From Agromyces seonyuensis (GTDB lineage: Bacteria > Actinomycetota > Actinomycetes > Actinomycetales > Microbacteriaceae), in contig NZ_WSTA01000003.1 in assembly GCF_009789225.1 (NCBI RefSeq), forward strand, positions 1-64,000: a DNA stretch of 64,000 bases. Reading direction: 5' to 3'. A model generated the notes under the pieces. It was not told where the DNA came from, searched no databases, and was given only the letters and a program-made list of their open reading frames with translations. This document shows, in pieces, positions 1 through 64,000 of the stretch (positions are counted from its first letter, which is position 1; each line of letters starts with the position of its first letter). The position numbers and the translations under genes are program-made.

Positions 1-124
1 TCCGCGCTACTCGACCGACGCAGGACTCCGCGCTACTCGACCGACGCAGGACTCCGCGCTACTCGACCGACGCAGGACTCCGCGCTACTCGACCGACGCA
101 GGACTCCGCGCTACTCGACCGACG
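1..124. repeat. Tandem 26-bp array of the palindromic-repeat half unit
   Basis: Four complete 26-bp direct copies start at 1, 27, 53 and 79, and a fifth partial copy runs from 105 to 124. Each contains the CTACTCGACCGACG end of the interspersed palindrome found through the right half of the window. The array touches the window edge, so its true length is unknown. There are no unique spacers between copies. Confidence 0.95.
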
Positions 125-146
125 CGCCTCGAACGGCCGACCGAAT

Positions 147-152
147 TAGACT
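147..152 (+). promoter_or_regulatory. -10 box of nucS (leaderless start)
   Basis: TAGACT lies exactly six bases before the ATG at 159. This TANNNT-N6-start layout is the usual actinobacterial leaderless promoter and supports the chosen start. No Shine-Dalgarno sequence is visible. Confidence 0.6.
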
Positions 153-158
153 CGGACG

Positions 159-854
159 ATGCGCCTCGTCATCGCCCGTTGCTCCGTCGACTACGCCGGA
201 CGGCTGAGCGCGCACCTGCCGCTCGCGACGCGGCTGCTCATGGTGAAGGGCGACGGCTCGCTCCTCGTGCACAGCGACGGCGGCTCGTACAAGCCGCTCA
301 ACTGGATGAGCCCGCCCTGCACGCTCGAGGAGTCGGCGCCGAGCGAGGAGCAGGTCGAGGCGGGCGTCGCGCAGGTGTGGACGGTCACGCACAAGAAGAC
401 CGAGGACAAGCTCATCGTGTCGATCTTCGAGGTGCTGCACGACTCGAACCACGAGCTCGGCATCGACCCCGGCCTCCAGAAGGACGGCGTCGAGGCCCAC
501 CTGCAGAAGCTGCTCGCCGAGCAGATCGAGCTCCTCGGCGAGGGGCACCGTCTGGTGCGCCGCGAGTACATGACGGCGATCGGCCCGGTCGACATCCTCG
601 CGACGGATGCCTCGGGCGCCTCGGTCGCCGTCGAACTCAAGCGCCGCGGCGACATCGACGGCGTCGAACAGCTCACGCGCTACCTCGAGCTCATGAACCG
701 CGACCCGCTGCTCGCCCCCGTGACGGGCGTCTTCGCCGCCCAGGAGATCAAGCCGCAGGCCCGCACCCTCGCCGAGGACCGCGGCATCCGCTGCGTCGTG
801 CTCGACTACGACGCCATGAAGGGCGTCGACTCGGGCGTCCCGACGCTCTTCTGA
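159..854 (+). CDS. nucS: Endonuclease NucS (non-canonical mismatch repair)
   Basis: This is a 231-residue mismatch-specific endonuclease, the actinobacterial and archaeal replacement for MutS/MutL. It cuts both strands around mispaired bases. The N-terminal half is the dimerisation and DNA-binding domain. The C-terminal half is a restriction-like nuclease with GPVD (142-145) and ELK (159-161), the expected D...ExK metal site. The last residues, PTLF, resemble a beta-clamp-binding tail, known in family members. The start is ATG six bases after a -10 box. The gene sits alone, after the repeat array. Length and motifs match the family. Confidence 0.95.
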
Positions 855-933
855 GCCGGGCTCGCGCGCGAGCCGCCGGACGGGTGGCGCCCGTCGAAAC
901 GGGAGCGTTCTGCGGCTTTCAGGCGGGGCGCAC

Positions 934-939
934 TACGCT
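934..939 (+). promoter_or_regulatory. -10 box of the HAD phosphatase gene
   Basis: TACGCT stands six bases before the GTG at 946. It indicates a leaderless transcript and fixes the GTG start. Confidence 0.6.
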
Positions 940-945
940 GTCCGG

Positions 946-1677
946 GTGGAAACGCCGCTCATCCCCCTCACCCGAACCTGGTCGGCCGTGCTGTTCGACC
1001 TCGACGGCACGCTCGTCGACTCGGCCGCGAGCATCACGGCATCGCTCGCCCACACGTTCGAGGCGCTCGGTCTGCCGGTGCCCTCGGATGAGGCGCTCCG
1101 CGCCTACGTCGGCCCGCCGCTGCTCGACAGCCTGCGCCAGCGCGCCGGTCTCGACGAAGCCCGTGCGTGGGAGGCCCTGCGGCTCTACCGCGAGCACTAC
1201 GAGCCGACGGCGATGCACGCCCCCGTCTTCCCCGGCGTCGAGGGCCTGCTCTCGCGGCTCGACGACGCCGGCGTCCCGCTCGCCCTCGCGACGAGCAAGC
1301 CCGAGTCGATGGCCCGGCGCATCCTCGACCACCTCGGCCTCGCCGACCGCTTCACCGTCATCGCGGGCGCGAGCGACGACGAGACCCGCTCCGCGAAGAG
1401 CGACATCGTCGCCTACGCGCTCGGCGGGCTCCAGGCGGCGGGCATCGACACGTCGAACACCGTGATGGTCGGCGACCGCGGCTACGACATCGTCGGCGCC
1501 GCCGCGAACGACGTGCCCACGATCCTCGTCGAGTGGGGCTACGGCTCCCCCGCCGAGGCCGCGGACGCGATCGCCGTCGTGCACAGCGCCGACCAGCTCG
1601 CCTCGCTCCTGCTCGGCACGCGCCCCGGGGAGCGCTCGACGCCGCACGCGGCCCCGCCGCCCCGCGCGGCGTACTGA
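946..1677 (+). CDS. HAD-superfamily hydrolase (phosphoglycolate phosphatase-like)
   Basis: This 243-residue haloacid dehalogenase-type phosphatase carries FDLDGTLVDS near residues 17-26, with the nucleophile Asp and its +2 Asp. It also has a TSKPE segment (motif II/III area) and GDRGYDI (motif IV). The cap after motif I is helical, as in phosphoglycolate or pyrophosphate phosphatases (Gph/PpaX type), so a small phosphorylated metabolite is the likely substrate. The exact substrate cannot be read from sequence. The start is GTG preceded by TACGCT at leaderless spacing. The C-terminal 25 residues are Ala/Pro-rich and probably disordered. Confidence 0.85.
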   Translation: METPLIPLTRTWSAVLFDLDGTLVDSAASITASLAHTFEALGLPVPSDEALRAYVGPPLLDSLRQRAGLDEARAWEALRLYREHYEPTAMHAPVFPGVEGLLSRLDDAGVPLALATSKPESMARRILDHLGLADRFTVIAGASDDETRSAKSDIVAYALGGLQAAGIDTSNTVMVGDRGYDIVGAAANDVPTILVEWGYGSPAEAADAIAVVHSADQLASLLLGTRPGERSTPHAAPPPRAAY

Positions 1678-1700
1678 GCCGCCCGTCGCGACCGCCGCCG

Positions 1701-2576
1701 TCACCCGTCGGCGGGGGCGTGGCGCTGCACGAACGCGAGCGCCTCGTCGGCGACCTCGCGCCAGCCGTGGTCGATCGTCAGCGAGTGCCCGCGATCGGGG
1801 ATGAGGATCTCCTCGGTGATCCCGGGGTTCCTCGACTGGATCTTGTAGGACGCGTTCGTGATCGCCGGCGGCACGGTGTGGTCGGCGGCGCCGCCGATGA
1901 GCAGCAGCGGGCCGCGCGCCGGGTTCTTGGAATCGACCTCCGTCTCCCCGCCGAACGGGTTGAAGTTCGCGAACGCCGCCTGGAAGAGCGGCGCACCCGC
2001 CGCGGGCACGTGGAAGCGCTCGTAGAGTTCCTCCGCCTCGGCGTCATCCAGCGCATTCGCCCAGCCGTACTTGAACTGCTCCAGCGTGAGCTGCACGCCC
2101 CGACGGGCGTTCGCCGGGTTGCCGAGCACGGGCGACGACGACTTCAACGTGGATGCCGGCAGCGGCAGCACACCCTTGAACGGTGCGTTGTCGATCGACA
2201 CGGTCGCCGCGGCCGCGCCCGTGCCGGCGATCTTCTGCGCGATGAGCCCGCCGAACGAGTGTCCGATGACGACGGGGCCGCGATCGAGCAGCGCGATCGC
2301 ACCGAGGTAGTGATCGGTGACCTGCTGCACCATCTTCCGGGCGAAGACCTCGGGATGCTCGCGCGCCTCCGCGACCGTCGGCGGATCGTCCGGCCAGCCC
2401 GGCGCGAGCGTCGCGTACCCGCTGTCCTCGAACAGGTCCCGCCAGGCGCGCCAGCTCTCCGAGAGCAGCCACAGTCCGTGGATGAAGACCACGGGCACGC
2501 CGCCCGCCGCGTTCGCCGCCGCGACCTCGGCCGCCTCCCACTCCGCGAGCGTCGCGGTCCGTTCCTCCTCGGCCAT
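1701..2576 (-). CDS. Alpha/beta-fold hydrolase
   Basis: This is an alpha/beta hydrolase of 291 residues. It has an HG oxyanion motif in FIHGLW (about 32-37), the nucleophile elbow GHSFGG with Ser at about 107, and a C-terminal GHS histidine region near residue 270. The reading frame continues 28 codons upstream, but the ATG at 2576 has a strong GGGGGGAT purine run before it and begins the conserved part, so I use it. It converges on the HAD gene with a 23-bp gap. Ester or related hydrolysis is the family role; the substrate is unknown. Confidence 0.85.
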   Translation of the reverse strand: MAEEERTATLAEWEAAEVAAANAAGGVPVVFIHGLWLLSESWRAWRDLFEDSGYATLAPGWPDDPPTVAEAREHPEVFARKMVQQVTDHYLGAIALLDRGPVVIGHSFGGLIAQKIAGTGAAAATVSIDNAPFKGVLPLPASTLKSSSPVLGNPANARRGVQLTLEQFKYGWANALDDAEAEELYERFHVPAAGAPLFQAAFANFNPFGGETEVDSKNPARGPLLLIGGAADHTVPPAITNASYKIQSRNPGITEEILIPDRGHSLTIDHGWREVADEALAFVQRHAPADG

Positions 2577-2727
2577 CGCATCCCCCCGAATGCCGGCGGG
2601 ACCGGTGCCCCGCGCTCGGCGGCAACGGTAGGCCCATCCGACGCGGGCCGAAAGGCCCACCCCCGGACAGGGTCTGTCGCAACCGCAGCCCGCTCGCTAG
2701 GCTGAGGGCTTCCTGGGAGGAGCCTCC

Positions 2728-3768
2728 ATGCCGTCGTCGGTGCCGCCCGAGCCGCCAAGGCCCGCTTCCGAGCGCGAGCTGACCGCGCCCGTCGCGCTCC
2801 TCGGCGACGACGGCCGGCTGAATCCCGACGCCGTCGGCTGGTCCCGCGCGCCCCTCCACGACACCTCGGGCATCGGCCGCGGTCGGCGCGGGCGGATGCG
2901 CAACAAGCGCTGGGAGTACTGGGCGGTCACGACCCCCACCCACATCGTCGCGGTCACCGTCTCCCACCTCGACTACGCGGCCCTCTGCTCGGTGTACCTG
3001 TACGACCGGGCGTCCAAGCTCGAACTCGACCGCACGGTCGTCGCACCCCTCGGCCGGGGCGTCGAGCTGCCCGCGTCGTTCGGCGCGGGTCCGGCGAAGG
3101 CGAGCGTCAAGGGGCTGCGCGCCGAGTTCGCGGAGATCGACGGCGGCCACCGGCTCGTCGCCGAGACCGACCGCGTGCGCCTCGACGTCCTCGCCGAACT
3201 CCCCGACCGGCACGAGTCCCTGTCCGTCGTCGTGCCGTGGTCGGCCGACCGCTTCCAGTACACGGTGAAGGACGTCGCCCGGCCCGCGCGCGGCACGATC
3301 GCCGTCGACGGCGACGTGCACACCCTGCCGGCGGGGCGCAGCTGGGCCGTGCTCGACCACGGCCGCGGGCGCTGGCCGTACCGCATCGACTGGAAGTGGG
3401 GCGCGGCGAGCGGCGTCGAGCAGGGCCGCCGCATCGGCCTGCAGTTCGGCGGCCTCTGGACCGACGGCACCGGGTCGACCGAGAACGGGCTCCAGCTCGA
3501 CGGCCGCATGCACAAGATCTCGACGGCGCTCGAGTGGACCTGCTCGGCCGACGACTGGAGCGCCCCGTGGAGCATCCGCGGCGAGCGCGTCGCGCTCGAG
3601 TTCACGCCGTTCCACGTGCGCGAGTCGACGATGAACCTCGGCCTCGTCGCGAACGACACCCGCCAGGCCTTCGGCCACTACCGCGGCACGGTCGTCGCCG
3701 ACGACGGCGAGGTCGTGCCGGTCGGCCACCTCCTCGGCTGGGCCGAGTACGTGCGCAACCGCTGGTAG
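2728..3768 (+). CDS. DUF2804 family protein
   Basis: This 346-residue cytosolic protein has no signal peptide or membrane segment. Its composition and motifs, such as RNKRWEYWAV, DWKWG and a late HLLGWAEYVRNRW, match the DUF2804 family found in many actinobacteria and some proteobacteria. Its function is unknown, though the beta-rich fold resembles lipocalin/carotenoid-processing folds. A GGGAGGAG ribosome binding site precedes the ATG. It is divergent from the alpha/beta hydrolase and shares a promoter region of about 150 bp with it. Confidence 0.8.
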   Translation: MPSSVPPEPPRPASERELTAPVALLGDDGRLNPDAVGWSRAPLHDTSGIGRGRRGRMRNKRWEYWAVTTPTHIVAVTVSHLDYAALCSVYLYDRASKLELDRTVVAPLGRGVELPASFGAGPAKASVKGLRAEFAEIDGGHRLVAETDRVRLDVLAELPDRHESLSVVVPWSADRFQYTVKDVARPARGTIAVDGDVHTLPAGRSWAVLDHGRGRWPYRIDWKWGAASGVEQGRRIGLQFGGLWTDGTGSTENGLQLDGRMHKISTALEWTCSADDWSAPWSIRGERVALEFTPFHVRESTMNLGLVANDTRQAFGHYRGTVVADDGEVVPVGHLLGWAEYVRNRW

Positions 3769-3784
3769 CGCCGCTGGGGCCGAT

Positions 3785-4744
3785 TCAGGCGTCCGCGCGT
3801 CGGCGGCGGCGCCGCTCGGCCGCGAACTGCCAGCCGAGCGTGAGGCTCGCGCCGAGCAGGATCGCCGCGACGTTGATCAGCAGCTGCAGCACCGACCCGG
3901 TGAACTCCGTCAGCCCGACCCCCGAGAATGCGATCGCGATCGCGCCCGCCGCCGGCACCGTCGTGACGGAGACGAGCACGCCGATGAGCGCGCCCGATTT
4001 CGCGGACGTGAGCGAGAGCATCCCGGCGATGCCCGCCAGGAATCCGATGAGCGCGCTGAGCTCGTCGGGCGCCCACACGAAGGCCGTGAGCGGATGCGCC
4101 GCGTCGAGGGCATCCCGGTCGTAGATGCGCAGCGCGAGCAGCAGTTCGGTCAGCCCCCAGGCGAAGAGGATGCCCGTCGCGTATCCGATGCCGAGCGCGA
4201 GCAGCGAGCGCATCGCCGGCCGCAGCCGCCGCCGGACGATGCCGACCGCCGTGCCCGCGATCGGGCCGAAGTCCGGGCCGACGATCATCGCGCCGACGAG
4301 CAGGATGGGCTGGTCGATCGCGACGCCGACGGAGGCGATCATCACGGCGATCGCCATGAACGCGAGATAGGTGATCGAGAGCCGCGTCTCGTCGGCGGTG
4401 CGTGCGGTGATCTCCTGCCAGACGAGCGCGTCGTCGTCCCCGCCGAAGGCGATCGCGGCCCGATCCTCTCGGAAGCGCTTGCCCCGCTCCGACATCGACA
4501 GCTCCAGCCGGTCGACCGTGATCGAGCCCGCCCGGTCGATGCCGCGCACATGCAGCTCGTGCAGCACCGAGTCGAGGGCGCCGCGCTCGATGTCGCACAG
4601 CAGCAGGTCGCCGGCGGGACGCACGGCCGCATCGGGCAGCAGGACGACGTCGCTCACCGCGTCGCCGGCGTCGGCGAGGACCTCCTCGACCTCGGCGCGA
4701 CGGCCCGGCGGGACGATGATCCGGACGTGCATCACGGGAGGCAT
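3785..4744 (-). CDS. DUF389 family membrane protein
   Basis: This 319-residue protein has a soluble N-terminal ACT-like part (to about residue 110), then about six to eight hydrophobic segments carrying the DUF389 hallmark around ILLVGAMIVGPDFGPI. The family (TIGR00341) is a conserved integral membrane protein of unknown function. The tail is strongly basic (RRRRRR) and cytosolic. The ATG at 4744 is used; an in-frame ATG at 4732 is an alternative. It converges with the DUF2804 gene. Confidence 0.8.
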   Translation of the reverse strand: MPPVMHVRIIVPPGRRAEVEEVLADAGDAVSDVVLLPDAAVRPAGDLLLCDIERGALDSVLHELHVRGIDRAGSITVDRLELSMSERGKRFREDRAAIAFGGDDDALVWQEITARTADETRLSITYLAFMAIAVMIASVGVAIDQPILLVGAMIVGPDFGPIAGTAVGIVRRRLRPAMRSLLALGIGYATGILFAWGLTELLLALRIYDRDALDAAHPLTAFVWAPDELSALIGFLAGIAGMLSLTSAKSGALIGVLVSVTTVPAAGAIAIAFSGVGLTEFTGSVLQLLINVAAILLGASLTLGWQFAAERRRRRRADA

Positions 4745-4924
4745 CCTGCCACTCCGGCGACCTCGCCGGTTCCGCGCCGGGCTGGGCTCGCCGCCCCGCG
4801 TTCGCGGCCCGATTCGCCCAGCGCTGTGGATAACCCCGTTCGGGGGTCATCGGGCGGATAGCCTCCTTCGCGCAACGGGGGACGGCTGCGGCCTCCCCGA
4901 CCGATCCCGACACCGAGGAGACTC

Positions 4925-6697
4925 GTGCAATTCCGACGCCCGGCGCAGATCTGCAGCGCCGCCGCCCTCGCTCTCGCGCTCGCCGTCACGGCGACCGCGA
5001 CGGCGAACGCCGTTCCCAATCCGACCGCTCCTGCGGAGGCGGTCGCCGCCGCCGCGACCGCGGCCGTGCCCGCCATCGCCTCGCTCGAGCTCGAGACCTC
5101 CGCCGTCGTCGTCGACGGCGACACGGTCCGGATCGGCTGGACCTCCGAGACCGCCCTCAACAGCGTCTCGCTCACGCTCGTGGACGCCCTCGGCTACCGC
5201 CACTACGTCGCCGCGCCGTACGTGCCCGGCCCGTACGTGCCGGCGACGTCCGGCACGGTCAGCGCCACGATCGAGCCCGGCACCTGGGCCGCCGGACCGG
5301 TCGCCCTCGACAGCGCGGCCTACTCATGGGGCTCCGGCGCGGAGTACGGCTCCCTCACCGTCGAGGCCGACGGTCGCGTCGTCGACGCCTACCCTGAGGG
5401 CCTCGCGGCCGCGGTCCCGGCGCTCGACCCGGTCGCGTTCACGGTCGACACCGACACGGACCTCTCGCAGGTCCCGTCGCTGCTGAACGTGAGCCGCTCC
5501 TCCGACGACGTCCTCGAGGTCGGCGACACGCTCGCCGTCGAGTGGGCGACCGACCTCGACGTCGAGTGGGTCTCGTTCGACTTCGTCGACGCGGTGGGCC
5601 GGGCGCACAGCGTCTTCAGCTCGGGCGGCAGCACCGGCACGGCGACCACGACGGTCGACGACTCGTGGGGCGACGGCGACGTCACGCTGCGCCAGGTCCA
5701 GGTCTGGACCCCCGCGATGAGCGTGGTCGTGTTCGACCGCGCGGGCGAGGTCGTCTGGAAGAACCCGGTCGGCATCGACGACACGACGGCACCGGCCGAC
5801 CTCGGGGGTCTCGACTTCGACGTCGACACCGACGCCGTCTTCCAGCTCGTCGACGTCCCGGCACCGATCGTCACCGACGCCGGCTGCGGCGTCGAGCCCC
5901 ACCTCGTGCTGCAGGACTTCGAGCACGGCTCGTGGTCGATGGGCAAGGCGTTCAGCCAGTCCGGCGACTCCGGCGAGTCCTACGACCTGCGCCCCTGGGG
6001 CTATTCGCCGAACCACGGCGCGAGCTACGGCGTCGCCGCCTCGTTCGATGACGGCTGGGGCACGACCGGGCAGACCGTGTGGATGATCGACTTCGCCCCG
6101 ACCCCGGTGGAGTGCGACGTCACGGCGGGAACGCCCGTCATCACGGGCAGCGCCGTCGTCGGCAGCACCCTGAACGCGAACCCCGGCACGTGGGGCCCGG
6201 AGGGAGTCGAACTCTCGACCCAGTGGCTCCGCAACGGCGAACCGATCGCCGGCGCCGTCTCGACCGCGTACACGGCGGTCGCCGCCGACCTCGGCGCGTC
6301 CCTCTCGGTCCGCGTGACCGGCACCGCGTCGGGCTACGCCCCGACCACCGCCACGAGCGCGGCCGTCGTCGTGCAGGCGGCGCCCACCGGCGCCGACAAG
6401 GTCAAGCCCGTCGCGAGCCTCGTGACCCCGACGGTCGGCGTGACCGTCGCGGGCACGAGCGTGCAGCTCCGCGTGGACGCGACCGACGACCGCGGCCTCA
6501 ACCGTGTCACGGCGAACATCTACCGCGACGGCAAGCTGTTCAAGTCGACCTTCACCGCGGCCGGCGGCGCTCTCGCGGCGACCCACACCGCGACGGCGAG
6601 CCTGCCCGCCGGCGACTACGTCGTCCGCTTCAACGCGTCCGACCTCGCCGGCAACGTCTCCACCACCGGGAACGCGGCCTTCACCGTCGCGGGCTGA
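4925..6697 (+). CDS. Secreted multi-domain Ig-like protein
   Basis: This 590-residue protein starts at GTG after GAGGAG. A Sec signal peptide covers about residues 1-30. Two related beta-rich modules follow (about 50-165 and 180-300), both with a V.GDT....W.T pattern. A cysteine-containing segment, an actinobacterial Ig-like repeat (about 400-485, with VGSTLNANPGTWGP and QWLRNGEPIAGA) and a C-terminal Ig-like module (about 495-590) complete it. The last module closely matches one in the secreted protein at 23476-25827. No catalytic motif or sortase signal is visible. It is probably a cell-surface or extracellular adhesive or binding protein. Confidence 0.75.
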   Translation: MQFRRPAQICSAAALALALAVTATATANAVPNPTAPAEAVAAAATAAVPAIASLELETSAVVVDGDTVRIGWTSETALNSVSLTLVDALGYRHYVAAPYVPGPYVPATSGTVSATIEPGTWAAGPVALDSAAYSWGSGAEYGSLTVEADGRVVDAYPEGLAAAVPALDPVAFTVDTDTDLSQVPSLLNVSRSSDDVLEVGDTLAVEWATDLDVEWVSFDFVDAVGRAHSVFSSGGSTGTATTTVDDSWGDGDVTLRQVQVWTPAMSVVVFDRAGEVVWKNPVGIDDTTAPADLGGLDFDVDTDAVFQLVDVPAPIVTDAGCGVEPHLVLQDFEHGSWSMGKAFSQSGDSGESYDLRPWGYSPNHGASYGVAASFDDGWGTTGQTVWMIDFAPTPVECDVTAGTPVITGSAVVGSTLNANPGTWGPEGVELSTQWLRNGEPIAGAVSTAYTAVAADLGASLSVRVTGTASGYAPTTATSAAVVVQAAPTGADKVKPVASLVTPTVGVTVAGTSVQLRVDATDDRGLNRVTANIYRDGKLFKSTFTAAGGALAATHTATASLPAGDYVVRFNASDLAGNVSTTGNAAFTVAG

Positions 6698-6713
6698 CGC
6701 CCCGACGATGCGA

Positions 6714-6749
6714 GCGGCCCGGGGCATCCGATCGGATGCCCCGGGCCGC
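6714..6749 (+). terminator. Strong hairpin terminator
   Basis: A perfect 16-bp stem (6714-6729 with 6734-6749) and a GATC loop lie 17 bp after the stop of the Ig-like protein, followed by a short T-containing stretch. The stem is GC-rich and contains GGGGCATCC. It is an intrinsic-type terminator with a weak U-tract, as is common at high GC. Confidence 0.8.
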
Positions 6750-6847
6750 ATTCCGTTTCCCGAGGACGACGGCCCTCCCGCTCCCGCGGCAGTGGGGATA
6801 ATGTGACGAAAACGCGGGTCCCGAACCCCCGCGCCGCTGGAGTCGCT

Positions 6848-7363
6848 ATGTCGCGCCCTTCCCGACAGACCGTGATCGTCGCCGCCCTCACCGGCCTCAT
6901 CGCGATCACCATCGCCGTCCCGGTCACCGCCGTCGCGACGACGGCGCTCGTCCCCGTGCCCACGGCACCGCCGCCCGAGACCATCCTCGCGACCGTCACC
7001 GTCACGCCCCCGGTCCCGACCGTCGAGGTGGCGCTGCCGCCCGCTCCGACGGAGGAGGCGACCTCCCCCGAGCCGGCCCCGCCCGCCGAGATCGACCCGA
7101 ACGACCCCGCCGCGACCGACGGCGGACCGGCCGAGGATCGCGGCGCCCGCGCGGGAGCATCCGGGTTCCCGGTCGCGAACGACGCGCACGAGCTCGTGAG
7201 CTACAAGGTCGTCGAGGGCGATAGTTTCTTCGACATCGCCCAGCGCTTCAACATCGCGCAGCAGCGCCTGCTGAAGATGAACCCGGAGGTCTCCGACGTC
7301 GGCACGGCGATCTACATCGGCCAGGTGATCAACCTCGACTGCCGGATCGGCGGCGGGTGCTGA
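6848..7363 (+). CDS. Membrane-anchored LysM domain protein
   Basis: This 171-residue protein has an N-terminal hydrophobic segment (about residues 9-33), a long Pro/Ala/Thr/Glu linker and a C-terminal LysM domain (VSYKVVEGDSFFDIAQRFNI to GQVINL). LysM binds N-acetylglucosamine polymers, so a peptidoglycan-facing role is likely. I chose the ATG at 6848 because GGAG lies six bases before it; an in-frame GTG at 6803 would add 15 residues. The C-terminus ends in a cysteine pair (CRIGGGC) that may form a disulfide. Confidence 0.75.
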   Translation: MSRPSRQTVIVAALTGLIAITIAVPVTAVATTALVPVPTAPPPETILATVTVTPPVPTVEVALPPAPTEEATSPEPAPPAEIDPNDPAATDGGPAEDRGARAGASGFPVANDAHELVSYKVVEGDSFFDIAQRFNIAQQRLLKMNPEVSDVGTAIYIGQVINLDCRIGGGC

Positions 7364-7382
7364 GGGCGGCGACCGCGACCGA

Positions 7383-8711
7383 TCAGGCGAACAGCCCCGA
7401 CCCGACGTAGCCACCGGGGCGCGCGCCCGGCGGCACGGCGAAGACCGCCGAGCCGACGTGCCGCAGGTATTCGTTGAGGCCGTCGGCCGCGAGCGAGCGC
7501 TGCACCGCGATGAAGTCGGCGGGGTCGCGCTGGTACGAGATGAAGAACAGCCCGGCGTCGAGACGACCGAGCTCGTCGTTGCCGTCGACGAAGTTGTAGC
7601 CGCGTCGCAGCATCCTCGCCCCACCGTTCTGGTCCGGATGCGCCAGGCGCACGTGCGACGCGGTCGGCATGAGCGGCTCGCCCGTCGCGCCGGTCGCGGA
7701 GAAGTCGGGCTCGGTGAACTCGGTGCCGCCCGAGAGCGGGGCGCCCTCGCCCTTGGTGCGGCCGACGAGGCTCTCCTGCTCCTGGAGCTGCACGCGGTCC
7801 CAGTTCTCGATGATCATGCGGATCTTGCGGGTGACGAGATAGCTGCCTCCGGTCATCCAGGCGGGGCCGTCGCCCGAGCCCGTCCACACGTGCTCCTCGA
7901 CGAGCGCAGTGTCCTCGGCCTTGAGGTTGGCCGTGCCGTCCTTGAAGCCGAACAGGTTGCGGGGCGTCTGCTGCGCGCGCGTCGTCGAAGACGTGCGTCC
8001 GAAGCCGAGCTGCGACCAGCGCAGGCTCGCGCGGCCGAAGGCGATGCGACTGAGGTTGCGGATCGCGTGGACGGCGACCTGGGGGTTGTCTGCGCAGGCC
8101 TGGATCGCGAGGTCGCCGCCGGTCCAGGCCGGCTGGAGGGCGTCGCCCTGGAACCGGGGCAGCGCGGCGAGGGCCTCGGGCCGACGGTCGGCGATGCCGA
8201 ACCGGTCGACGCCGTCGGCATCCGTGAACAGCGTCGGTCCGAACCCGAAGGTCAGGGTGAGCCCGGCCGCCGGGAGGCCGAGCGCCTCGCCCGTGTCGGA
8301 CGGCGGCGCGTAGTCGCTGCCGCCGACCGCACCGCCCTCGCCGATCTCGAGGCCCTGCGTCAGCAGGACCGCCGCGGCGCTCCAATCCTGGAGCAGTCCG
8401 ACGAGGCCGTCCCGGTCGAGGGTGCTCGAGACGTCGAAGGCGGCGAAGTGCAGCCGGTCCTGCGCGGGGGTGACGATGCCGCCCTGATGCTCGCCGTAGA
8501 ACGGGTGCACGCCGCCGGAGCCGTCGCCCTCCGCGGTCGCCGCGTCGACGGCCGCAGCGGTCCCGACCGCCGCCGCCGCACCGACCGCGAGCCCGGCGGT
8601 GCCGACGCCGACGAGGCCGAACAAGCCGCGCCGGGTGATGCCGGGACGCTCTGGTCCGCCCGAACCGCCGTCGTGCGGCGCGGGCGTCTCCGGGGTCGAG
8701 GTCTCGTCCAT
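7383..8711 (-). CDS. efeB: Deferrochelatase/peroxidase EfeB (Dyp-type)
   Basis: This 442-residue haem-dependent dye-decolorising peroxidase is the third component of the EfeUOB ferrous iron uptake system. A Tat signal (TRRGLFGL near residues 26-33, then a hydrophobic stretch) predicts export folded with haem. The Dyp signature GFKDGT is present, as is an RRGYNF segment near the haem. In the family it oxidises Fe2+ or takes iron from haem at the cell surface. It lies 62 bp downstream of efeO in the same direction, with a hairpin in the gap. ATG 8711 gives the Tat motif its usual place. Confidence 0.93.
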   Translation of the reverse strand: MDETSTPETPAPHDGGSGGPERPGITRRGLFGLVGVGTAGLAVGAAAAVGTAAAVDAATAEGDGSGGVHPFYGEHQGGIVTPAQDRLHFAAFDVSSTLDRDGLVGLLQDWSAAAVLLTQGLEIGEGGAVGGSDYAPPSDTGEALGLPAAGLTLTFGFGPTLFTDADGVDRFGIADRRPEALAALPRFQGDALQPAWTGGDLAIQACADNPQVAVHAIRNLSRIAFGRASLRWSQLGFGRTSSTTRAQQTPRNLFGFKDGTANLKAEDTALVEEHVWTGSGDGPAWMTGGSYLVTRKIRMIIENWDRVQLQEQESLVGRTKGEGAPLSGGTEFTEPDFSATGATGEPLMPTASHVRLAHPDQNGGARMLRRGYNFVDGNDELGRLDAGLFFISYQRDPADFIAVQRSLAADGLNEYLRHVGSAVFAVPPGARPGGYVGSGLFA

Positions 8712-8735
8712 CGTTCCGATCGGTTGGAGCGGGCG

Positions 8736-8759
8736 GGGTCGAGGTACGCTACCTCGCCC
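8736..8759 (-). terminator. Hairpin between efeO and efeB
   Basis: CGAGGTA-CGC-TACCTCG (8740-8756) is a perfect inverted repeat, extended by GGG/CCC with one bulged base. It sits in the only sizeable gap of the efe operon. It could attenuate transcription into efeB or stabilise the upstream mRNA. No T-tract follows. Confidence 0.4.
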
Positions 8760-8773
8760 GACCGGATTCCGGC

Positions 8774-9976
8774 TCAGACGCCGAGCACCGTCGAGGTGAG
8801 CTGCGAGAGCGGCTCGGCGAGGGCGTTGACCTGGTCCGAGAGCGCCTTCTTGTCGGCATCCGTCAGCTCGCGGTAGTTCACGAACCCGTCTTCGATCGAG
8901 CCGTACGTCGCGAGGCCGCTCTCGAGCTCGTCGAAGGCCGCGTCGATCTCGGCTGCGAGCTGCTCGCCCTCGGCATCCTGTTCCGCGAGCTCGCGGACGG
9001 CGCCGAAGGCGACGCCGGCGCCCTGCACGTTGGCGGCGAAATCGGTGAGGTCGGTGCCCGACCACCAGTCCTCCTCGCCCGTGATCTTGCCGGCGGCGAC
9101 CTCGTCGAGGAGGCCGATCGCGCCGTTGGAGATGTCGCCGAGGCCGACGGCGAAGTCGTCCGCGTCGACGAGCTCGCGCAGCGCCGCCACGTCGTCGACG
9201 AGCTGCGCGCCGTACTCGGCCCGCTGCTCGGGCGTCGAAGGCGCCCAGTCGGCGAGCGCGTCGGTGCCGTCGGAGTTGAGGTCGCCGGGCTCGGGCGCCC
9301 AGAGGTCCTTCTCGATGCGGTGGAAGCCGGTCCAGTCCAGGCCCTCGGCGACGGCGTCGACCTCGCGGTAGTCGATCTTCGGGTCGAGGTCGCCGAACGA
9401 CTCGGCGGTGGGCTCGATGCGCTCGTAGGAGACGCGCGCGTCGGCGAAGAGGGTGCGTGCCGTCTCATCGTCGCCGGCGACGTACGCGTCCACGAGGGCC
9501 TGGACAGCGGGGATGAGCTCGCCGACCTGCGAACGGAGGTAGGCGACGTATTCGGCGACGGCCTGGTCCTCGAGCGCCTGGCGGTCGGCCGAGACCTCGC
9601 TCGCCTCGCCCGTGACGGTGAACTCGGCGAGGCCGACCGGGGCGCCGACCTGCTGGAACTTGCAGGCCGTGTAGTACGTGCCGGGCTCGAGGCTCGCGAC
9701 GAGGCTCACGGTCTGGCCGGGGGTGATGTTCTCCTTCTCGCCCACGATGCGGAGCTTGTCGTCGGCGAGGATCTCGAACTCGTTGACGTCGCTGCCGTTG
9801 TTCGTCGCCGTGAAGGTCACAGCGCCCGTCGCGGCCGTGTCGGTCGAGACCGCGCACGCGTCGTCGACGATGTCGACGGTCAGCGCCTCGGCGCCCGTGT
9901 CGTTGGCGACGCAGCCGGTGAGCGCGAGACTCGCGAGGGCGGCGACGGCGAGGAAGCTGACGGGACGGGTGCTCAT
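8774..9976 (-). CDS. efeO: Iron uptake lipoprotein EfeO
   Basis: This 400-residue secreted lipoprotein has a signal peptide ending in the lipobox LALTGC. An N-terminal cupredoxin-like domain (about 30-120) is followed by an M75 peptidase-like domain with the HRIEKDLW segment that carries the metal-binding HxxE motif. EfeO binds iron outside the membrane and passes it to EfeU. Its ATG overlaps the efeU stop (ATGA), showing translational coupling. Confidence 0.93.
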   Translation of the reverse strand: MSTRPVSFLAVAALASLALTGCVANDTGAEALTVDIVDDACAVSTDTAATGAVTFTATNNGSDVNEFEILADDKLRIVGEKENITPGQTVSLVASLEPGTYYTACKFQQVGAPVGLAEFTVTGEASEVSADRQALEDQAVAEYVAYLRSQVGELIPAVQALVDAYVAGDDETARTLFADARVSYERIEPTAESFGDLDPKIDYREVDAVAEGLDWTGFHRIEKDLWAPEPGDLNSDGTDALADWAPSTPEQRAEYGAQLVDDVAALRELVDADDFAVGLGDISNGAIGLLDEVAAGKITGEEDWWSGTDLTDFAANVQGAGVAFGAVRELAEQDAEGEQLAAEIDAAFDELESGLATYGSIEDGFVNYRELTDADKKALSDQVNALAEPLSQLTSTVLGV

Positions 9977-10839
9977 GCGGTGCGCTCCTGGTTCTGGGGG
10001 GCGGTGGTGGCGTTGCGGACGCTCGCGGCGGGCCGGTGGCGGCGACGCACGACGACGAGGTAGACGGTGAGGGTGACGACGACGTAGCCGACCCAGGCGA
10101 TGACCTGGAGCCAGGTCGGTTCCGGAGTGAAGTTGAAGATGCCGCCGAGGATGACGCCCGGCAGGCTCGTCGGCGGGATGACGGTCGCGAGGCTGTAGGC
10201 GGGGACGCCCCAGCCAGGCAGCACGGACGCCTCCTGGAGGTCGCCGACGCCGTAGGCGAGCACGCCGGCGGCGACGATGACGAGGATCGCACCCGTCCAG
10301 GTGAAGAAGGTGCCGAGCGGGAAGCGGACGAGGCCGCGCTGCAGCAGCCACGCGATGAGCACGGCGACGAGGATGCCGCCGATCGCGCCGAGGAAGCCGG
10401 CGAGCGGGTCGGTCGAACCGGCGAGGTTGGCCCAGACGAAGAGCGCCGTCTCGATGCCCTCGCGGCCGACGGAGACGACGCCGAGGATGACGATCGCCCA
10501 GCCCGAGCGCTCCGCGGCGACGTCGACCTGCGCTCGCAGTTCCTTGGAGAGGGTCGCGCCGTGGGCGCCCATCCAGAAGATCATCCAGGTGACGAGCACG
10601 ACGGCGAGAATCGAGAGGACGCCGCCGAGGATCTCCTGCGCCTGGAAGCTCAACCCGTAGGGTCCCCAGGTGAGCAGGGCGCCGATGCCGAACGAGACGG
10701 CGATCGCGAACCCGATGCCGATCCAGAGCCGGCCGAGCAGGTCGGTGCGCCCGATCTTGCGCAGGTAGGCGACGAGGATGCCGACGACGAGTGCGGCTTC
10801 GAGGCCTTCGCGGAGGCCGATGAGGGCGTTGGCGAGCAC
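9973..10839 (-). CDS. efeU: Ferrous/ferric iron permease EfeU
   Basis: This 288-residue FTR1/OFeT-family iron permease has about seven membrane helices and two REXXE iron-binding motifs, REGLE near the N-terminus and REGIE in the middle. The start is GTG at 10839, directly at the conserved LANALIGLREGLEA region, with AGGAG five bases upstream. The frame continues further upstream but that part has no family similarity. It is the first gene of efeUOB. An iron box lies 57 bp before it. Confidence 0.93.
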   Translation of the reverse strand: MLANALIGLREGLEAALVVGILVAYLRKIGRTDLLGRLWIGIGFAIAVSFGIGALLTWGPYGLSFQAQEILGGVLSILAVVLVTWMIFWMGAHGATLSKELRAQVDVAAERSGWAIVILGVVSVGREGIETALFVWANLAGSTDPLAGFLGAIGGILVAVLIAWLLQRGLVRFPLGTFFTWTGAILVIVAAGVLAYGVGDLQEASVLPGWGVPAYSLATVIPPTSLPGVILGGIFNFTPEPTWLQVIAWVGYVVVTLTVYLVVVRRRHRPAASVRNATTAPQNQERTA

Positions 10840-10895
10840 TGGTCTCCTGAGGGATCGGCGTGGGGGTCGGCGGCCGTCGTGGCCTTGCAATGAAC

Positions 10896-10914
10896 TTCGG
10901 TAAGGCAAACCTCA
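10896..10914. promoter_or_regulatory. DtxR/IdeR iron box upstream of efeU
   Basis: TTCGGTAAGGCAAACCTCA matches the actinobacterial DtxR/IdeR/DmdR consensus TWAGGTWAGSCTWACCTWA at 16 of 19 positions by my alignment. It lies 57 bp before the efeU start, so iron-replete repression of efeUOB is predicted. Confidence 0.8.
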
Positions 10915-11008
10915 GTTCGGCAACGGCGACTGTACTCCCCCGCGGCCCGAGAAGGGAATTCCCCACGGACGCCCGCGTCGAACGGACTTCCTCGGACGCC
11001 CGCGTCGA

Positions 11009-11821
11009 TCAGACCTCCACGGACCGCCCGTCGGGCAGCCAGCGCACCCGGTCCTGCAGCTCGGACGGCGCCGCCTCGACGGCCGTGCGCAGGCCGTCGG
11101 GGCCGTCGAGGAAGTGCGACCACCCGTCGTAGTGGGCGAAGGCCGCGACCCGCGGCTCCAGGCGTTGCACGAGCGACACCGCCTGCCTTCCGGTCATCGT
11201 GTAGTGCAGCGGGCCGGTGATGCCGAAGCGCACGCCCCCGACGTTGACGATCGCCACGTCGACGTCGAGGCGGTCCGCCGCGTCCCGTACGCCGCCGTAC
11301 CAGACGGTGTCGCCCGTGACCCAGACGGCGAACCCGTCCGCGCCGGGGCGCCGGAGCGCGAACCCCACGACGTCGCCGACGATCGGCCGCGTCAGCGGCG
11401 GTCCGTGGCGGCAGGGAGTCGCGGTGACCTCGAGGGGCTCCAGGCCGCGCTGCTCGTCGCCGGGCAGCTCGACCGACTCCCAGGCGCGGAGCCCGGTGAC
11501 CCGGCCCGTCGGCAGGGCGTCGGCGCCGCTCGTCAACCGCTTCGCCCCGGATGCCGTGGTGACGACGTGCCCGGCACTGCCGAGCATCCCGCGCCCCGCG
11601 TCGTCGAGGTTGTCGGCGTGGTGGTCGTGGCTCACGAGCACGAGGTCGATCGGGCCGAGCTCGTCGATGCCGAGGGCGGGGCCGAGGAGCTTCGTGGATC
11701 TCGTCCCGAGCGCGAACGCGTACTCGCGCCCCGGCGGGTCGAAGGTCGGATCGACGAGGATGCGTCGACCGTCGAGTTCCACGAGCACGGTGGGTCCGCC
11801 GATCCGCGTGAGGCGCGTCAT
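11009..11821 (-). CDS. MBL-fold metallohydrolase (UlaG/RomA-like)
   Basis: This 270-residue metallo-beta-lactamase-fold protein has the zinc motif SHDHHADN (HxHxxDN form), a later TGDTVWY aspartate and a C-terminal FAHYDGW histidine. It resembles the L-ascorbate-6-phosphate lactonase/NAPE-PLD-like group of cytosolic hydrolases. The substrate is unknown. I use ATG 11821, with AGGA seven bases upstream, over GTG 11827. It is divergent from the protease gene, 92 bp away. Confidence 0.75.
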   Translation of the reverse strand: MTRLTRIGGPTVLVELDGRRILVDPTFDPPGREYAFALGTRSTKLLGPALGIDELGPIDLVLVSHDHHADNLDDAGRGMLGSAGHVVTTASGAKRLTSGADALPTGRVTGLRAWESVELPGDEQRGLEPLEVTATPCRHGPPLTRPIVGDVVGFALRRPGADGFAVWVTGDTVWYGGVRDAADRLDVDVAIVNVGGVRFGITGPLHYTMTGRQAVSLVQRLEPRVAAFAHYDGWSHFLDGPDGLRTAVEAAPSELQDRVRWLPDGRSVEV

Positions 11822-11901
11822 GCGCACATCCTGCCCGTCGGAGGGCGCCCGCCGCCGCAGCCGCGCACGAAGCCGGGGATGTCGGCGACGCCGCCGACGC
11901 G

Positions 11902-11907
11902 TAGCGT
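11902..11907 (+). promoter_or_regulatory. -10 box of the S9 protease gene
   Basis: TAGCGT stands six bases before GTG 11914, giving a leaderless start. Confidence 0.6.
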
Positions 11908-11913
11908 GGGGAC

Positions 11914-14076
<2,163 letters not shown>

Positions 14077-14129
14077 GTCGCGGGCCGTTCCGGGGTGAGG
14101 CGGACGCCGCTCGTCGGGTGAGGCGGAGG

Positions 14130-14154
14130 TGAGAGATTTCCCGAGACTCTCTCA
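14130..14154. promoter_or_regulatory. Inverted repeat upstream of the glucan operon
   Basis: The region 14077-14283 has no gene. It holds TGAGAG...CTCTCA (6-bp arms, 13-bp spacer) about 130 bp before the GT2 start, and two copies of GGGTGAGGCGGA just upstream. It may be a regulator site for the glucan operon. No clear -10/-35 pair was identified. Confidence 0.3.
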
Positions 14155-14283
14155 GCAACAGTTCACATGCCCGACACCCGTCGTCGACTTCCGCCGCCTT
14201 GAGTGGAAGTGCGCCGACGTCGACGCGAACCTCCGAGCGGCGCTACGACGCGTCGTCCACACCGCCTCGAGGGGACGACGCAG

Positions 14284-16320
14284 ATGACCACGACCGAACC
14301 GACGCACGACCTCGCCGGCCTGCCGGCGAACCCGCCCCTCGACGATCTCGACGAGGAGCCGACGACGACGATCGCGCCGTGGCGGCCCGCACCGCCCGGC
14401 GTCGCACCGTTCTCCCCGCCCCCGCCGCGCCGCGGGCGACGCGGACGGCCCGCGACTGCAGCCCTGCCCGACTTCGAGCGCACCGAACCGCGACGGAGCG
14501 TCGTCACCGGGCCCGACGGCGAACCGGTGGAGCGGGCGAAGCCCGGGCGCTCGCCCTTCCTCGTGCTGCTCGTGCTCGTCTCGACGATCGGCATCCTCGC
14601 TTACGCCGGGTTCCTCCTGAACCCCGGCAATCGCGGCGACATCATCCCCTACGTGCTCGTCATCGTCGCCGAGACGGTGCTCGTCGCCCAGGCGCTCTCC
14701 GCGATGTGGACGATCCTCGCGGGCGGCGACGACCCCCGCGACTTCGCGTTCCACCGCGCCCAGGCGCGGCTGCTCGATCAGCGCCCGGACCGCGACGACC
14801 GCGAGGCCGAGATCCGCCTCGACGGCCGCGCCGTGCTCGTCGACGTCTTCATCACCGTCTACGGCGAGGAGCTCGTCAAGATCCGCGCGACCGTCGAGGC
14901 CGCCGTCGCGATGCGCGGACTGCACCGCACCTGGGTGCTCGACGACGGCCGCAGCGACGAGGTGCGCGACCTCGCCGAAGAGCTCGGCGCCCACTACGTG
15001 CGCCGGCTCTCCTCCGGCGGCGCGAAGGCCGGCAACGTCAACCACGCGCTCTCGATCGCGAAAGGCGAGTACTTCGCGATCTTCGACGCCGACTTCGTGC
15101 CGGATCCCGAGTTCCTCGTCGAGACCATGCCGTTCTTCATCGATCCCGGCGTCGCGTTCGTGCAGACGCCGCAGGCCTACGGCAACCTCGACACCACCAT
15201 GGCCCGCGGCGCGGCCTACATGCAGGCGGTGTTCTACCGGTTCATCCAGCCGGGCCGGAACCGCTTCAACGCGGCGATCTGCGTCGGCACCAACGTCGTG
15301 TTCCGGCGCCGGGCGATCGACGAGGTCGGCGGGATCTGCACCGACTCGAAGTCCGAGGACGTCTGGACGTCGCTCCGGCTGCACGAGCGCGGCTGGCGAT
15401 CGGTGTTCATCCCGCAGGTGCTCGCGATCGGCGACGCCCCCGAGACCGTCGAGGCGTTCTCGAAGCAGCAGCTCCGCTGGGCGACCGGCGGCTTCGAGAT
15501 CCTGCTGACGGCGAACCCGCTCGGCCCGCGCCGGCGTCTCACGAGCGACCAGCGGCTCCAGTACCTCGTGACGGCGACGTTCTACCTCACCGGCATCTGC
15601 CCGCTGCTGCTGCTCATCGTGCCGCCGCTCGAGATCTACTTCGACCTGCGGCCGATGAACCTCGCCATCACGCCGGGCACCTGGCTGCTCTACTACTGCG
15701 GCTTCTACGTCATGCAGGTCGTGCTCGCCTGGTTCACGCTCGGCTCCTTCCGGTGGGAGACCCTGACGCTCGCGACCGTGTCGTTCCCGATCTACACGAA
15801 GGCCCTGCTCAACGTCATCTCGGGCAAGGAGGTGGGCTGGCACGTGACGGGCGGTTCCGGGGCCAAGCGCTCCCCGTTCGACTTCATGGTGCCCCAGCTG
15901 CTCTTCCTGCTGTTCCTCGCGCTCACGAGCGTCGTCGCGATCAACCGCGACGTCGAGAACGGGGTGCTGACCATCGCGACGGCGTGGAACGTGACCAACA
16001 CCCTCATCCTCGGGGCGTTCGCCCTCACGGGCCTGCGCGAGGCCCGCCGCCTCAAGCGGCCCGACCTGCAGCCCGCACCGGTCCTGCGCTCCGCCGCGGC
16101 GAGCGCGGAGCCGCGCACCGTCGTCGCACGCCCCGCCGACCTCGCGATGCCCGCGATCCCGGCACCGGCGTCCATCTCGGCGCCGATCCCGGCGCCGACC
16201 ATCACGGTCCGCCGGAGCACGGGCGTCCACCGCTCGCCGATCGGCCCGATGCCGAGGCGCGCCTCGCCGCCGCACCTGCTCGCCGATCGGGCGGCCGCGC
16301 CGAGCGGAGGCGGTTCATGA
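14284..16320 (+). CDS. Cellulose-synthase-like GT2 (beta-glucan synthase)
   Basis: This 678-residue membrane glycosyltransferase has a proline-rich cytosolic N-terminus (to about 85), two membrane helices, and a GT2 domain with FDADF (near 266), SED (near 357) and QQLRW (about 395-399). Several C-terminal helices follow. These are the D, DxD, TED-like and QxxRW motifs of processive beta-glycan synthases (BcsA, CrdS, BgsA). No PilZ domain is present; the tail is short and Pro/Ala-rich. A GAGGGGA purine run precedes the ATG. It is coupled to the adaptor and a GH81 glucanase, which points to beta-1,3 or mixed-linkage glucan rather than cellulose. Confidence 0.85.
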   Translation: MTTTEPTHDLAGLPANPPLDDLDEEPTTTIAPWRPAPPGVAPFSPPPPRRGRRGRPATAALPDFERTEPRRSVVTGPDGEPVERAKPGRSPFLVLLVLVSTIGILAYAGFLLNPGNRGDIIPYVLVIVAETVLVAQALSAMWTILAGGDDPRDFAFHRAQARLLDQRPDRDDREAEIRLDGRAVLVDVFITVYGEELVKIRATVEAAVAMRGLHRTWVLDDGRSDEVRDLAEELGAHYVRRLSSGGAKAGNVNHALSIAKGEYFAIFDADFVPDPEFLVETMPFFIDPGVAFVQTPQAYGNLDTTMARGAAYMQAVFYRFIQPGRNRFNAAICVGTNVVFRRRAIDEVGGICTDSKSEDVWTSLRLHERGWRSVFIPQVLAIGDAPETVEAFSKQQLRWATGGFEILLTANPLGPRRRLTSDQRLQYLVTATFYLTGICPLLLLIVPPLEIYFDLRPMNLAITPGTWLLYYCGFYVMQVVLAWFTLGSFRWETLTLATVSFPIYTKALLNVISGKEVGWHVTGGSGAKRSPFDFMVPQLLFLLFLALTSVVAINRDVENGVLTIATAWNVTNTLILGAFALTGLREARRLKRPDLQPAPVLRSAAASAEPRTVVARPADLAMPAIPAPASISAPIPAPTITVRRSTGVHRSPIGPMPRRASPPHLLADRAAAPSGGGS

Positions 16321-17036
16321 GCTGGGCGGGTCGGCTGCGCCTGTTCTTCGGCGCCCTGGGCGTCATCCTGCTCGTCGCGGCCTGCACCGTGCTGTTCTCC
16401 CAGCGCCAGTCGCGGGCGGTCTCCGACAGCGCCACGATCGTCGCGCAGGAGTTCCCCGTCGGCACCGACTACGGCGGCCTCGTCGTGACGCAGCTCGTGC
16501 AGGAGGGCGACGCCGTCAAGCAGGGCGATCCGCTCTTCGAGGTGCGCAGCCAGCAGCTCCAGCGCGACCTCGCGTGGGAGGTCGTGAACGACCCGACCGC
16601 GGCGGCCGACGGCACGGCCACGATCGTCGCGGGCGTCGACGGCACCGTGTCGGAGATCATGATCCCGCAGGGCGGCTACGCCCAGGCGGGCGGCGTGCTC
16701 GCGACGATCGATCGCGCCGAGACCGGCGAGGTGGTCGCCGAGTTCACCCTCACCGCCCGCGACTACGGCCGCCTCGGCGAGGGTTCGACGGTCTCGCTCG
16801 AACTGCCGGACCGGCGCACGCTCGACGGCACGGTCGAGGCCATCGACGTCGAGACGATCGCCGGCGAGGCGAAGGCCACACTCACGGTCGCGAGCCCCGA
16901 GGTCGCGCGCGGCGACGACTCGGGGCTGCTCGTGCCCGGCACGCCGATGCGCGCGACCGTGCAGCTCCGCGACGACGGCTTCCTCGCCGGAGCGCAGGAC
17001 GCCATCGCCGACCTGCTGACCCAGGTGGGATTCTGA
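16317..17036 (+). CDS. HlyD-type membrane fusion/adaptor protein
   Basis: This 239-residue protein has one N-terminal membrane helix (about 5-25). Two biotinyl-lipoyl-like segments follow (VVTQLVQEGDAVKQGDPLFEV and the GTVSEIMIPQGGYAQAGGVLATI region), then a beta-barrel part. This is the layout of periplasmic adaptor subunits, here shortened and without a long coiled coil. The ATG overlaps the synthase stop (ATGA) and follows GGAGG. In Sinorhizobium a GT2/HlyD-like pair (BgsA/BgsB) makes mixed-linkage glucan, and this gene is probably the matching export partner. A lipobox-like AACT occurs in the helix. Confidence 0.8.
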   Translation: MSWAGRLRLFFGALGVILLVAACTVLFSQRQSRAVSDSATIVAQEFPVGTDYGGLVVTQLVQEGDAVKQGDPLFEVRSQQLQRDLAWEVVNDPTAAADGTATIVAGVDGTVSEIMIPQGGYAQAGGVLATIDRAETGEVVAEFTLTARDYGRLGEGSTVSLELPDRRTLDGTVEAIDVETIAGEAKATLTVASPEVARGDDSGLLVPGTPMRATVQLRDDGFLAGAQDAIADLLTQVGF

Positions 17037-19063
17037 CCTCCCGCATCCGGCGGATCCTGGGCGCGATCGTCGCGGCGGCGGCCGTGATCGCCCTCGCAGC
17101 GGCATGCACCGACGGGGCGGGCAGCTCGCCGGACACGTCGGCCCAGGGCGCCGAAGCGGCCCGCGAGGCCGAGCTCGCTGCGGCGCTGCCCCAGGAGTCC
17201 GTCGCCGAGACCCCGGTCATGCGGGTCGCCGAGGGGGTCGTGCCGCCCACGAACCGCTGGTACTCGGGGCTCGTGTTCGGGCAGGAGCCGCAATCGGTCT
17301 ATCCGTTCCCGCTCGCGGCCCGGGTCGACGCCGCCGGAATCGCCGTCGGCCTGCCGAACGTGACGGCGAGCGCGAACGCGATCATCGGTCCCTTCGCCGC
17401 CGATGTGCTCGTCGGCCCGGCCGCCGGCGGCTCGTTCGACCCCGTGGTCGTCGCCGCCGACCCGGTGTCGGTGACGGTGGCGGTGGAGGGCGGCGACGGC
17501 GACGACGCACTGCGGGTCACGCTCGCCGAGGGGCTGCCGGTCGTCGCGCTGACGGCGGGTTCCGCGGATGCCTCGCTCGTGCTCGACCCGGAGGGTTCCG
17601 CTTGGGAGGCGGCCGGCGAGGGCCGCTGGACGACGACGACCGCCTCCGGTGCCGCGTACGGACTCGCGGCGCCCGCGGACAGCCTCGACGGCGGGACGCT
17701 CGAGCTGCCGGCCGGTTCGAGCGCGCAGCTCGTCGCCGTGCCCGAGGATGCCTCGTTCGAGGCGCTGGCCGACGCCCTCGGCGAGCCCGTCGCGGGCGTC
17801 GACGTGTCGTCCGAGGTCGAGGAGGACCGGGTGACGACCGTGCTCGACTACGGCACCCCGACGCTGCTCGTGGCGCCGCCGCTCGGCGACGAGGCATCCG
17901 TCGACGGATGCGGCGAGGTCCTCGGCATGTACGCGACGATCTTCGGCGAGGCAGCACTCTGCGCCGCTTCGACCCTCGAGCTGTCGGTGCCGCGCACCGC
18001 GACGCCGGCGGGCCTCGACCTCTCCGGCGTCGACGACGCCACCCGCGCGGGCATCGTCGGCCTGCTCGAAGCCGACGCCGGGACCGCCGACGAGCCCATC
18101 CCCGCCGACACCTACTTCGGCGCGAAGGCCCTGCACCGACTCGGCCAGTCGGCCGCGCTCGCGAGGGAACTCGGCCGCGACGACCTCGCGGAGCGGTTCG
18201 CCGAGCCCCTCGTCGCCGGCCTCGACGAGTGGCTCGATCCCGAGGGGTGCGCGGAGCGCCGGGAGCGCTGCTTCGTCTACGACCCCGAACTGCACGGCGT
18301 CGTCGGACTCCCGTCCTCGTTCGGCTCCGAGGAGTTCAACGACCACCACTTCCACTGGGGCTACCTCATCGCCGCCGCGGCGCTCGCGGTCGAGGGCGAC
18401 CCCGCGCTCGCGGACCGCTACGACCCGATGGTCGACACGCTCATCGCCGACATCGCCGGCGCGGACGGGGAGGCCTTCCCCGAGACGCGCGTCTTCGACC
18501 CCTACTGGGGCCACTCGTGGGCGTCCGGCTTCTCGCCCTTCGCCGACGGCAACAACCAGGAGTCGACCTCCGAGGCGGCGAACGCCTGGTACGCGATCTC
18601 GCGCTGGGGCGGGCTCACGGGCGACGCGGGCCAGCAGGCGCGGGGCGATTGGCTGCTCGCCGCGGAGGCCGCGTCGGCGCGGGCGCTCTGGACCGCGCCC
18701 GACCCGGCCTCCCTCGCCGACGGCTACGCCCATCCCGTCGTGTCCCTGACGTGGGGCGGCAAACGGGACTGGGCCACCTGGTTCAGCGACGACCCCGCCG
18801 CGATCCTCGCCATCCAGCTCATCCCGATGAGTCCCGTGGCACCCGGCGCGCTGCCGGACGATCCCGAGGTCATCCGCGCGTCGCTCGCGGGCATCCCGAC
18901 CGACGGCGCCTTCGGCGACTACCTGCTCATGTACGCGGCGCTCGCGGGCGACGTGCCCGACGATCCGGTCGCGACAGCGCGCGATCTGCCCGACGAGGCG
19001 ATCGACGACGGCGACTCGCGCGCCTACCTCGCGGCGTTCCTGGCGGCGGCCGCAGCGGGTTAG
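17033..19063 (+). CDS. GH81 endo-beta-1,3-glucanase, exported
   Basis: This protein of about 676 residues has an export signal ending in AAAC (possible lipoprotein) and a glycoside hydrolase family 81 catalytic region. FNDHHFHWGY (near 435) and DGNNQESTSEAANAW (near 506) are family signatures. GH81 enzymes cut beta-1,3-glucan internally. No ATG, GTG or TTG lies at a sensible place: the best start is CTG 17033, overlapping the adaptor stop (CTGA) after AGGTGG; ATT 17030 is another option. It may trim or release the polymer made by the upstream synthase, as BcsZ does in cellulose operons. Confidence 0.85.
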   Translation: MTSRIRRILGAIVAAAAVIALAAACTDGAGSSPDTSAQGAEAAREAELAAALPQESVAETPVMRVAEGVVPPTNRWYSGLVFGQEPQSVYPFPLAARVDAAGIAVGLPNVTASANAIIGPFAADVLVGPAAGGSFDPVVVAADPVSVTVAVEGGDGDDALRVTLAEGLPVVALTAGSADASLVLDPEGSAWEAAGEGRWTTTTASGAAYGLAAPADSLDGGTLELPAGSSAQLVAVPEDASFEALADALGEPVAGVDVSSEVEEDRVTTVLDYGTPTLLVAPPLGDEASVDGCGEVLGMYATIFGEAALCAASTLELSVPRTATPAGLDLSGVDDATRAGIVGLLEADAGTADEPIPADTYFGAKALHRLGQSAALARELGRDDLAERFAEPLVAGLDEWLDPEGCAERRERCFVYDPELHGVVGLPSSFGSEEFNDHHFHWGYLIAAAALAVEGDPALADRYDPMVDTLIADIAGADGEAFPETRVFDPYWGHSWASGFSPFADGNNQESTSEAANAWYAISRWGGLTGDAGQQARGDWLLAAEAASARALWTAPDPASLADGYAHPVVSLTWGGKRDWATWFSDDPAAILAIQLIPMSPVAPGALPDDPEVIRASLAGIPTDGAFGDYLLMYAALAGDVPDDPVATARDLPDEAIDDGDSRAYLAAFLAAAAAG

Positions 19064-20121
19064 CGCGGGCCGTCGGCGGAGTCGGGACGCGAGCCGGGGC
19101 CGCCGCCCGCGTCGGGCTCGGCGCCCGGCTCCCCGGCCGCATCCGCTTCCGCCGGCGCATCGGGCACCCGCTCATCGGGCACCCCTTCATCGGCGCCCGC
19201 CTCGAGGCCGTACTCGTGCACGATCGCGTCGGCGGCAGCGGCCTCGGCGGCCGAGGACTCGACGACGGGCACGTCGCGCTGCGTGGCGATCGCCGTGCCC
19301 GCGGCCGCGCAGACGACGACGATGGCGATCCACTCGAGCCAGGCGAGGTGCTCGCCGAGCACGAGCACGCCGAAGAACGCGGCGATGACCGGGCCGAAGC
19401 TCGTGATGATCGCGTAGAGGCGGGTGTCGATGCGCCGCAGGATGTAGGTGTCGAGCGAGTACGGCACGGCCGACGAGAGGACGCCGATGAGCAGCAGCAG
19501 TCCGACGATGCCCCAGTCGAAGGCGCCGGCGTCGAAGCCCGCGATCGCGAAGGGCAGCAGCAGAACGAGGCTCACGATGCTCGCGATCGTCACGCCCTCG
19601 AGGCCCGGCAGTCCGTGGGCGACGGTTCGGGTCAGCACGATGTAGGCGGCCCAGGCCCCCGCGGCGGTGAGGGCGAGCAGGATGCCGAGGACGTCGGCCG
19701 TGCCGTCGAGGCCGGTGAGCAGGAAGACGCCAGCGCCCGCGGCGACCGCGCAGATCACGTCGAGCAGGCGCCGGCTCGTGAGCAGGGCGAGCGCGAGCGG
19801 GCCGAGGAACTCGATCGTCGCGGCGACGCCGAGGCCGAGTCGGGCGACGGAGATGTAGAACGTCAGGTTCATGACGGCGAGCACGACGCCCAGCCAGATC
19901 GCCGGCGCGAGGCGCTTCCAGGTGAGACGCTCCCGCGCCGGACGGAAGACGGGCAGCACGGCGGCGAGCATCACGAGCTGCCGGGCGACCACCACGACGG
20001 GCGCGCCGACGAGCGGCGTCACGATGCCCGACAGCGCGGAGCCGAGGTTGATGCTCACCTCGGTGCCGATCTGGGTCGCGGCGCCGGCGGCGCGGCGGCG
20101 GCGGTTCTGTTCGTGGTGCAC
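19060..20121 (-). CDS. EamA-family (RhtA-like) exporter
   Basis: This 353-residue drug/metabolite transporter superfamily protein has ten predicted membrane helices in two EamA halves. It resembles RhtA/YdcZ-type threonine/homoserine exporters. The last 60 or so residues are an Ala/Asp/Glu/Pro-rich acidic tail, probably cytosolic and disordered. GTG at 20121 is supported by TAGGGT six bases upstream. The stop overlaps the GH81 stop tail-to-tail by 4 bp. Confidence 0.8.
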   Translation of the reverse strand: MHHEQNRRRRAAGAATQIGTEVSINLGSALSGIVTPLVGAPVVVVARQLVMLAAVLPVFRPARERLTWKRLAPAIWLGVVLAVMNLTFYISVARLGLGVAATIEFLGPLALALLTSRRLLDVICAVAAGAGVFLLTGLDGTADVLGILLALTAAGAWAAYIVLTRTVAHGLPGLEGVTIASIVSLVLLLPFAIAGFDAGAFDWGIVGLLLLIGVLSSAVPYSLDTYILRRIDTRLYAIITSFGPVIAAFFGVLVLGEHLAWLEWIAIVVVCAAAGTAIATQRDVPVVESSAAEAAAADAIVHEYGLEAGADEGVPDERVPDAPAEADAAGEPGAEPDAGGGPGSRPDSADGPR

Positions 20122-20127
20122 CGGATC

Positions 20128-20133
20128 ACCCTA
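20128..20133 (-). promoter_or_regulatory. -10 box of the EamA exporter gene
   Basis: On the minus strand TAGGGT lies six bases before GTG 20121, a leaderless arrangement. Confidence 0.55.
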
Positions 20134-20176
20134 TGTCGCCGGGCGAGCGCGCTCGACGCCGTGGCGTGCAAGCGCT

Positions 20177-20182
20177 TACAGT
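20177..20182 (+). promoter_or_regulatory. -10 box of the PfkB kinase gene
   Basis: TACAGT lies six bases before ATG 20189, a leaderless arrangement. It is divergent from the EamA promoter 44 bp away. Confidence 0.6.
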
Positions 20183-20188
20183 TCTCGC

Positions 20189-21055
20189 ATGGATGCTCCT
20201 GAGGTCCTCATCGCCGGCCCCGCGACGTGGAACCGCATGATCGAGCTCGACCGGCTGCCCGAGCCGCGCCCGCACATGCAGTTCGCCACCGGTTGGTTCG
20301 ACGCCGTCGGCGGCACCTCGGCGGGCAAGGCACTCGGCCTCACGGCCCTCGGTCGCCGCGTCGCCCTGCACGCCCTGCTCGGCGACGACGAGCCCGGTCG
20401 GCGGGTCGCCGCCGCGCTCGAGGGCGCCCGGGTGCCGCTGCTCGCCGCCGGGGCCGACGTGACCGAGCAGCACTGCAACCTCATGACGCCCGCGGGCGAA
20501 CGGGTCTCGCTCTTCCTCGCGACGCCGACGCCCGTCGCGGCCGAGCCGCCGGCCGGCGTGCTCGAGGCGCTCGAGGCGGCGCGCGTCGCCGTGCTCGACC
20601 TCTCGGGGCTCGGAGCGTCGCTGCTGCCCGCTGCCGCGGAGCGCGGCATCCCGGTCTGGACCGACCTCCACGATTACGACGGGGAGAACCCGTTCCACGA
20701 GCCGTTCATCGCCGCGGCCGACGTCGCGTTCTGCAACGCCGACGGCGTCGGCGGCCGTCCCGACGCGCTGCTCGATTCGCTCGTCGCGCGAGGCATCCGG
20801 ATCGCGGTGTGCACGCTCGGCGCCGAGGGAGCCGTCGCGGTGACCGCCGACGAGCCGGGCGTCCGGCACCGGGTCGCCGCCGTGCCGGTCGACGTCGTCG
20901 ACACGAACGGCGCGGGCGACGCGTTCGTCGCCGGTTTCCTTGATGCGCACCTCGCGGGTGCCGCGCTCGAGGACTGCCTCGCCGCCGCGTCGGCGGACGC
21001 GGCGCTCGCGCTCACGACGCGCAACCTGCACCCGGTGCTCGACCGGGCGCCGTGA
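20189..21055 (+). CDS. PfkB-family carbohydrate kinase
   Basis: This 288-residue ribokinase-like kinase has the C-terminal PfkB signature DTNGAGDAF, with the catalytic Asp, and an N-terminal GGTSAGKALGLTALG substrate-binding region. It phosphorylates a sugar or nucleoside; the substrate cannot be assigned. It has its own promoter and is divergent from the exporter. Codon use is typical of the window, in contrast with the islet that follows. Confidence 0.88.
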   Translation: MDAPEVLIAGPATWNRMIELDRLPEPRPHMQFATGWFDAVGGTSAGKALGLTALGRRVALHALLGDDEPGRRVAAALEGARVPLLAAGADVTEQHCNLMTPAGERVSLFLATPTPVAAEPPAGVLEALEAARVAVLDLSGLGASLLPAAAERGIPVWTDLHDYDGENPFHEPFIAAADVAFCNADGVGGRPDALLDSLVARGIRIAVCTLGAEGAVAVTADEPGVRHRVAAVPVDVVDTNGAGDAFVAGFLDAHLAGAALEDCLAAASADAALALTTRNLHPVLDRAP

Positions 21056-21273
21056 GCCGCCCGGTGCTGCGAGGTCAGTTCTGCACCCGTGAAGGCTGCG
21101 GCGAGCCCGCGCTCGTAGTCGTGCCTGCGTTCTGCCCTGTCGGCGGGCATCGCGGTGCCGCGCAGCGCCTCGGGAAGCCCCGGTGCGATGGGCCTGAGAG
21201 CAGATCGGTCGCGCGCCCAGCCCGACCCGTCGATCAGCGCACGAACGGAGGATCTCGACTTCCTGGCGGCTGA
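21052..21273 (+). CDS. Possible small protein overlapping pfkB stop
   Basis: A 73-codon frame starts with GTG in a GTGA overlap with the kinase stop. The first part (RGQFCTREGCGEPALVV) looks like a small CxxxxC metal-binding segment, but the rest is low complexity and no family was recognised. The segment 21056-21350 holds no other convincing gene. It could equally be degraded sequence at the edge of the low-GC islet. Confidence 0.2.
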   Translation: MSRPVLRGQFCTREGCGEPALVVVPAFCPVGGHRGAAQRLGKPRCDGPESRSVARPARPVDQRTNGGSRLPGG

Positions 21274-21297
21274 TCGAGGATGCCCGGTCTCGAATGC

Positions 21298-21332
21298 TGG
21301 AAGAGGCGGTGCCGGGAGCACCGCCTCTTCCA
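21298..21332. terminator. Perfect 15-bp hairpin
   Basis: Arms 21298-21312 and 21318-21332 pair perfectly around a CGGGA loop. The hairpin lies 18 bp beyond the stop of the minus-strand RHH gene and probably ends its transcript. AAAA flanks it on the plus strand; no T-tract follows on the minus strand. Confidence 0.65.
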
Positions 21333-21350
21333 AAATGCGTCAGGACCGGC

Positions 21351-21656
21351 CTAGAGGAACACCAGCTTGGTCGCGAAGCCCTCGCTCGAAACTGCGTGGA
21401 TATCGTGGCCGTTCTGGAGTTCGGAGTCGATCGCGTCCATCATTGCGAGCGCTCTCCGGAACACTTCCACCGCGCTGACACCGCGAGCTTCGGCCGTCTC
21501 CTGGACGATCTTGGAGAAGCGAGGGCCGAGTTGGATCGTGTATCGACTGGGCAGAGTCTCGGCAGTTCCGGTTTCCCAGCCGGACTTCGTGACATCCTTC
21601 CGGTCTACGCCGGGCAAGCTGCTCGAAGCGCCGACTTCATTCTTGTGAGTGGGCAA
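21351..21656 (-). CDS. Ribbon-helix-helix (CopG-like) protein
   Basis: This is a protein of about 101 residues. Its second half has the RHH pattern, a beta-strand SRYTIQL followed by two helices (FSKIVQETAEARGVSAVEVFRRALAM). RHH proteins bind DNA as dimers, often as antitoxins or plasmid/phage regulators. I choose TTG 21656 because GGAGG lies eight bases upstream; a longer frame to 21800 lacks a ribosome binding site. No toxin gene is adjacent. Base composition is clearly less GC-rich than its neighbours, suggesting recent acquisition. Confidence 0.55.
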   Translation of the reverse strand: MPTHKNEVGASSSLPGVDRKDVTKSGWETGTAETLPSRYTIQLGPRFSKIVQETAEARGVSAVEVFRRALAMMDAIDSELQNGHDIHAVSSEGFATKLVFL

Positions 21657-22032
21657 TTTGTGCGCCTCCGTAAGGCGATCGGTGACCCTGAGTCGAGCGA
21701 CCCTCCCCAGCGGGATCGCTGCCTCAGAGGCCTTGGGAGACCTCTGGGTCAATGGATTACGGTCAAAGTACGCAAAAACAAAGCACTCCGCAAGGACCAC
21801 GTGCCCCGGGTCGAGGCAAATGTGCAGAATTCAAGTCCTGAACGCGTGGATTTCGCTTGCTGGAGGAGCAATGCACTCTTGTGCGGCTGGCGTAGGGCGA
21901 GGTATCTTCGGCGTTTAGCAGGTCTCGGGGAAGGGGGTGCACTGCGTGTTCGAGACGGTGCTGGTGGAATCGCGGCTGATCTGCGAGTTTCGCCGCTGTG
22001 CCATTCCGTGTTCGAACGACCGAAGGAGCGAA
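21657..22032. other. Lower-GC intergenic region between divergent small genes
   Basis: This 376-bp stretch separates the divergent RHH gene and the small membrane protein gene. Short frames cross it, but none has a ribosome binding site, family motif or typical codon bias. AT-richer words such as GTACGCAAAAACAAAGC stand out against the window. I see no tRNA, integrase or att-like repeat. Confidence 0.5.
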
Positions 22033-22407
22033 ATGTCCCACGCCCCCGCCGAGCCGCATCCCGAAACGGGTGCAGTTCCGATCTTCGACCCCGTGTCTGA
22101 GACCGCCCCCACCTCGATCGAGTCCGCGCCCCCGCAGGAGCCTCCCGGTGACGACGATCCGAACCGCTACATCGGAGCGAAGATGCCCGCCGGCCGGACC
22201 CGCTCGACGATCGTGGTCGGCGTTCGCATCGTCGACATGAAGGATCGCCGTGCGAACCCGCTCACCAAGCGACCTCGGTCCTTGGCTGCGAGTGCCATCG
22301 GCGTTGCGGGGTTCATCTTGTACTGCTTCACGGCGTCCGCTGAAGTGCTGACGGCGACGGTCGTGATCGTCACCGCACTCAGCTGGAAGTCCATGAGCGA
22401 CAAGTAG
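22033..22407 (+). CDS. Small membrane protein, unknown
   Basis: This 124-residue protein has a Pro/Glu-rich soluble N-terminal half and a C-terminal hydrophobic hairpin (about 82-118) of two membrane segments. AAGGAG lies five bases before the ATG, so the start is good. A frame extends 32 codons upstream without a ribosome binding site. I recognise no family. It belongs to the lower-GC islet with the RHH gene. Confidence 0.5.
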   Translation: MSHAPAEPHPETGAVPIFDPVSETAPTSIESAPPQEPPGDDDPNRYIGAKMPAGRTRSTIVVGVRIVDMKDRRANPLTKRPRSLAASAIGVAGFILYCFTASAEVLTATVVIVTALSWKSMSDK

Positions 22408-22418
22408 GAGTGCACCGG

Positions 22419-22446
22419 GGGAGGTGGGACATCGAGCCCGCCTCCC
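22419..22446 (+). terminator. Hairpin after the small membrane protein gene
   Basis: GGGAGGTGGG and CCCGCCTCCC pair at nine of ten positions around an 8-base loop, 12 bp after the stop. No U-tract follows. Confidence 0.45.
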
Positions 22447-22566
22447 TCGGCCTGGCGAGGGAACGCTCGGCAACCTCGTCGAGGGGGTCTCGGGCCGGTA
22501 CGGGCACTGGCGCGGCATCCGGGTCGGATCCGCCCCGACCGCACGGAGCACCGGCGTCCGGCCTGC

Positions 22567-23232
22567 CTACGAGCGCTCGGCGAGCATGGTCTGCATGCGC
22601 GTGATCTCGATCTGCTGATCGGCCTCGATGTGCTTCGCGATCGTGTCGATGTCGACCTCGTTGCCGCCGCCGGCCGCGCGCAACTCCTCCACCATGACGA
22701 TCGCGCCCTCGTGGTGCTTGGTCATGGAGGTCAGGAATAGACGGTCGAACCCGTCGCCCTCGGCGGCCTCCAGTTCGGCGAGCTCCGCATCGGTGAGCAT
22801 CCCGGGCATCGGCGCCGCCGCCGTGTGCGCGTGCTCCGCGTCGGGGTCGCGCAGCAGCTCGCCGTTGTCCTGCAACCAGGCGGCGAACTGATCGGACTCC
22901 GCCTCCTGGGACAGTCGCATGCGCTCGGCGAGCAGTCGGATGTCGTCGTCGTCGGAGCGATCCTCGACGTAGCCGATCATGACGATCGCCTGGGCGTGGT
23001 GCTCGAGCATGTGCCGCACGAACGTCACGTCGGCCTCGGTCTTCTCCGGCGAGTCGAGCGCCGCCACCTCCTCGGGCGAGAGGGTGCGGTTCGGCTGCCC
23101 CGGCGCACCGAGCTGCACGACCGGCGTCGTCGGCATCGGCAGCGCCTCCTCGACCCCGGGGGTGCAGCCGACGAGGGCGAACGCGAGCGCGGCGACCGCG
23201 CTCGCTGCGACGAGGCGCGCGGGTGTTGCCAT
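22567..23232 (-). CDS. DUF305 lipoprotein
   Basis: This 221-residue exported protein has a signal peptide ending in the lipobox ALVGC. Its DUF305 domain has two ferritin-like helical repeats, each with an H-rich motif: FVRHMLEHHAQAI and FLTSMTKHHEGAI. The paired HHxxA/G motifs could bind metal, and the family is sometimes linked to copper. An internal His/Ala segment (AEHAHTAAAPMPGM) may also bind metal. ATG 23232 with a GAGAGG site is used; an upstream in-frame start at 23262 is less likely. Confidence 0.85.
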   Translation of the reverse strand: MATPARLVAASAVAALAFALVGCTPGVEEALPMPTTPVVQLGAPGQPNRTLSPEEVAALDSPEKTEADVTFVRHMLEHHAQAIVMIGYVEDRSDDDDIRLLAERMRLSQEAESDQFAAWLQDNGELLRDPDAEHAHTAAAPMPGMLTDAELAELEAAEGDGFDRLFLTSMTKHHEGAIVMVEELRAAGGGNEVDIDTIAKHIEADQQIEITRMQTMLAERS

Positions 23233-23285
23233 GGGTGGAGCCTCTCGTTCGGGGTGGCTCAATGGTCCGTCACGAGTCCCGGCGT

Positions 23286-23378
23286 CGCGACACGTGTAAC
23301 CAGAAATTCACACAGACCCTATCGGAACTGCCTAGCCAACCCATAGGTTCAGGGCAACGTGCCGCGCGCGACACGTGT
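23286..23378. repeat. Two 12-bp direct copies of CGCGACACGTGT in a promoter gap
   Basis: CGCGACACGTGT occurs at 23286-23297 and 23367-23378, 81 bp apart, between the divergent DUF305 and LVIVD genes. Each contains the palindrome ACACGTGT. The spacing is near eight helical turns, so a looping regulator is possible. No factor can be named. Confidence 0.4.
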
Positions 23379-23475
23379 TCCCCGGCCATGTCCCCTGGTT
23401 GCGGACCGCGCAGAGCGCGCGGCACGGGCACTGCAATCGCTGTCCCGCAACGAGAAGAAGGGCACAACCTTCCGT

Positions 23476-25827
23476 ATGAGAACCAGAACGACGACCCGCG
23501 CTCAGAAAGCGCGGGCTTTCGCCGTCATCGGATCGGCCGCACTCGCGGTCTCCCTGATGACCGCCGCGGCACCCGCCGCGGCCGCCGACGAGGAAGCCGA
23601 TCCCCGCGTCGGCCTCACCGCCGGCCTGCACGACGCCGGTCAGGCAGCCGAGAACATCGCGCTCCTGTCCGCGCAGCAGAAGACCGCCCCGTTCACCACG
23701 AACTCGGACCTCGCCTTCACCGGCGACTACGCGATCGCCGGCAACTACTACGGGTTCCAGATCTACGACATCGCCGAGCAGGAAGCGCCGACGCTCGCCG
23801 GCACCTTCGTCTGCCCCGGCGGGCAGGGTGACGTCTCCGTCGCCGGCAACCTGCTGTTCATGTCGGTCGAGTCGTCCCCGGGCCGCCTCGACTGCGGCAC
23901 CGTCGCACCGACGAGCGCGACCGACCCGCAGTACTTCCGCGGCGTGCGCGTGTTCGACATCTCGAACATCCTCGCGCCCGTGCAGGTCGCTGCCGTCCAG
24001 ACGTGCCGCGGCTCGCACACGCACACCGTGGTCGAGGACCCGGACGACACGGAGAACGTGTACGTCTACGTCTCCGGCACGGGCGGCGTCCGCACCACGA
24101 CCACGACGGTCGAGGGCGGCTGCGTCAACCCGGCCGGCAACACGCTCGAGTCGCAGCTCGGCCCCGACGGCACGCCGCTCGACTCGGCGCGCTTCCAGGT
24201 CGAGGTCATCAAGGTCCCGCGCGCGAACCCGGCCGCGGCCGCGATCGTGAACGAGGCCCGCCTGTTCGCCGACTCCGCCACGGGTTCGGTCGCCGGTCTC
24301 TGGCCGGGCGGCAGCCACGGCGAGGGTCTGCAGACCACGTCGGCCACCGACGCGTGCCACGACATCACCGCGTACCCCGAGATCGGTCTCGCCGCCGGCG
24401 CCTGCGAGGGCAACGGCATCCTGATCGACATCAGCGACCCGGTGAACCCGAAGCGCCTCGACGCCGTGACCGACCCGCGGTTCGCCTACTGGCACTCCGC
24501 GACGTTCAACAACGACGGCACCAAGGTCGTCTTCACCGACGAGTGGGGCGGCGGCTCGGCCGCTCGCTGCCGCGACGTCGACCCGCTGAACTGGGGCGCG
24601 AACGCCATCTTCGACATCGTCGACGGCAAGCTCCAGTTCGCGAGCTACTACAAGATGCCCGCGCCGCAGACGGCCCAGGAGAACTGCGTCGCCCACAACG
24701 GCTCGCTCATCCCGGTGCCCGGCCGCGACATCATGGTGCAGGCCTGGTACCAGGGCGGCCTCTCGGTGTTCGACTTCACCGACAGCGCCAACCCGGTCGA
24801 GATCGCGTTCTTCGACCGCGGTCCGAACGACGCGACCCGCCTCGTCACGGGCGGCTACTGGTCGACGTACTGGTACAACGGCTACGTCTACGGCAACGAG
24901 ATCGGCCGCGGCTTCGACGCGCTCGGCCTCGTGCCGAGCGAGTTCCTGAGCGCCGACGAGATCGCCGCCGCGAAGGAGATCTCGTTCGCCGAGGTCAACG
25001 TGCAGGGTCAGAAGGAGTTCTCGCACGAGGCATCCCTCGCCCTGGCCGGCGCGTACCTCGACCAGGCGGAGCGCTCCGGCGAGCTGTCGGGCGAGGCGCT
25101 CGCCACCGCCCGCACGCAGTTCGAGCTCGGCAAGTCGCTCGTCTCCGACCCGAAGCAGGCCCGTGCCGCCATCGCCGCGTTCCAGGCTTCGGCCGCCGCG
25201 GCCGGCGGCAAGGCCGGCGAGGCGCTGACGGCGTTCGCCGCGACGGTGCACGTCGACTCGATCAAGCCGGTCTCGACGCTCGTCGCGCCGACGACCGCGG
25301 GTCCGTTCAAGCAGCTCACCGTCCAGGTGGACGCGACCGACGAGATCGGCCTCGAGCGGGTCGTCGCGAACATCTACCAGAACGGCAAGCTCGTCAAGAG
25401 CACGCAGACCGCCGCCAACGGCGCCGCCTCGGCGACGCACTCGGCGACCGTGACGCTGCCCGAGGGCACCTACCAGGTGCGCTACAACTCCTCGGACACG
25501 GCCGGCAACGTGTCGGCCACCAAGGAGTACACCGTCGTCATCGACACCACGGCTCCCACCGTGACCGTCAAGACGGGTGCGACCGAGACGGTCGGAGCCG
25601 ACGGCTCCTACTCGCTCGTGAGCTTCAAGCTCTACGACGCGGGCAAGATCGACAAGGTCGAGCTCAACGGCGTGGTCAAGGACCTCTCGAACAACGCGTG
25701 GTCCGACGTGAACTTCGTCAAGCCGGGCGTCTTCGGCGCGGTCCTGGGTGCGAACACCCTGGTCGTGTACGACGTCGCCGGCAACACGTCGACGCTCACG
25801 TTCACCGTGACGGCCCCGGCCGTCTGA
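23476..25827 (+). CDS. Secreted LVIVD-repeat protein with Ig-like C-terminus
   Basis: This is a 783-residue exported protein. A Sec signal with a basic N-terminus ends in AAAPAAAADEE. A large beta-propeller-like region (about 60-520) has LVIVD-type blades, for example GFQIYDIAE, VRVFDIS, GILIDISDP and LSVFDFTD. A helical stretch (about 520-590) and a C-terminal Ig-like module (about 595-690) follow. That module matches the C-terminus of the protein at 4925-6697. Many cysteines and His-rich CRGSHTHT suggest disulfides or metal. It is an extracellular protein of unknown role. Confidence 0.75.
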   Translation: MRTRTTTRAQKARAFAVIGSAALAVSLMTAAAPAAAADEEADPRVGLTAGLHDAGQAAENIALLSAQQKTAPFTTNSDLAFTGDYAIAGNYYGFQIYDIAEQEAPTLAGTFVCPGGQGDVSVAGNLLFMSVESSPGRLDCGTVAPTSATDPQYFRGVRVFDISNILAPVQVAAVQTCRGSHTHTVVEDPDDTENVYVYVSGTGGVRTTTTTVEGGCVNPAGNTLESQLGPDGTPLDSARFQVEVIKVPRANPAAAAIVNEARLFADSATGSVAGLWPGGSHGEGLQTTSATDACHDITAYPEIGLAAGACEGNGILIDISDPVNPKRLDAVTDPRFAYWHSATFNNDGTKVVFTDEWGGGSAARCRDVDPLNWGANAIFDIVDGKLQFASYYKMPAPQTAQENCVAHNGSLIPVPGRDIMVQAWYQGGLSVFDFTDSANPVEIAFFDRGPNDATRLVTGGYWSTYWYNGYVYGNEIGRGFDALGLVPSEFLSADEIAAAKEISFAEVNVQGQKEFSHEASLALAGAYLDQAERSGELSGEALATARTQFELGKSLVSDPKQARAAIAAFQASAAAAGGKAGEALTAFAATVHVDSIKPVSTLVAPTTAGPFKQLTVQVDATDEIGLERVVANIYQNGKLVKSTQTAANGAASATHSATVTLPEGTYQVRYNSSDTAGNVSATKEYTVVIDTTAPTVTVKTGATETVGADGSYSLVSFKLYDAGKIDKVELNGVVKDLSNNAWSDVNFVKPGVFGAVLGANTLVVYDVAGNTSTLTFTVTAPAV

Positions 25828-25842
25828 ATCGAGTGATCCCGG

Positions 25843-25881
25843 CGCCGCCGGGGGTGCGGGTCATCCGCTCCCCCGGCGGCG
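25843..25881 (+). terminator. Intrinsic-type terminator
   Basis: A 17-bp stem (25843-25859 with 25865-25881, one mismatch) with a five-base loop follows the LVIVD gene by 15 bp and is followed by TTTC. It also faces the convergent gene at 25927. Confidence 0.8.
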
Positions 25882-25926
25882 TTTCTCGTGCTCGGGCAGC
25901 CCGCGCCGTGTCGAACGGCTCGGTCG

Positions 25927-26505
25927 TCAGGGGATCGACCGGAGCATCTCGAGCATCCTCGCCATGACCTGCTCGGCGGCGACCGGGCGATAGGACGGGA
26001 GCTCCGGGTCGGCGAAGTAGTGCTGGTCGCCGTCGTAGACGAACAGTTCGCCGCGCGGTGCAGCGGAGACGAGCTCGCGTGCGGCGTCGAGGTCGCCCTC
26101 GTCGGCGAAGTAGGGGTCGTTCGCCATGCCGTGGATCTGCACGGGCACGTCGGCCGGCCACTCGCCGCCGAACTCCTCGGGCGGCACGCACGAGTACAGG
26201 AAGATCGCCCCGGTCGCGCCCGGCCGCGTCTGCGCGAGCAGCTGCGCCGGCAGCACGCCGAGGGAGCAGCCGACGTACGCGAGCTCGTCGGGCAGGCCCT
26301 CGACGGCGGCCCGGCCGCGCTCGAGGATCGCGCCGAATCCGACCTCGCCGGCGTACGAGACGCCCTCCTCGATCGAGGGGAAGGTGCGCCCCTCGAACAG
26401 ATCGGGGACGTGCACGCGATGGCCCGCAGCTTCGAACTGCGCGGCGAGCGAGCGGATGCCCGCCGTCGCGCCGAGCGCGTGATGGAACAGGACGATCTCC
26501 GCCAT
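25927..26505 (-). CDS. Dienelactone hydrolase family protein
   Basis: This 192-residue protein has the dienelactone hydrolase fold. The nucleophile elbow is GCSLG (Cys, as in true dienelactone hydrolases), and a late DGDQHYF histidine is present. ATG 26505 has a strong GGAGGGGAG site; the frame extends 24 codons further without support. The family hydrolyses dienelactones or acts as a general esterase. There is no catechol pathway gene beside it, so the substrate is unknown. Confidence 0.8.
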   Translation of the reverse strand: MAEIVLFHHALGATAGIRSLAAQFEAAGHRVHVPDLFEGRTFPSIEEGVSYAGEVGFGAILERGRAAVEGLPDELAYVGCSLGVLPAQLLAQTRPGATGAIFLYSCVPPEEFGGEWPADVPVQIHGMANDPYFADEGDLDAARELVSAAPRGELFVYDGDQHYFADPELPSYRPVAAEQVMARMLEMLRSIP

Positions 26506-26659
26506 GGCGTCTCCCCTCCGAGGATGTCGGTGGAGCGATGGTGTCACGGACGCAGCGGCGCGGTCACCCCCTTGCACAGTGGCGAGGAGGTGTGCGAGCG
26601 TGCGGGCGGGCGCGTTCGGGTCGCGCGCCCGCCCGAGGGATGGATGCCGAGGAGCCGCG

Positions 26660-27235
26660 TCAGGCGGCGACGGCGAACCCGCCGGTCCAGCCGACCTGCT
26701 CGGTGACGGCGAGGGTGAGCTGCAGGAAGCCGACGGCCTCGAGCTCGCGGGCGCGCTTGAGCGAGCCCGCGTCCTTCGCCGCGAGGCCGCCGCCCTGCAC
26801 GAGGGCGATGAGGGCCGCCTTGGCCTCGGCGTCGTCGCCCGCGACGAGCACGGTCGTCGGCTGGCCGCCGACCTGCTTGGCGCCGAGGGTCGCGGCGAAG
26901 TTCGTGTTGAACGCCTTGAGCACGTTCGACTCGGGCAGCGCCGCGGCGAGCTCGGCGGCCTTCGAGGAGTCGGCCGGCACGACGAGCGAGTCGAACGTCT
27001 CGAAGTCGAGCGGGTTGGTGATGTCGACGACGGTCTTGCCGGCGAACGCCTCGCCGTAGTTCGCGAGGATGCCCTCGACCGCGGGGTGCGGCACCGCGAG
27101 CACGACGATCTCGCCCGTGACGGGCTGCACCGCGTCGGTGCTGCCGCGGTAGTCGACGTCGGCGCCGGCCTCCGCGAAGACGGCGCCGATGGCCGTGCCC
27201 ATGTTGCCCTTGCCGAAGATGGTGACGTCGGTCAT
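26660..27235 (-). CDS. NAD(P)-binding protein, F420-NADP reductase-like
   Basis: This 191-residue protein begins with a Rossmann motif (FGKGNMG) and has the NPLDF and AFNTNFA motifs typical of the F420-dependent NADP reductase/YrpI-like family. It is likely a small NADPH-dependent oxidoreductase; F420 use is not certain. The ATG has AAAGGAAC upstream. It is divergent from the SLC13 transporter. Confidence 0.75.
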   Translation of the reverse strand: MTDVTIFGKGNMGTAIGAVFAEAGADVDYRGSTDAVQPVTGEIVVLAVPHPAVEGILANYGEAFAGKTVVDITNPLDFETFDSLVVPADSSKAAELAAALPESNVLKAFNTNFAATLGAKQVGGQPTTVLVAGDDAEAKAALIALVQGGGLAAKDAGSLKRARELEAVGFLQLTLAVTEQVGWTGGFAVAA

Positions 27236-27375
27236 CCGAGTTCCTTTCGTCGGATCGCCGGCCCCGAATCGGCCGCCGATCGCTTGCCCGCAACGTGCGT
27301 TGCTGCCTGGTCCAACTCACTTGCCGCGACAACTATTCCCGCAGCACCGGAATTCGTCCGGACCTCCCGGCGGGA

Positions 27376-27381
27376 TACCCT
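27376..27381 (+). promoter_or_regulatory. -10 box of the SLC13-type transporter gene
   Basis: TACCCT lies six bases before GTG 27388, a leaderless arrangement that decides the start. Confidence 0.55.
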
Positions 27382-27387
27382 CGCCCG

Positions 27388-28548
27388 GTGAAGACGGCGA
27401 TCGTGGGCGCGGCCCTCCTGCTGCTCGGCGGCGTCGCCGTCGCCGCGGGCATCCTCGGGGTCGAGGACGTCGCCGAGCTCGTCGAGCGCGTCGGCCCGAT
27501 CCTCGCGTTCGTCCTCGCGATCACCGTCGTGGCCGAGCTCGCCGCCGAGGCCGGTCTCTTCCAGGCCATCGCCGAGCGGCTGGCGATCCTCGGCCGGGGC
27601 CGCGGCCTCGCGCTCTGGCTGCTCGTCGTGCTGCTCGCCGTCGCCGCGACGGTGTTCCTCTCGCTCGACACCGCGGCGGTGCTGCTCACGCCGGTCGTCG
27701 TCGTGCTCGCTCAGCACGTGCGCATCTCGCCCATCCCCTTCGCCCTCACGACCGTCTGGATCGCGAACACCGGTTCGCTGCTCCTGCCGGTCTCCAACCT
27801 CACGAACCTGCTCGCCGCCCATCGGCTCGGCGATCCCGGACCCGGTGCGTTCGCAGCGCTCACCTGGGCGCCCGCCGTCGCGGCGATCCTCGTCACCGTG
27901 GTCATCGTCTTCGCGACCCGCCCGCGCCAGATCCTCCAGCGCTACACGCCCGACCCGCCGAGCCCCGTCGAGGACCGCACCCTCTTCCTGATCGCGGCCG
28001 TCACGGTCGGCGCGCTGCTGCCCGCGCTCGTCTCCGGCATCGAGGTCTGGATCCCGGCCGCCGTGGCGGCGGTCGTCCTCGTCGTCGCGTTCGCCTTCCG
28101 GCGGCCGGCCGTGCTCCGGTGGAACCTCGTGCCCTGGCCGATCCTCGTGTTCGCGTCGGGCCTGTTCCTCGCCATGGCCGCCGCCCACGCGGCGGGGCTC
28201 ACCCGCTGGCTCGACGACCTCGTCGGCACCGGCACCGGGCTCGGCGACCTGCTGCGGGTCGCCGGCACGGGCGCCCTCGCGGCCAACGCGATCGACAACC
28301 TCCCGGCCTACCTCGCCCTCGAGCCCTTCGCCGACGATCCCGTCCGGCTCATCGCCCTGCTCATCGGCGTCAACGCCGGCGCGATCGTGACGCCGTGGGC
28401 GTCCCTCGCGATCCTGCTGTGGCACGGCCGGCTCACCGCGCTCGGCGTCGAGTTGAGCTGGCGGCGCTACCTCGGCCTCAGCCTGCTCGCCGCGCCGCTC
28501 GTCGTCGGCGCGGCGACGCTCGCCCTCTGGCTCGTGCACGGCACCTGA
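27388..28548 (+). CDS. SLC13/ArsB-type anion transporter
   Basis: This 386-residue integral membrane protein has ten or more helices and an ion-transporter superfamily layout. Conserved NTGSLLLPVSNLTNLL and NAGAIVTPWASLA segments match the two hairpins of ArsB/SLC13 carriers. It could export arsenite or move a dicarboxylate or other anion; no arsenic genes are nearby. The GTG start is set by the -10 box. Confidence 0.75.
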   Translation: MKTAIVGAALLLLGGVAVAAGILGVEDVAELVERVGPILAFVLAITVVAELAAEAGLFQAIAERLAILGRGRGLALWLLVVLLAVAATVFLSLDTAAVLLTPVVVVLAQHVRISPIPFALTTVWIANTGSLLLPVSNLTNLLAAHRLGDPGPGAFAALTWAPAVAAILVTVVIVFATRPRQILQRYTPDPPSPVEDRTLFLIAAVTVGALLPALVSGIEVWIPAAVAAVVLVVAFAFRRPAVLRWNLVPWPILVFASGLFLAMAAAHAAGLTRWLDDLVGTGTGLGDLLRVAGTGALAANAIDNLPAYLALEPFADDPVRLIALLIGVNAGAIVTPWASLAILLWHGRLTALGVELSWRRYLGLSLLAAPLVVGAATLALWLVHGT

Positions 28549-28630
28549 GGCCCGTCGGCCGGTGCGACGGGGTGTCGCCGCGCGCCCGTCGAGTGGAAGA
28601 CTCCCCGGAGGGGAACCGAGCGGGGGCGCG

Positions 28631-29611
28631 ATGACCGACGAACGCACGACGACAGCAGGCGGCTCGTCCGAGAGCCTGCTCACGGTGCTCGTCGCGCTCG
28701 TGGCCAACGTCCTCATCGCGATCGCCAAGACGATCGCGGCGATGCTGACCGGCTCGGCGTCGATGGTCGCGGAGTCCGCGCACTCGTGGGCCGACTCCGG
28801 CAACGAGGTGCTCCTGCTCGTCGCGGAGCGCCGCTCGCGCAAGCCCGCCGACGCCCGGCGCCCGCTCGGCTACGGCAAGGACGCCTACATCTGGTCGATG
28901 TTCGCCGCATTCGGCCTCTTCGCCGTCGGCGCCGCCGTGTCGATCACCCACGGCATCACGGAGCTCCTCGATCCCGAGCCCGCGAGCGACTACGTCATCG
29001 CGTACGTCGTGCTCGCGATCTCGTTCGTGCTCGAGGGCGTCTCGTTCACCCGCGCCTACCTGCAGACGCGGCGGAGTGCGCGGGCGCGCGGCGTCTCGAC
29101 GCTCGCCCGGGTGCTGCACCACTCCGACCCGACGCTGCGCGCCGTCTTCGCCGAGGATGCCGCGGCGCTCATCGGCCTCCTCATCGCCGGCGCCGGGGTC
29201 GGGCTGCACCAGGCGACCGGTTCCCCCGTGCCCGACGCGATCGGCTCGATCCTCGTCGGCGTGCTGCTCGGCGTCGTCGCGATCATCCTCATCGCCCGCA
29301 ATCGCGACTTCCTCCTCGGCGAATCCGTCGACCTGCCCACCCGGGATGCCGTCCTGGCCGGCCTCCTCGCCAACGAGGGGATCGAGCGCGTCACCTCGCT
29401 CCGCATCCAGTACCTCGGTCCCGGGACCGTCTCGGTCGTCGCGGCAGTCGACCTCGCGGGCAATGCGCCCGAGGACGATGTCGCGTACACGCTCCGACGT
29501 CTCGAGCAGGAGATCGCCGCGAACCCGCACGTCGGACTCGCGGTGCTGACGCTCTCGGCGCCCGACGAGCCCTCGGTGCACCCCGGCGACCCGGTGGTGC
29601 CGCAGCTCTGA
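28631..29611 (+). CDS. Cation diffusion facilitator family transporter
   Basis: This 326-residue CDF protein has six membrane helices. Metal-site segments include SMVAESAHSWADSGNE (helix 2, HxxxD) and VFAEDAAAL (helix 5, as DxxxD/ExxxD). A short cytosolic domain lies at the C-terminus. The family exports Zn2+, Fe2+ or Mn2+ in exchange for protons. It starts with ATG at 28631. Confidence 0.85.
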   Translation: MTDERTTTAGGSSESLLTVLVALVANVLIAIAKTIAAMLTGSASMVAESAHSWADSGNEVLLLVAERRSRKPADARRPLGYGKDAYIWSMFAAFGLFAVGAAVSITHGITELLDPEPASDYVIAYVVLAISFVLEGVSFTRAYLQTRRSARARGVSTLARVLHHSDPTLRAVFAEDAAALIGLLIAGAGVGLHQATGSPVPDAIGSILVGVLLGVVAIILIARNRDFLLGESVDLPTRDAVLAGLLANEGIERVTSLRIQYLGPGTVSVVAAVDLAGNAPEDDVAYTLRRLEQEIAANPHVGLAVLTLSAPDEPSVHPGDPVVPQL

Positions 29612-29665
29612 GCGTGCCGCCCACTCCGGCGGACGGGACGGCGGGCCCCTGTCGGCGGACGGCGG

Positions 29666-29671
29666 TACGGT
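29666..29671 (+). promoter_or_regulatory. -10 box of the GIY-YIG protein gene
   Basis: TACGGT lies six bases before ATG 29678, a leaderless arrangement. Confidence 0.6.
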
Positions 29672-29677
29672 CGGCGC

Positions 29678-30274
29678 ATGGCGGGCACCGGCGACGACGA
29701 GGATGCCTCGCGGCGGCAGTGCGCCGTGCCCGAGGCATCCGGTGCCGCCTGCCCGAGGCCCGTCCCGTCCGAGTCGCCCTTCCCGCTCTGCGTCGCCCAC
29801 CAGCTCGCCGTGCACGAGCACGTCGAGGGCGAGGTCGGCGCGCGCGACCTGCTGCCCGCGCCGTGCGCGGCGTGCGGCTGCCGGGTGGGGGTGCGCTACC
29901 CGAGCGGCTGGGTCTGCGCGGAGTGCGAGTGGCGGCACGGCGAGCAGCCCGACGCGTTCGTCGCCCGCCCGACCCTCGAGGTCGTCTACTACCTCGGCTT
30001 CCGCGACGAGATCAAGATCGGCACGAGCGGCAACCCGCGCCGGCGCATCGCCGCGCTCCCCCACGACGAGGTGCTCGCCTTCGAGCCGGGCGGCCGCACG
30101 CTCGAGCAGCGCCGGCATGCCCAGTTCGGCGAACTCCGGCTCCGCGGGGGCGAGTGGTTCGCCCGCGGCGAGCCGCTGCTCGCGCACATCGCCGACCTCC
30201 GGCTCGGCGTCGACGACCCGTGGGTCGAGTACGGCCGCTGGGTGAGCCGGCGCCGCGCGCGCGACGCATCCTGA
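29678..30274 (+). CDS. GIY-YIG nuclease-like protein with zinc ribbon
   Basis: This 198-residue protein has an N-terminal half with cysteines (C15, C25, C38 and H41, then CAACGC at 63-68 and CAEC at 80-83) that can form zinc fingers. The C-terminal half is GIY-YIG-like: VYYLGF (103-108), IKIGTS (112-117), an Arg-rich helix and GEWF. It resembles the T5orf172/Mug113 branch of the superfamily. The catalytic Tyr of the second motif is Lys here (KIG), typical of that branch. A DNA-acting role is inferred; no restriction or phage genes are adjacent. Confidence 0.7.
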   Translation: MAGTGDDEDASRRQCAVPEASGAACPRPVPSESPFPLCVAHQLAVHEHVEGEVGARDLLPAPCAACGCRVGVRYPSGWVCAECEWRHGEQPDAFVARPTLEVVYYLGFRDEIKIGTSGNPRRRIAALPHDEVLAFEPGGRTLEQRRHAQFGELRLRGGEWFARGEPLLAHIADLRLGVDDPWVEYGRWVSRRRARDAS

Positions 30275-30295
30275 ACCGGACGGGGCGACGCGGCA

Positions 30296-30868
30296 TCAGC
30301 CGTTCGCCGGCCGGGCCGCGCCCATCCCGGCGTGCAGCAGCGCCCACGCCCGCTCGGCGACGGCGCGGCGATCGGCGGGCGGCGTGCGCGACACGAGCGC
30401 CGCGATGAGCGAGACGGCGAGCAGCACGTCATCGGTCGAGGCGGCCGAGGCGAGGCGGCCGGCCGCACGTTCGTGCTCGACCGCGAGCTCGACGATGGTG
30501 CGGAGCCGGCCGCCGAGGTCGACCACCGCATCGTCGGCGCGCTCGCGCATCATGAAGTCGATGAGCGACGAGTGCGCGATCGACTGCGAGATGAGCTTCG
30601 CGAAGAGGTCGTCGAGCGTGCGGTCGGGGTCCGCGATGAAGGCCTCGAGGTCGGCGAGGTTCTCGTCGAACACGGCGAGCGCGATCGACTGCCGGTCGGG
30701 GAAGTGCCGGTACAGGGATCCCTGGCCGACGCCCGCGCGCTTGGCGATGCGGCTGAGGGGGGCGTCGTAGCCGTCCTCCGCGAAGACCGCGCGCGCGGCG
30801 GCGATGAGCGCCCGCCGGTTCTCCGGGCCGGCGCTCGGTCCGCGATTGGGCTTGCGCTCGACGGTCAC
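30296..30868 (-). CDS. TetR-family repressor
   Basis: This 190-residue regulator has an N-terminal helix-turn-helix (APLSRIAKRAGVGQGSLYRHF, about 36-56). The GTG start has TAACCT six bases upstream. It is divergent from the KstD-like dehydrogenase, and a perfect 20-bp palindrome lies between them. It probably represses itself and the dehydrogenase until a steroid-like or other ligand binds. Confidence 0.85.
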   Translation of the reverse strand: MTVERKPNRGPSAGPENRRALIAAARAVFAEDGYDAPLSRIAKRAGVGQGSLYRHFPDRQSIALAVFDENLADLEAFIADPDRTLDDLFAKLISQSIAHSSLIDFMMRERADDAVVDLGGRLRTIVELAVEHERAAGRLASAASTDDVLLAVSLIAALVSRTPPADRRAVAERAWALLHAGMGAARPANG

Positions 30869-30874
30869 AGGAGT

Positions 30875-30880
30875 AGGTTA
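30875..30880 (-). promoter_or_regulatory. -10 box of the TetR gene
   Basis: On the minus strand TAACCT stands six bases before GTG 30868, next to the palindromic operator. Confidence 0.5.
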
Positions 30881-30882
30881 CG

Positions 30883-30902
30883 ACCGGACAGCGTTGTCCG
30901 GT
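30883..30902. promoter_or_regulatory. Perfect 20-bp palindromic operator
   Basis: ACCGGACAGCGTTGTCCGGT has perfect 8-bp arms and a 4-bp centre. It overlaps the divergent promoters of the TetR and dehydrogenase genes, as expected for a TetR operator. Confidence 0.8.
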
Positions 30903-30923
30903 TCGAGGTTCGAGGAGGAACCC

Positions 30924-32663
30924 ATGTCAGACCATTGGGATCGTGAAGTCGACGTGCTCGTCGCCGGGTCGGGGGCGGCCGGCCTGACCGCGGCCATCGC
31001 CGCCGCCGATGCGGGGCTCGAGACGCTCGTCGTCGAGAGCACCGACCGCTGGGGCGGCACCACCATGCGCTCCGGCGGCGGCCTCTGGATGCCGAACAAC
31101 CCCGCGATGCGCAAGCACGGCATCGCGGACTCCCGCCAGGAGGCGCTCGACTACCTCGAGGCATCCGTCGGCCCCGTCGCCGACATCGGCCCGGCCTCCT
31201 CGCAGGAGCGCCGCGAGGCGTTCGTCGACGGCGTCACCCCGACCTTCGAACTGCTGCGCCGACTCGGCGTCGTCTGGACCGTCGGCAAGGACTACCCCGA
31301 CTACTACCCCGACCGCCGCGGCGGCAAGATCGGCCGTTCGATCGAGGTCAAGCCGATCGACGCGCACAAGCTCGGCGACTGGCAGGCCACCTCCCGCATC
31401 AGGGACGCCGTGCCGATCCCGATGAAGACCGACGACGTGTGGCTGCTCACCCGCGCCTGGTCCACCCCGTCGGGCTTCGTGCGCGGCGCGCAGTTCGTGT
31501 TCCGCACCCTCGGCGGGCTCGTCACCGGCCGCAAGCTCATGGGCATGGGCGGCGGGCTCATGCTGAGCCTCGGGCTCATCGTGAAGCAGCAGGGCACCGA
31601 GATCCTGCTGTCCTCGCCGCTCACCGAGCTGGTGCAGGATGCCTCGGGCCGCGTCGTCGGGGCCGTCGTGTCGAGCCCCTCGGGGTCGCAGCGGATCCGC
31701 GCGCGGCGCGGCGTCATCCTCGGGGCCGGCGGGTTCGCCCACCGCACCGAGTGGCGGCAGCGCCACCACGGCATCCCCGGCCACACGTCGGCCGCCGAGG
31801 GCGACCTCGGCACGGCGATCGAAGCGGGTGCGGGGGCCGGCGGCGCCCTCGACCTCATGGACGACGCGTGGTGGGGCGCATCGGTGCCGATCCCCGGCAA
31901 GCAGGCGTCGTTCATCCTCAACGAGCGCAGCGACCCCTTCAGCATCGTCGTCGACCAAACCGGACAGCGCTACCTCAACGAGTCCGAGAGCTACATCGAC
32001 TTCGGCCACCACCTGCTCGAACGCGACCGGACCGTGCCCGCGAATCACTCCTGGCTCATCACCGAGCGCCGTCACGCCCAGCGCTACCTCGCCCCCGCCG
32101 GCCTCATCGGCGGCAAGGCGATGCGCACCGAGGGGATCATCGTGGATGCCCCGACGCTCGACGAGCTCGCCGGGAAGATCGGCCTCGACCGCGACACGTT
32201 CCGCGCGACCGTGGCGCGGTTCAACGGCTTCGCGAAGACCGGCGTCGACGCCGACTTCGGGCGCGGCCGCACCGCCTACGACAACTACTACGGCGACCCG
32301 CGGGTGAAGCCCAACCCCAACCTCGGCCCGCTGGAGCGCGGCCCGTTCCGCGCCACCATGATCGTGCCCGGCGACCTCGGCACGAAGGGCGGCCTGCTCA
32401 CCGACGAGCACGCCCGCGTGCTCGATACCGAGGGTGCGGTGATCGAGGGGCTCTACGCCGCCGGCAACACGACGGCGAGCGTCATGGGGCGCACGTACCC
32501 GGGCCCCGGCTCGACCATCGGCCCCGCCGCGGTCTTCGGCTACCTCGCGGCCATGCACGCGGCCGCGCAGACGCCGGTCTCGGTCCAGGCCCCCGCCGCC
32601 CCGGCATCCACGCCCGCCGCCGCTCCGGATCCCGCGCCCGCAGCCGAGGAGTCCCTCGCCTGA
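30924..32663 (+). CDS. FAD-dependent 3-ketosteroid 1-dehydrogenase-like protein
   Basis: This 579-residue flavoprotein of the FRD/succinate dehydrogenase family has a Rossmann motif (VAGSGAAG, about 11-18). RWGGTTMRSGGGLWMPNN is characteristic of KstD-type enzymes, and YAAGNTTASVMGRTYPG near the C-terminus matches the KstD catalytic region. It would dehydrogenate ring A of 3-ketosteroids or a similar ketone. GAGGAGG precedes the ATG. The last 30 residues are an Ala/Pro tail not usual for KstD. No other steroid genes are in the window, so the substrate is uncertain. Confidence 0.8.
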   Translation: MSDHWDREVDVLVAGSGAAGLTAAIAAADAGLETLVVESTDRWGGTTMRSGGGLWMPNNPAMRKHGIADSRQEALDYLEASVGPVADIGPASSQERREAFVDGVTPTFELLRRLGVVWTVGKDYPDYYPDRRGGKIGRSIEVKPIDAHKLGDWQATSRIRDAVPIPMKTDDVWLLTRAWSTPSGFVRGAQFVFRTLGGLVTGRKLMGMGGGLMLSLGLIVKQQGTEILLSSPLTELVQDASGRVVGAVVSSPSGSQRIRARRGVILGAGGFAHRTEWRQRHHGIPGHTSAAEGDLGTAIEAGAGAGGALDLMDDAWWGASVPIPGKQASFILNERSDPFSIVVDQTGQRYLNESESYIDFGHHLLERDRTVPANHSWLITERRHAQRYLAPAGLIGGKAMRTEGIIVDAPTLDELAGKIGLDRDTFRATVARFNGFAKTGVDADFGRGRTAYDNYYGDPRVKPNPNLGPLERGPFRATMIVPGDLGTKGGLLTDEHARVLDTEGAVIEGLYAAGNTTASVMGRTYPGPGSTIGPAAVFGYLAAMHAAAQTPVSVQAPAAPASTPAAAPDPAPAAEESLA

Positions 32664-32805
32664 CGGCCCGACGCCGACGTGCCGATCCACGCGAAGACGG
32701 CCGATTCCACCAGAACCGGCCCGTGTCGCGCCGACGGGTCGCGCGCCGGCGTTGCAGGCCCCGGTGACGGGGTCGGCTGTCGGTGGCTCGCTGGATGATC
32801 GCACC

Positions 32806-33255
32806 ATGAGCGATTTCGACTTCCTCTCCGGCGAATGGAACGTCGCCAACCGCCGGCTACGGCAGCTGTTCGTGGGCAGCGACGAGTGGGAGGAGTTCCC
32901 CGCGACGTCGTGGGCGCGTCCACTGCTCGACGGCGTCGGCAACGTCGATGAGATGCACTGCCCGACGCAGGGCTGGTCGGGTGCGAGCATCCGGTTCCAA
33001 GACCAAGCGAGCGGCGAATGGTCGATCTACTGGGCGAACAGCAGCACGGGCCGGCTCTTTCCGCCTGTCGTCGGGCGGTTCACCGACGGGCGCGGCGACT
33101 TCTACGGCGACGACACCCACGAAGGCGAGCCCATCAGGGCGCACTTCACCTGGTCCGACATCACCCCGGTTTCGGCGCGATGGCAGCAGGAGTTCTCGCG
33201 CGACGGCGGCGAGACCTGGGAGTGCAACTGGGTCATGGAGTTCACCCGCGCCTGA
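32806..33255 (+). CDS. DUF1579-like small protein
   Basis: This 149-residue cytosolic protein starts with FDFLSGEWNV, typical of DUF1579 and related lipocalin-like proteins. It has regularly spaced Trp/Phe residues and ends in WECNWVMEFTRA. Its function is unknown. The ATG at 32806 begins the conserved part. Its GC content is slightly lower than that of its neighbours. Confidence 0.65.
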   Translation: MSDFDFLSGEWNVANRRLRQLFVGSDEWEEFPATSWARPLLDGVGNVDEMHCPTQGWSGASIRFQDQASGEWSIYWANSSTGRLFPPVVGRFTDGRGDFYGDDTHEGEPIRAHFTWSDITPVSARWQQEFSRDGGETWECNWVMEFTRA

Positions 33256-33384
33256 CCCGCGAAGCACCTCCCGGTGCAACGCTCGAGCGGATCGACGTCC
33301 TGATCGCTCAACAGCGACACGCCGCTGACATCCCCGCGACTTCTGCTCGGCGGGCGGGAGCGACGCGACGCAGTCGGTCGGCGC

Positions 33385-33948
33385 TCAGCGCACGACCCGG
33401 TAGTCCGACGCGATCATGCCCGAGGCGAAGGTGCGGGTGGCGATGAGCTCGAGGTCGAACCGGCGCGCGATCTGCGGGAAGTAGGGCACCCCGCCGCCCA
33501 CGATCACCGGGGAGAAGCGGGGGCGGTAGACGTCGATGAGATCGGCCTCGGCGGCCGCCCGAGCGAGCCCGGCACCGCCGATCGCGATGTCGCCGTCGCC
33601 GGGCTCGGCCCGCAGCCGCTCGATCTCCTCGACGAGACCGCCGTCGAGCAGGCGCGTGTTGCCCACGACGGAGCCGAGGGTGGTCGAGAACACCGTCTTC
33701 GGCATCTCGCGCCAACGCACCGCCCACTCGCGTTCCGGATCGGTCCATTCGGCGGCGTGCTCGTCGCTCTCCCAGTAGACCATCGTCTCGTAGAGCCGCC
33801 GGCCCAGGAGGTGCACGTCGGCTTCGCGGAGCTCGTCGAGGTAGAAGGCGAACTCCTCCTCGCTCGGCGCGCCCCAGTCGAACCCGCCGTCCGGCCCGGA
33901 GATGTAGCCGTCGAGCGAGCATCCCATCGAGTACGTGACGCGTCGCAT
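33385..33948 (-). CDS. Dihydrofolate reductase-family protein (RibD C-terminal type)
   Basis: This 187-residue protein has the RibD-C/DHFR-like fold: it starts MRRVTYSMGCSLDGYI, has LLGRRLYETM, and ends with a strand pair. Such proteins reduce pyrimidine or pterin-like substrates with NADPH, but many are uncharacterised (YyaP/YwjB type). The SD-like AAGGGGG lies before the ATG. The 130 bp to the DUF1579-like gene hold no clear terminator. Confidence 0.8.
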   Translation of the reverse strand: MRRVTYSMGCSLDGYISGPDGGFDWGAPSEEEFAFYLDELREADVHLLGRRLYETMVYWESDEHAAEWTDPEREWAVRWREMPKTVFSTTLGSVVGNTRLLDGGLVEEIERLRAEPGDGDIAIGGAGLARAAAEADLIDVYRPRFSPVIVGGGVPYFPQIARRFDLELIATRTFASGMIASDYRVVR

Positions 33949-34027
33949 CCGTTCGCCCCCTTCGGCATCCTCGCCGAACCTACTCGCGGCGTCGCCGCGC
34001 CGCGAGGCCTCGGTGACGCGGGTCCGC

Positions 34028-35302
34028 TTAGAGCGTCGGCAGCAGTTGGGCGACCGCGAAGATCGCGAGCCCCGCGAGCGCGCCGACGACCGTGCCGTTC
34101 AAGCGGATGTACTGCAGGTCGCGGCCGACCATGAGCTCGATCTTCTCGGTCGTCTCCGCGGCATCCCAGCGCTCCACGGTGTCGACGATGATCGAGGCGA
34201 GGTCGTGCCGGTAGCGCTCGACGAGGTGCCCGGCGGCGTCGGCGATCCGGGCATCCGCGCGCGCCTGCAGGGCCTCGTCGGTCGCGAGCCGTCCGCCGAG
34301 ATCGGCCACGGCATCCTGGGCCCGTCGGCGCAGGGCGGATTCGGGGTCGGCGAGCGCGGCGAGCAGCCCCGTCTTCGCGGCGCCCCACGCCTGTCCGGCG
34401 AGCTCGCGCACGCGCGGGCTGTCGAAGACGGCCGACTTGGCGTCCTCGAACCGTCCGCCGGTGCCGGGGTCGTGCTGGAGCCGGTCGGCGAGCCGGGCGA
34501 GGTACCCGTCGATCGCCCGGCGCGCGGGATGCGCGGGGTCGGCCTGCACGGCCGCGACGAACTTGACCGCCTCCGAGTAGACGGTGTCGTCGACGAGGCG
34601 CTGCGCGACCCCCGGCACCCACGACGGCAGTCGCCGCGACACGAGTCCCTCGAACGCCGTGCGGTTGCCCGCCAGCCACCCTGCGGCGCTGTCGACGGCG
34701 AGGTCGACGGCACCCTCATGGGCGCGGGCATCCACCACACGCTCGAGCCAACCGCCGAGCGAGGGCGCCCAGTCGGGACCGACGAGGTGCTCGCGCGCGA
34801 GCCGCTCGAGCACGTCCTGCATCTCGTCGTCGCCGAGGGCGCGCAGCACCCCCGATGCCATCGTGGAGGCCTCGTCGACGACCCGCGCGGCGTTCGCCGG
34901 CTGCACGAGCCACTCCCCCGCACGCCGCGCCACCGAGGTCTGCGTTAGCTTGGCCCGCACGACCTCCTCCGAGAGGAAGTTGGTCTCGACGAACTCCCCG
35001 AGGGTGCGGCCGATCTCGTCCTTGCGGGTCGGGATGATCGCGGTGTGCGGGATCGGCAGCCCGAGCGGATGCCGGAAGAGCGCGGTCACGGCGAACCAGT
35101 CGGCGAGCGCGCCGACCATGCCGCCCTCGGCCGCCGCCCGCACGTACGCGAGCCACGGCACCTGCTCCTGCAGCACGAACGCGACGGCGAAGACCACGGC
35201 GAGCGCGACGAGCGCCCCGAGGGCGACGGACTTCATGCGCCGCAGACCGCGCCGCCGCGCCTGGTCGGCGGGGCTCAGCAGTGCGGTCGGGGTGCGCGCC
35301 AT
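34028..35302 (-). CDS. DUF445 membrane-anchored protein
   Basis: This 424-residue protein has a membrane segment at about 22-42, the AEGGMVGALADWFAVTALFR motif of the DUF445 (YjiN-like) family, a long helical cytosolic region and a C-terminal membrane helix (VVGALAGLAIFAVAQ). Its function is unknown; long helices suggest a scaffold. The ATG at 35302 is used because the conserved part begins soon after. It is divergent from the next gene. Confidence 0.82.
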   Translation of the reverse strand: MARTPTALLSPADQARRRGLRRMKSVALGALVALAVVFAVAFVLQEQVPWLAYVRAAAEGGMVGALADWFAVTALFRHPLGLPIPHTAIIPTRKDEIGRTLGEFVETNFLSEEVVRAKLTQTSVARRAGEWLVQPANAARVVDEASTMASGVLRALGDDEMQDVLERLAREHLVGPDWAPSLGGWLERVVDARAHEGAVDLAVDSAAGWLAGNRTAFEGLVSRRLPSWVPGVAQRLVDDTVYSEAVKFVAAVQADPAHPARRAIDGYLARLADRLQHDPGTGGRFEDAKSAVFDSPRVRELAGQAWGAAKTGLLAALADPESALRRRAQDAVADLGGRLATDEALQARADARIADAAGHLVERYRHDLASIIVDTVERWDAAETTEKIELMVGRDLQYIRLNGTVVGALAGLAIFAVAQLLPTL

Positions 35303-35431
35303 ACGGGCATCCTCGCACCGACGCCGCCGCGCGCCCCGCCCGCGCCCCGGCCGGCCGCCGGGCCACCCTGAACCGCCGCGCACCCCGGGCCGTCCTCCCG
35401 CACCCGCCGCTGCCGCTCCACCTCTTCACCT

Positions 35432-35474
35432 GTTGCGCCAGAAATGGTGGCGCAGACACGGAGAAGGTGGCGCA
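35432..35474. repeat. Minor inverted repeat of GTTGCGCCA/TGGCGCA
   Basis: GTTGCGCCA at 35432-35440 is followed by two inverted TGGCGCA copies. The same words, in the same paired arrangement, occur at 58853-58917. The two loci look like a second, rarer repeat family. Confidence 0.5.
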
Positions 35475-35504
35475 GTTGGGAGGCCGACCGCCACGGGCGC
35501 GCGA

Positions 35505-35510
35505 TAGCGT
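35505..35510 (+). promoter_or_regulatory. -10 box of the hypothetical gene at 35517
   Basis: TAGCGT lies six bases before ATG 35517, a leaderless arrangement. Confidence 0.6.
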
Positions 35511-35516
35511 GCCGCC

Positions 35517-36182
35517 ATGCGCGCGAGCGAGGTCGACGGGCGGGATGCCCGGTGGGAGCGGTCGTCCGCGCGGTACCGGCTGCACGTCTACCGCGGGGCG
35601 GGCGGAGCCCTCACCGAGATCGACTTCGAGGATGCCTCGCTCGAGGACGTGCTCGATTCGGGCGCGGTCTTCGGGCGCGACGGTGCGATCTGGTCGCTCG
35701 CGCTCGTCGTGGATGACTCGGCCGACGGCCGTGGGCTGGTCTGGCTCTCGGGCTGGGACTACCACGGGACCCCCGGCACGCCCGTCGAGCGGCGCGGCCG
35801 GGCGCGGATGCAGGACCGCTACCTGATGGCGGAGTCGACGCAGGGGCGGCCGGTCGTGCTGCCCGACGGACGTCGGGTGATCCGCCTGTTCCCGGATGCC
35901 GGGCACGACCAGCCGCTCTGGGAGAGCTTCGCCGACCGGTATACGCTCACCGGGGCCGATCTCGGGGTGTCCGCCGACCTCGAGGCGCGGCTGCGCGCCT
36001 GGCGCGACGACTGGGAGACGGCGGTCGCCCCGGCCTGGCACGGGGTCGACGACTCGGCTGCGCCGGACGACGCCTGGTACGACCGCGGGTACGCGCTCGC
36101 GACGGAACTCCAGGCTGAACTCGGCGACGGCTTCGAGGTGCGCCCGGACTTCGACCGCCGCAGTCTCCCGCTGGTCGAGTAG
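35517..36182 (+). CDS. Hypothetical protein ending inside a palindromic repeat
   Basis: This 221-residue acidic soluble protein has no family I recognise. It is rich in Trp and Asp (WLSGWDYHGTPG, WRDDWETAVAPAWHG) and has no signal or membrane segment. The start is fixed by a leaderless -10 box. The last codons CTG GTC GAG TAG are the first bases of an interspersed repeat, so the final LVE and the stop come from the repeat. Confidence 0.7.
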   Translation: MRASEVDGRDARWERSSARYRLHVYRGAGGALTEIDFEDASLEDVLDSGAVFGRDGAIWSLALVVDDSADGRGLVWLSGWDYHGTPGTPVERRGRARMQDRYLMAESTQGRPVVLPDGRRVIRLFPDAGHDQPLWESFADRYTLTGADLGVSADLEARLRAWRDDWETAVAPAWHGVDDSAAPDDAWYDRGYALATELQAELGDGFEVRPDFDRRSLPLVE

Positions 36183-36334
36183 CGACGAAGGAGCGTATCG
36201 AGACCCGGCAACGGACCTTCCGGAGCCCGGAGCACACGTCACCCGGTCTCGATACGCTTCGCTACTCGACCAACGGAGGGGGTTGCTTCGCTACTCGACC
36301 AGCGGAGGGGGTTGCTTCGCTACTCGACCAACGG
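36173..36334. repeat. Palindromic-repeat cluster, convergent gap
   Basis: A forward 33-bp unit (36173-36205) is followed by an inverted 27-bp unit (36245-36271) and then two partial inverted copies in a 29-bp direct repeat (to 36334). Forward and inverted units can pair into a long hairpin. The cluster separates two convergent genes and supplies the stop of the left one. Confidence 0.92.
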
Positions 36335-36377
36335 AGGACGACGGCGACGGGGCATCCTGATTCGGGTCGTCAGGACG

Positions 36378-37397
36378 TCAGTCGAAGACGACCGTGACCT
36401 TGTCGGCGGCGCCGGGGGTCGCGGCGACCTCGAGCGCGTGGAGCACGTCGACAGCCGGGAAGCGGTCGCTGATGATGAGCGCGTACTTCTCCCAGTTGGC
36501 GATGATGTCGTCGGTGACCTCGAAGATCTCGGTCGGGTAGCCCATCGACATGATGATCTCGATCTCGGTCGTGAGCAGCGTGCCGAAATCGACCTCGACG
36601 GGCTTCTTGTGCACGGCGGGGATGACGAGGCGGGCGCCCTGCTTGGCGAGCCCGAAGACCGTCGTCGGGATGACGGGGGCGCCGGCCGCGTCGATGAACA
36701 CGTCGACGTCGGGACGCACCCCGCGCTGGCCGAGGACGGCGGGGGCCTCGCCGAAGAGTTCGATCAGGCGCGCGGCGACGTCCTCCTCACCGGAGTTCAC
36801 GACTGCGTCGGCCCCGACCTGGAGCGCCTTCTCGAGCCGGCTCGGCAGGAGGTCGACGACGACGACCTTCGCGACGCCCTTCGACTTGAGCCCGAGCAGG
36901 GCGCCGAGGCCGATCGGGCCGGCGCCGAACACCACGGCGTGCTCGCCCGCGGCGGCGCGCGACCGGTTCACGGCGTGGAGGGCGACGGCCATGGGCTCGT
37001 TGAGCGCTGCGACGTCGAAGGGGATGTGGTCGGGGATGACGCGGAACTGCACGCCGGGCTTCGCGTCGTAGATCGCCACGATCGGCGAGAACGCGCCCTG
37101 CGCCCCGCCCGAGCCGAGCAGGCCGTCGGTGAAGCGCATGGTGTCGAGCACGACGTGGTCGCCGACCTTCGCGCCCATCACGTTCTCGCCGACGAACGCG
37201 ATCTCGCCCGCGGGCTCGTGCCCGAGCGGGGTCGCGCCCTGCCGCGGCGGGATGCCGCCGTACATCGTGTACGTGTGGTCGCTGCCGCAGATGCCGCAGG
37301 CGCGGATGCGCACGAGGACGTCGTTCGGGCCGGCCTGGGGCTCGTCGACCTCGACGATCGCGGTGGTGCCGGGGCCGGTGACGTGGACTGCCTGCAT
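36378..37397 (-). CDS. Zinc-type alcohol/polyol dehydrogenase
   Basis: This 339-residue medium-chain dehydrogenase has a catalytic zinc region CGICGSDH (about 33-40) and GHEPAGEI (about 54-61), plus a nucleotide motif VFGAGPIGLG. The four-cysteine structural zinc lobe usual after GHE is missing. It is probably a sugar alcohol or threonine-type dehydrogenase. GGAAGGGAAG precedes the ATG. It is divergent from a LacI regulator with a palindrome between, suggesting carbohydrate control. Confidence 0.8.
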   Translation of the reverse strand: MQAVHVTGPGTTAIVEVDEPQAGPNDVLVRIRACGICGSDHTYTMYGGIPPRQGATPLGHEPAGEIAFVGENVMGAKVGDHVVLDTMRFTDGLLGSGGAQGAFSPIVAIYDAKPGVQFRVIPDHIPFDVAALNEPMAVALHAVNRSRAAAGEHAVVFGAGPIGLGALLGLKSKGVAKVVVVDLLPSRLEKALQVGADAVVNSGEEDVAARLIELFGEAPAVLGQRGVRPDVDVFIDAAGAPVIPTTVFGLAKQGARLVIPAVHKKPVEVDFGTLLTTEIEIIMSMGYPTEIFEVTDDIIANWEKYALIISDRFPAVDVLHALEVAATPGAADKVTVVFD

Positions 37398-37460
37398 GGT
37401 GCTTCCCTTCCGGGCGACCGGGGCTCCCGGCATCCTCGCCGGTGCTCGAGTCGCTCGATC

Positions 37461-37476
37461 ACTAAATCGAATTAGT
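37461..37476. promoter_or_regulatory. LacI-type operator candidate
   Basis: ACTAAATCGAATTAGT is a near-perfect palindrome with a central CG (7 of 8 positions per arm), the standard shape of LacI-family operators. It lies between the divergent dehydrogenase and lacI-type genes in an otherwise GC-rich gap. Confidence 0.75.
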
Positions 37477-37531
37477 AGGAGAGTCTAGTCTGGATGCTGC
37501 CGAGCGTCGGCTGGGAATCGGGGAGAAGCGC

Positions 37532-38479
37532 ATGGCTGCGAAGCGCGTGACGATGAAGGATGTGGCGCGCGCCTCGGGCGTCTCGGCGTCGACCGTGTCG
37601 TTCGTGCTCAACGACGCCCCGGGTCAGACCATCCCGGATGCCACCCGCGAACGCGTGCGGCGGGCCGCCGCGGAGCTCGGCTACGTGCCGCACGGCCTCG
37701 CGCGGGCGCTGCGCGAAGGCTCGAGCCGCATCGTCGTGCTCAACGTCGCCCGCCTCCCCCGCGACGGCGTCGCCCTCGCCGGCTTCATCGGCGGGCTCTC
37801 CGACGAGCTCGCCGAGCACGGGCACACGCTGCTCGTGCGCTACCGCGACGCCCCGGACGACGCCGACCCCGTGCTCGCGGCCATCTCGCCGCGCGCGGTG
37901 CTCGACCTCGACCGCGTCTACTTCGACGACGAGCCCGAGCTCGCCGACGGCGGCTGGGTCGACGGACTCGCGGCCCACACGGCGGTGCAGCTGCGGCACC
38001 TCGTCGGCGCCGGGCACCGGAGCATCGCCTTCGCGCTGCGCGGCGACGAGCGCCTCAGCCGGCTCGGGGCCCTCCGCTTCGACTACGCGCGCGACGCCGC
38101 GGCCGAGGCCGGCCTGCCGGCGCTCGTCCCCGTCGCGGTCGGGCACCCCGCCGCCGCCCACGACCGCGACGCCCTCGCCGCACTGCTCGCCGAGCATCCC
38201 GAGATCACGGCCGTCGCGGGCGTCGACGACGAGGCGGCCATGCGCGTGCTCGCGGCCGCCCGCGCACTCGGCCTCGCGGTGCCCGATCGGCTCGCGGTCA
38301 TCGGCTTCGACGAGACGCCGTTCGCCGAACTCGCCGAGCCCCCGCTGACCACGGTGCGCATCGACACCGCGGCCTTCGGCCGGCGCGCGGCCCGCGAGCT
38401 GCTCGGCCTGCCCGCCGCGACGGATGACCGCGGGTCGGCCTCGCTCGCGGCGACGGTCATCCGGCGCGAGTCGGCCTGA
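37532..38479 (+). CDS. LacI-family transcriptional regulator
   Basis: This 315-residue regulator has a LacI helix-turn-helix and hinge at the N-terminus (MKDVARASGVSASTVSFVLND, residues 8-28) and a periplasmic-binding-protein-like effector domain. GGGGAG precedes the ATG. It probably controls the divergent dehydrogenase through the palindrome at 37461. Confidence 0.88.
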   Translation: MAAKRVTMKDVARASGVSASTVSFVLNDAPGQTIPDATRERVRRAAAELGYVPHGLARALREGSSRIVVLNVARLPRDGVALAGFIGGLSDELAEHGHTLLVRYRDAPDDADPVLAAISPRAVLDLDRVYFDDEPELADGGWVDGLAAHTAVQLRHLVGAGHRSIAFALRGDERLSRLGALRFDYARDAAAEAGLPALVPVAVGHPAAAHDRDALAALLAEHPEITAVAGVDDEAAMRVLAAARALGLAVPDRLAVIGFDETPFAELAEPPLTTVRIDTAAFGRRAARELLGLPAATDDRGSASLAATVIRRESA

Positions 38480-38488
38480 AGCCCCGTC

Positions 38489-38633
38489 GGTCGAGTCGGC
38501 GCGCCAGCGCCGTATCGAGACCCGGCACGGCGCCTCACGCGGTCTCGATACGCTTCGCTACTCGACCGACGAGACCTTCGCTACTCGACCGACGAGACCT
38601 TCGTTACTCGACCAGCGCTACTCGACCGACGGG
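38489..38633. repeat. Palindromic-repeat cluster with short tandem tails
   Basis: A forward unit of the GC-core subtype (38489-38522, GGTCGAGTCGG...) is followed by an inverted 27-bp unit (38541-38567), then repeated CTACTCGACCGACGAGACCTT tails. It fills the gap between two convergent genes, and the GyrI-like gene stops inside it. Confidence 0.92.
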
Positions 38634-39256
38634 CGCACCGGCTGGCGCAGGATCGTGCGCAGCTTCTCGGGAGCGGCGCGGCGCGGGTCGCCGAGGTAGA
38701 CCTCGTGGTGGAGGCCGTCGAACGCGAGACCGCGCTCCGGCATGACCTCGTCGTGCAGCCGCGCGAGCGTCGGCGCTTCGTCGTCGTACGGGCCGACGTG
38801 CAGGATCTGGAGCGAGCGCCCCTCAGTCCAGCGCCGCAGTTCGAGGCGTGCGAGCGGTTCGGCGAGCTCGGGCTTCTTCGTCGCGACCGCGGCCACGGCC
38901 GCCTCGAACGCCGCCGCGTCGACGTGCGCCGGTTGCAGGATGAGCATCGTCCAGTCCCACTCGGTCTTGCGTCCCCGGGTGAACACGCTCGGGTCCGCCG
39001 CATCCCAGAGCCCCTCGAGCGGCGCGACCGTCCAGTCGGGGCCGCCGGAGCGCTTGCTCGTCATCTTCAGCGAGTACGAGACCGCGTAGAGCGCGCCGAC
39101 CGCCTCGGCGTACGCGGGAGCCGTGTTGGGATCGCCGTGCCCGGCGAGCGCGAGGTGCGTCAGCTCCGGCACGTCGACCTCGACGAAGTCGGCCGTCGGC
39201 GCCGTGAACAGGGCGCGGTGCTCGCGCGTGAGGTCGAGCTTCGTCGGTGCGGCCAT
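38618..39256 (-). CDS. GyrI-like small-molecule-binding protein
   Basis: This 212-residue protein matches the GyrI-like/SOUL-type domain family, with PAYAEAVGALYAVSYSLKM, a Trp-rich middle (TEWDWTMLILQP) and HVGPYDDEAPTLARLHDE. These bind small molecules and often occur with MerR/AraC regulators. The ATG has TAGCGT six bases upstream. The final PSVE and the TAG stop come from the repeat cluster. Confidence 0.8.
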   Translation of the reverse strand: MAAPTKLDLTREHRALFTAPTADFVEVDVPELTHLALAGHGDPNTAPAYAEAVGALYAVSYSLKMTSKRSGGPDWTVAPLEGLWDAADPSVFTRGRKTEWDWTMLILQPAHVDAAAFEAAVAAVATKKPELAEPLARLELRRWTEGRSLQILHVGPYDDEAPTLARLHDEVMPERGLAFDGLHHEVYLGDPRRAAPEKLRTILRQPVRPSVE

Positions 39257-39262
39257 CCTCCG

Positions 39263-39268
39263 ACGCTA
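39263..39268 (-). promoter_or_regulatory. -10 box of the GyrI-like gene
   Basis: On the minus strand TAGCGT stands six bases before ATG 39256, a leaderless arrangement. Confidence 0.55.
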
Positions 39269-39288
39269 CTGAGCGGCGGACGAGCCGG

Positions 39289-39678
39289 CTACTCGCCCGG
39301 GTGCGACGCCGGATGGGTCGAGGGCGACGAGTGGAGCGAGAGGATGAGCCCCGCGATGTCGCGCACGAGCTCGAGGGGCAGCGGCTTCGAGTACGGGAGC
39401 TCGACGGTGTCGGTCTTCGAGCGCCAGGGCGCGATCTCCTCCTCGAGCGCTCCCTCGGCACGCGGCACGGGGTAGAGCCCGATGTGGTGCTTCCACCCGG
39501 CGAAGTGCATCCAGTACCGACCCCGCACCTCGATCGCGGGCATCCCGTAGCGGAGCTTCTCGGGCGAACCGGGGAGCACGTCGTGGATCGCGTCGCGCAC
39601 GGCGATCAGTCGGCCGGCGACCTCCGGCGGGAACCCGGCGATGTACTCGTCGACGTTGGAGGGCTTGGCGGCGACCAT
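39289..39678 (-). CDS. DUF1801 domain protein
   Basis: This 129-residue protein has the DUF1801 (YdhG/YjhX-like) fold: IAGFPPEVAGRLIAVRDAIH, EKLRYGMPAI and FAGWKHHIGLYP. It is a small cytosolic protein of unknown function, sometimes called iron chaperone-like. ATG 39678 is preferred because TACGGT lies seven bases upstream; GTG 39687 overlaps that box. It is in the same direction as the GyrI-like gene. Confidence 0.8.
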   Translation of the reverse strand: MVAAKPSNVDEYIAGFPPEVAGRLIAVRDAIHDVLPGSPEKLRYGMPAIEVRGRYWMHFAGWKHHIGLYPVPRAEGALEEEIAPWRSKTDTVELPYSKPLPLELVRDIAGLILSLHSSPSTHPASHPGE

Positions 39679-39685
39679 GCGCGTC

Positions 39686-39691
39686 ACCGTA
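39686..39691 (-). promoter_or_regulatory. -10 box of the DUF1801 gene
   Basis: On the minus strand TACGGT lies seven bases before ATG 39678. Confidence 0.45.
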
Positions 39692-39789
39692 GCCGTCCCG
39701 CGCGCCCGCCGCGAGGCATCCGGCCCGACCCGTCACAACCGGTCGACCGCTGCGGGCCGACCGGGCGATGCGGCGTCGGGCCCGGCGGG

Positions 39790-39795
39790 TAGGCT
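39790..39795 (+). promoter_or_regulatory. -10 box of the gene at 39802
   Basis: TAGGCT lies six bases before GTG 39802, a leaderless arrangement. Confidence 0.55.
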
Positions 39796-39801
39796 CGCGG
39801 G

Positions 39802-40323
39802 GTGGCTGAACTGAGCGATCTCTGGCGGGCGCCGCGCCGTGACGTGCGCGGCATGAAAGAGCAGCTCGCTGCCCTCGAACCGGGCACGCTCGTCGCCGCG
39901 AAGTTCGAGAACCCGCGCTACGGACGATGGATCGTCGAGGGCGAGCTCAAGCGCTCGAGCGCCGGCGACTTCACCGTCGCAGGCTCCCCGATCGGCTCCG
40001 CGAAGGCGCCGGACGGCTCCCTCCTCTCGATCACGGTGCTCGAGGAACCCGCTTCGGTGACGCCGAGCGAGCAGGTGCCCGAGCACGGCGCCGTCGTGCG
40101 CGCCGCCGCCTTCAACGACGGCCACGGTCGCTTCTTCCTCACCGGCACCGTCGTGGAGGCGCCCGTGTTCGACGGCGCGCTGGACGGCGCGTCGATGGTC
40201 GGCGGCTGGCTCCTCGGGCATCCCGGCGTCGCCGGCATCGAGGTGCTCGCCGCGCCCGGCGAGCACGACCAACCGGTGCCCCCGCGCATCACCGCCGTCG
40301 ACGCGAGCGCGCTCGAGGTCTGA
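39802..40323 (+). CDS. Conserved hypothetical protein
   Basis: This 173-residue soluble protein has no recognised family. It starts with a charged helix (LSDLWRAPRRDVRGMKEQLAAL) followed by beta-rich sequence (TLVAAKFENPRYGRWIVEGEL, GRFFLTGTVV) suggestive of a small barrel. The GTG start is fixed by a leaderless -10 box. Its stop is 4 bp from the stop of the convergent membrane protein. Confidence 0.6.
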   Translation: MAELSDLWRAPRRDVRGMKEQLAALEPGTLVAAKFENPRYGRWIVEGELKRSSAGDFTVAGSPIGSAKAPDGSLLSITVLEEPASVTPSEQVPEHGAVVRAAAFNDGHGRFFLTGTVVEAPVFDGALDGASMVGGWLLGHPGVAGIEVLAAPGEHDQPVPPRITAVDASALEV

Positions 40324-40327
40324 CGAC

Positions 40328-40789
40328 TCAGGCCGGGCCTCCCGCGGCCGCGTCGGCCGACGACGGGCGCGAGCGACGTCCGACGGCGAGTCCCGCGGCG
40401 AAGGCCAGCACGAGCGCCCCGAAGCCGAGGCAGGTCCAACCGGCGATCGAGGTCGGCGAGAGCAGCATCGGAACGAAGACGGATTCTGAGAGCGGCTGGT
40501 ACGCGAACCAGCCGAAGGAGCCGACGACGGCGGGCTGCGACTCGGCGAGCAGCACGGCGCCGCCCACTACGAGCAGACCGCCGGCGACGAGCAGCCCTAC
40601 CAGCAGCTTCGAACGCGGAGCGGCAGGCCTGGGGGCGACGGAGTCCCTGCTCGGATCCTCCCATCGATCGACCTCCCCCGCGGGCGCTCCCGCGACGCGC
40701 CGCCGGTTCGTCGGGACCCGCCAACGCGGGGCGCCCGGGCGCCGCACGGGTGCGTCGATCAGCACGAAGATCCGGACGGCTCCCGCCAT
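40328..40789 (-). CDS. Small two-helix membrane protein
   Basis: This 153-residue protein has a basic, Pro-rich N-terminus (about 60 residues) and two hydrophobic helices (about 62-82 and 110-135). No family was recognised. The start at ATG 40789 has no strong ribosome binding site. It is divergent from the alpha/beta hydrolase at 40836. Confidence 0.5.
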   Translation of the reverse strand: MAGAVRIFVLIDAPVRRPGAPRWRVPTNRRRVAGAPAGEVDRWEDPSRDSVAPRPAAPRSKLLVGLLVAGGLLVVGGAVLLAESQPAVVGSFGWFAYQPLSESVFVPMLLSPTSIAGWTCLGFGALVLAFAAGLAVGRRSRPSSADAAAGGPA

Positions 40790-40835
40790 CCCGCCTAACG
40801 TCGTCGGGTCGCATCCACTTGGTTCGGGAGGTCAC

Positions 40836-41747
40836 GTGCGCGAGTCCGAGGTCCGCATCGACGCCGGCGGCGCGGTGCTCGTCGGCACGCTGTTCGAGGC
40901 GGAGGAGCCGGCCCTGGCGATCGTCATCCATGCCGCGACCGCGGTGCCGTCGCGGATCTACGCGTCGTTCGCGCGGGCGCTCGTCGAGCGCGGTGCGACG
41001 GTGCTGACCTACGACTACCGCGGTACCGGGCGCTCGGCGCGGACGCCGCGCAGCCTCGACCGCGGCGTGCGGATGCGCGACTGGATCGACCGCGACGCGG
41101 ATGCCGCGACCGACCGGCTCGCCGAACTGGCGCCCGGCCTGCCGCTCCTCGCGATCGGGCACAGCGTCGGCGCCCACGCGATCGCCCTCGGCGCCGGGCG
41201 CGGACGCCTCGACGGAGCCGTCTTCGTCTCGATGCACCTCGCCAACACGAAGCTCATCCCGGACCCGCGCGAGCGAGCGCGCGTGCGACTGCTGCTCGGC
41301 GCCGTCGCCCCCGTCGCGACGCGGGTCGTCGGCTACATGCCGGGACGCCGGTTCGGACTCGGCGAGGACCTGCCTGCCGCCGCGATGCTCGAGTGGTCGG
41401 GCTGGACGCGCAAGACCGAGTACTTCTTCGACGATCCGTCGATGGATGCCCGCCGCCGCGGTGCGGGCTACGCGATCCCGACCCTCTACGTCGGCATCGA
41501 CGACGACCCGTGGTCGACGCCGCACGGGATGGACCGCTTCGCAGCCCACCTGCCGGCGGCCCCCATCGAACGCCTCCAGTTGACGCCCGCACCCGGCTCC
41601 CCCGCCGGCCATCTCGGCTTCTTCAAGCCGACGCAGTCCGACACGCTCTGGCCGCCCGTGCTCGAGTGGGTGCAGCGGCGCGCGGCATCCGCACGCGCCG
41701 AGCGCGCCGCCCGACCTTCCGCCTCGACCGAACGGGACGCCCGATGA
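40836..41747 (+). CDS. Alpha/beta hydrolase (serine aminopeptidase-like)
   Basis: This 303-residue hydrolase has DYRGTGRSA, a GHSVGAHA nucleophile elbow, an Asp segment (YVGIDDDPW) and a C-terminal GHLGFF histidine. It belongs to the YheT/COG4757-like hydrolases. GTG 40836 has GGGAGG upstream. Its stop overlaps the thioesterase start (ATGA), so the two are co-translated. The partnership with an acyl-CoA thioesterase suggests a lipid or acyl substrate. Confidence 0.78.
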   Translation: MRESEVRIDAGGAVLVGTLFEAEEPALAIVIHAATAVPSRIYASFARALVERGATVLTYDYRGTGRSARTPRSLDRGVRMRDWIDRDADAATDRLAELAPGLPLLAIGHSVGAHAIALGAGRGRLDGAVFVSMHLANTKLIPDPRERARVRLLLGAVAPVATRVVGYMPGRRFGLGEDLPAAAMLEWSGWTRKTEYFFDDPSMDARRRGAGYAIPTLYVGIDDDPWSTPHGMDRFAAHLPAAPIERLQLTPAPGSPAGHLGFFKPTQSDTLWPPVLEWVQRRAASARAERAARPSASTERDAR

Positions 41748-42286
41748 ACCTCTACCTCCGCCTGCTGCTGCTGCGCCTGAACGCGGAGCGCCGCGGCCGC
41801 CTCGGCGTCTGGGACACCTCCCGCACGCCGTTCCGCGTCGTGCCGACCGACCTCGACCTGCTCGGGCACATGAACAACGGCAAGTACCTGACGATCATGG
41901 ACGTCGCCCGCATGGACCTCATGATCCGCTCGGGCTTCTGGAAGCGGTTGGAGGATGCCGGGTGGTACCCGGTCGTCGCCGGCCAGACGATCGCCTACCG
42001 CAAGTCGCTGCAGCCGTGGCAGCGGTTCGACGTGTACACGCGCATCCTCGGCTTCGACGAGCGCTGGGGCTACCTCGAGCAGACCTTCGTCGTCGGCTCG
42101 ACGGTCTACGCGCAGGCGATCGTGCGCAGCCGGTTCCTGAAGAAGTCGGGCGGCTCGGTCGACCACGACGAGCTCTTCGCCCTCGCGGGCGAGCACCCCG
42201 CGCACCTCGAGCTGCCCGAGTGGCTCGACGAGTGGACCGCGAACGCGGTCATCCCGAAGGAGTACGTCTCCGCGCGGGTCGAGTAG
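41744..42286 (+). CDS. Acyl-CoA thioesterase (4HBT hotdog fold)
   Basis: This 180-residue thioesterase has the hotdog motif DLDLLGHMNNGKYLTIMDVAR, with the Asp and His-Met-Asn of the 4-hydroxybenzoyl-CoA thioesterase type. It starts in an ATGA overlap. The last codons GTC GAG TAG lie inside the first repeat of the 42.3-kb cluster, so the repeat provides the C-terminal VE and stop. Confidence 0.85.
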   Translation: MNLYLRLLLLRLNAERRGRLGVWDTSRTPFRVVPTDLDLLGHMNNGKYLTIMDVARMDLMIRSGFWKRLEDAGWYPVVAGQTIAYRKSLQPWQRFDVYTRILGFDERWGYLEQTFVVGSTVYAQAIVRSRFLKKSGGSVDHDELFALAGEHPAHLELPEWLDEWTANAVIPKEYVSARVE

Positions 42287-42588
42287 CGAAGCGTATCGAG
42301 ACCGTTCGTTGGTCGAGTACACCCACGTCGGTCGAGTAGCGAAGCGTATCGAGACCCCCCTCCCCGCCGATCGAGTAGCGAAGCGTATCGAGACCCCCCG
42401 CCGGTCGAGTAGCGAAGCGTATCGAGACCCGGCTCCGTCGTACGGTCCCCTGGTCGCGATACGCTCCTTCGTCGCTACTCGACCAACGGTCGGGTCACCG
42501 GGTCTCGATACGCTCCTTCGTCGCTACTCGACCAACGGTCGGGTCACCGGGTCTCGATACGCTCCTTCGTCGCTACTCGACCAGCGAG
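42277..42588. repeat. Palindromic-repeat cluster, largest copy number
   Basis: Four forward 26-27-bp units (about 42277, 42330, 42369 and 42403) and one truncated copy at 42311 are followed by three inverted 33-bp units (42452, 42501 and 42550). The last two form a 49-bp direct repeat. It fills the convergent gap between the thioesterase and thiolase genes and could fold into alternative long hairpins. Confidence 0.93.
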
Positions 42589-42594
42589 GGTGCC

Positions 42595-43809
42595 TCAGAC
42601 GCGCTCGAAGACCGCCGCGAGCGCCTGGCCGCCGCCGATGCACATCGTCTCGAGGGCGAGGTTCCCGTCGAGCGCGGGGAGCTCGTGGGCGAGGGTCGCG
42701 AGCATGCGCAGGCCCGTCGCGCCGATCGGATGCCCGATCGAGATGCCCGAGCCGCGGGGATTGAGGCGCGGATCCTCGGCGTCGAGCCCCCAGTCGGCGA
42801 GGCACGCGAGCACCTGCACGGCGAAGGCCTCGTTGAGCTCGATCACGTCGAGGTCGGCGAAGCCGACACCGGCGCGGGCGAGCGCCAGATTCGCCGCGGG
42901 CACCGGTGCGACGCCGAACAGGGCGGGCTCGTTGCCGGCGACGCCCCAGGACCTGAGCCGCAGCATCGGCGTCAGGCCGAGGGCGGCCGCCCGCTCGGGG
43001 GTCGTGACGATCGCGGCGGCCGCGGCGTCGTTCTGGCCGGAGGCGTTGCCCGCGGTCACGGTCGCATCCGGGTCGCTGCGGCCGAGCATGGGGCGCAGGC
43101 CCGCGAGCGACTCGAGCGAGGTGTCGGCCCGCGGATGCTCGTCGCGATCGACGATCGTGTCGCCCTTGCGGCCGGGCACCGTGACGGGCACAAGCTCGGC
43201 GTCGAACGCGCCGGAGGACTGCGCGGCGACGGCGCGACGGTGGGACTGCAGCGCGAAGGCGTCCTGCGCCTCGCGCGAGATGCCGTAGTCGCGGCGAAGC
43301 CGCTCGGCCGCGCCGACGTTGCCCTCGGGGCTCGGGAAGCGGCGACCGGCGACGGTCTCGCGGCCGCGGGTGAGGGCGTCGTGGAGCATGAGGCCGGCCC
43401 CGACGATGCCGCGGCGGCCCTCGACGGTGTAGAACGGCGCGTTCGACATCGACTCGGCGCCGAGGGCGACGACGACCTCGGAGGCCCCGGTCTGCACCTC
43501 CATCGCGGCATTGACGACGGCCTGGAGGCCCGAGCCGCAGCGACGGTCGAGCTGATAGCCCGTCGTCGTGACGGGGAAGCCCGCGTCGAGCGCGGCGACG
43601 CGGCCGAAGGCGGGCGCCTCCATGCTCGGGTAGCCCTGCGCGGCGATGACGCCGTCGACCGCGGCCGGGTCGAGGCCGGAGCGCTCGAGCAGCGCGATCA
43701 GCACCGTCTCGGCGAGCTTCGTCGCCGGCACCGCGGCGAGCGCGCCGCCGAAACGGCCGACGGGCGTGCGCAGCGGCGACGCGATCACGACTTCGCGCAG
43801 CTCGGTCAT
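42595..43809 (-). CDS. pcaF: Beta-ketoadipyl-CoA thiolase
   Basis: This 404-residue thiolase has the acyl-binding Cys in DRRCGSGLQ (near 91), GHPIGATG (His near 360) and CIGGGQ (second Cys near 390). With pcaIJ it converts beta-ketoadipyl-CoA and CoA to succinyl-CoA and acetyl-CoA. The ATG overlaps the pcaJ stop (ATGA). It is the last gene of pcaIJF, ending 7 bp from a repeat cluster. A general acetyl-CoA acetyltransferase is the alternative, but context favours PcaF. Confidence 0.88.
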   Translation of the reverse strand: MTELREVVIASPLRTPVGRFGGALAAVPATKLAETVLIALLERSGLDPAAVDGVIAAQGYPSMEAPAFGRVAALDAGFPVTTTGYQLDRRCGSGLQAVVNAAMEVQTGASEVVVALGAESMSNAPFYTVEGRRGIVGAGLMLHDALTRGRETVAGRRFPSPEGNVGAAERLRRDYGISREAQDAFALQSHRRAVAAQSSGAFDAELVPVTVPGRKGDTIVDRDEHPRADTSLESLAGLRPMLGRSDPDATVTAGNASGQNDAAAAAIVTTPERAAALGLTPMLRLRSWGVAGNEPALFGVAPVPAANLALARAGVGFADLDVIELNEAFAVQVLACLADWGLDAEDPRLNPRGSGISIGHPIGATGLRMLATLAHELPALDGNLALETMCIGGGQALAAVFERV

Positions 43810-44522
43810 CGGACTTCCTCCTTCGTGCGGGCGCCGCCCGAGGCATCCGGCGACGAACCCTGCGTCGCGTCGACGAGCGCGAGCCCGGTGAGCTCGGCGA
43901 GCGAGTCGATCGTGTTGTCGCCGAACGCCTGCCGCACGGCGAACCCGTCGGGCGTGACGTCGAAGACGGCGTGGTCGGTGTAGACGCGCGTGACGCAGCC
44001 GACGCCGGTGAGCGGGTACGAGCAGGATGCCACGAGCTTCGACTCCCCCGTCTTCGTCAGCAGGTCGGTCATGACGTAGACGGACTTCGCGCCGATGGCG
44101 AGGTCCATCGCACCGCCGACCGCCGGGATCGCGCCGGGCGCACCCGTCGACCAGTTGGCGAGGTCGCCGTGCTCCGAGACCTGGAAGGCGCCGAGGACGC
44201 ACACGTCGAGGTGACCGCCGCGCATCATCGCGAACGAGTCGGCGTGGTGGAAGTACGCGGCGCCCGGCAGCTCGGTGACGGCCTGCTTGCCGGCGTTGAT
44301 GAGGTCGGGATCGATCCGGCCGGGCTCGGGCGCCGGACCCATGCCGAGCATCCCGTTCTCGGTGTGGAGGATGATCTCGAGCCCCTCGGGGAGCGCGTTG
44401 GCGACGAGCGTCGGGGCGCCGATGCCGAGGTTGACGATCGAGCCCTCGGGGATGTCCGCCGCGATGACGGCGGCGAGCTCGTCGCGCGAGATGCGGGTGC
44501 CGGCGGTGCGCTGCGCGCTCAT
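43806..44522 (-). CDS. pcaJ: 3-oxoadipate CoA-transferase subunit B
   Basis: This 238-residue CoA-transferase beta subunit has the catalytic Glu motif TENGMLGMG and GAMDLAIGAK. It works with PcaI to move CoA from succinyl-CoA to beta-ketoadipate. It overlaps its neighbours on both sides (ATGA). The C-terminal 20 residues are extra and low complexity. Confidence 0.9.
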   Translation of the reverse strand: MSAQRTAGTRISRDELAAVIAADIPEGSIVNLGIGAPTLVANALPEGLEIILHTENGMLGMGPAPEPGRIDPDLINAGKQAVTELPGAAYFHHADSFAMMRGGHLDVCVLGAFQVSEHGDLANWSTGAPGAIPAVGGAMDLAIGAKSVYVMTDLLTKTGESKLVASCSYPLTGVGCVTRVYTDHAVFDVTPDGFAVRQAFGDNTIDSLAELTGLALVDATQGSSPDASGGARTKEEVR

Positions 44523-45277
44523 GCGGCTGCCTCCTCGGCGGTCGCGGCGGCGAGCGGCCGCCCTTCGAGGTCGACCCCGCCGACGAAGGCGCCGTCGGCG
44601 TCGAGCCAGGACCGGATGCCCACCGGGACGACCCGGTCGACGAAGATGCCGGGGGTGACCACGGTCTCGGGGTCGAGCGAGCCGAGCGGCACGAGTTCGT
44701 CGACCTGCACGATCGTGGTCGTCGCGGCCGACGCCATGATCGGACCGAAGTTGCGGGCTGTCTCGCGGTAGACGAGGTTGCCCCAGCGGTCGGCGGCGCG
44801 CGCCGCGATGAGCGCGAAGTCGGCGCGGATCGGGTACTCGAGCACGTAGTCGCGGCCCTCGATCGTGCGCGCCTCCTTGCCCTCGGCGAGCTCGGTGCCG
44901 ACGCCGGTGGGCGAGAAGAACGCGCCGATGCCGGCGCCCGCGGCCCGGATGCGCTCGGCGAGGTTGCCCTGCGGCACGAGCTCGAGCTCGATCCTCCCGT
45001 CGCGGTAGAGGCCGTCGAAGACCCACGAGTCGGACTGGCGCGGGAAGGAGCAGACGATCTTGCGCACCCGGCCGGCGGCGAGCAGCGCCGCGAGGCCGGT
45101 GTCGCCGTTGCCGGCGTTGTTGTTGACGATCGTCAGGTCGGCCGCGCCGTGGGCGATGAGCGCGTCGATGAGCTCGACGGGCTGTCCCGCGCGGCCGAAG
45201 CCGCCGATCATGACCGTCGCGCCGTCGGGGATGTCCGCGACCGCAGCGGCGGCGTCCGGCGTGGTCTTGTCGATCAC
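44519..45277 (-). CDS. pcaI: 3-oxoadipate CoA-transferase subunit A
   Basis: This 252-residue CoA-transferase alpha subunit has GGFGRAGQP near the N-terminus and GIGAFFSPTGVGTELAEGKE in the middle. GTG 45277 has GAGGAGG seven bases upstream. It is the first gene of pcaIJF and faces pcaR across a palindromic operator. Acetoacetate CoA-transferase (ScoA) is the alternative, less likely by context. Confidence 0.9.
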   Translation of the reverse strand: MIDKTTPDAAAAVADIPDGATVMIGGFGRAGQPVELIDALIAHGAADLTIVNNNAGNGDTGLAALLAAGRVRKIVCSFPRQSDSWVFDGLYRDGRIELELVPQGNLAERIRAAGAGIGAFFSPTGVGTELAEGKEARTIEGRDYVLEYPIRADFALIAARAADRWGNLVYRETARNFGPIMASAATTTIVQVDELVPLGSLDPETVVTPGIFVDRVVPVGIRSWLDADGAFVGGVDLEGRPLAAATAEEAAA

Positions 45278-45316
45278 GGCGCCTCCTCGCGTGTGTTCGG
45301 GTGTCCCGTCGAACCC

Positions 45317-45342
45317 TGTTCGCATTGCGAACACGTGTTCGC
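45317..45342. promoter_or_regulatory. PcaR-type operator (inverted plus direct half-sites)
   Basis: TGTTCGCATTGCGAACA is a perfect palindrome with 7-bp arms, and a third half-site TGTTCGC follows at 45336. An inverted pair plus a direct copy is the known layout of PcaU/PobR-type IclR boxes. It lies between pcaI and the divergent IclR gene. Confidence 0.8.
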
Positions 45343-45387
45343 AGGGTGGATACTCGGATGCTAGCACCGACGATCGGAGGACACCCC

Positions 45388-46179
45388 ATGCCGCAGACGG
45401 ATGACCCGGCGCCCCGCGACCCCGACTTCGTGCAGTCCCTCGACCGCGGGCTCGCGGTCATCCGCGCCTTCGGACCCGACCGGCCCGTGCTCACGCTCAG
45501 CGAGGTCGCCCGCGAGACGGGCATGAGCCGTGCCGCGGCCCGGCGCTTCCTGCACACGCTCGTCGACCTCGGCTACGTCGGCACCGACGGCCGCGAGTTC
45601 CACCTGCGCCCGCGCCTGCTCGAGCTCGGCTACGCGTATCTCTCGGGCCTCTCGCTCCCCCAGGTCGCGCAGCCGCACCTCCAGCACCTCTCCGACGAGG
45701 TGCACGAGTCCTCCTCCGCGGCGATCCTCGACGGCCACGACATCGTCTACGTCGCGCGCTCCGCGGTCTCGCGCATCATGTCCGTCGCGATCGGCGTCGG
45801 CACCCGCTTCCCCGCCTACGCGACCTCGATGGGCCGAGTGCTGCTCGCCGGCCTCGACGACGATGCCCTCGACGAGTTCCTCCGCACGGCCGACCTCGCA
45901 CCGCGCACGACCGCCACGATCACCGACCCAGCCGAACTCCGCGCGGAGCTCACCCGGGTGCGCGAGCGAGGGTGGGCCCTCGTCGACCAGGAGCTCGAGG
46001 CGGGCGTGCGCTCGGTCGCCGCACCCGTGCGCGACGCCGCCGGTCGCGTCATCGCGGCTGTCAACGTCGCCGCACCGGCCCGCCGCAGCGCCGACGACGA
46101 GGCGTTCGTCCTCCCGCTGCGGCGCGCGGCGGCGGCGATCTCCGAGGACCTCGCGCGCACGGGCATCCGCCTGACCTGA
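45388..46179 (+). CDS. pcaR: IclR-family regulator PcaR
   Basis: This 263-residue IclR protein has an N-terminal winged helix (LTLSEVARETGMSRAAARRFLHTL) and an effector domain. The FVQSLDRGLAVIRAFG opening is typical of PcaR/PcaU/PobR. GGAGG precedes the ATG. It is divergent from pcaIJF over the operator at 45317, so control of beta-ketoadipate degradation in response to beta-ketoadipate or protocatechuate is likely. Confidence 0.88.
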   Translation: MPQTDDPAPRDPDFVQSLDRGLAVIRAFGPDRPVLTLSEVARETGMSRAAARRFLHTLVDLGYVGTDGREFHLRPRLLELGYAYLSGLSLPQVAQPHLQHLSDEVHESSSAAILDGHDIVYVARSAVSRIMSVAIGVGTRFPAYATSMGRVLLAGLDDDALDEFLRTADLAPRTTATITDPAELRAELTRVRERGWALVDQELEAGVRSVAAPVRDAAGRVIAAVNVAAPARRSADDEAFVLPLRRAAAAISEDLARTGIRLT

Positions 46180-46184
46180 ACGTC

Positions 46185-46438
46185 GGTCGAACAGCGCGGA
46201 GCTGCCATCCGTCGGTCGAGTAGCGCGGAGCGGCCATCCGTCGGTCGAGTAGCGCGGAGCGGCCATCCGTCGGTCGAGTAGCGCGGAGCGCGTATCGAGA
46301 CCGGTCGCTGGGTCTCGATACGCTCCTGCGTCGCTACTCGACCGACGAACGGGGTCGCTACTCGACCGACGAACGGGGTCGCTACTCGACCGACGAACGG
46401 GGTCTCGATACGCTCCTGCGTCGCTACTCGACCGACGG
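46185..46438. repeat. Palindromic-repeat cluster with 29-bp and 24-bp tandem expansions
   Basis: Four forward starts at exact 29-bp spacing (46185, 46214, 46243 and 46272) lead into one complete unit. Inverted units follow, with CGCTACTCGACCGACGAACGGGGT repeated at 24-bp spacing three times, then a last full inverted unit to 46438. It lies between convergent pcaR and the Dabb gene, which stops inside it. Confidence 0.93.
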
Positions 46439-46726
46439 CACTTCGAAGTCGACCGTCGCGAGCGCCGTCTTCACGGGCGCGGAGATGCGCAGCACCTCCT
46501 GATGCGCCGGATACGCGGTGTACCGCTCGAGCGCAGCCACGTCGTCGAAGTCGGCCACGATCGCGAGCTCCCACGCTGCGGCGCCCCCGACCACGTCGAC
46601 GCCGGCCGTGAGCGAGCGCAGCCCCTCGACCTGGCCGGGCAGCGCCCGCAGCAGCCCCATCCAGTGCTCGCGGTCGGCCGCGGTGAACTCGGGCGCGAAC
46701 CGGAACACCGCGACGTGACGGATCAC
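46424..46726 (-). CDS. Dabb (stress-responsive alpha/beta barrel) domain protein
   Basis: This 100-residue protein has the Dabb pattern VIRHVAVFRF, WELAIVADFDDVAALERYTAYPAHQEV. Dabb proteins are small dimeric ferredoxin-like barrels, some being enzymes in aromatic or polyketide pathways. The GTG start overlaps the aroQ stop (GTGA). Its final PSVE and stop are repeat-derived. As part of an operon with aroQ and the TRAP permease it may act in shikimate/quinate catabolism. Confidence 0.78.
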   Translation of the reverse strand: MIRHVAVFRFAPEFTAADREHWMGLLRALPGQVEGLRSLTAGVDVVGGAAAWELAIVADFDDVAALERYTAYPAHQEVLRISAPVKTALATVDFEVPSVE

Positions 46727-47178
46727 GCCGCCTCGCTCGCCCGCGGCACGAGCTGATCGATCGCACGGATCGCGAGCTCGTAGCCGAAGGCGCCCGCGCC
46801 GGCGATCACCGAGGTCGCGACCGTCGAGACGAGCGAGTCCTGGTGCAGCGCGTCGCGGCGGTGGATGTTCGTGAGGTGGATCTCCACGATCGGGGTGCGC
46901 AGCATGAGCAGCGCGTCGAGCAGCGGGATCGAGCGGAAGCTCAGCCCCGCCGGATTGATGACCACGGCGGCATCCTCGCGGTACGCGTCGTGCAGCCAGT
47001 CGATGAGCTGCGACTCCGCGTTGGACTGGCCGAAGAAGAGCTCGAAGCCCGCCTCCGCCGCGAGGCGCGCGCACGAGTCGCGGATGTCGTCGATCGTCGT
47101 GGTGCCGTACAGCTCGGGCTCGCGGTGGCCGAGCATGTTCAGGTTGGGTCCGTTGAGCACGAAGAGCTTCCGGGTCAC
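46723..47178 (-). CDS. aroQ: Type II 3-dehydroquinate dehydratase (first copy)
   Basis: This 151-residue enzyme dehydrates 3-dehydroquinate to 3-dehydroshikimate. The family motifs LNGPNLNMLGHREPELYG (catalytic Tyr), GQSNAESQLIDWLH, VINPAGLS and EIHLTNIHRRD (catalytic His) are all present. AAAGGAAC precedes the ATG. It lies downstream of the TRAP permease genes, so a catabolic role in quinate use is plausible. A second aroQ is at 58970-59515. Confidence 0.93.
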   Translation of the reverse strand: MTRKLFVLNGPNLNMLGHREPELYGTTTIDDIRDSCARLAAEAGFELFFGQSNAESQLIDWLHDAYREDAAVVINPAGLSFRSIPLLDALLMLRTPIVEIHLTNIHRRDALHQDSLVSTVATSVIAGAGAFGYELAIRAIDQLVPRASEAA

Positions 47179-47206
47179 GGCGGTTCCTTTCTGATGGAGC
47201 GGGTGC

Positions 47207-48484
47207 TCAGAGCCCGAGCAGGTCCGGCACGACGGTGACGATCCCCGGGAACAGCGTCAGGGCGAGCAGCACGACGCCGAGCGGGATGAGGAAGGGCAGG
47301 ATGCCGCGGAAGAGCTGCCCCATCGGCCGCCTCGTGATCGAGCCGACGACGAAGAGCACCGCGCCCACCGGCGGGGTCAGGGAGCCGATCATGAGGTTGA
47401 GGATCATGATGACGCCGAGCTGCACGGGGTCGATGCCGAACTGCGCGGTGATCGGGATGAGGATCGGCGCGAGCACGAGGATGACCGGTGCGGCCTCGAG
47501 GAAGATGCCGAGCAGGATCAGCAGCACGTTGAGCAGCAGCAGGAACACGACCGGGTTGTCGGTGAGCCCCGTCAGCCACTCGCCGAGCGCCCGCGTGACC
47601 TGCTCGCGGGCGAGCACCTGGCCCATGAGGTTGGAGGCGCCGAGGATGAGCAGGATGCCGCCGGAGATGATCACCGTCTCCTTGACGGCGGCGAGCAGGC
47701 CCTTCCAGGTGAGCGTGCGGTAGGCGGCGCCGAGCACGAGCATGTACGCCGCGGCGATGCCGGCGCTCTCGGTCGGGGTGAACCAGCCGCTGAAGATGCC
47801 GCCGAGGATGATGACGGGCAGCACGATCGGGCCGAGCACGCGCACGATCGATCTGCGGAACATCCCGCCGTCGAACGGCTGCCGGCCCGCGACCTTCGGG
47901 TGCAGCTTCACCCAGATGAAGACGTAGAGGCCGAGGCCGAGCGCCATGAGCAGCGCCGGGAGGATCGAGCCCGCGAACAGCGCGCCCGTCGAGATGGATG
48001 CCGTCGCGGCGAAGAGCACCGCCGGGATGCTCGGCGGCATGACCGTGCTCATGAGCGAGCCCGAGGCCGTGAGGCCGGCCGAGAAGCCGTAGGGGTAGCC
48101 CGCCTTCAGCATCTGCGGGATCTGCACCTTGCTGGTCGAGGCCGCGTCGGCGAGCGCCGAGCCGCTGATCCACGAGAAGCCGATCGCGGTGCCGAGGTTC
48201 ACGAACGCGAGGTTGCCGGGCAGCCACGACAGGGCCGCGCGGGCGAAGTCGTAGAGCCGGGTGGCGATGCCGAGGTGGTTGGCGATCGTGCCGACGAAGA
48301 TGAACAGGGGCACGGCCAGCAGGGGGAAGCTGTTGACGCCGTTCACGATCGACTGCAGCGCGTAGCCGGAGGAGAGGCCGTGGCTGTAGAAGTACAGCAT
48401 GCTCGGCCCGATCATCGCGAAGGCGACGGGCACGCGCAGCAGCAGCAGGATGACGATGAGGGCGATGTAGAGCCAGAGGTCCAT
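47207..48484 (-). CDS. dctM: TRAP transporter large permease DctM
   Basis: This 425-residue membrane protein has about twelve helices. Family motifs include SGSALADAASTSKVQIP, MPPSIPAVLFA and PPVGAVLFVVGSIT. It is the ion-coupled transport subunit of a tripartite (TRAP) organic acid importer. It lies 5 bp after dctQ. By location the substrate is likely shikimate, quinate or an aromatic acid. Confidence 0.92.
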   Translation of the reverse strand: MDLWLYIALIVILLLLRVPVAFAMIGPSMLYFYSHGLSSGYALQSIVNGVNSFPLLAVPLFIFVGTIANHLGIATRLYDFARAALSWLPGNLAFVNLGTAIGFSWISGSALADAASTSKVQIPQMLKAGYPYGFSAGLTASGSLMSTVMPPSIPAVLFAATASISTGALFAGSILPALLMALGLGLYVFIWVKLHPKVAGRQPFDGGMFRRSIVRVLGPIVLPVIILGGIFSGWFTPTESAGIAAAYMLVLGAAYRTLTWKGLLAAVKETVIISGGILLILGASNLMGQVLAREQVTRALGEWLTGLTDNPVVFLLLLNVLLILLGIFLEAAPVILVLAPILIPITAQFGIDPVQLGVIMILNLMIGSLTPPVGAVLFVVGSITRRPMGQLFRGILPFLIPLGVVLLALTLFPGIVTVVPDLLGL

Positions 48485-48489
48485 GGGGG

Positions 48490-49140
48490 TCAGACGTCCA
48501 TCTCGCCGAGTTCGAGCTTGCGCTCGGGGCGGTTCGCGTAGGGGATCTTCCAGGCGGAGTTGAGCGCGCCGGAGACGAAGCCGATGAGGGCGAAGACGTA
48601 GATCGCGCCTTGGGGGATGCGCATCGCCGCGCTCGCGCGCGCCCACTCGGAGTCGATCTTGATGACCGCCTCGTACGAGAGCGCGAGGCAGATGAGCACC
48701 ATGATGACCGCCGAGACGACGCGCAGCGCGACGAAGAGCTTCGTGCCCGCGAGGAGGCCGTCGAAGATCTCGAGCACGATGTGCCCGTTGCGCCCGACGA
48801 GGTAGCCCGTCGTGATGAAGGTCAGGGCGATCATCGAGAGCAGCGCGGCCTCGCCGGCGCCGATCCAGGCGGCCTGCGGCACGTAACGGCCGAGCACCTG
48901 GTACATGACGCCGATGAACACGATCGCGAAGAGCACCATGGCGATCGCGAGCTCGCCCTTGGAGATCCAGCGCAGCGCGAGGGGGTCGCGCGGGGCGTCG
49001 CGGTTGAGCTCCGGCACGGCGTAGAACGAGTCGGTGTGGCCGAAGATCGACTGATCGGTGTCGTTGGGGGTGCCGGCACCCCCGCCGTCCGGCGGCCTGG
49101 TGCGCTCCGGTTCCTCGGGCTCGACGGGCTCATCGGGCAT
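48490..49140 (-). CDS. dctQ: TRAP transporter small permease DctQ
   Basis: This 216-residue small permease has four hydrophobic segments from about residue 65 and the GRNGHIVLEI motif typical of DctQ. The first 60 residues are an acidic/Pro-rich extension, longer than usual. It is the first gene of dctQM-aroQ-Dabb, divergent from an IclR regulator. Confidence 0.88.
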   Translation of the reverse strand: MPDEPVEPEEPERTRPPDGGGAGTPNDTDQSIFGHTDSFYAVPELNRDAPRDPLALRWISKGELAIAMVLFAIVFIGVMYQVLGRYVPQAAWIGAGEAALLSMIALTFITTGYLVGRNGHIVLEIFDGLLAGTKLFVALRVVSAVIMVLICLALSYEAVIKIDSEWARASAAMRIPQGAIYVFALIGFVSGALNSAWKIPYANRPERKLELGEMDV

Positions 49141-49231
49141 GTTCCACCTCCGTGTCGGGCGCGGCCACTGCGTCGTGGGCGCGGATCGCCCGTGGGTATT
49201 GCATCCGCCTCGGGCCGCGCGTGGAAGGAGC

Positions 49232-49248
49232 GTCCCACGGAGTGGGAC
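49232..49248. promoter_or_regulatory. 17-bp palindromic operator upstream of dctQ/IclR
   Basis: GTCCCACGGAGTGGGAC has perfect 7-bp arms around GGA. A near-identical 17-mer, GTCCCGGGGAATGGGAC, lies upstream of dctP at 52232. The shared site suggests one regulator, likely the adjacent IclR, controlling all three TRAP genes. Confidence 0.72.
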
Positions 49249-49277
49249 AGCCGAGACGGAGGCTTGCCGACGACAAT

Positions 49278-49292
49278 GTACCGGTTGGATAC
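49278..49292. promoter_or_regulatory. GTAC-GGTT-TAC motif before the IclR gene
   Basis: GTACCGGTTGGATAC, just before the IclR start, matches GTACTGGTTAGTTAC upstream of quiC (59783) at 12 of 15 bases. It may be a promoter element or a shared operator. Confidence 0.35.
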
Positions 49293-49299
49293 TTACGGC

Positions 49300-50037
49300 A
49301 TGAGGTCAGCGCAGACTGCAGCGACGATCTCGGTGCTCGACCGCTACCTGGCGATCTTGGATGCCGTCAAGGAATCGGAGCGATCGACGTCGATCACCGA
49401 GCTCGCAACGCGAACGAACATGCCCAAGTCGACCGTCTCGCGGCTCGCCGCCGGGCTCGTCGATCAGCGATTCCTCGTCCGGAACGCCGACGGCACCGTC
49501 GGCCTCGGACTCCGCGTCTTCGAGCTCGGCGCCCGCGCCGGGCTCCCCCGCCGTCTCATGACCGCCGCGGCCCCCGTCATGCGGGAGCTGTGGGAGGCCA
49601 CGGGCGACCGTGTCGGCATCTGGGTGCACCACGGCGCCGAGATGGTCTCCCTCGCCGCCGTCGCCGGCCGGCTCCCGATGCTGCCGACGCGCGCCGGGAT
49701 GCGTTCCCCCGCCCTCACGACCGCGAGCGGCAAGGCCTTCCTCGCCTTCTGCGCCGACCGCACGGTCGTCGACCGGCTGAGCGCCGAGCTCGTCCCGGAT
49801 GCCGCGAGCGGCTTCCGCCATGAGCTCGACCTCGTGCGCGCCTCGAACGTCGCGACGGATGCGGGGGTCGCGTACCCGGGCATCGTCGCCGTCGCGAGCC
49901 CCGTCTTCTCCGCCGACCGCACCGTGATCGGCGCGGTCTCCCTCGCCGGGCCGGCGGACTCGATGAACGCCCAGCACGCCGCGCCCCTCGTGCGCGCGGC
50001 CGGGCTCAGCATGTCCCGTCGGCTGTCGGCGGCCTGA
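49300..50037 (+). CDS. IclR-family regulator (TRAP operon)
   Basis: This 245-residue IclR regulator has a winged helix STSITELATRTNMPKSTVSRLA and an effector domain. The ATG at 49300 follows GATACT by six bases, so leaderless initiation is likely; an in-frame ATG 24 bp upstream is possible. It is divergent from dctQM and followed after 4 bp by a second IclR gene. It probably controls the TRAP genes. Confidence 0.82.
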   Translation: MRSAQTAATISVLDRYLAILDAVKESERSTSITELATRTNMPKSTVSRLAAGLVDQRFLVRNADGTVGLGLRVFELGARAGLPRRLMTAAAPVMRELWEATGDRVGIWVHHGAEMVSLAAVAGRLPMLPTRAGMRSPALTTASGKAFLAFCADRTVVDRLSAELVPDAASGFRHELDLVRASNVATDAGVAYPGIVAVASPVFSADRTVIGAVSLAGPADSMNAQHAAPLVRAAGLSMSRRLSAA

Positions 50038-50041
50038 CGGG

Positions 50042-50704
50042 ATGGCGAGCGACGGAGCCGACGCCACCGGCGTGCTCGATCGGGTGACCGCGATCCTCGA
50101 GGCGTTCGTGGACGGCGACGACGACGGCCTCGGCGTCTCGGAACTGGCCCGTCGGGCCGGCCTGCCGAAGTCCACCGTCTCGCGCATCGCGGCCGACCTC
50201 GTGCGCCGCCGCTACCTCGACCGCGTCGGCGACCGCCTGTTCCTCGGCCTGCGGCTCTTCGAACTCGGCCAGTCCGTCGAGCGCCCGCGGGCGCTCCGGC
50301 ACGCCGCCGTGCCCATCGCGACCGCACTCCGCGACGCCACCGGCCTCGCGGTGTGCATCGCCCTCGTCGACGGGGACGACGCGCTCGTCGTCGCATCGAT
50401 CCGGGGCATCGGCGGGGTGGCGGCCGACCTCGCGATCGGCGAGCGCTTCTCGGTGGGAGAGGTGGCGGAGCCGGAGCCCTCGCTCGCAGCTGCCCTCGCC
50501 GCCGCGATCCGGGCCGGCGCGGGATCGGAGTCGGTCGACCCGGAGGCCGGGGTCGAGCACCTCGCCGTTCCCGGGCTCGGGGTCGAGGGCCGTGCGGTCG
50601 CCGCGATCGCCGTGACCCGCTCGGCCGCGGCCGGTTCCTCCGACCCGATCCGGGCCGCGCTGCGCGAGGCGTCAGTCGCACTGCAGCACCGCCTCGCGGG
50701 CTGA
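50042..50704 (+). CDS. IclR-family regulator, shortened effector domain
   Basis: This 220-residue protein resembles the preceding gene in its HTH (GLGVSELARRAGLPKSTVSRIAADL) but its effector domain is shorter and divergent. It starts 4 bp after the first IclR stop, so the two are translationally coupled. It could be a paralogue acting as a hetero-partner. It ends just before a repeat cluster. Confidence 0.78.
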   Translation: MASDGADATGVLDRVTAILEAFVDGDDDGLGVSELARRAGLPKSTVSRIAADLVRRRYLDRVGDRLFLGLRLFELGQSVERPRALRHAAVPIATALRDATGLAVCIALVDGDDALVVASIRGIGGVAADLAIGERFSVGEVAEPEPSLAAALAAAIRAGAGSESVDPEAGVEHLAVPGLGVEGRAVAAIAVTRSAAAGSSDPIRAALREASVALQHRLAG

Positions 50705-50709
50705 CCGCC

Positions 50710-50954
50710 GGTCGAGCAGCGACGCAGGAGCGTCTCGAGACCCCGCAGGCCGACCCACGAAGGTCTCGATACGGCGCTGGCGCGCCTACTCGACCAACAC
50801 CCCGTCGGTCGAGTAGCGACGAAGGAGCGTCTCGAGACCCCCCACGAAGGTCTCGATACGGCGCTGCGCGCCTACTCGACCGACGCCCCGTCGGTCGAGT
50901 AGCGACGAAGGAGCGTATCGAGACCACGCGGGCCGACCTGCCGAGGTCTCGACC
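50710..50954. repeat. Palindromic-repeat cluster, alternating orientation
   Basis: Units alternate: forward 50710-50742, inverted 50762-50794, forward 50807-50839, inverted 50849-50881, forward 50893-50925 and a partial inverted end at 50945-50954. Forward units have the GCGACGAAGGAGC core and inverted ones the GGCGC core. The whole fills the convergent gap before dctP and could form two or three hairpins. Confidence 0.93.
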
Positions 50955-51005
50955 GACGGAACGGGGCGGGCGCATCGCGCCCGCCCCGTCATCCTGCTCG
51001 GCCGA

Positions 51006-52061
51006 TCAGCCCGCCAGTTCGCGGATCGCCTGGTAGTACTCGAGCGACTCGCCCGTGAAGTGGCCCTCGAAGTACTCCTCGGACTGGTCGATGAAGGCAT
51101 CCATGTCGATGTCCTCCGTCTCGATCACCGTGAAGGCGTCGTTCGCCCGGTACTCGTCGAGGATCTCCTCGGTCGCCTCGTCGACGCACGTGGCGTTCTC
51201 GGGGCGGATCTCGTGGATCGTCTCGTCGAGGAGGGCGGCCTGCTCGTCGCTGAGCTTGTCGTAGGTCGCGTCGCTCACGATGATCCAGTGGATGCCGACG
51301 TTGTGGTTGTTCAGGATCGCAGTGTTGAGCACCTCGTCGTAGCTCGAGGAGCGCGTCGCGACGATGGGGTTCTCCTGACCGACCGCGATGCCCTGCTGGA
51401 GCGCCGTGTAGACCTCCTCCACTGCGACCGACACGGGGTTCGTGACCCCCAGCGCCTCGGCGTTGGCGAGGAACGCCGGCGAGTTCGGGAAACGGATCGG
51501 CACGCCGGCGAGGTCCTCGGGGCTCCTCACCTCGACGTCCTTCGTGGTGAAGGTGCGGTTGCCGAAGAACCAGCCGTCGACGATCGTGACGCCCGTGGCA
51601 TCGTGGAACGCCGCGAACAGATCCTCGGAGCCGTTGTCGATCCAGTCGAACGCGTGGTCGACGTCGTCGAACGCGTAGGCGGCGTCCACGACGCCGATGG
51701 GCTCGAACGTCGAGCTGAGCGCCGAGGCGCCCTGCAGGTCGATGTCGATGTCGCCGGCCTGCACGAGCGGGAAGCGGTCGGCGTCGGGGCCGAGCTGGCT
51801 CGCGGGGTAGAGCTCGACGGTGAAGCCGATGTCGGCGCCTTCGAGCCGCTCCTGCAGCAGTTCGACGCCGCAGTAGTAGTTCGGGGTCTCCTCGTTCTGG
51901 CTCGTCGCGACCGAGATCGTGACGTCCTCGTTCTCCGAGGCGCCGCCGGAGGCGCTCGGCTCGGGGTCGGCGCTGCTCGAGCATCCCGCGAGGACGAGCG
52001 CGCTTGCTGCGAAGACCGACGCGACCGCGATGCGGCGTCGCGCCGGGTGGGATGTGACCAT
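51006..52061 (-). CDS. dctP: TRAP transporter substrate-binding protein DctP
   Basis: This 351-residue exported lipoprotein has a signal ending in the lipobox VLAGC. The DctP fold is shown by SQLGPDADRFPLVQAGDIDI, FPNSPAFLANAEALG and AVGQENPI. It binds the organic acid outside the membrane and delivers it to DctQM. It is separated from dctQM by two IclR genes and a repeat cluster but shares the 17-bp palindrome. Confidence 0.9.
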   Translation of the reverse strand: MVTSHPARRRIAVASVFAASALVLAGCSSSADPEPSASGGASENEDVTISVATSQNEETPNYYCGVELLQERLEGADIGFTVELYPASQLGPDADRFPLVQAGDIDIDLQGASALSSTFEPIGVVDAAYAFDDVDHAFDWIDNGSEDLFAAFHDATGVTIVDGWFFGNRTFTTKDVEVRSPEDLAGVPIRFPNSPAFLANAEALGVTNPVSVAVEEVYTALQQGIAVGQENPIVATRSSSYDEVLNTAILNNHNVGIHWIIVSDATYDKLSDEQAALLDETIHEIRPENATCVDEATEEILDEYRANDAFTVIETEDIDMDAFIDQSEEYFEGHFTGESLEYYQAIRELAG

Positions 52062-52201
52062 GTGACCTCTCCTCGTGCGTCGGCACCCGTCCCGGCCGGG
52101 ACGGGTGCGCCTGGATGGGCGAGTCGGTGATTCCCGTGTCGGCTCTTGCGAAGGTTCGTCGACAGCGCTGTCAATGAATCGGCCCGGTGGCGATCCGACT
52201 C

Positions 52202-52217
52202 TGTACTGAACAGTACA
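52202..52217. promoter_or_regulatory. Perfect palindrome upstream of dctP
   Basis: TGTACTGAACAGTACA has perfect 7-bp arms around AA. It lies about 140 bp before dctP and shares GTACTG with the site upstream of quiC. Confidence 0.55.
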
Positions 52218-52231
52218 TTTCCGGAAGACCC

Positions 52232-52248
52232 GTCCCGGGGAATGGGAC
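52232..52248. promoter_or_regulatory. 17-bp palindromic operator upstream of dctP
   Basis: GTCCCGGGGAATGGGAC has the same arms and length as the site at 49232 and agrees with it at 14 of 17 bases. It is probably recognised by the same regulator. Confidence 0.65.
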
Positions 52249-52258
52249 GGCGCCCGAT

Positions 52259-52660
52259 TCAGGCCTCGGCGTCGAAGACCTCGCGCGCGATGCGGAAGGC
52301 CGTGTTGGCCGCCGGCACGCCGGCGTAGATCGCGGACTGCAGGATGACTTCGCGGATCTCGTCCACGGTCAGCCCGTTGCGCAGCGCGGCGCGGCAGTGC
52401 ATCGCGAACTCCTCGTGGTGGCCGAGCGCGATGAGGGTCGAGAGCACCGCGACCGAGCGCGAGCGACGGTCGAGTCCGGGCCGCGACCAGACGTCGCCCC
52501 ACGCGGTGCGCGTGATGAAGTCCTGGAAGTCGGCGGTGAACTCGGTGGTGCCCGCGACGGCGCGGTCGACGTGGGCGTCGCCGAGCACCTCGCGGCGCAC
52601 CGCCATGCCCTGGTCGTAGCGCTCGCCGTCGCTGAAGCCGTCGCCGTCGGGCCGGGTCAT
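52259..52660 (-). CDS. pcaC: 4-carboxymuconolactone decarboxylase
   Basis: This 133-residue enzyme of the AhpD-like/CMD family turns 4-carboxymuconolactone into 3-oxoadipate enol-lactone. Typical segments are FTADFQDFITRTAWGDVWSRPGLDRRSRS and HCRAALRNGLTVDEIREVILQSAIYAGVPAA. GGAAGGAG precedes the ATG, which overlaps the pcaD stop (ATGA). It ends the pcaHGBDC operon. Confidence 0.92.
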   Translation of the reverse strand: MTRPDGDGFSDGERYDQGMAVRREVLGDAHVDRAVAGTTEFTADFQDFITRTAWGDVWSRPGLDRRSRSVAVLSTLIALGHHEEFAMHCRAALRNGLTVDEIREVILQSAIYAGVPAANTAFRIAREVFDAEA

Positions 52661-53451
52661 CGGGATGCTCCTTCCCTGCGCGAGTGCGCATCGAAGAACG
52701 CGCCGAGCACGGCGGCGGTCGCGGCCGGGCGCTCGGCGGCCGGTAGGTGGGCGGCATCCTCGATCTCGACGAGCTCGGCGTTCGCGACGCCCGACGCGAT
52801 CTCGCCGGCCTTCTCGACCGGAGCGACCTGGTCGTGCTCGCCCCACACGACGAGCAGCGGCGCCTCGATCCCGCCGAGCTGCTCGCGCACGTCGTACGCG
52901 GCGAGCGCCTCGCACGCGAGGGCGTAGCTCTCATCGTCGGCGTCCTGCAGCACGTGCAGCAGCCGACCGGTCAGCTCGGGACGGTCGGCGACCGACGTCG
53001 GCCCGAACCAGCGCTGCGCCGACCCGCTGATGAGGCTCGACGTGGACTGCGCCCGCACCTGCGCGGCGCGCTCGCGCCAGGATTCGGGGGTGGCGAGGCT
53101 CGCGCCGGACGCGAGGACCGCCGCCGCGTCGACGAGGTCCGGATGCCGGAGCAGCAGCTCGAGGCCGGTCGCGCCGCCGATGGAGATGCCGGCGTAGAAC
53201 GCCTGGCCGCCGAACTCGGCGATCGCCGCCGCAACGGCGTCGGCGAGCTCGCCGATCGTGAAGGAGTCGGTCGTCGCGGGCGCGGCCCCGTGGCCGGGCA
53301 GCTCCCACGCGGTCACGCGGTAGCGGTCGGCCAGGAGCGGCACGACGTCCTCCCAGAGGATCGCCGAGGTGCCGAGCGAAGGCCCGAGCACGAGCAGCGG
53401 CGCGCCGGCGGGGCCGACGGGTTCGGTGAAGCGCAGCACGGGGACGGTCAC
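52657..53451 (-). CDS. pcaD: 3-oxoadipate enol-lactonase
   Basis: This 264-residue alpha/beta hydrolase opens the enol-lactone to beta-ketoadipate. It has GPSLGTS, the nucleophile motif GISIGG, Asp in WGEHDQVAP and His in DAAHLPAAERP. The GTG start overlaps the pcaB stop (GTGA). PcaC and PcaD are separate genes here, not the PcaL fusion seen in many actinobacteria. Confidence 0.92.
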   Translation of the reverse strand: MTVPVLRFTEPVGPAGAPLLVLGPSLGTSAILWEDVVPLLADRYRVTAWELPGHGAAPATTDSFTIGELADAVAAAIAEFGGQAFYAGISIGGATGLELLLRHPDLVDAAAVLASGASLATPESWRERAAQVRAQSTSSLISGSAQRWFGPTSVADRPELTGRLLHVLQDADDESYALACEALAAYDVREQLGGIEAPLLVVWGEHDQVAPVEKAGEIASGVANAELVEIEDAAHLPAAERPAATAAVLGAFFDAHSRREGASR

Positions 53452-55034
53452 GGTTCCTCCAGCGGTTCGGGTTCCAGGATGCCCGATGCGGCGGTGCCGA
53501 CGGCATCGTCGACGAGCGCTCCGGCGAGGCCGGTGTAGCCCGCGGGGTCGGCGAGGGCTGGGTCGAGGCCGCGCGCTTCGAGCACGGCGGCGAGGTCCCG
53601 CTCCGTCGGTCGAGTCGGCGCGCCGGCGCCGTCTCGAGACGCTCCTCCGGCGCCGCGCGACCGGCGGGTCAGGTCGTCGAGCACCTCGCGAGCCGTGTCG
53701 GCGCCGAGCACGAGCGAGAGCCGTTCGGCGAGGATCGCGCCGTGCGTGGCATCCAGGTTGCGGGCGACGGCTGCGTCGTCGACGCGCAGCCCCTCGGCCA
53801 GCCGTCGGCCGTTCGCCGCGGCACCGAGCGCGAGGCGCAGCAGCTCCCGCAGGGTCGGCCACTCGGCGTGCCAGGCGCCGTCGGGGCGCTCGTCGCCCGC
53901 GAGGGCCGCCGCGAGGTGCAGCGTCGACGCGAGGCCGGGGGCGCGCAGCGCGGCGGAGCGCAGCAGCACCGATCCGGCGGGGTTGCGCTTCTGCGGCATC
54001 GCCGACGAGCCGCCGCCCGCGCCTTCGGCGAGCTCGCCGATCTCGGTGCGGCTGAGGGTCGCGACATCCGTGCCGATCGCACCGAGGGCGTCGAGCACGC
54101 CGGTGAGCGCGTCGCCGAGTTCGGTGACGGGCCAGCGGGTCGTGTGCCACGGCGCATCGGGCACGGCGAGGCCGAGTTCGGCGGCGAAGGCGGCGGGCAG
54201 TTCGGCGGCGCCCTCCGGTCCCGCGAGCTCGACGAACGACGCCAGCGTGCCGCCCGCGCCGGCGAGCTGGGCGGGCAGGGCGAAGCGGGCGTCCTCGAGG
54301 CGCGCGGCCGCACGGCGGAGCCCGCGGAGCCGGTTCGCGATCCGCAGGCCCATGGTCATCGGCACGGCGTGCTGGGTCAGCGTTCGCGCCGCGCCCACGG
54401 TGTCGCGGTGGGCCGCGGCGAGCCGCGCGAGCGCCCCCTCGACGGCCCGGAGGTCGTCGAGCACGAGCCCGGCCGCGCGCGCGGCGACGACCATGAGGGC
54501 CGAGTCGAGCACGTCCTGCGAGGTCGCGCCGCGATGCACCCAGCGTCGGCCGTCCTCCGGAACGGCGGCCTTGAGCGCGCCGACGAGCGGGATGACGGGG
54601 TTGCCGCCGGCGACGGCCTCGCGCGCGAGCACGGCGGGGTCGAATCCCGCCGGTCGAGTCGGCGCCCCGGGGTCGATTCCCGCCGGTCGAGTCGGCGCGC
54701 CGGGGTCGATTCCCGCCGGTCGAGTCGGCGCGCCAGGGTCGACTCCCGCCGGTCGAGTCGGCGCGGCAGCGCCGTATCGAGACCCCTGAAGGTCCGCTGC
54801 GGGGTCTCGAGACGCTCCTTCGTCGCTCCTCGACCGGCGGAACCGGGCGAGTCCGTCCTCCACCGCAGCCACCTCATCCGCGGGCGCGAGCCCGATGCGC
54901 TCGTACGAGCGCGCGAGCGCGATCTCGACGGCGACGAGCGCGTCGAGCACGGCCGCATCCGAGACGGCGTCGTCGTGGCCGGCCGTCACGGGCGACAGCA
55001 GGCCGACGTCGATCGGGGCGGGCTCAGAAGGCAA
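53448..55034 (-). CDS. pcaB: 3-carboxy-cis,cis-muconate cycloisomerase with repeat-encoded insertions
   Basis: This 528-residue fumarase/aspartase-superfamily enzyme lactonises 3-carboxymuconate. HRGATSQDVLDS and GSSAMPQKRNP are intact. Relatives are usually about 450 residues. The excess is two insertions made of the interspersed palindrome in frame: about residues 67-130, with four 11-residue copies like GAPTRPAGIDP, and about 456-477 (RSRGAGGASRDGAGAPTRPT). Removing them leaves about 442 residues with family-like junctions (GLARF joined to FDPAVLAREAVAGGNP). TTG 55034, overlapping the pcaG end, is the best start; GTG 54989 would lose conserved GLLSPV. Confidence 0.9.
   Translation of the reverse strand: MPSEPAPIDVGLLSPVTAGHDDAVSDAAVLDALVAVEIALARSYERIGLAPADEVAAVEDGLARFRRSRSDEGASRDPAADLQGSRYGAAAPTRPAGVDPGAPTRPAGIDPGAPTRPAGIDPGAPTRPAGFDPAVLAREAVAGGNPVIPLVGALKAAVPEDGRRWVHRGATSQDVLDSALMVVAARAAGLVLDDLRAVEGALARLAAAHRDTVGAARTLTQHAVPMTMGLRIANRLRGLRRAAARLEDARFALPAQLAGAGGTLASFVELAGPEGAAELPAAFAAELGLAVPDAPWHTTRWPVTELGDALTGVLDALGAIGTDVATLSRTEIGELAEGAGGGSSAMPQKRNPAGSVLLRSAALRAPGLASTLHLAAALAGDERPDGAWHAEWPTLRELLRLALGAAANGRRLAEGLRVDDAAVARNLDATHGAILAERLSLVLGADTAREVLDDLTRRSRGAGGASRDGAGAPTRPTERDLAAVLEARGLDPALADPAGYTGLAGALVDDAVGTAASGILEPEPLEEP
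53604..53667. repeat. Palindromic repeat inside pcaB, C-terminal copy
   Basis: A forward GC-core unit begins GGTCGAGTCGG at 53608 and leads into a degenerate inverted half. It sits in frame in pcaB and encodes about 22 residues between DDLT and RDLAAVLEARG. The TAG of the usual unit is TCG here. Confidence 0.88.
54646..54842. repeat. Palindromic repeat inside pcaB with 33-bp tandem expansion
   Basis: Four copies at exact 33-bp spacing (54648, 54681, 54714 and 54747) each contain CGCCGGTCGAGTCGGCG. They lead into a full unit and an inverted unit ending at 54842. The period is eleven codons, so copy-number change keeps the frame. All units here lack the TAG found in most intergenic copies. Confidence 0.92.
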
Positions 55035-55602
55035 GGAAGACCGTCTCGTGCTCGCCCTGGAGGCGGAAGTCGTGGCGCAGGCCCTCGGGGGTGCGGGTCG
55101 CGATGAGGCTCGCCCGCTCGTCGTCGTCGAGCGAGGCGAGGAACGGGTCCGCGGCGAGCGCGGCCTCGTCGTCGGGCAGGTAGATGCGCGTGTGCAGCTT
55201 GCTCGGCAGGCCGCGCGCGTAGACGATGACGGCGAAGAAGGCCGGCCTGCCGGGCTCGGTCGCGCCGGGCGCGCGGGTCCAGAACTCCCAGTGGCCCTCG
55301 TCGTCAGTGAAGGTGCGGCCGTAGCCGGTGAACGTGTGCCCGTCGCGCTTGCGCGAGCCCCGCGCACGGGGGATGGAGCCGTCGACGTCGGCTCCCCACA
55401 CCTCGATGATCGCGTCGGGGATCGGCGCCCCGTCGCCCTGGAAGACGGTGCCGCCGAGCACGATCGCGCCGGGCGAATGCGGGAAGGCGATCTCGTTCAT
55501 GCGCTCGAACTCGGTGCCGTAGGCGAAGAACGGGCCGACGGTCTGCCCGGCGGTCGCGTCGTGGGTCTTCGGGCCCCAGTGGGCGGGTGCGACGGCGGCC
55601 AT
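55024..55602 (-). CDS. pcaG: Protocatechuate 3,4-dioxygenase alpha subunit
   Basis: This 192-residue alpha subunit of the Fe(III) intradiol dioxygenase cleaves protocatechuate to 3-carboxymuconate with PcaH. TAGQTVGPFF near the N-terminus, IEVWGADVDG and TRIYLPDD are typical. It starts one base inside the pcaH stop (TGATG). The pcaB start lies within its last codons. Confidence 0.93.
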   Translation of the reverse strand: MAAVAPAHWGPKTHDATAGQTVGPFFAYGTEFERMNEIAFPHSPGAIVLGGTVFQGDGAPIPDAIIEVWGADVDGSIPRARGSRKRDGHTFTGYGRTFTDDEGHWEFWTRAPGATEPGRPAFFAVIVYARGLPSKLHTRIYLPDDEAALAADPFLASLDDDERASLIATRTPEGLRHDFRLQGEHETVFLAF

Positions 55603-56414
55603 CAGTGCTCCCCTGCTTCCGGTTCGAACCAGGTGGCGTCGGGGCCGTCGACGACGATGTCCCAGCGGTAGCCGGTCGAGAACTCCGGCGTGGTCAGGTC
55701 GTGGTCGTAGGTCGCCACGAGGTTGTCGCGATCGCGCTGCCGGTGGATCGTGTTGTAGATCGGGTCGAGGGCGAACAGCGGGTCGCCCGGGAAGTACATC
55801 TGGGTGACGATGCGCTGCGTGAAGCCCGTGCCGAACACCGAGAAGTGGATGTGGGCGGGCCGCCAGGCGTTGACGTGGTTCTTCCACGGGTAGGGCCCGG
55901 GCTTGATCGTCGTGAACTTGTACTCGCCGCGCTCGTTCGTGACGATGCGGCCGGCGCCGGTGAAGTTCGGGTCGAGGGGCGCCGGATGCTGGTCGCGCTG
56001 GTGGATGTAGCGTCCGGCCGCGTTGGCCTGCCAGATCTCGACGAGCTGGTTGGCGACGGGACGCCCCCAGGAATCGAGGAGCCGGCCCTGCACGGTCATC
56101 CGTTCGCCGAGCGGCTCGCCCGCGTGCTGGATCGTGAGGTCGGATTCGATCGCCGCGACGTCGCGCTGGCCGTAGGCCGGCGAGCGCAGCTCGATCGTCT
56201 CGGGGTCGACGAGCTTCGGGTTCTTGGTGGGGTGGCGCAGCACGCTCGAGCGGTACGGCGCGAAGTCGAGCATCGTCGCCGGGAGCGTCTCGCCGGCGGC
56301 CTCGCGGGCCGCGAAGGCGGCGTGAAGGTCGACGATCTCCTGGGTGATCTCGCGCTGCGTGAGCTGGTCGGGCGAGGCGAGCAGGCTTTCGGGGGCCGCT
56401 GCAGGTTCGGTCAT
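55602..56414 (-). CDS. pcaH: Protocatechuate 3,4-dioxygenase beta subunit
   Basis: This 270-residue catalytic subunit has its iron ligands visible: Tyr in NAAGRYIHQRD, Tyr in GPYPWKNH, and the two His in RPAHIHFSVFG. GGAAGAG precedes the ATG. It is the first gene of pcaHGBDC and is divergent from an IclR gene, with two GTTCC-type inverted repeats between. Confidence 0.94.
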   Translation of the reverse strand: MTEPAAAPESLLASPDQLTQREITQEIVDLHAAFAAREAAGETLPATMLDFAPYRSSVLRHPTKNPKLVDPETIELRSPAYGQRDVAAIESDLTIQHAGEPLGERMTVQGRLLDSWGRPVANQLVEIWQANAAGRYIHQRDQHPAPLDPNFTGAGRIVTNERGEYKFTTIKPGPYPWKNHVNAWRPAHIHFSVFGTGFTQRIVTQMYFPGDPLFALDPIYNTIHRQRDRDNLVATYDHDLTTPEFSTGYRWDIVVDGPDATWFEPEAGEH

Positions 56415-56473
56415 GGGTCTCTTCCGTCTTCGTCGACGTCGTCGGGACCCGCATCGGGGCTCCGGATGACTCG

Positions 56474-56486
56474 TGGAACGGTTCCA
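56474..56486. promoter_or_regulatory. 13-bp palindrome between pcaH and IclR
   Basis: TGGAACGGTTCCA is perfect around a central G, 60 bp before pcaH. It is a likely operator for the divergent IclR regulator. Confidence 0.6.
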
Positions 56487-56518
56487 TGGTGCGCCCGAAC
56501 CCGGCCCGCCGCCCAATC

Positions 56519-56537
56519 GTTCTCACTCAATGGGAAC
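56519..56537. promoter_or_regulatory. Second inverted repeat between pcaH and IclR
   Basis: GTTCTCA and TGGGAAC (6 of 7 pairing, 5-bp spacer) repeat the GTTCC/GGAAC theme of the site at 56474, near the IclR start. Confidence 0.45.
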
Positions 56538-56565
56538 GGGATGCCCGCCGTGCGAGAATCCCGCC

Positions 56566-57318
56566 ATGGCGAACTCCACCTCGGGCGACTCGGTCACCGA
56601 TCGGCTCGTGCGGGTGCTCTCGACGTTCACCCCGACGCGCACGGTGCAGACCGCCGCCGAGATCGGCCGACGCGCCGACCTGCCGTCCTCGACCGCGCAT
56701 CGCCTCGTCGGCGAGCTCGTGGACTCGGGGCTGCTCGAGCGCGACGACGACCGGCGCATCCGCATCGGGGTGAAGCTGTGGGAGCTCGCGACCCGCTCTT
56801 CGCACGCCCTGCGCCTGCGCCAGGCGGCGATGCCCTCGATGGAACGGGTGCAGGCGCGCATCCGCGAGCACACGCAGCTCGCGATCCTCGAGCAGGACGA
56901 GGCGCTGTTCCTCGAACGGCTCTCGGGCCCGGAGTCCGGCTCGAACGTGACGCGCATCGCCGGCCGCCTGCCGCTGCACGCCGCCTCGTCGGGGCTCGTC
57001 CTCCTCGCCTTCGGCGACCGGGAGCTCCGCGAACGCATCCTCGCCGGCCCGCTCGTGCGCACCGCCGCCGAGACCCTCACCGACCCGGCGGCCCTCCGGC
57101 GCAAGCTCGCGGAGGTCGCGGCCCTCGGCTACGCGGTCGCGCCCGGTTACATCGAGGCCGTCTCGACCGGCGTCGCCGTGCCCGTCCGCGACGAGACGGG
57201 CACGGTCGTCGCGGCCCTCTCGGTCGTGCTGCGCCGCGACGCGGTCATCGAGCCCGCCCTCGTCGAGCTCCACCGCGCCGCCCGCGAGATCGGCGCCGCG
57301 CTGGGCTACCGCCGCTGA
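56566..57318 (+). CDS. IclR-family regulator of pcaHGBDC
   Basis: This 250-residue IclR regulator has an HTH (VQTAAEIGRRADLPSSTAHRLVGEL) and a complete effector domain. ATG 56566 is preceded by GAGAAT at six bases. It is divergent from pcaH and upstream of pobA, so it probably controls protocatechuate ring cleavage and perhaps pobA. It differs clearly from PcaR at 45388. Confidence 0.83.
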   Translation: MANSTSGDSVTDRLVRVLSTFTPTRTVQTAAEIGRRADLPSSTAHRLVGELVDSGLLERDDDRRIRIGVKLWELATRSSHALRLRQAAMPSMERVQARIREHTQLAILEQDEALFLERLSGPESGSNVTRIAGRLPLHAASSGLVLLAFGDRELRERILAGPLVRTAAETLTDPAALRRKLAEVAALGYAVAPGYIEAVSTGVAVPVRDETGTVVAALSVVLRRDAVIEPALVELHRAAREIGAALGYRR

Positions 57319-57328
57319 CCAGTCCGTT

Positions 57329-57538
57329 GGTCGAGTAGCGACCCACAGCCGGTCGAGTAGCGACCCACCGCCGGTCGAGTAGCGACGAAGGAGCGTATCG
57401 AGACCCCGCCACCCGGTCTCGATACGGCGCTGCGCGCCTACTCGACCAACGCCCGCCGGTCGAGTAGCGACGAAGGAGCGTATCGAGACCCCCGACCCGC
57501 CCAGGTCTCGATACGGCGCTCCGCGCCTACTCGACCGA
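57329..57538. repeat. Palindromic-repeat cluster before pobA
   Basis: Two truncated forward starts (57329 and 57351) precede full alternating units: forward 57373-57405, inverted 57415-57447, forward 57458-57490 and inverted 57504-57536. This is the one cluster between two genes in the same direction, so readthrough from the IclR gene into pobA may be blocked here. The rest of 57319-57634 holds only the pobA leader. Confidence 0.93.
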
Positions 57539-57634
57539 CAACACGGAATCCCGATCAACGGGAGTCGGTGCGCGGAGCGGGCGACCCCGTCGCATCCTGT
57601 CGTCGCCCCGGTTCCCCGTCGAAGGAGACGCCCC

Positions 57635-58813
57635 ATGACCACCGTCCGCACCCGCGTCGCGATCATCGGCGCCGGCCCCGCCGGGCTGCTGCTCGCCCAC
57701 CTCCTGGATGCCGCCGGCATCGAGTCGATCGTCGTCGATGCGCGCAGCCGCGAGCAGATCGAGACCACGATCCGCGCGGGCATCCTCGAGCAGGGCACCG
57801 TCGAGACGCTCGCCGAGACCGGCGCCTCGGCGCGCGTGCTCGCCGAGGGGCATCGGCACGACGGCATCGAACTGCGCTTCGACGGCGCCGGGTACCGCAT
57901 CGACTTCGCCGGCCTCGTCGGCCGCGCCGTCTGGCTCTACCCGCAGCACGAGGTGCTGCGGGACCTCATCGCCGCTCGACTCGCCGCCGGTCAGGACCTC
58001 CGGTTCGGCGTCCGCGCCGAGCGGGTCGAGGATGCCTCGGGCGCGCGGCCCCGGGTCATCCTGACGGATGCCGACGGGCAGCCGCTCACCATCGAGGCCG
58101 ACTTCGTCGTCGGCGCCGACGGCTCCCGGTCGGTCGTCCGCGAGGCCGTGACGGGCTCGTCGACGGGCGGCTACTTCCGCGAGTACCCGTTCGCGTGGTT
58201 CGGCATCCTCTGCGAGGCGCCCCCGAGCGCCCCCGAGCTCATCTACTCGAACTCGCCCGACGGCTTCGCGCTCATCAGCCAGCGCTCCGAGTCGGTGCAG
58301 CGCATGTACTTCCAGTGCGACCCCGAGGTCGACGCCGCGTCGTTCTCGGAGGCCGAGCTCTGGGACGCCCTCCAGCGCCGCGTCCCCGGCACGACGCTGC
58401 GGGAGGGTCCGATCTTCCAGCGCGACGTGCTGCGCTTCCGCAGCTTCGTCGCCCACGAGCTGCGCCGCGGCCGGGCCGCCCTCGTCGGTGACGCCGCCCA
58501 CACCGTGCCGCCCACCGGCGCGAAGGGCATGAACCTCGCCGTCGCCGACGTGCGGCTGCTCGCCCCCGCGTTGCAGGCGCTGCTGCTCGAGGGCGACGAG
58601 CGGCTCATCGACGCGTTCGCCGAGACTGCGCTCGAGCGCATCTGGAAGGCCCAGCACTTCTCCTGGTGGATGACGAGCCTGCTGCACGTCGCCCCGGGCG
58701 CGAGCGAGTTCGACCGGCGCCGCCAGCTCGGCGAACTCCGCTCCGTCGTCGGCTCGGCCCACGGCGCCGCCTACCTCGCCGAGGCCTACACGGGCTGGCC
58801 CCTCGCCCGCTGA
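57635..58813 (+). CDS. pobA: 4-hydroxybenzoate 3-monooxygenase
   Basis: This 392-residue flavoprotein hydroxylates 4-hydroxybenzoate to protocatechuate. The FAD motif GAGPAGLLLA is at about 12-21, an FVVGADGSRS DG motif follows, and GDAAHTVPPTGAKGMNLAVAD is the second FAD motif. AAGGAG precedes the ATG. It feeds the pcaHG dioxygenase next door. Confidence 0.94.
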   Translation: MTTVRTRVAIIGAGPAGLLLAHLLDAAGIESIVVDARSREQIETTIRAGILEQGTVETLAETGASARVLAEGHRHDGIELRFDGAGYRIDFAGLVGRAVWLYPQHEVLRDLIAARLAAGQDLRFGVRAERVEDASGARPRVILTDADGQPLTIEADFVVGADGSRSVVREAVTGSSTGGYFREYPFAWFGILCEAPPSAPELIYSNSPDGFALISQRSESVQRMYFQCDPEVDAASFSEAELWDALQRRVPGTTLREGPIFQRDVLRFRSFVAHELRRGRAALVGDAAHTVPPTGAKGMNLAVADVRLLAPALQALLLEGDERLIDAFAETALERIWKAQHFSWWMTSLLHVAPGASEFDRRRQLGELRSVVGSAHGAAYLAEAYTGWPLAR

Positions 58814-58852
58814 CCCCTCACGCGGCGACCGGCCCGGCCGGCCGGCGCGCGC

Positions 58853-58917
58853 GTTGCGCCACTCCTTCGCAGGTTGCGCCACTCTTGCTGGCGCAACGGG
58901 CGAACAGGTGGCGCAAC
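58853..58917. repeat. Minor inverted repeat of GTTGCGCCA/TGGCGCAAC
   Basis: Two GTTGCGCCA copies (58853 and 58873) are followed by two TGGCGCAAC copies (58889 and 58909). They lie in the convergent gap after pobA and could form a hairpin terminator. A related copy is at 35432. Confidence 0.6.
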
Positions 58918-58969
58918 GGCCGACGCAGCGGGATGTCTGCCCGGCAGCAGACGCGAAGGCGGTCGCCGG

Positions 58970-59515
58970 TCAGCGCGCGAGGCGCGTGATCGAGGCGACG
59001 CCGGGGGCGGCGGAGGCGGGAGCGGACGGGCGCGCCGCGCGCGGAGCATCCGGGGTCGAGGTGCGCGGCGCGGCCGCGAGCAGCCGCACGAGGTGGCGGA
59101 TCGCGAACTCGTAGCCGTCGAGGCCGGCGCCCGCGAAGACCGCCGTCGCGGCGAGCGAGACGTACGAGTGCCGGCGGAACTCCTCGCGTCGGTGCACGTT
59201 CGTCACGTGCACCTCGACCACGGGCGTGTCGATCGCGAGCAGGGCGTCCATGAGCGCGATCGACGTGTGCGTGTAGCCGCCCGGGTTGATGACGACGGCG
59301 TCGAAGTCGGTACGGGCGGTCTGCACGAGGTCGATGAGCACGCCCTCGTGGTTGGACTGGTGGAAGTCGATCCTCGCGCCGGTCTCCTCCGCGACGGCGC
59401 GGCAGCGCGCCTCGACGTCGGCGAGCGTCTCCGCGCCGTAGAGGTGGGGCTGCCGGGTGCCGAGCAGGTTCAGGTTCGGGCCGTTGAGCACGAGGATGCG
59501 GTGGGACGTCGTCAT
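58970..59515 (-). CDS. aroQ: Type II 3-dehydroquinate dehydratase (second copy)
   Basis: This 181-residue enzyme has LNGPNLNLLGTRQPHLYG, HQSNHEGVLIDLV, VINPGGYTHTS and EVHVTNVHRRE, all matching AroQ. It has a C-terminal Ala/Pro-rich extension of about 30 residues. It is divergent from quiC-aroE. The pair of aroQ copies suggests one biosynthetic and one catabolic enzyme, or one for each operon. Confidence 0.93.
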   Translation of the reverse strand: MTTSHRILVLNGPNLNLLGTRQPHLYGAETLADVEARCRAVAEETGARIDFHQSNHEGVLIDLVQTARTDFDAVVINPGGYTHTSIALMDALLAIDTPVVEVHVTNVHRREEFRRHSYVSLAATAVFAGAGLDGYEFAIRHLVRLLAAAPRTSTPDAPRAARPSAPASAAPGVASITRLAR

Positions 59516-59886
59516 CGGGGATCCGTTCTCGAGGGGCCGCGTCGACTGCGGCGAGAAGCGCCGGAGCGGGGCGGAGGGGGCGCCGCCCCGGCTCCGGCTG
59601 CGACGACTCCGGGGTTCGGCCGTCGCGGGAGGCGGAGCGTCGGGGACAGGTGCTCCGCGGTCGGGTCGGGGGTGGCCGGGTCCGCCGTTCCGGGGCGGAT
59701 GACGCGCCCGGACCTCCGGGGAGGTTCGGCTGGGCTCGTCATCGAGGATGCTCCGTGCGGTCGGTTCCGGTTGCGGTCGAACGTACTGGTTAGTTACCGT
59801 ATCCGCAACGACGGAACGCACGGGTCCCGACCCCCGTCGGCGCCGCACACCGGAGTGACGGCGAATGCGGGAGAAGGAGCATCCAC
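59516..59886. other. Divergent promoter region between aroQ and quiC
   Basis: No convincing gene lies in these 371 bp. The stretch near 59780-59815 is the only AT-rich part and holds the palindrome-like GTACTGGTTAGTTAC. The quiC ribosome binding site GAAGGAG is at its end. Confidence 0.5.
59783..59797. promoter_or_regulatory. Candidate operator upstream of quiC
   Basis: GTACTGGTTAGTTAC is a GTAAC/GTTAC-type imperfect inverted repeat about 90 bp before quiC. It resembles sites before the TRAP regulator and dctP. Confidence 0.4.
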
Positions 59887-61800
59887 GTGCGCACCTCGAT
59901 CGCGACCGTCTGCCTGAGCGGCACCCTCGACGAGAAGCTGCGCGCCGCCGCGCATGCCGGCTTCGACGGCGTCGAGATCTTCGAACCCGACTTCCTCGCG
60001 TCGCCGCGCTCCCCCGAGGACATCCGGGGCATCGCCGCGGACCTCGGCCTGAGCCTCGACCTCTACCAGCCGTTCCGCGACTTCGAGGGCGTCAGCCCCG
60101 AGCTGCATCGCGCGAACCTGCGCCGCGCGGCCGCGAAGTTCGACCTCATGACCCGCTTCGGCATCGACACCCTGCTGCTCTGCAGCAACGTCGCGACCGC
60201 GAAGAGCGGCGACGACCAGCTCGCCGCCTCCCAGCTGCGCGACCTCGGCGACCTCGCCGCCGCCCACGGGGTGCGCGTCGCCTACGAGGCGCTGGCCTGG
60301 GGCCGATTCGTCGACGGCTACGAGCACGCCGCGCGGCTCGTGCGCCTCGCCGATCACGACGCGATCGGCATCTGCCTCGACTCGTTCCACATCCTCTCGA
60401 AGGGCCACGACCCCGAGGCCATCGAGACGATCCCCGGCGACAAGGTCTTCTTCGTCCAGATGGCCGACGCCCCGCAGCTCTCCCTGGACGTGCTCTCGTG
60501 GAGCCGTCACTACCGCGTCTTCCCCGGCGAGGGCGCGTTCGACCTCGGCCGCTTCCTCGGCCACCTCCTGCGCACGGGCTACGACGGACCGATCTCGCTC
60601 GAGGTCTTCAACGACACGTTCCGCCAGTCCGACCCCGAGGAGACCGCAATCGACGCGATGCGTTCCCTCGTGCTCCTCCAGGAGCAGGGGCGCGACTGGC
60701 TCGACCGGCACGGCGGGCTCGGCTCGGCGGGCGGGGCGCTCGCGGCGCGCGAACGGCTCGACCTCGACGTCGCCCCGGCCGCCGCTCCCCCGGTCGACTT
60801 CAACTACGTCGAGGTGCGCTCCGACGACCTCGACGCCCTGCGCACCGCGCTCGCCCAGCTCGGCTTCGCCGACCGCGGGGTGCACCGCTCGAAGCCCGTC
60901 GAGCTGTGGACGCAGGGAGCCGCCCGGCTCGTCCTCGGCCCGACCGGCGGCGTCGGCTCCGCCCCGGCCGTCGCGGGGCTCGGCTTCGGCGTCGTCGATC
61001 AGGATGCCGCCGCGGCCCGCGCGCTCGCCTTCCGCGCCGCGCCGGTCGCTCGCGAGCAGGCCGTGGGCGAGGAGCGGCTCGTCGGCTTCCGGGCGCCCGA
61101 CGGCTCGGAGGCGTTCTTCGGCGACGCCGGGGACGGGGAGCCGCACTGGATCGGCGAGTTCGGCACGGCGGGGGCCGCCGACGGGCAAGTCGACGAGGAT
61201 GCCGCCGGCACCGGAATCCTGCGGGTCGACCACGTCAACCTCGCCCAGCCGTGGCAGCACTTCGACGCCGCGGTCCTCTTCTACTCGACGGTCGTCGGCC
61301 TCGCAGCGACCCCCTCGACGGAGGTCGCCGCCCCCATCGGCCTCGTGCGCAGCCAGGTGCTGCGGACCGCCGACGGCGGCGTTCGCGTCGCCCTGAACCT
61401 CGCGCCCTCCGGCGACACGGGCGGCGCGATCCTGCCGCAGCACCTCGCGTTCGCGACCGACGACGCGCTCGGGGTCGCCCGGGCCGCCCGCGCCCGCGGC
61501 CTGGCCCCCCTGCCGATCCCGGCGAACTACTACGACGATCTCGACGCCCGCTACGAACTCGATCCCGGCCTCCTCGCCTCGCTGCGGGAGCTGAACGTGC
61601 TCTACGACCGCGACGCGGCGGGCGAGTTCCTGCACTTCTACACGGGCGCGATCGGCTCGGTCTTCTTCGAGGTCGTGGAGCGGCGCGGCGGCTACGAGGG
61701 GTACGGCGCGGGCAACGCACCGGTGCGCCTCGCGGCGCAGTACGAGCGTCGCCGCGCCGGTTCCGCCGCCGACGCGGCGGTCGTGGCCGGGCCCCGATGA
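59887..61800 (+). CDS. quiC: 3-dehydroshikimate dehydratase, two-domain (QuiC/QsuB type)
   Basis: This is a 637-residue enzyme. An N-terminal TIM-barrel (about 1-290) carries metal ligands Glu134, Asp165, His168, Gln191 and Glu239, matching bacterial DHS dehydratases. A C-terminal 4-hydroxyphenylpyruvate-dioxygenase-like pair of VOC domains (about 295-625) follows, with VDHVNLAQ, LPQHLAFAT and VFFEVVER as likely metal ligands. It converts 3-dehydroshikimate to protocatechuate. GTG 59887 has GAAGGAG seven bases upstream. Its stop overlaps aroE (ATGA). Confidence 0.92.
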   Translation: MRTSIATVCLSGTLDEKLRAAAHAGFDGVEIFEPDFLASPRSPEDIRGIAADLGLSLDLYQPFRDFEGVSPELHRANLRRAAAKFDLMTRFGIDTLLLCSNVATAKSGDDQLAASQLRDLGDLAAAHGVRVAYEALAWGRFVDGYEHAARLVRLADHDAIGICLDSFHILSKGHDPEAIETIPGDKVFFVQMADAPQLSLDVLSWSRHYRVFPGEGAFDLGRFLGHLLRTGYDGPISLEVFNDTFRQSDPEETAIDAMRSLVLLQEQGRDWLDRHGGLGSAGGALAARERLDLDVAPAAAPPVDFNYVEVRSDDLDALRTALAQLGFADRGVHRSKPVELWTQGAARLVLGPTGGVGSAPAVAGLGFGVVDQDAAAARALAFRAAPVAREQAVGEERLVGFRAPDGSEAFFGDAGDGEPHWIGEFGTAGAADGQVDEDAAGTGILRVDHVNLAQPWQHFDAAVLFYSTVVGLAATPSTEVAAPIGLVRSQVLRTADGGVRVALNLAPSGDTGGAILPQHLAFATDDALGVARAARARGLAPLPIPANYYDDLDARYELDPGLLASLRELNVLYDRDAAGEFLHFYTGAIGSVFFEVVERRGGYEGYGAGNAPVRLAAQYERRRAGSAADAAVVAGPR

Positions 61801-62681
61801 CGCACTACCTGGTCGGCCTCATCGGCGAGGGCATCGGCGCCTCCCTCACGCCGCCCATGCACGAACGCGAGGCCGCGGCGCTCGGCCTCGACTACGAGTA
61901 CCGCATCCTCGACCTGCTCGAACTCGGCGCGGAGCCGAGCGACGTCGGGCGGCTGATCGCCGACGCGGAGGCAGCCGGCTTCGCCGCCCTCAACATCACG
62001 CACCCGTGCAAGCAGCTCGTCATGGAGGTCGTCGACGAGCTGCACCCCGCGGCCGAGCGACTCGGCGCCGTGAATCTCGTGCTGCTGCGAGACGGCCGCC
62101 GCATCGGCTGCAACACCGACTGGGAGGGCTTCCGCGACGGCTTCGTCGACGGGCTGCCCGGGGCGGCGACGGGCTCCGTCGTGCAGCTCGGCGCCGGCGG
62201 CGCCGGTGCGGCGACCGCCTACGCCCTGCTCGACCTCGGCGTCGACGAACTGCGGCTCTTCGACTACGACGTCGGCCGTGCGGCCGAACTGGCCGACCGC
62301 CTCGCCGTCGCCTTCCCGGATGCCCGCATCGCGGCGATCCCTGGCGTCGACGCCGCGCTGCGCAGCGCCGACGGCGTCGTGCACGCGACCCCCGTCGGCA
62401 TGGCGCACCACCCCGGCGTCGCGTTCGACCCGGCCGTGCTGCGGCTCGACGCCTGGGTGTCCGACGTCGTCTACCGGCCGCTGGAGACCGAGCTCCTCCG
62501 CCGCGCGGCGGCGACCGGCCACCGGGTGCTCGACGGCGGCCGGATGGCGGTCGGCCAGGCCGTCTCGAGCATCCGCTTCATCACCGGACTCGACCCGGAT
62601 GCCGAGCGCATGCGCGCCCACTTCCTCGAGCTCGTCGAGGCCGAGGAACGCCTCGCGACGGCCGAACGCGGTGAACCCTGA
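61797..62681 (+). CDS. aroE: Quinate/shikimate dehydrogenase, catabolic type
   Basis: This 294-residue AroE-family enzyme starts in an ATGA overlap with quiC. The substrate motif is SLTPPMHE, with Thr where biosynthetic AroE has a second Ser (SxS), as in the corynebacterial quinate/shikimate dehydrogenase. NITHPCKQ carries the catalytic Lys. The Rossmann GAGGAG is followed by LFDYDVGRA, whose Asp points to NAD rather than the NADP-binding NRT motif. It probably oxidises quinate/shikimate for entry to protocatechuate. Confidence 0.88.
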   Translation: MTHYLVGLIGEGIGASLTPPMHEREAAALGLDYEYRILDLLELGAEPSDVGRLIADAEAAGFAALNITHPCKQLVMEVVDELHPAAERLGAVNLVLLRDGRRIGCNTDWEGFRDGFVDGLPGAATGSVVQLGAGGAGAATAYALLDLGVDELRLFDYDVGRAAELADRLAVAFPDARIAAIPGVDAALRSADGVVHATPVGMAHHPGVAFDPAVLRLDAWVSDVVYRPLETELLRRAAATGHRVLDGGRMAVGQAVSSIRFITGLDPDAERMRAHFLELVEAEERLATAERGEP

Positions 62682-62743
62682 CCGGGTGTTCCACTGAGCG
62701 GGCCGAGAGCCCCTCGGCACCGCGGAACGCCGTCCCCCTCGCC

Positions 62744-62749
62744 TAGGAT
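62744..62749 (+). promoter_or_regulatory. -10 box of the TetR gene
   Basis: TAGGAT lies 50 bp before the ATG at 62799, so this TetR gene has its own promoter and a short leader with GGCTGGGG near the start. Confidence 0.4.
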
Positions 62750-62798
62750 TCCGAATGGAACGACGGGGAAGGGCGGAGCGCCCGGGAAGGCTGGGGCG

Positions 62799-63452
62799 AT
62801 GACCGCCGAAGCGCAGGCGCAGACCCGCAATGCGGCGCAGACCCGCCTCGACATCCTCGACATCGCGACCGCGGAGTTCGCCGCGAACGGCCTCGCCGGT
62901 GCGCGCGTCGACGAGATCGCCGCTCGCACGCGCACGACGAAGCGCATGCTCTACTACTACTTCGGCTCGAAGGAAGGGCTGTTCCTGGCCGTCCTCGAGC
63001 GGGCGTACGCGACGATCCGCAGCCTGGAATCGGGGCTCCACGTCGACGATATGGACCCGGTGGACGCGCTCCGCGCCCTCGCCGAGGCGACCTACGACCA
63101 CCACACCACGCACCGCGACTTCATCCGGCTCGTGAGCATCGAGAACATCCACCGCGCCGAGCACCTGCTGCAGTCCGAGACCATCCTCGACCTCAACGCG
63201 ACGGCGATCTCGACGCTCGAGCAGGTCATCTCGCGCGGCGTCGCCGAGGGGCGATTCCGCGACGACGTGGATGCGGTCGAGACCCACGCCATGATCAGCG
63301 CTTTCGCCGTCTTCCACGTGGCGAACCGCGACACGTTCAACGCGATCTTCCGCCGCGACCTGCTCGACCCGGAGCGCCAGGACCACTACCGCCGGCTCAT
63401 CGGCGACATGATCGTCGCCACCCTGACGACGAAGCCGTCGCTGGTCGAGTAG
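62799..63452 (+). CDS. TetR-family regulator ending in a repeat
   Basis: This 217-residue regulator has an HTH (ARVDEIAARTRTTKRMLYYYF, about 34-54) and a TetR C-terminal domain. It lies downstream of quiC-aroE and is a good candidate to sense a shikimate-pathway ligand. The last codons CTG GTC GAG TAG belong to the repeat cluster, so the final LVE is repeat-derived. Confidence 0.83.
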   Translation: MTAEAQAQTRNAAQTRLDILDIATAEFAANGLAGARVDEIAARTRTTKRMLYYYFGSKEGLFLAVLERAYATIRSLESGLHVDDMDPVDALRALAEATYDHHTTHRDFIRLVSIENIHRAEHLLQSETILDLNATAISTLEQVISRGVAEGRFRDDVDAVETHAMISAFAVFHVANRDTFNAIFRRDLLDPERQDHYRRLIGDMIVATLTTKPSLVE

Positions 63453-63672
63453 GGAGCGGAGCGACCGTATCGAGACCCGGCAGGATGCCGCTCCCGGCCC
63501 GGAAAGGGCCGTGCGGGGTCTCGATACGCTCCGCTACTCGACCAACGGGAGCTCCGCTGGTCGAGTAGGGAGCGGAGCGACCGTATCGAGACCCGGCAGG
63601 ATGCCGCTCCCGGCCCGGAAAGGGCCGTGCGGGGTCTCGATACGGTCCGCTACTCGACCGACGGGAGCTCCG
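63443..63672. repeat. Palindromic-repeat cluster, 116-bp tandem duplication
   Basis: A 116-bp block (63441-63556) is repeated at 63557-63672 with only two differences seen. Each block holds a forward unit (GGTCGAGTAGGGAGC...), a 40-bp spacer and an inverted unit. The near identity indicates a recent duplication. It fills the convergent gap between the TetR and aldo/keto reductase genes. Confidence 0.95.
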
Positions 63673-63682
63673 ACCGACGGGG

Positions 63683-64000
63683 TCAGACCTCGCCCTTGCG
63701 GGCGGAGTCCCAGAGGTCGACGCCCTCCGTCGTGCCGGCGAGGCGGTCGATCTCGGCGAGCTCGGCGTCCGAGAACTCGAGGTTGCCGAGGGCGGCGACG
63801 TTCTGCTCCAGCTGCTCGACGCGCGAGGCGCCGATCACGAGCGAAGTCACGCGCGGGTCGCGCAGCGCCCACGCGAGGGCGAGCTGCGCGAGCGACTGCC
63901 CGCGGGACGCGGCGATCTCGTCGAGGCCGCGAAGCCGGTCGACGAGTTCGGGCGTCAGCACGTCGCGGTCGAGCGAAGTGCCCGCCGCGGCGCGCGATCC
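63683..64000 (-). CDS. Aldo/keto reductase, C-terminal part (YghZ-like)
   Basis: The frame is open to the window edge, so only the last 105 or so residues are present. LTPELVDRLRGL, RGQSLAQLALAWALRD and VIGASRVEQLEQNVAAL are typical of the KefF-like/YghZ L-glyceraldehyde-3-phosphate reductase group of NADPH-dependent reductases. The N-terminal barrel with the catalytic Tyr lies outside the window. Confidence 0.85.
   Translation of the reverse strand, partial: GSRAAAGTSLDRDVLTPELVDRLRGLDEIAASRGQSLAQLALAWALRDPRVTSLVIGASRVEQLEQNVAALGNLEFSDAELAEIDRLAGTTEGVDLWDSARKGEV

Follow-up and report, generated by a model that had tools for sequence, protein, structure and literature searches.

The window studied here is the whole stretch of 64,000 nucleotides at the start of one contig of the soil actinobacterium Agromyces seonyuensis, whose genus is placed in the Microbacteriaceae in the available part of PMC5217419. 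In it, the gene for the 3-carboxy-cis,cis-muconate cycloisomerase PcaB contains two blocks of a palindromic repeat that is otherwise dispersed between genes. This raises the question of whether the blocks are genuine in-frame additions to a working enzyme, and of what kind of element could have supplied them. The answer that we favor, with a probability of about 0.85, is that a REP-like non-autonomous repeat is present in the Microbacteriaceae and that two tolerated in-frame copies of it are translated within pcaB; as regards translation, enzyme activity, tolerance and the order of events, this account argues from sequence.

The pcaB reading frame and its repeat blocks

The gene and the repeat features within it are as follows:

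53448..55034, minus strand: pcaB, 3-carboxy-cis,cis-muconate cycloisomerase, 528 aa, TTG start
54648..54839, minus strand: N block, 64 in-frame, repeat-encoded residues (66-129), 192 bp, without counterpart in 104 of 104 aligned relatives
54751..54784, plus strand: repeat unit in the N block, a GGTCGAGTCG variant ending CGTATCGAGACC (unit pattern)
54803..54835, minus strand: facing repeat unit in the N block, both arms degenerate (unit pattern)
54635..54765, minus strand: tandem array with a period of 33 bp (11 codons), 4.0 copies, a GGTCGAGTCGGC arm in each (TRF, 95% matches; family D1)
53598..53663, minus strand: C block, 22 in-frame residues (458-479), a degenerate fused unit pair, 66 bp (find_repeats families D1 and D4)

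A single open frame spans 53448-55034 on the minus strand, with 528 codons free of stops and frameshifts, and it overlaps both adjacent genes by a few bases, pcaG at the latter's end and a pcaD-like gene at its start. Next to it lie genes for protocatechuate 3,4-dioxygenase, whose beta and alpha subunits both score above cut-off, and for a PcaD-like enzyme, which falls short of its own; the context is thus a protocatechuate operon, in which PcaB is the enzyme to be expected. Against TIGR02426 (protocat_pcaB) the protein scores 318.5 bits (E 4e-95), which is below the cut-off of 355.75, in a match divided into two stretches; the top-scoring NCBIfam model, nitrosuccinate lyase, is likewise far under its own cut-off, and the Pfam Lyase_1 match exceeds its cut-off. 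All 10 matches to PcaB in this genome were inspected, and the gene in the window is the sole PcaB among them: one other match is long, to a lyase with 29% identity, and the remainder match the repeat peptide over short lengths.

The N block consists of the facing unit pair and most of the 33-bp array, which is overlapped by a second, poorer TRF row with a period of 14. The lengths of both blocks (192 and 66 bp) are divisible by three, as is the tandem period. The initial annotation had placed in-frame repeat blocks of about 64 and about 22 residues inside pcaB: the frame is open through both, reversed-pattern controls argue against chance, the rechecked coordinates give the same lengths, and their subtraction (528 - 64 - 22) leaves the 442 residues that had been put forward as the length without blocks. 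Hence, the blocks are real and their interpretation as in-frame palindromic repeats is supported. TRF periods in the 11 arrays from the other repeat clusters of the window are 22, 23, 24, 26, 29, 29, 34, 42, 49, 86 and 116 bp (one sub-row of 17 is omitted), and only two of these are multiples of three.

A REP-like repeat family in the Microbacteriaceae

The repeat unit comprises GGTCGAGTAG, a variable self-complementary center and CGTATCGAGACC, and is REP-like. Using the pattern GGTCTCGATACG-N(0-20)-TACTCGACC, which matched units of 25-41 nt (41 being the limit of the pattern), we recovered 280 exact units in this genome as against none for the reversed control; similarly, the 10-mer TMTCGAGACC occurs 408 times as against 4 for its reversed control. 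These controls rule out chance palindromes in a sequence of 72% G+C. Exact units are found in 50 of the 199 genomes of the family and in 43 of the 60 Agromyces genomes, within which the count per genome ranges from 0 to 280. Across a sample of the phylum they occur in just four of 396 genomes, three of them being Agromyces, including the present one.

There are 37 distinct centers among the 129 exact units with distinct context, and these form 3.38 nested pairs as against 1.85 when shuffled, with some of the common centers pairing only in part. When units lie within 60 nt of each other, the facing arrangement with GTAG outside is the commonest (29 of 56 adjacent pairs; the other three types number 12, 8 and 7). 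GTAG directly precedes the variable stem, and outside it lie six further fixed bases (GGTCGA). The family is thus a REP in the broad sense, i.e., a 20-40 bp palindrome of high copy number that is mostly intergenic and has a stem with compensating changes. The consensus 33-nt unit is open in five of its six frames and has a stop in one; the peptides that it encodes are small and polar, and are probably disordered.

A search of the window with Rfam at gathering scores yielded no match, which rules out a known RNA family as the identity of the repeat. The Y1_Tnp profile, diagnostic of RAYT-type transposases, likewise has no match in this genome and is found in only one of the 199 family genomes (G011), itself devoid of exact units. 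On this evidence we rejected spread driven by the known transposase type, and a RAYT of that type is unlikely to be the mobilizer.

Two further observations concern the distribution of the pattern. In another genus of the same family (g46), three genomes (G045, G171 and G116) have 619, 359 and 169 exact units, with two of the three exceeding the species of the window. In a different family of the class, genome G468 (C1:1672389-1672587) has two identical 41-nt pattern matches whose center is not clearly self-complementary; they may be a chance occurrence or a distant relative of the repeat.

Repeat clusters avoid genes

Outside pcaB, the window contains the following clusters:

36173..36329: repeat cluster of the pcaB-block family (TRF and pattern)
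38489..38627: cluster outside pcaB, sharing with it the TAG-less GGTCGAGTCGGCGCGCC arm (repeat pattern)
42277..42582: repeat cluster of the pcaB-block family (TRF and pattern)
46214..46433: repeat cluster of the pcaB-block family (TRF and pattern)
50710..50925: repeat cluster of the pcaB-block family (TRF and pattern)
57329..57536: repeat cluster of the pcaB-block family (TRF and pattern)
63443..63659: repeat cluster of the pcaB-block family (TRF and pattern)

No strand is assigned to these clusters. At 63439-63672, a 116-bp segment with a facing repeat pair is present in two copies (98% matches).

From the window and 29 further stretches (L111-L139) we drew 54 clusters and asked how many have coding sequence on both flanks joined by one open frame. 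Just two do so, those in pcaB and in the CcsB gene, whereas among 3000 length-matched random segments 1715 do (binomial P 3e-17); the count includes the window, which was picked for pcaB, and without it becomes one of 53. With a slightly lower threshold and more stretches, three of 65 clusters are in frame (67 distinct clusters, two dropped at edges). A relaxed definition of the repeat yields 22 'in-frame' cases among 114 testable clusters (119 distinct, five at edges), of which 19 were rejected from their translations as chance near-matches in ordinary genes; the three retained, pcaB, CcsB and an ECF-type ATPase, are the same that pass the stricter scan. These scans are samples of the genome, covering the first 100 of the 408 TMTCGAGACC sites and all 64 sites of GGTCGAGTCGGC, the variant without the stop.

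PcaB relatives lack the blocks

Of 110 PcaB-type loci, five with proteins of 420 aa or less were dropped and the remaining 105 were aligned with the query; as one of these is the window's own gene, 104 relatives remain, with some species entered twice. The N block is missing in all 104, and both blocks are missing in the closest, the PcaB of genome G142 from the same genus (L082; 72% identical over the main piece). The N site measures 91 residues here as against 8-55 in the relatives and 27 in the closest, so that the claim of added residues is upheld for this block. At the C site there are 44 residues as against 25 in the closest relative and 20-54 among the relatives (eight rows are cut short there): the net gain of 19 exists relative to the closest sequence only, since the others carry unrelated stretches of 20-54 residues, and the C block is therefore identified by its DNA match rather than its length. 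The next four PcaB-type proteins of the genus (L207-L210) also lack the N block; in all five the C site is free of the repeat. Three of these loci, L207, L210 and L208, show 100% identity over 3.7-4.2 kb with the named Agromyces loci L005, L021 and L042, which identifies the genus in which these genomes are grouped as Agromyces. At a third site, near residue 275, the PcaB proteins of G250 and G164 (L210 and L106) have extra segments of about 22 and 27 residues, which by eye are unrelated to this repeat.

These comparisons bear on the possibility that pcaB is a decaying gene, with the blocks having struck a sequence no longer needed and the frame being open only because a GC-rich repeat rarely supplies stops. 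The five open frames of the consensus unit, the 72% G+C of the window and the sub-threshold score of PcaB with its family model are all compatible with this. However, such decay would have to leave 528 codons without stop or frameshift, two blocks of lengths divisible by three and a 33-bp period; moreover, all alignment-invariant residues are retained, among them those of the H-G-T-QD and GGSSAMPQKRNP regions, and the gene is the only PcaB of the genome, set among both dioxygenase subunit genes and a PcaD-like gene. Relative to L082, the dN/dS (NG86) is 0.32 before the N block (53 codons), 0.36 between the blocks (327 codons) and 0.29 after the C block (39 codons). These values cover the entire divergence from L082; they include pre-insertion time and accordingly indicate a functional gene in the lineage rather than current function. 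We regard decay as unlikely.

Predicted structure and RNA folding

An AlphaFold2 model of PcaB built with 49 sequences has a mean pLDDT of 82.5 and a pTM of 0.84, and the solved structures that match it best are CreD and the Pseudomonas CMLE. The pLDDT is below 50 for residues 77-79, 81-120 and 122-128, amounting to 50 of the 64 residues of the N block, whereas residues 66-73 of this block prolong a helix. The C block is mostly coil in the model, with a mean pLDDT of 56 (461-470) and 69 (471-480). Less confident stretches also occur outside the blocks, at 341-350 (mean 66) and 381-390 (mean 64). The N block is hence predicted to be mostly disordered and the C block a low-confidence coil, with both mapping outside the confident core and the lyase fold being kept; together with the invariant residues, this bears out the initial annotation's view that the fumarase-superfamily signatures survive.

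At the RNA level, the N palindrome of pcaB can still fold (-43.9 kcal/mol), which could be taken to mean that the blocks, while present in the DNA, are removed from the RNA or skipped during translation. In that case a kept frame would be needless; furthermore, the window has no Rfam match, and the folding excess over shuffled sequences is largely lost in pcaB (z of -1.84 and -0.57 for its two copies, compared to -3.47 for the MetH gene copy of G142 and -4.69 for a cluster outside pcaB). Removal or skipping thus appears very unlikely, and translation through both blocks is the reading we retain. We read the weak folding excess of the pcaB copies as a sign of age.

Recurrence in unrelated proteins

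The same repeat is found in frame in several unrelated proteins. Two are encoded by this genome. In CcsB (TIGR03144, above cut-off) it precedes the Cytochrom_C_asm domain, in a linker of 71 residues; the linkers of 11 relatives are unrelated in sequence and measure 63-86 residues, so that there is no gain in length. In the ECF-type ATPase (TIGR04520, above cut-off) it lies between the two ABC domains, and by eye the repeat string is missing in all 11 aligned relatives.

Further cases come from translated PcaB matches in 16 stretches, which gave 19 clusters, two of them at edges, and were subjected to a looser two-flank test. Five of the 17 remaining clusters pass, namely two in MetH, one in LigD and two in IucA/IucC proteins; the four from this genome (L225-L228) fail. 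In the MetH of G142 (L230 1536-1621) and of G254 (L231 1508-1686) the repeat lies between the homocysteine and pterin domains, and in the LigD of G199 (L233 1567-1673) between the phosphoesterase and ligase domains. In the IucA/IucC proteins of G237 and G202 it is upstream of the recognized domain, which makes these cases less certain, and one of them has a weak left flank (0.19). Since the five were found with a translated PcaB query, they favor one reading frame; the CcsB case uses a different frame and was found by the DNA pattern instead. Overall, the repeat is in frame in PcaB, CcsB, the ECF-type ATPase, MetH and LigD, and less surely in IucA/IucC, with the in-frame copies being located in linkers or loops.

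MetH offers a comparison within the genus. A search of 60 genomes gave any match in 33, and 20 linkers were fetched and compared by eye: G142 has two consensus units, G254 a degenerate copy enlarged by a similar 33-bp array, G214 a possible remnant and the other 17 none. The MetH of G206 is 99% identical to that of G142 over the 98 residues preceding the linker, and has an unrelated 34-residue linker as against 53 residues in G142. The two linkers differ by replacement as well as by length, and neither a clean insertion junction nor a target duplication is seen. The availability of filled and empty MetH linkers in one genus (G142 and G254 versus G206) makes the arrival of a copy, the function of the protein, and tolerance versus later use amenable to testing.

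These cases also bear on whether the blocks arose through misjoining of reads from an abundant repeat within pcaB. The genome is a draft of 169 contigs, and the contig begins within a 26-bp array of 4.8 copies bearing one repeat arm (window 1-125), which indicates that the repeat family is probably behind assembly breaks. A misjoin would, however, connect unrelated flanks, while here pcaB sequence in a single frame borders each block on either side; comparable cases are also present in other assemblies, one of them in G142, a genome assembled into four contigs, on a contig of 2.86 Mb. An artefact of this kind is very unlikely, though the assembly may misstate how many copies the 33-bp array has.

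A different possibility is that the blocks were kept because they are useful, with the added segments or hairpins tuning the assembly or expression of PcaB. The presence of two blocks in one gene and the frame-keeping tandem growth in both pcaB and the G254 MetH would fit this, the latter being two cases and only suggestive. On the other side, the genus's five other PcaB-type proteins have neither the N block nor a repeat at the C site, the affected proteins have no common theme, and little folding excess remains in pcaB; we therefore consider usefulness quite unlikely and tolerance the better description.

The favored reading can be put together as follows. A non-autonomous REP-like palindrome would have multiplied in the Microbacteriaceae, strongly so in some lineages including this Agromyces, as units whose arms are fixed and whose variable center is self-complementary, most commonly arranged as facing pairs. 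Selection would mostly purge copies landing in genes, unless the frame was kept and the site was a surface loop or an inter-domain linker. The two copies in pcaB would be tolerated ones of this sort, and a half unit within the N block may later have grown to four 33-bp copies, with a period that keeps the frame. A broader proposal, to which we give distinctly less than even odds, is that the family spreads without a RAYT through another enzyme or a host process, and that its copies repeatedly become translated disordered linkers followed by frame-keeping tandem growth, so that free-living bacteria would keep gaining new protein segments from it.

Relationship to known palindromic repeats

Among the matches listed, the open-licence literature yielded no in-frame or intragenic palindromes from actinobacteria, no description of this repeat family in Microbacterium, Microbacteriaceae or Agromyces, and none when queried with the repeat's own letters; REPIN/RAYT in Actinobacteria likewise gave no match in the open-licence literature. 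The family is thus apparently undescribed, a new REP-like family working like the RPEs in an actinobacterial genus, even as the kind of element is already known. The mycobacterial MIRUs are actinobacterial interspersed repeats closely tied to reading frames; however, they are intergenic direct repeats and are not known as palindromic segments inside enzymes. With the present case, palindromes that invade proteins are seen in a phylum from which our searches turned up no earlier example, and in a genus for which 60 genomes are available; the case also cautions that such extra residues can be genuine sequence rather than annotation errors.

RPEs are described in the available parts of two sources as palindromic, dispersed elements found in frame in unrelated protein genes (PMC10969869, PMC3733652), with a length of about 150 bp in Rickettsia (PMC10969869). 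The present repeat is likewise palindromic, dispersed and in frame in unrelated protein genes, a likeness at the level of description; here, units of about 33 nt come in pairs in a high-GC actinobacterium. The initial annotation had named Rickettsia as the precedent and knew of no actinobacterial case; the latter agrees with our literature searches, whereas the precedent is wider than Rickettsia, as the available part of PMC3733652 reports REPs inside genes of several phyla, where most of them encode 20-30 residues (43-82 in Thauera and in R. conorii, whose copies are CGTC-tagged), and cites a case of an in-frame palindrome in Wolbachia. The paper has no word starting with 'actinobacter'.

Closer likenesses are seen with the GTAG REPs, for which the same part of PMC3733652 describes a GTAG adjoining the stem, stem variants that compensate each other and a preference for dimers with GTAG outside. 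The present repeat has all of these in common with them, along with short hairpins and intragenic copies. It differs in the six further fixed bases outside GTAG, which in the GTAG REPs stands at the terminus, and in its other arm, TATCGAGACC, and, in contrast to the GTAG REPs with their RAYT, 198 of the 199 family genomes here are without a Y1_Tnp match. The CGTC-tagged REPs, found mainly in alphaproteobacteria, are characterized there by intragenic copies and by having no known dedicated transposase (PMC3733652); they share both features with the present repeat and differ from it in their tag.
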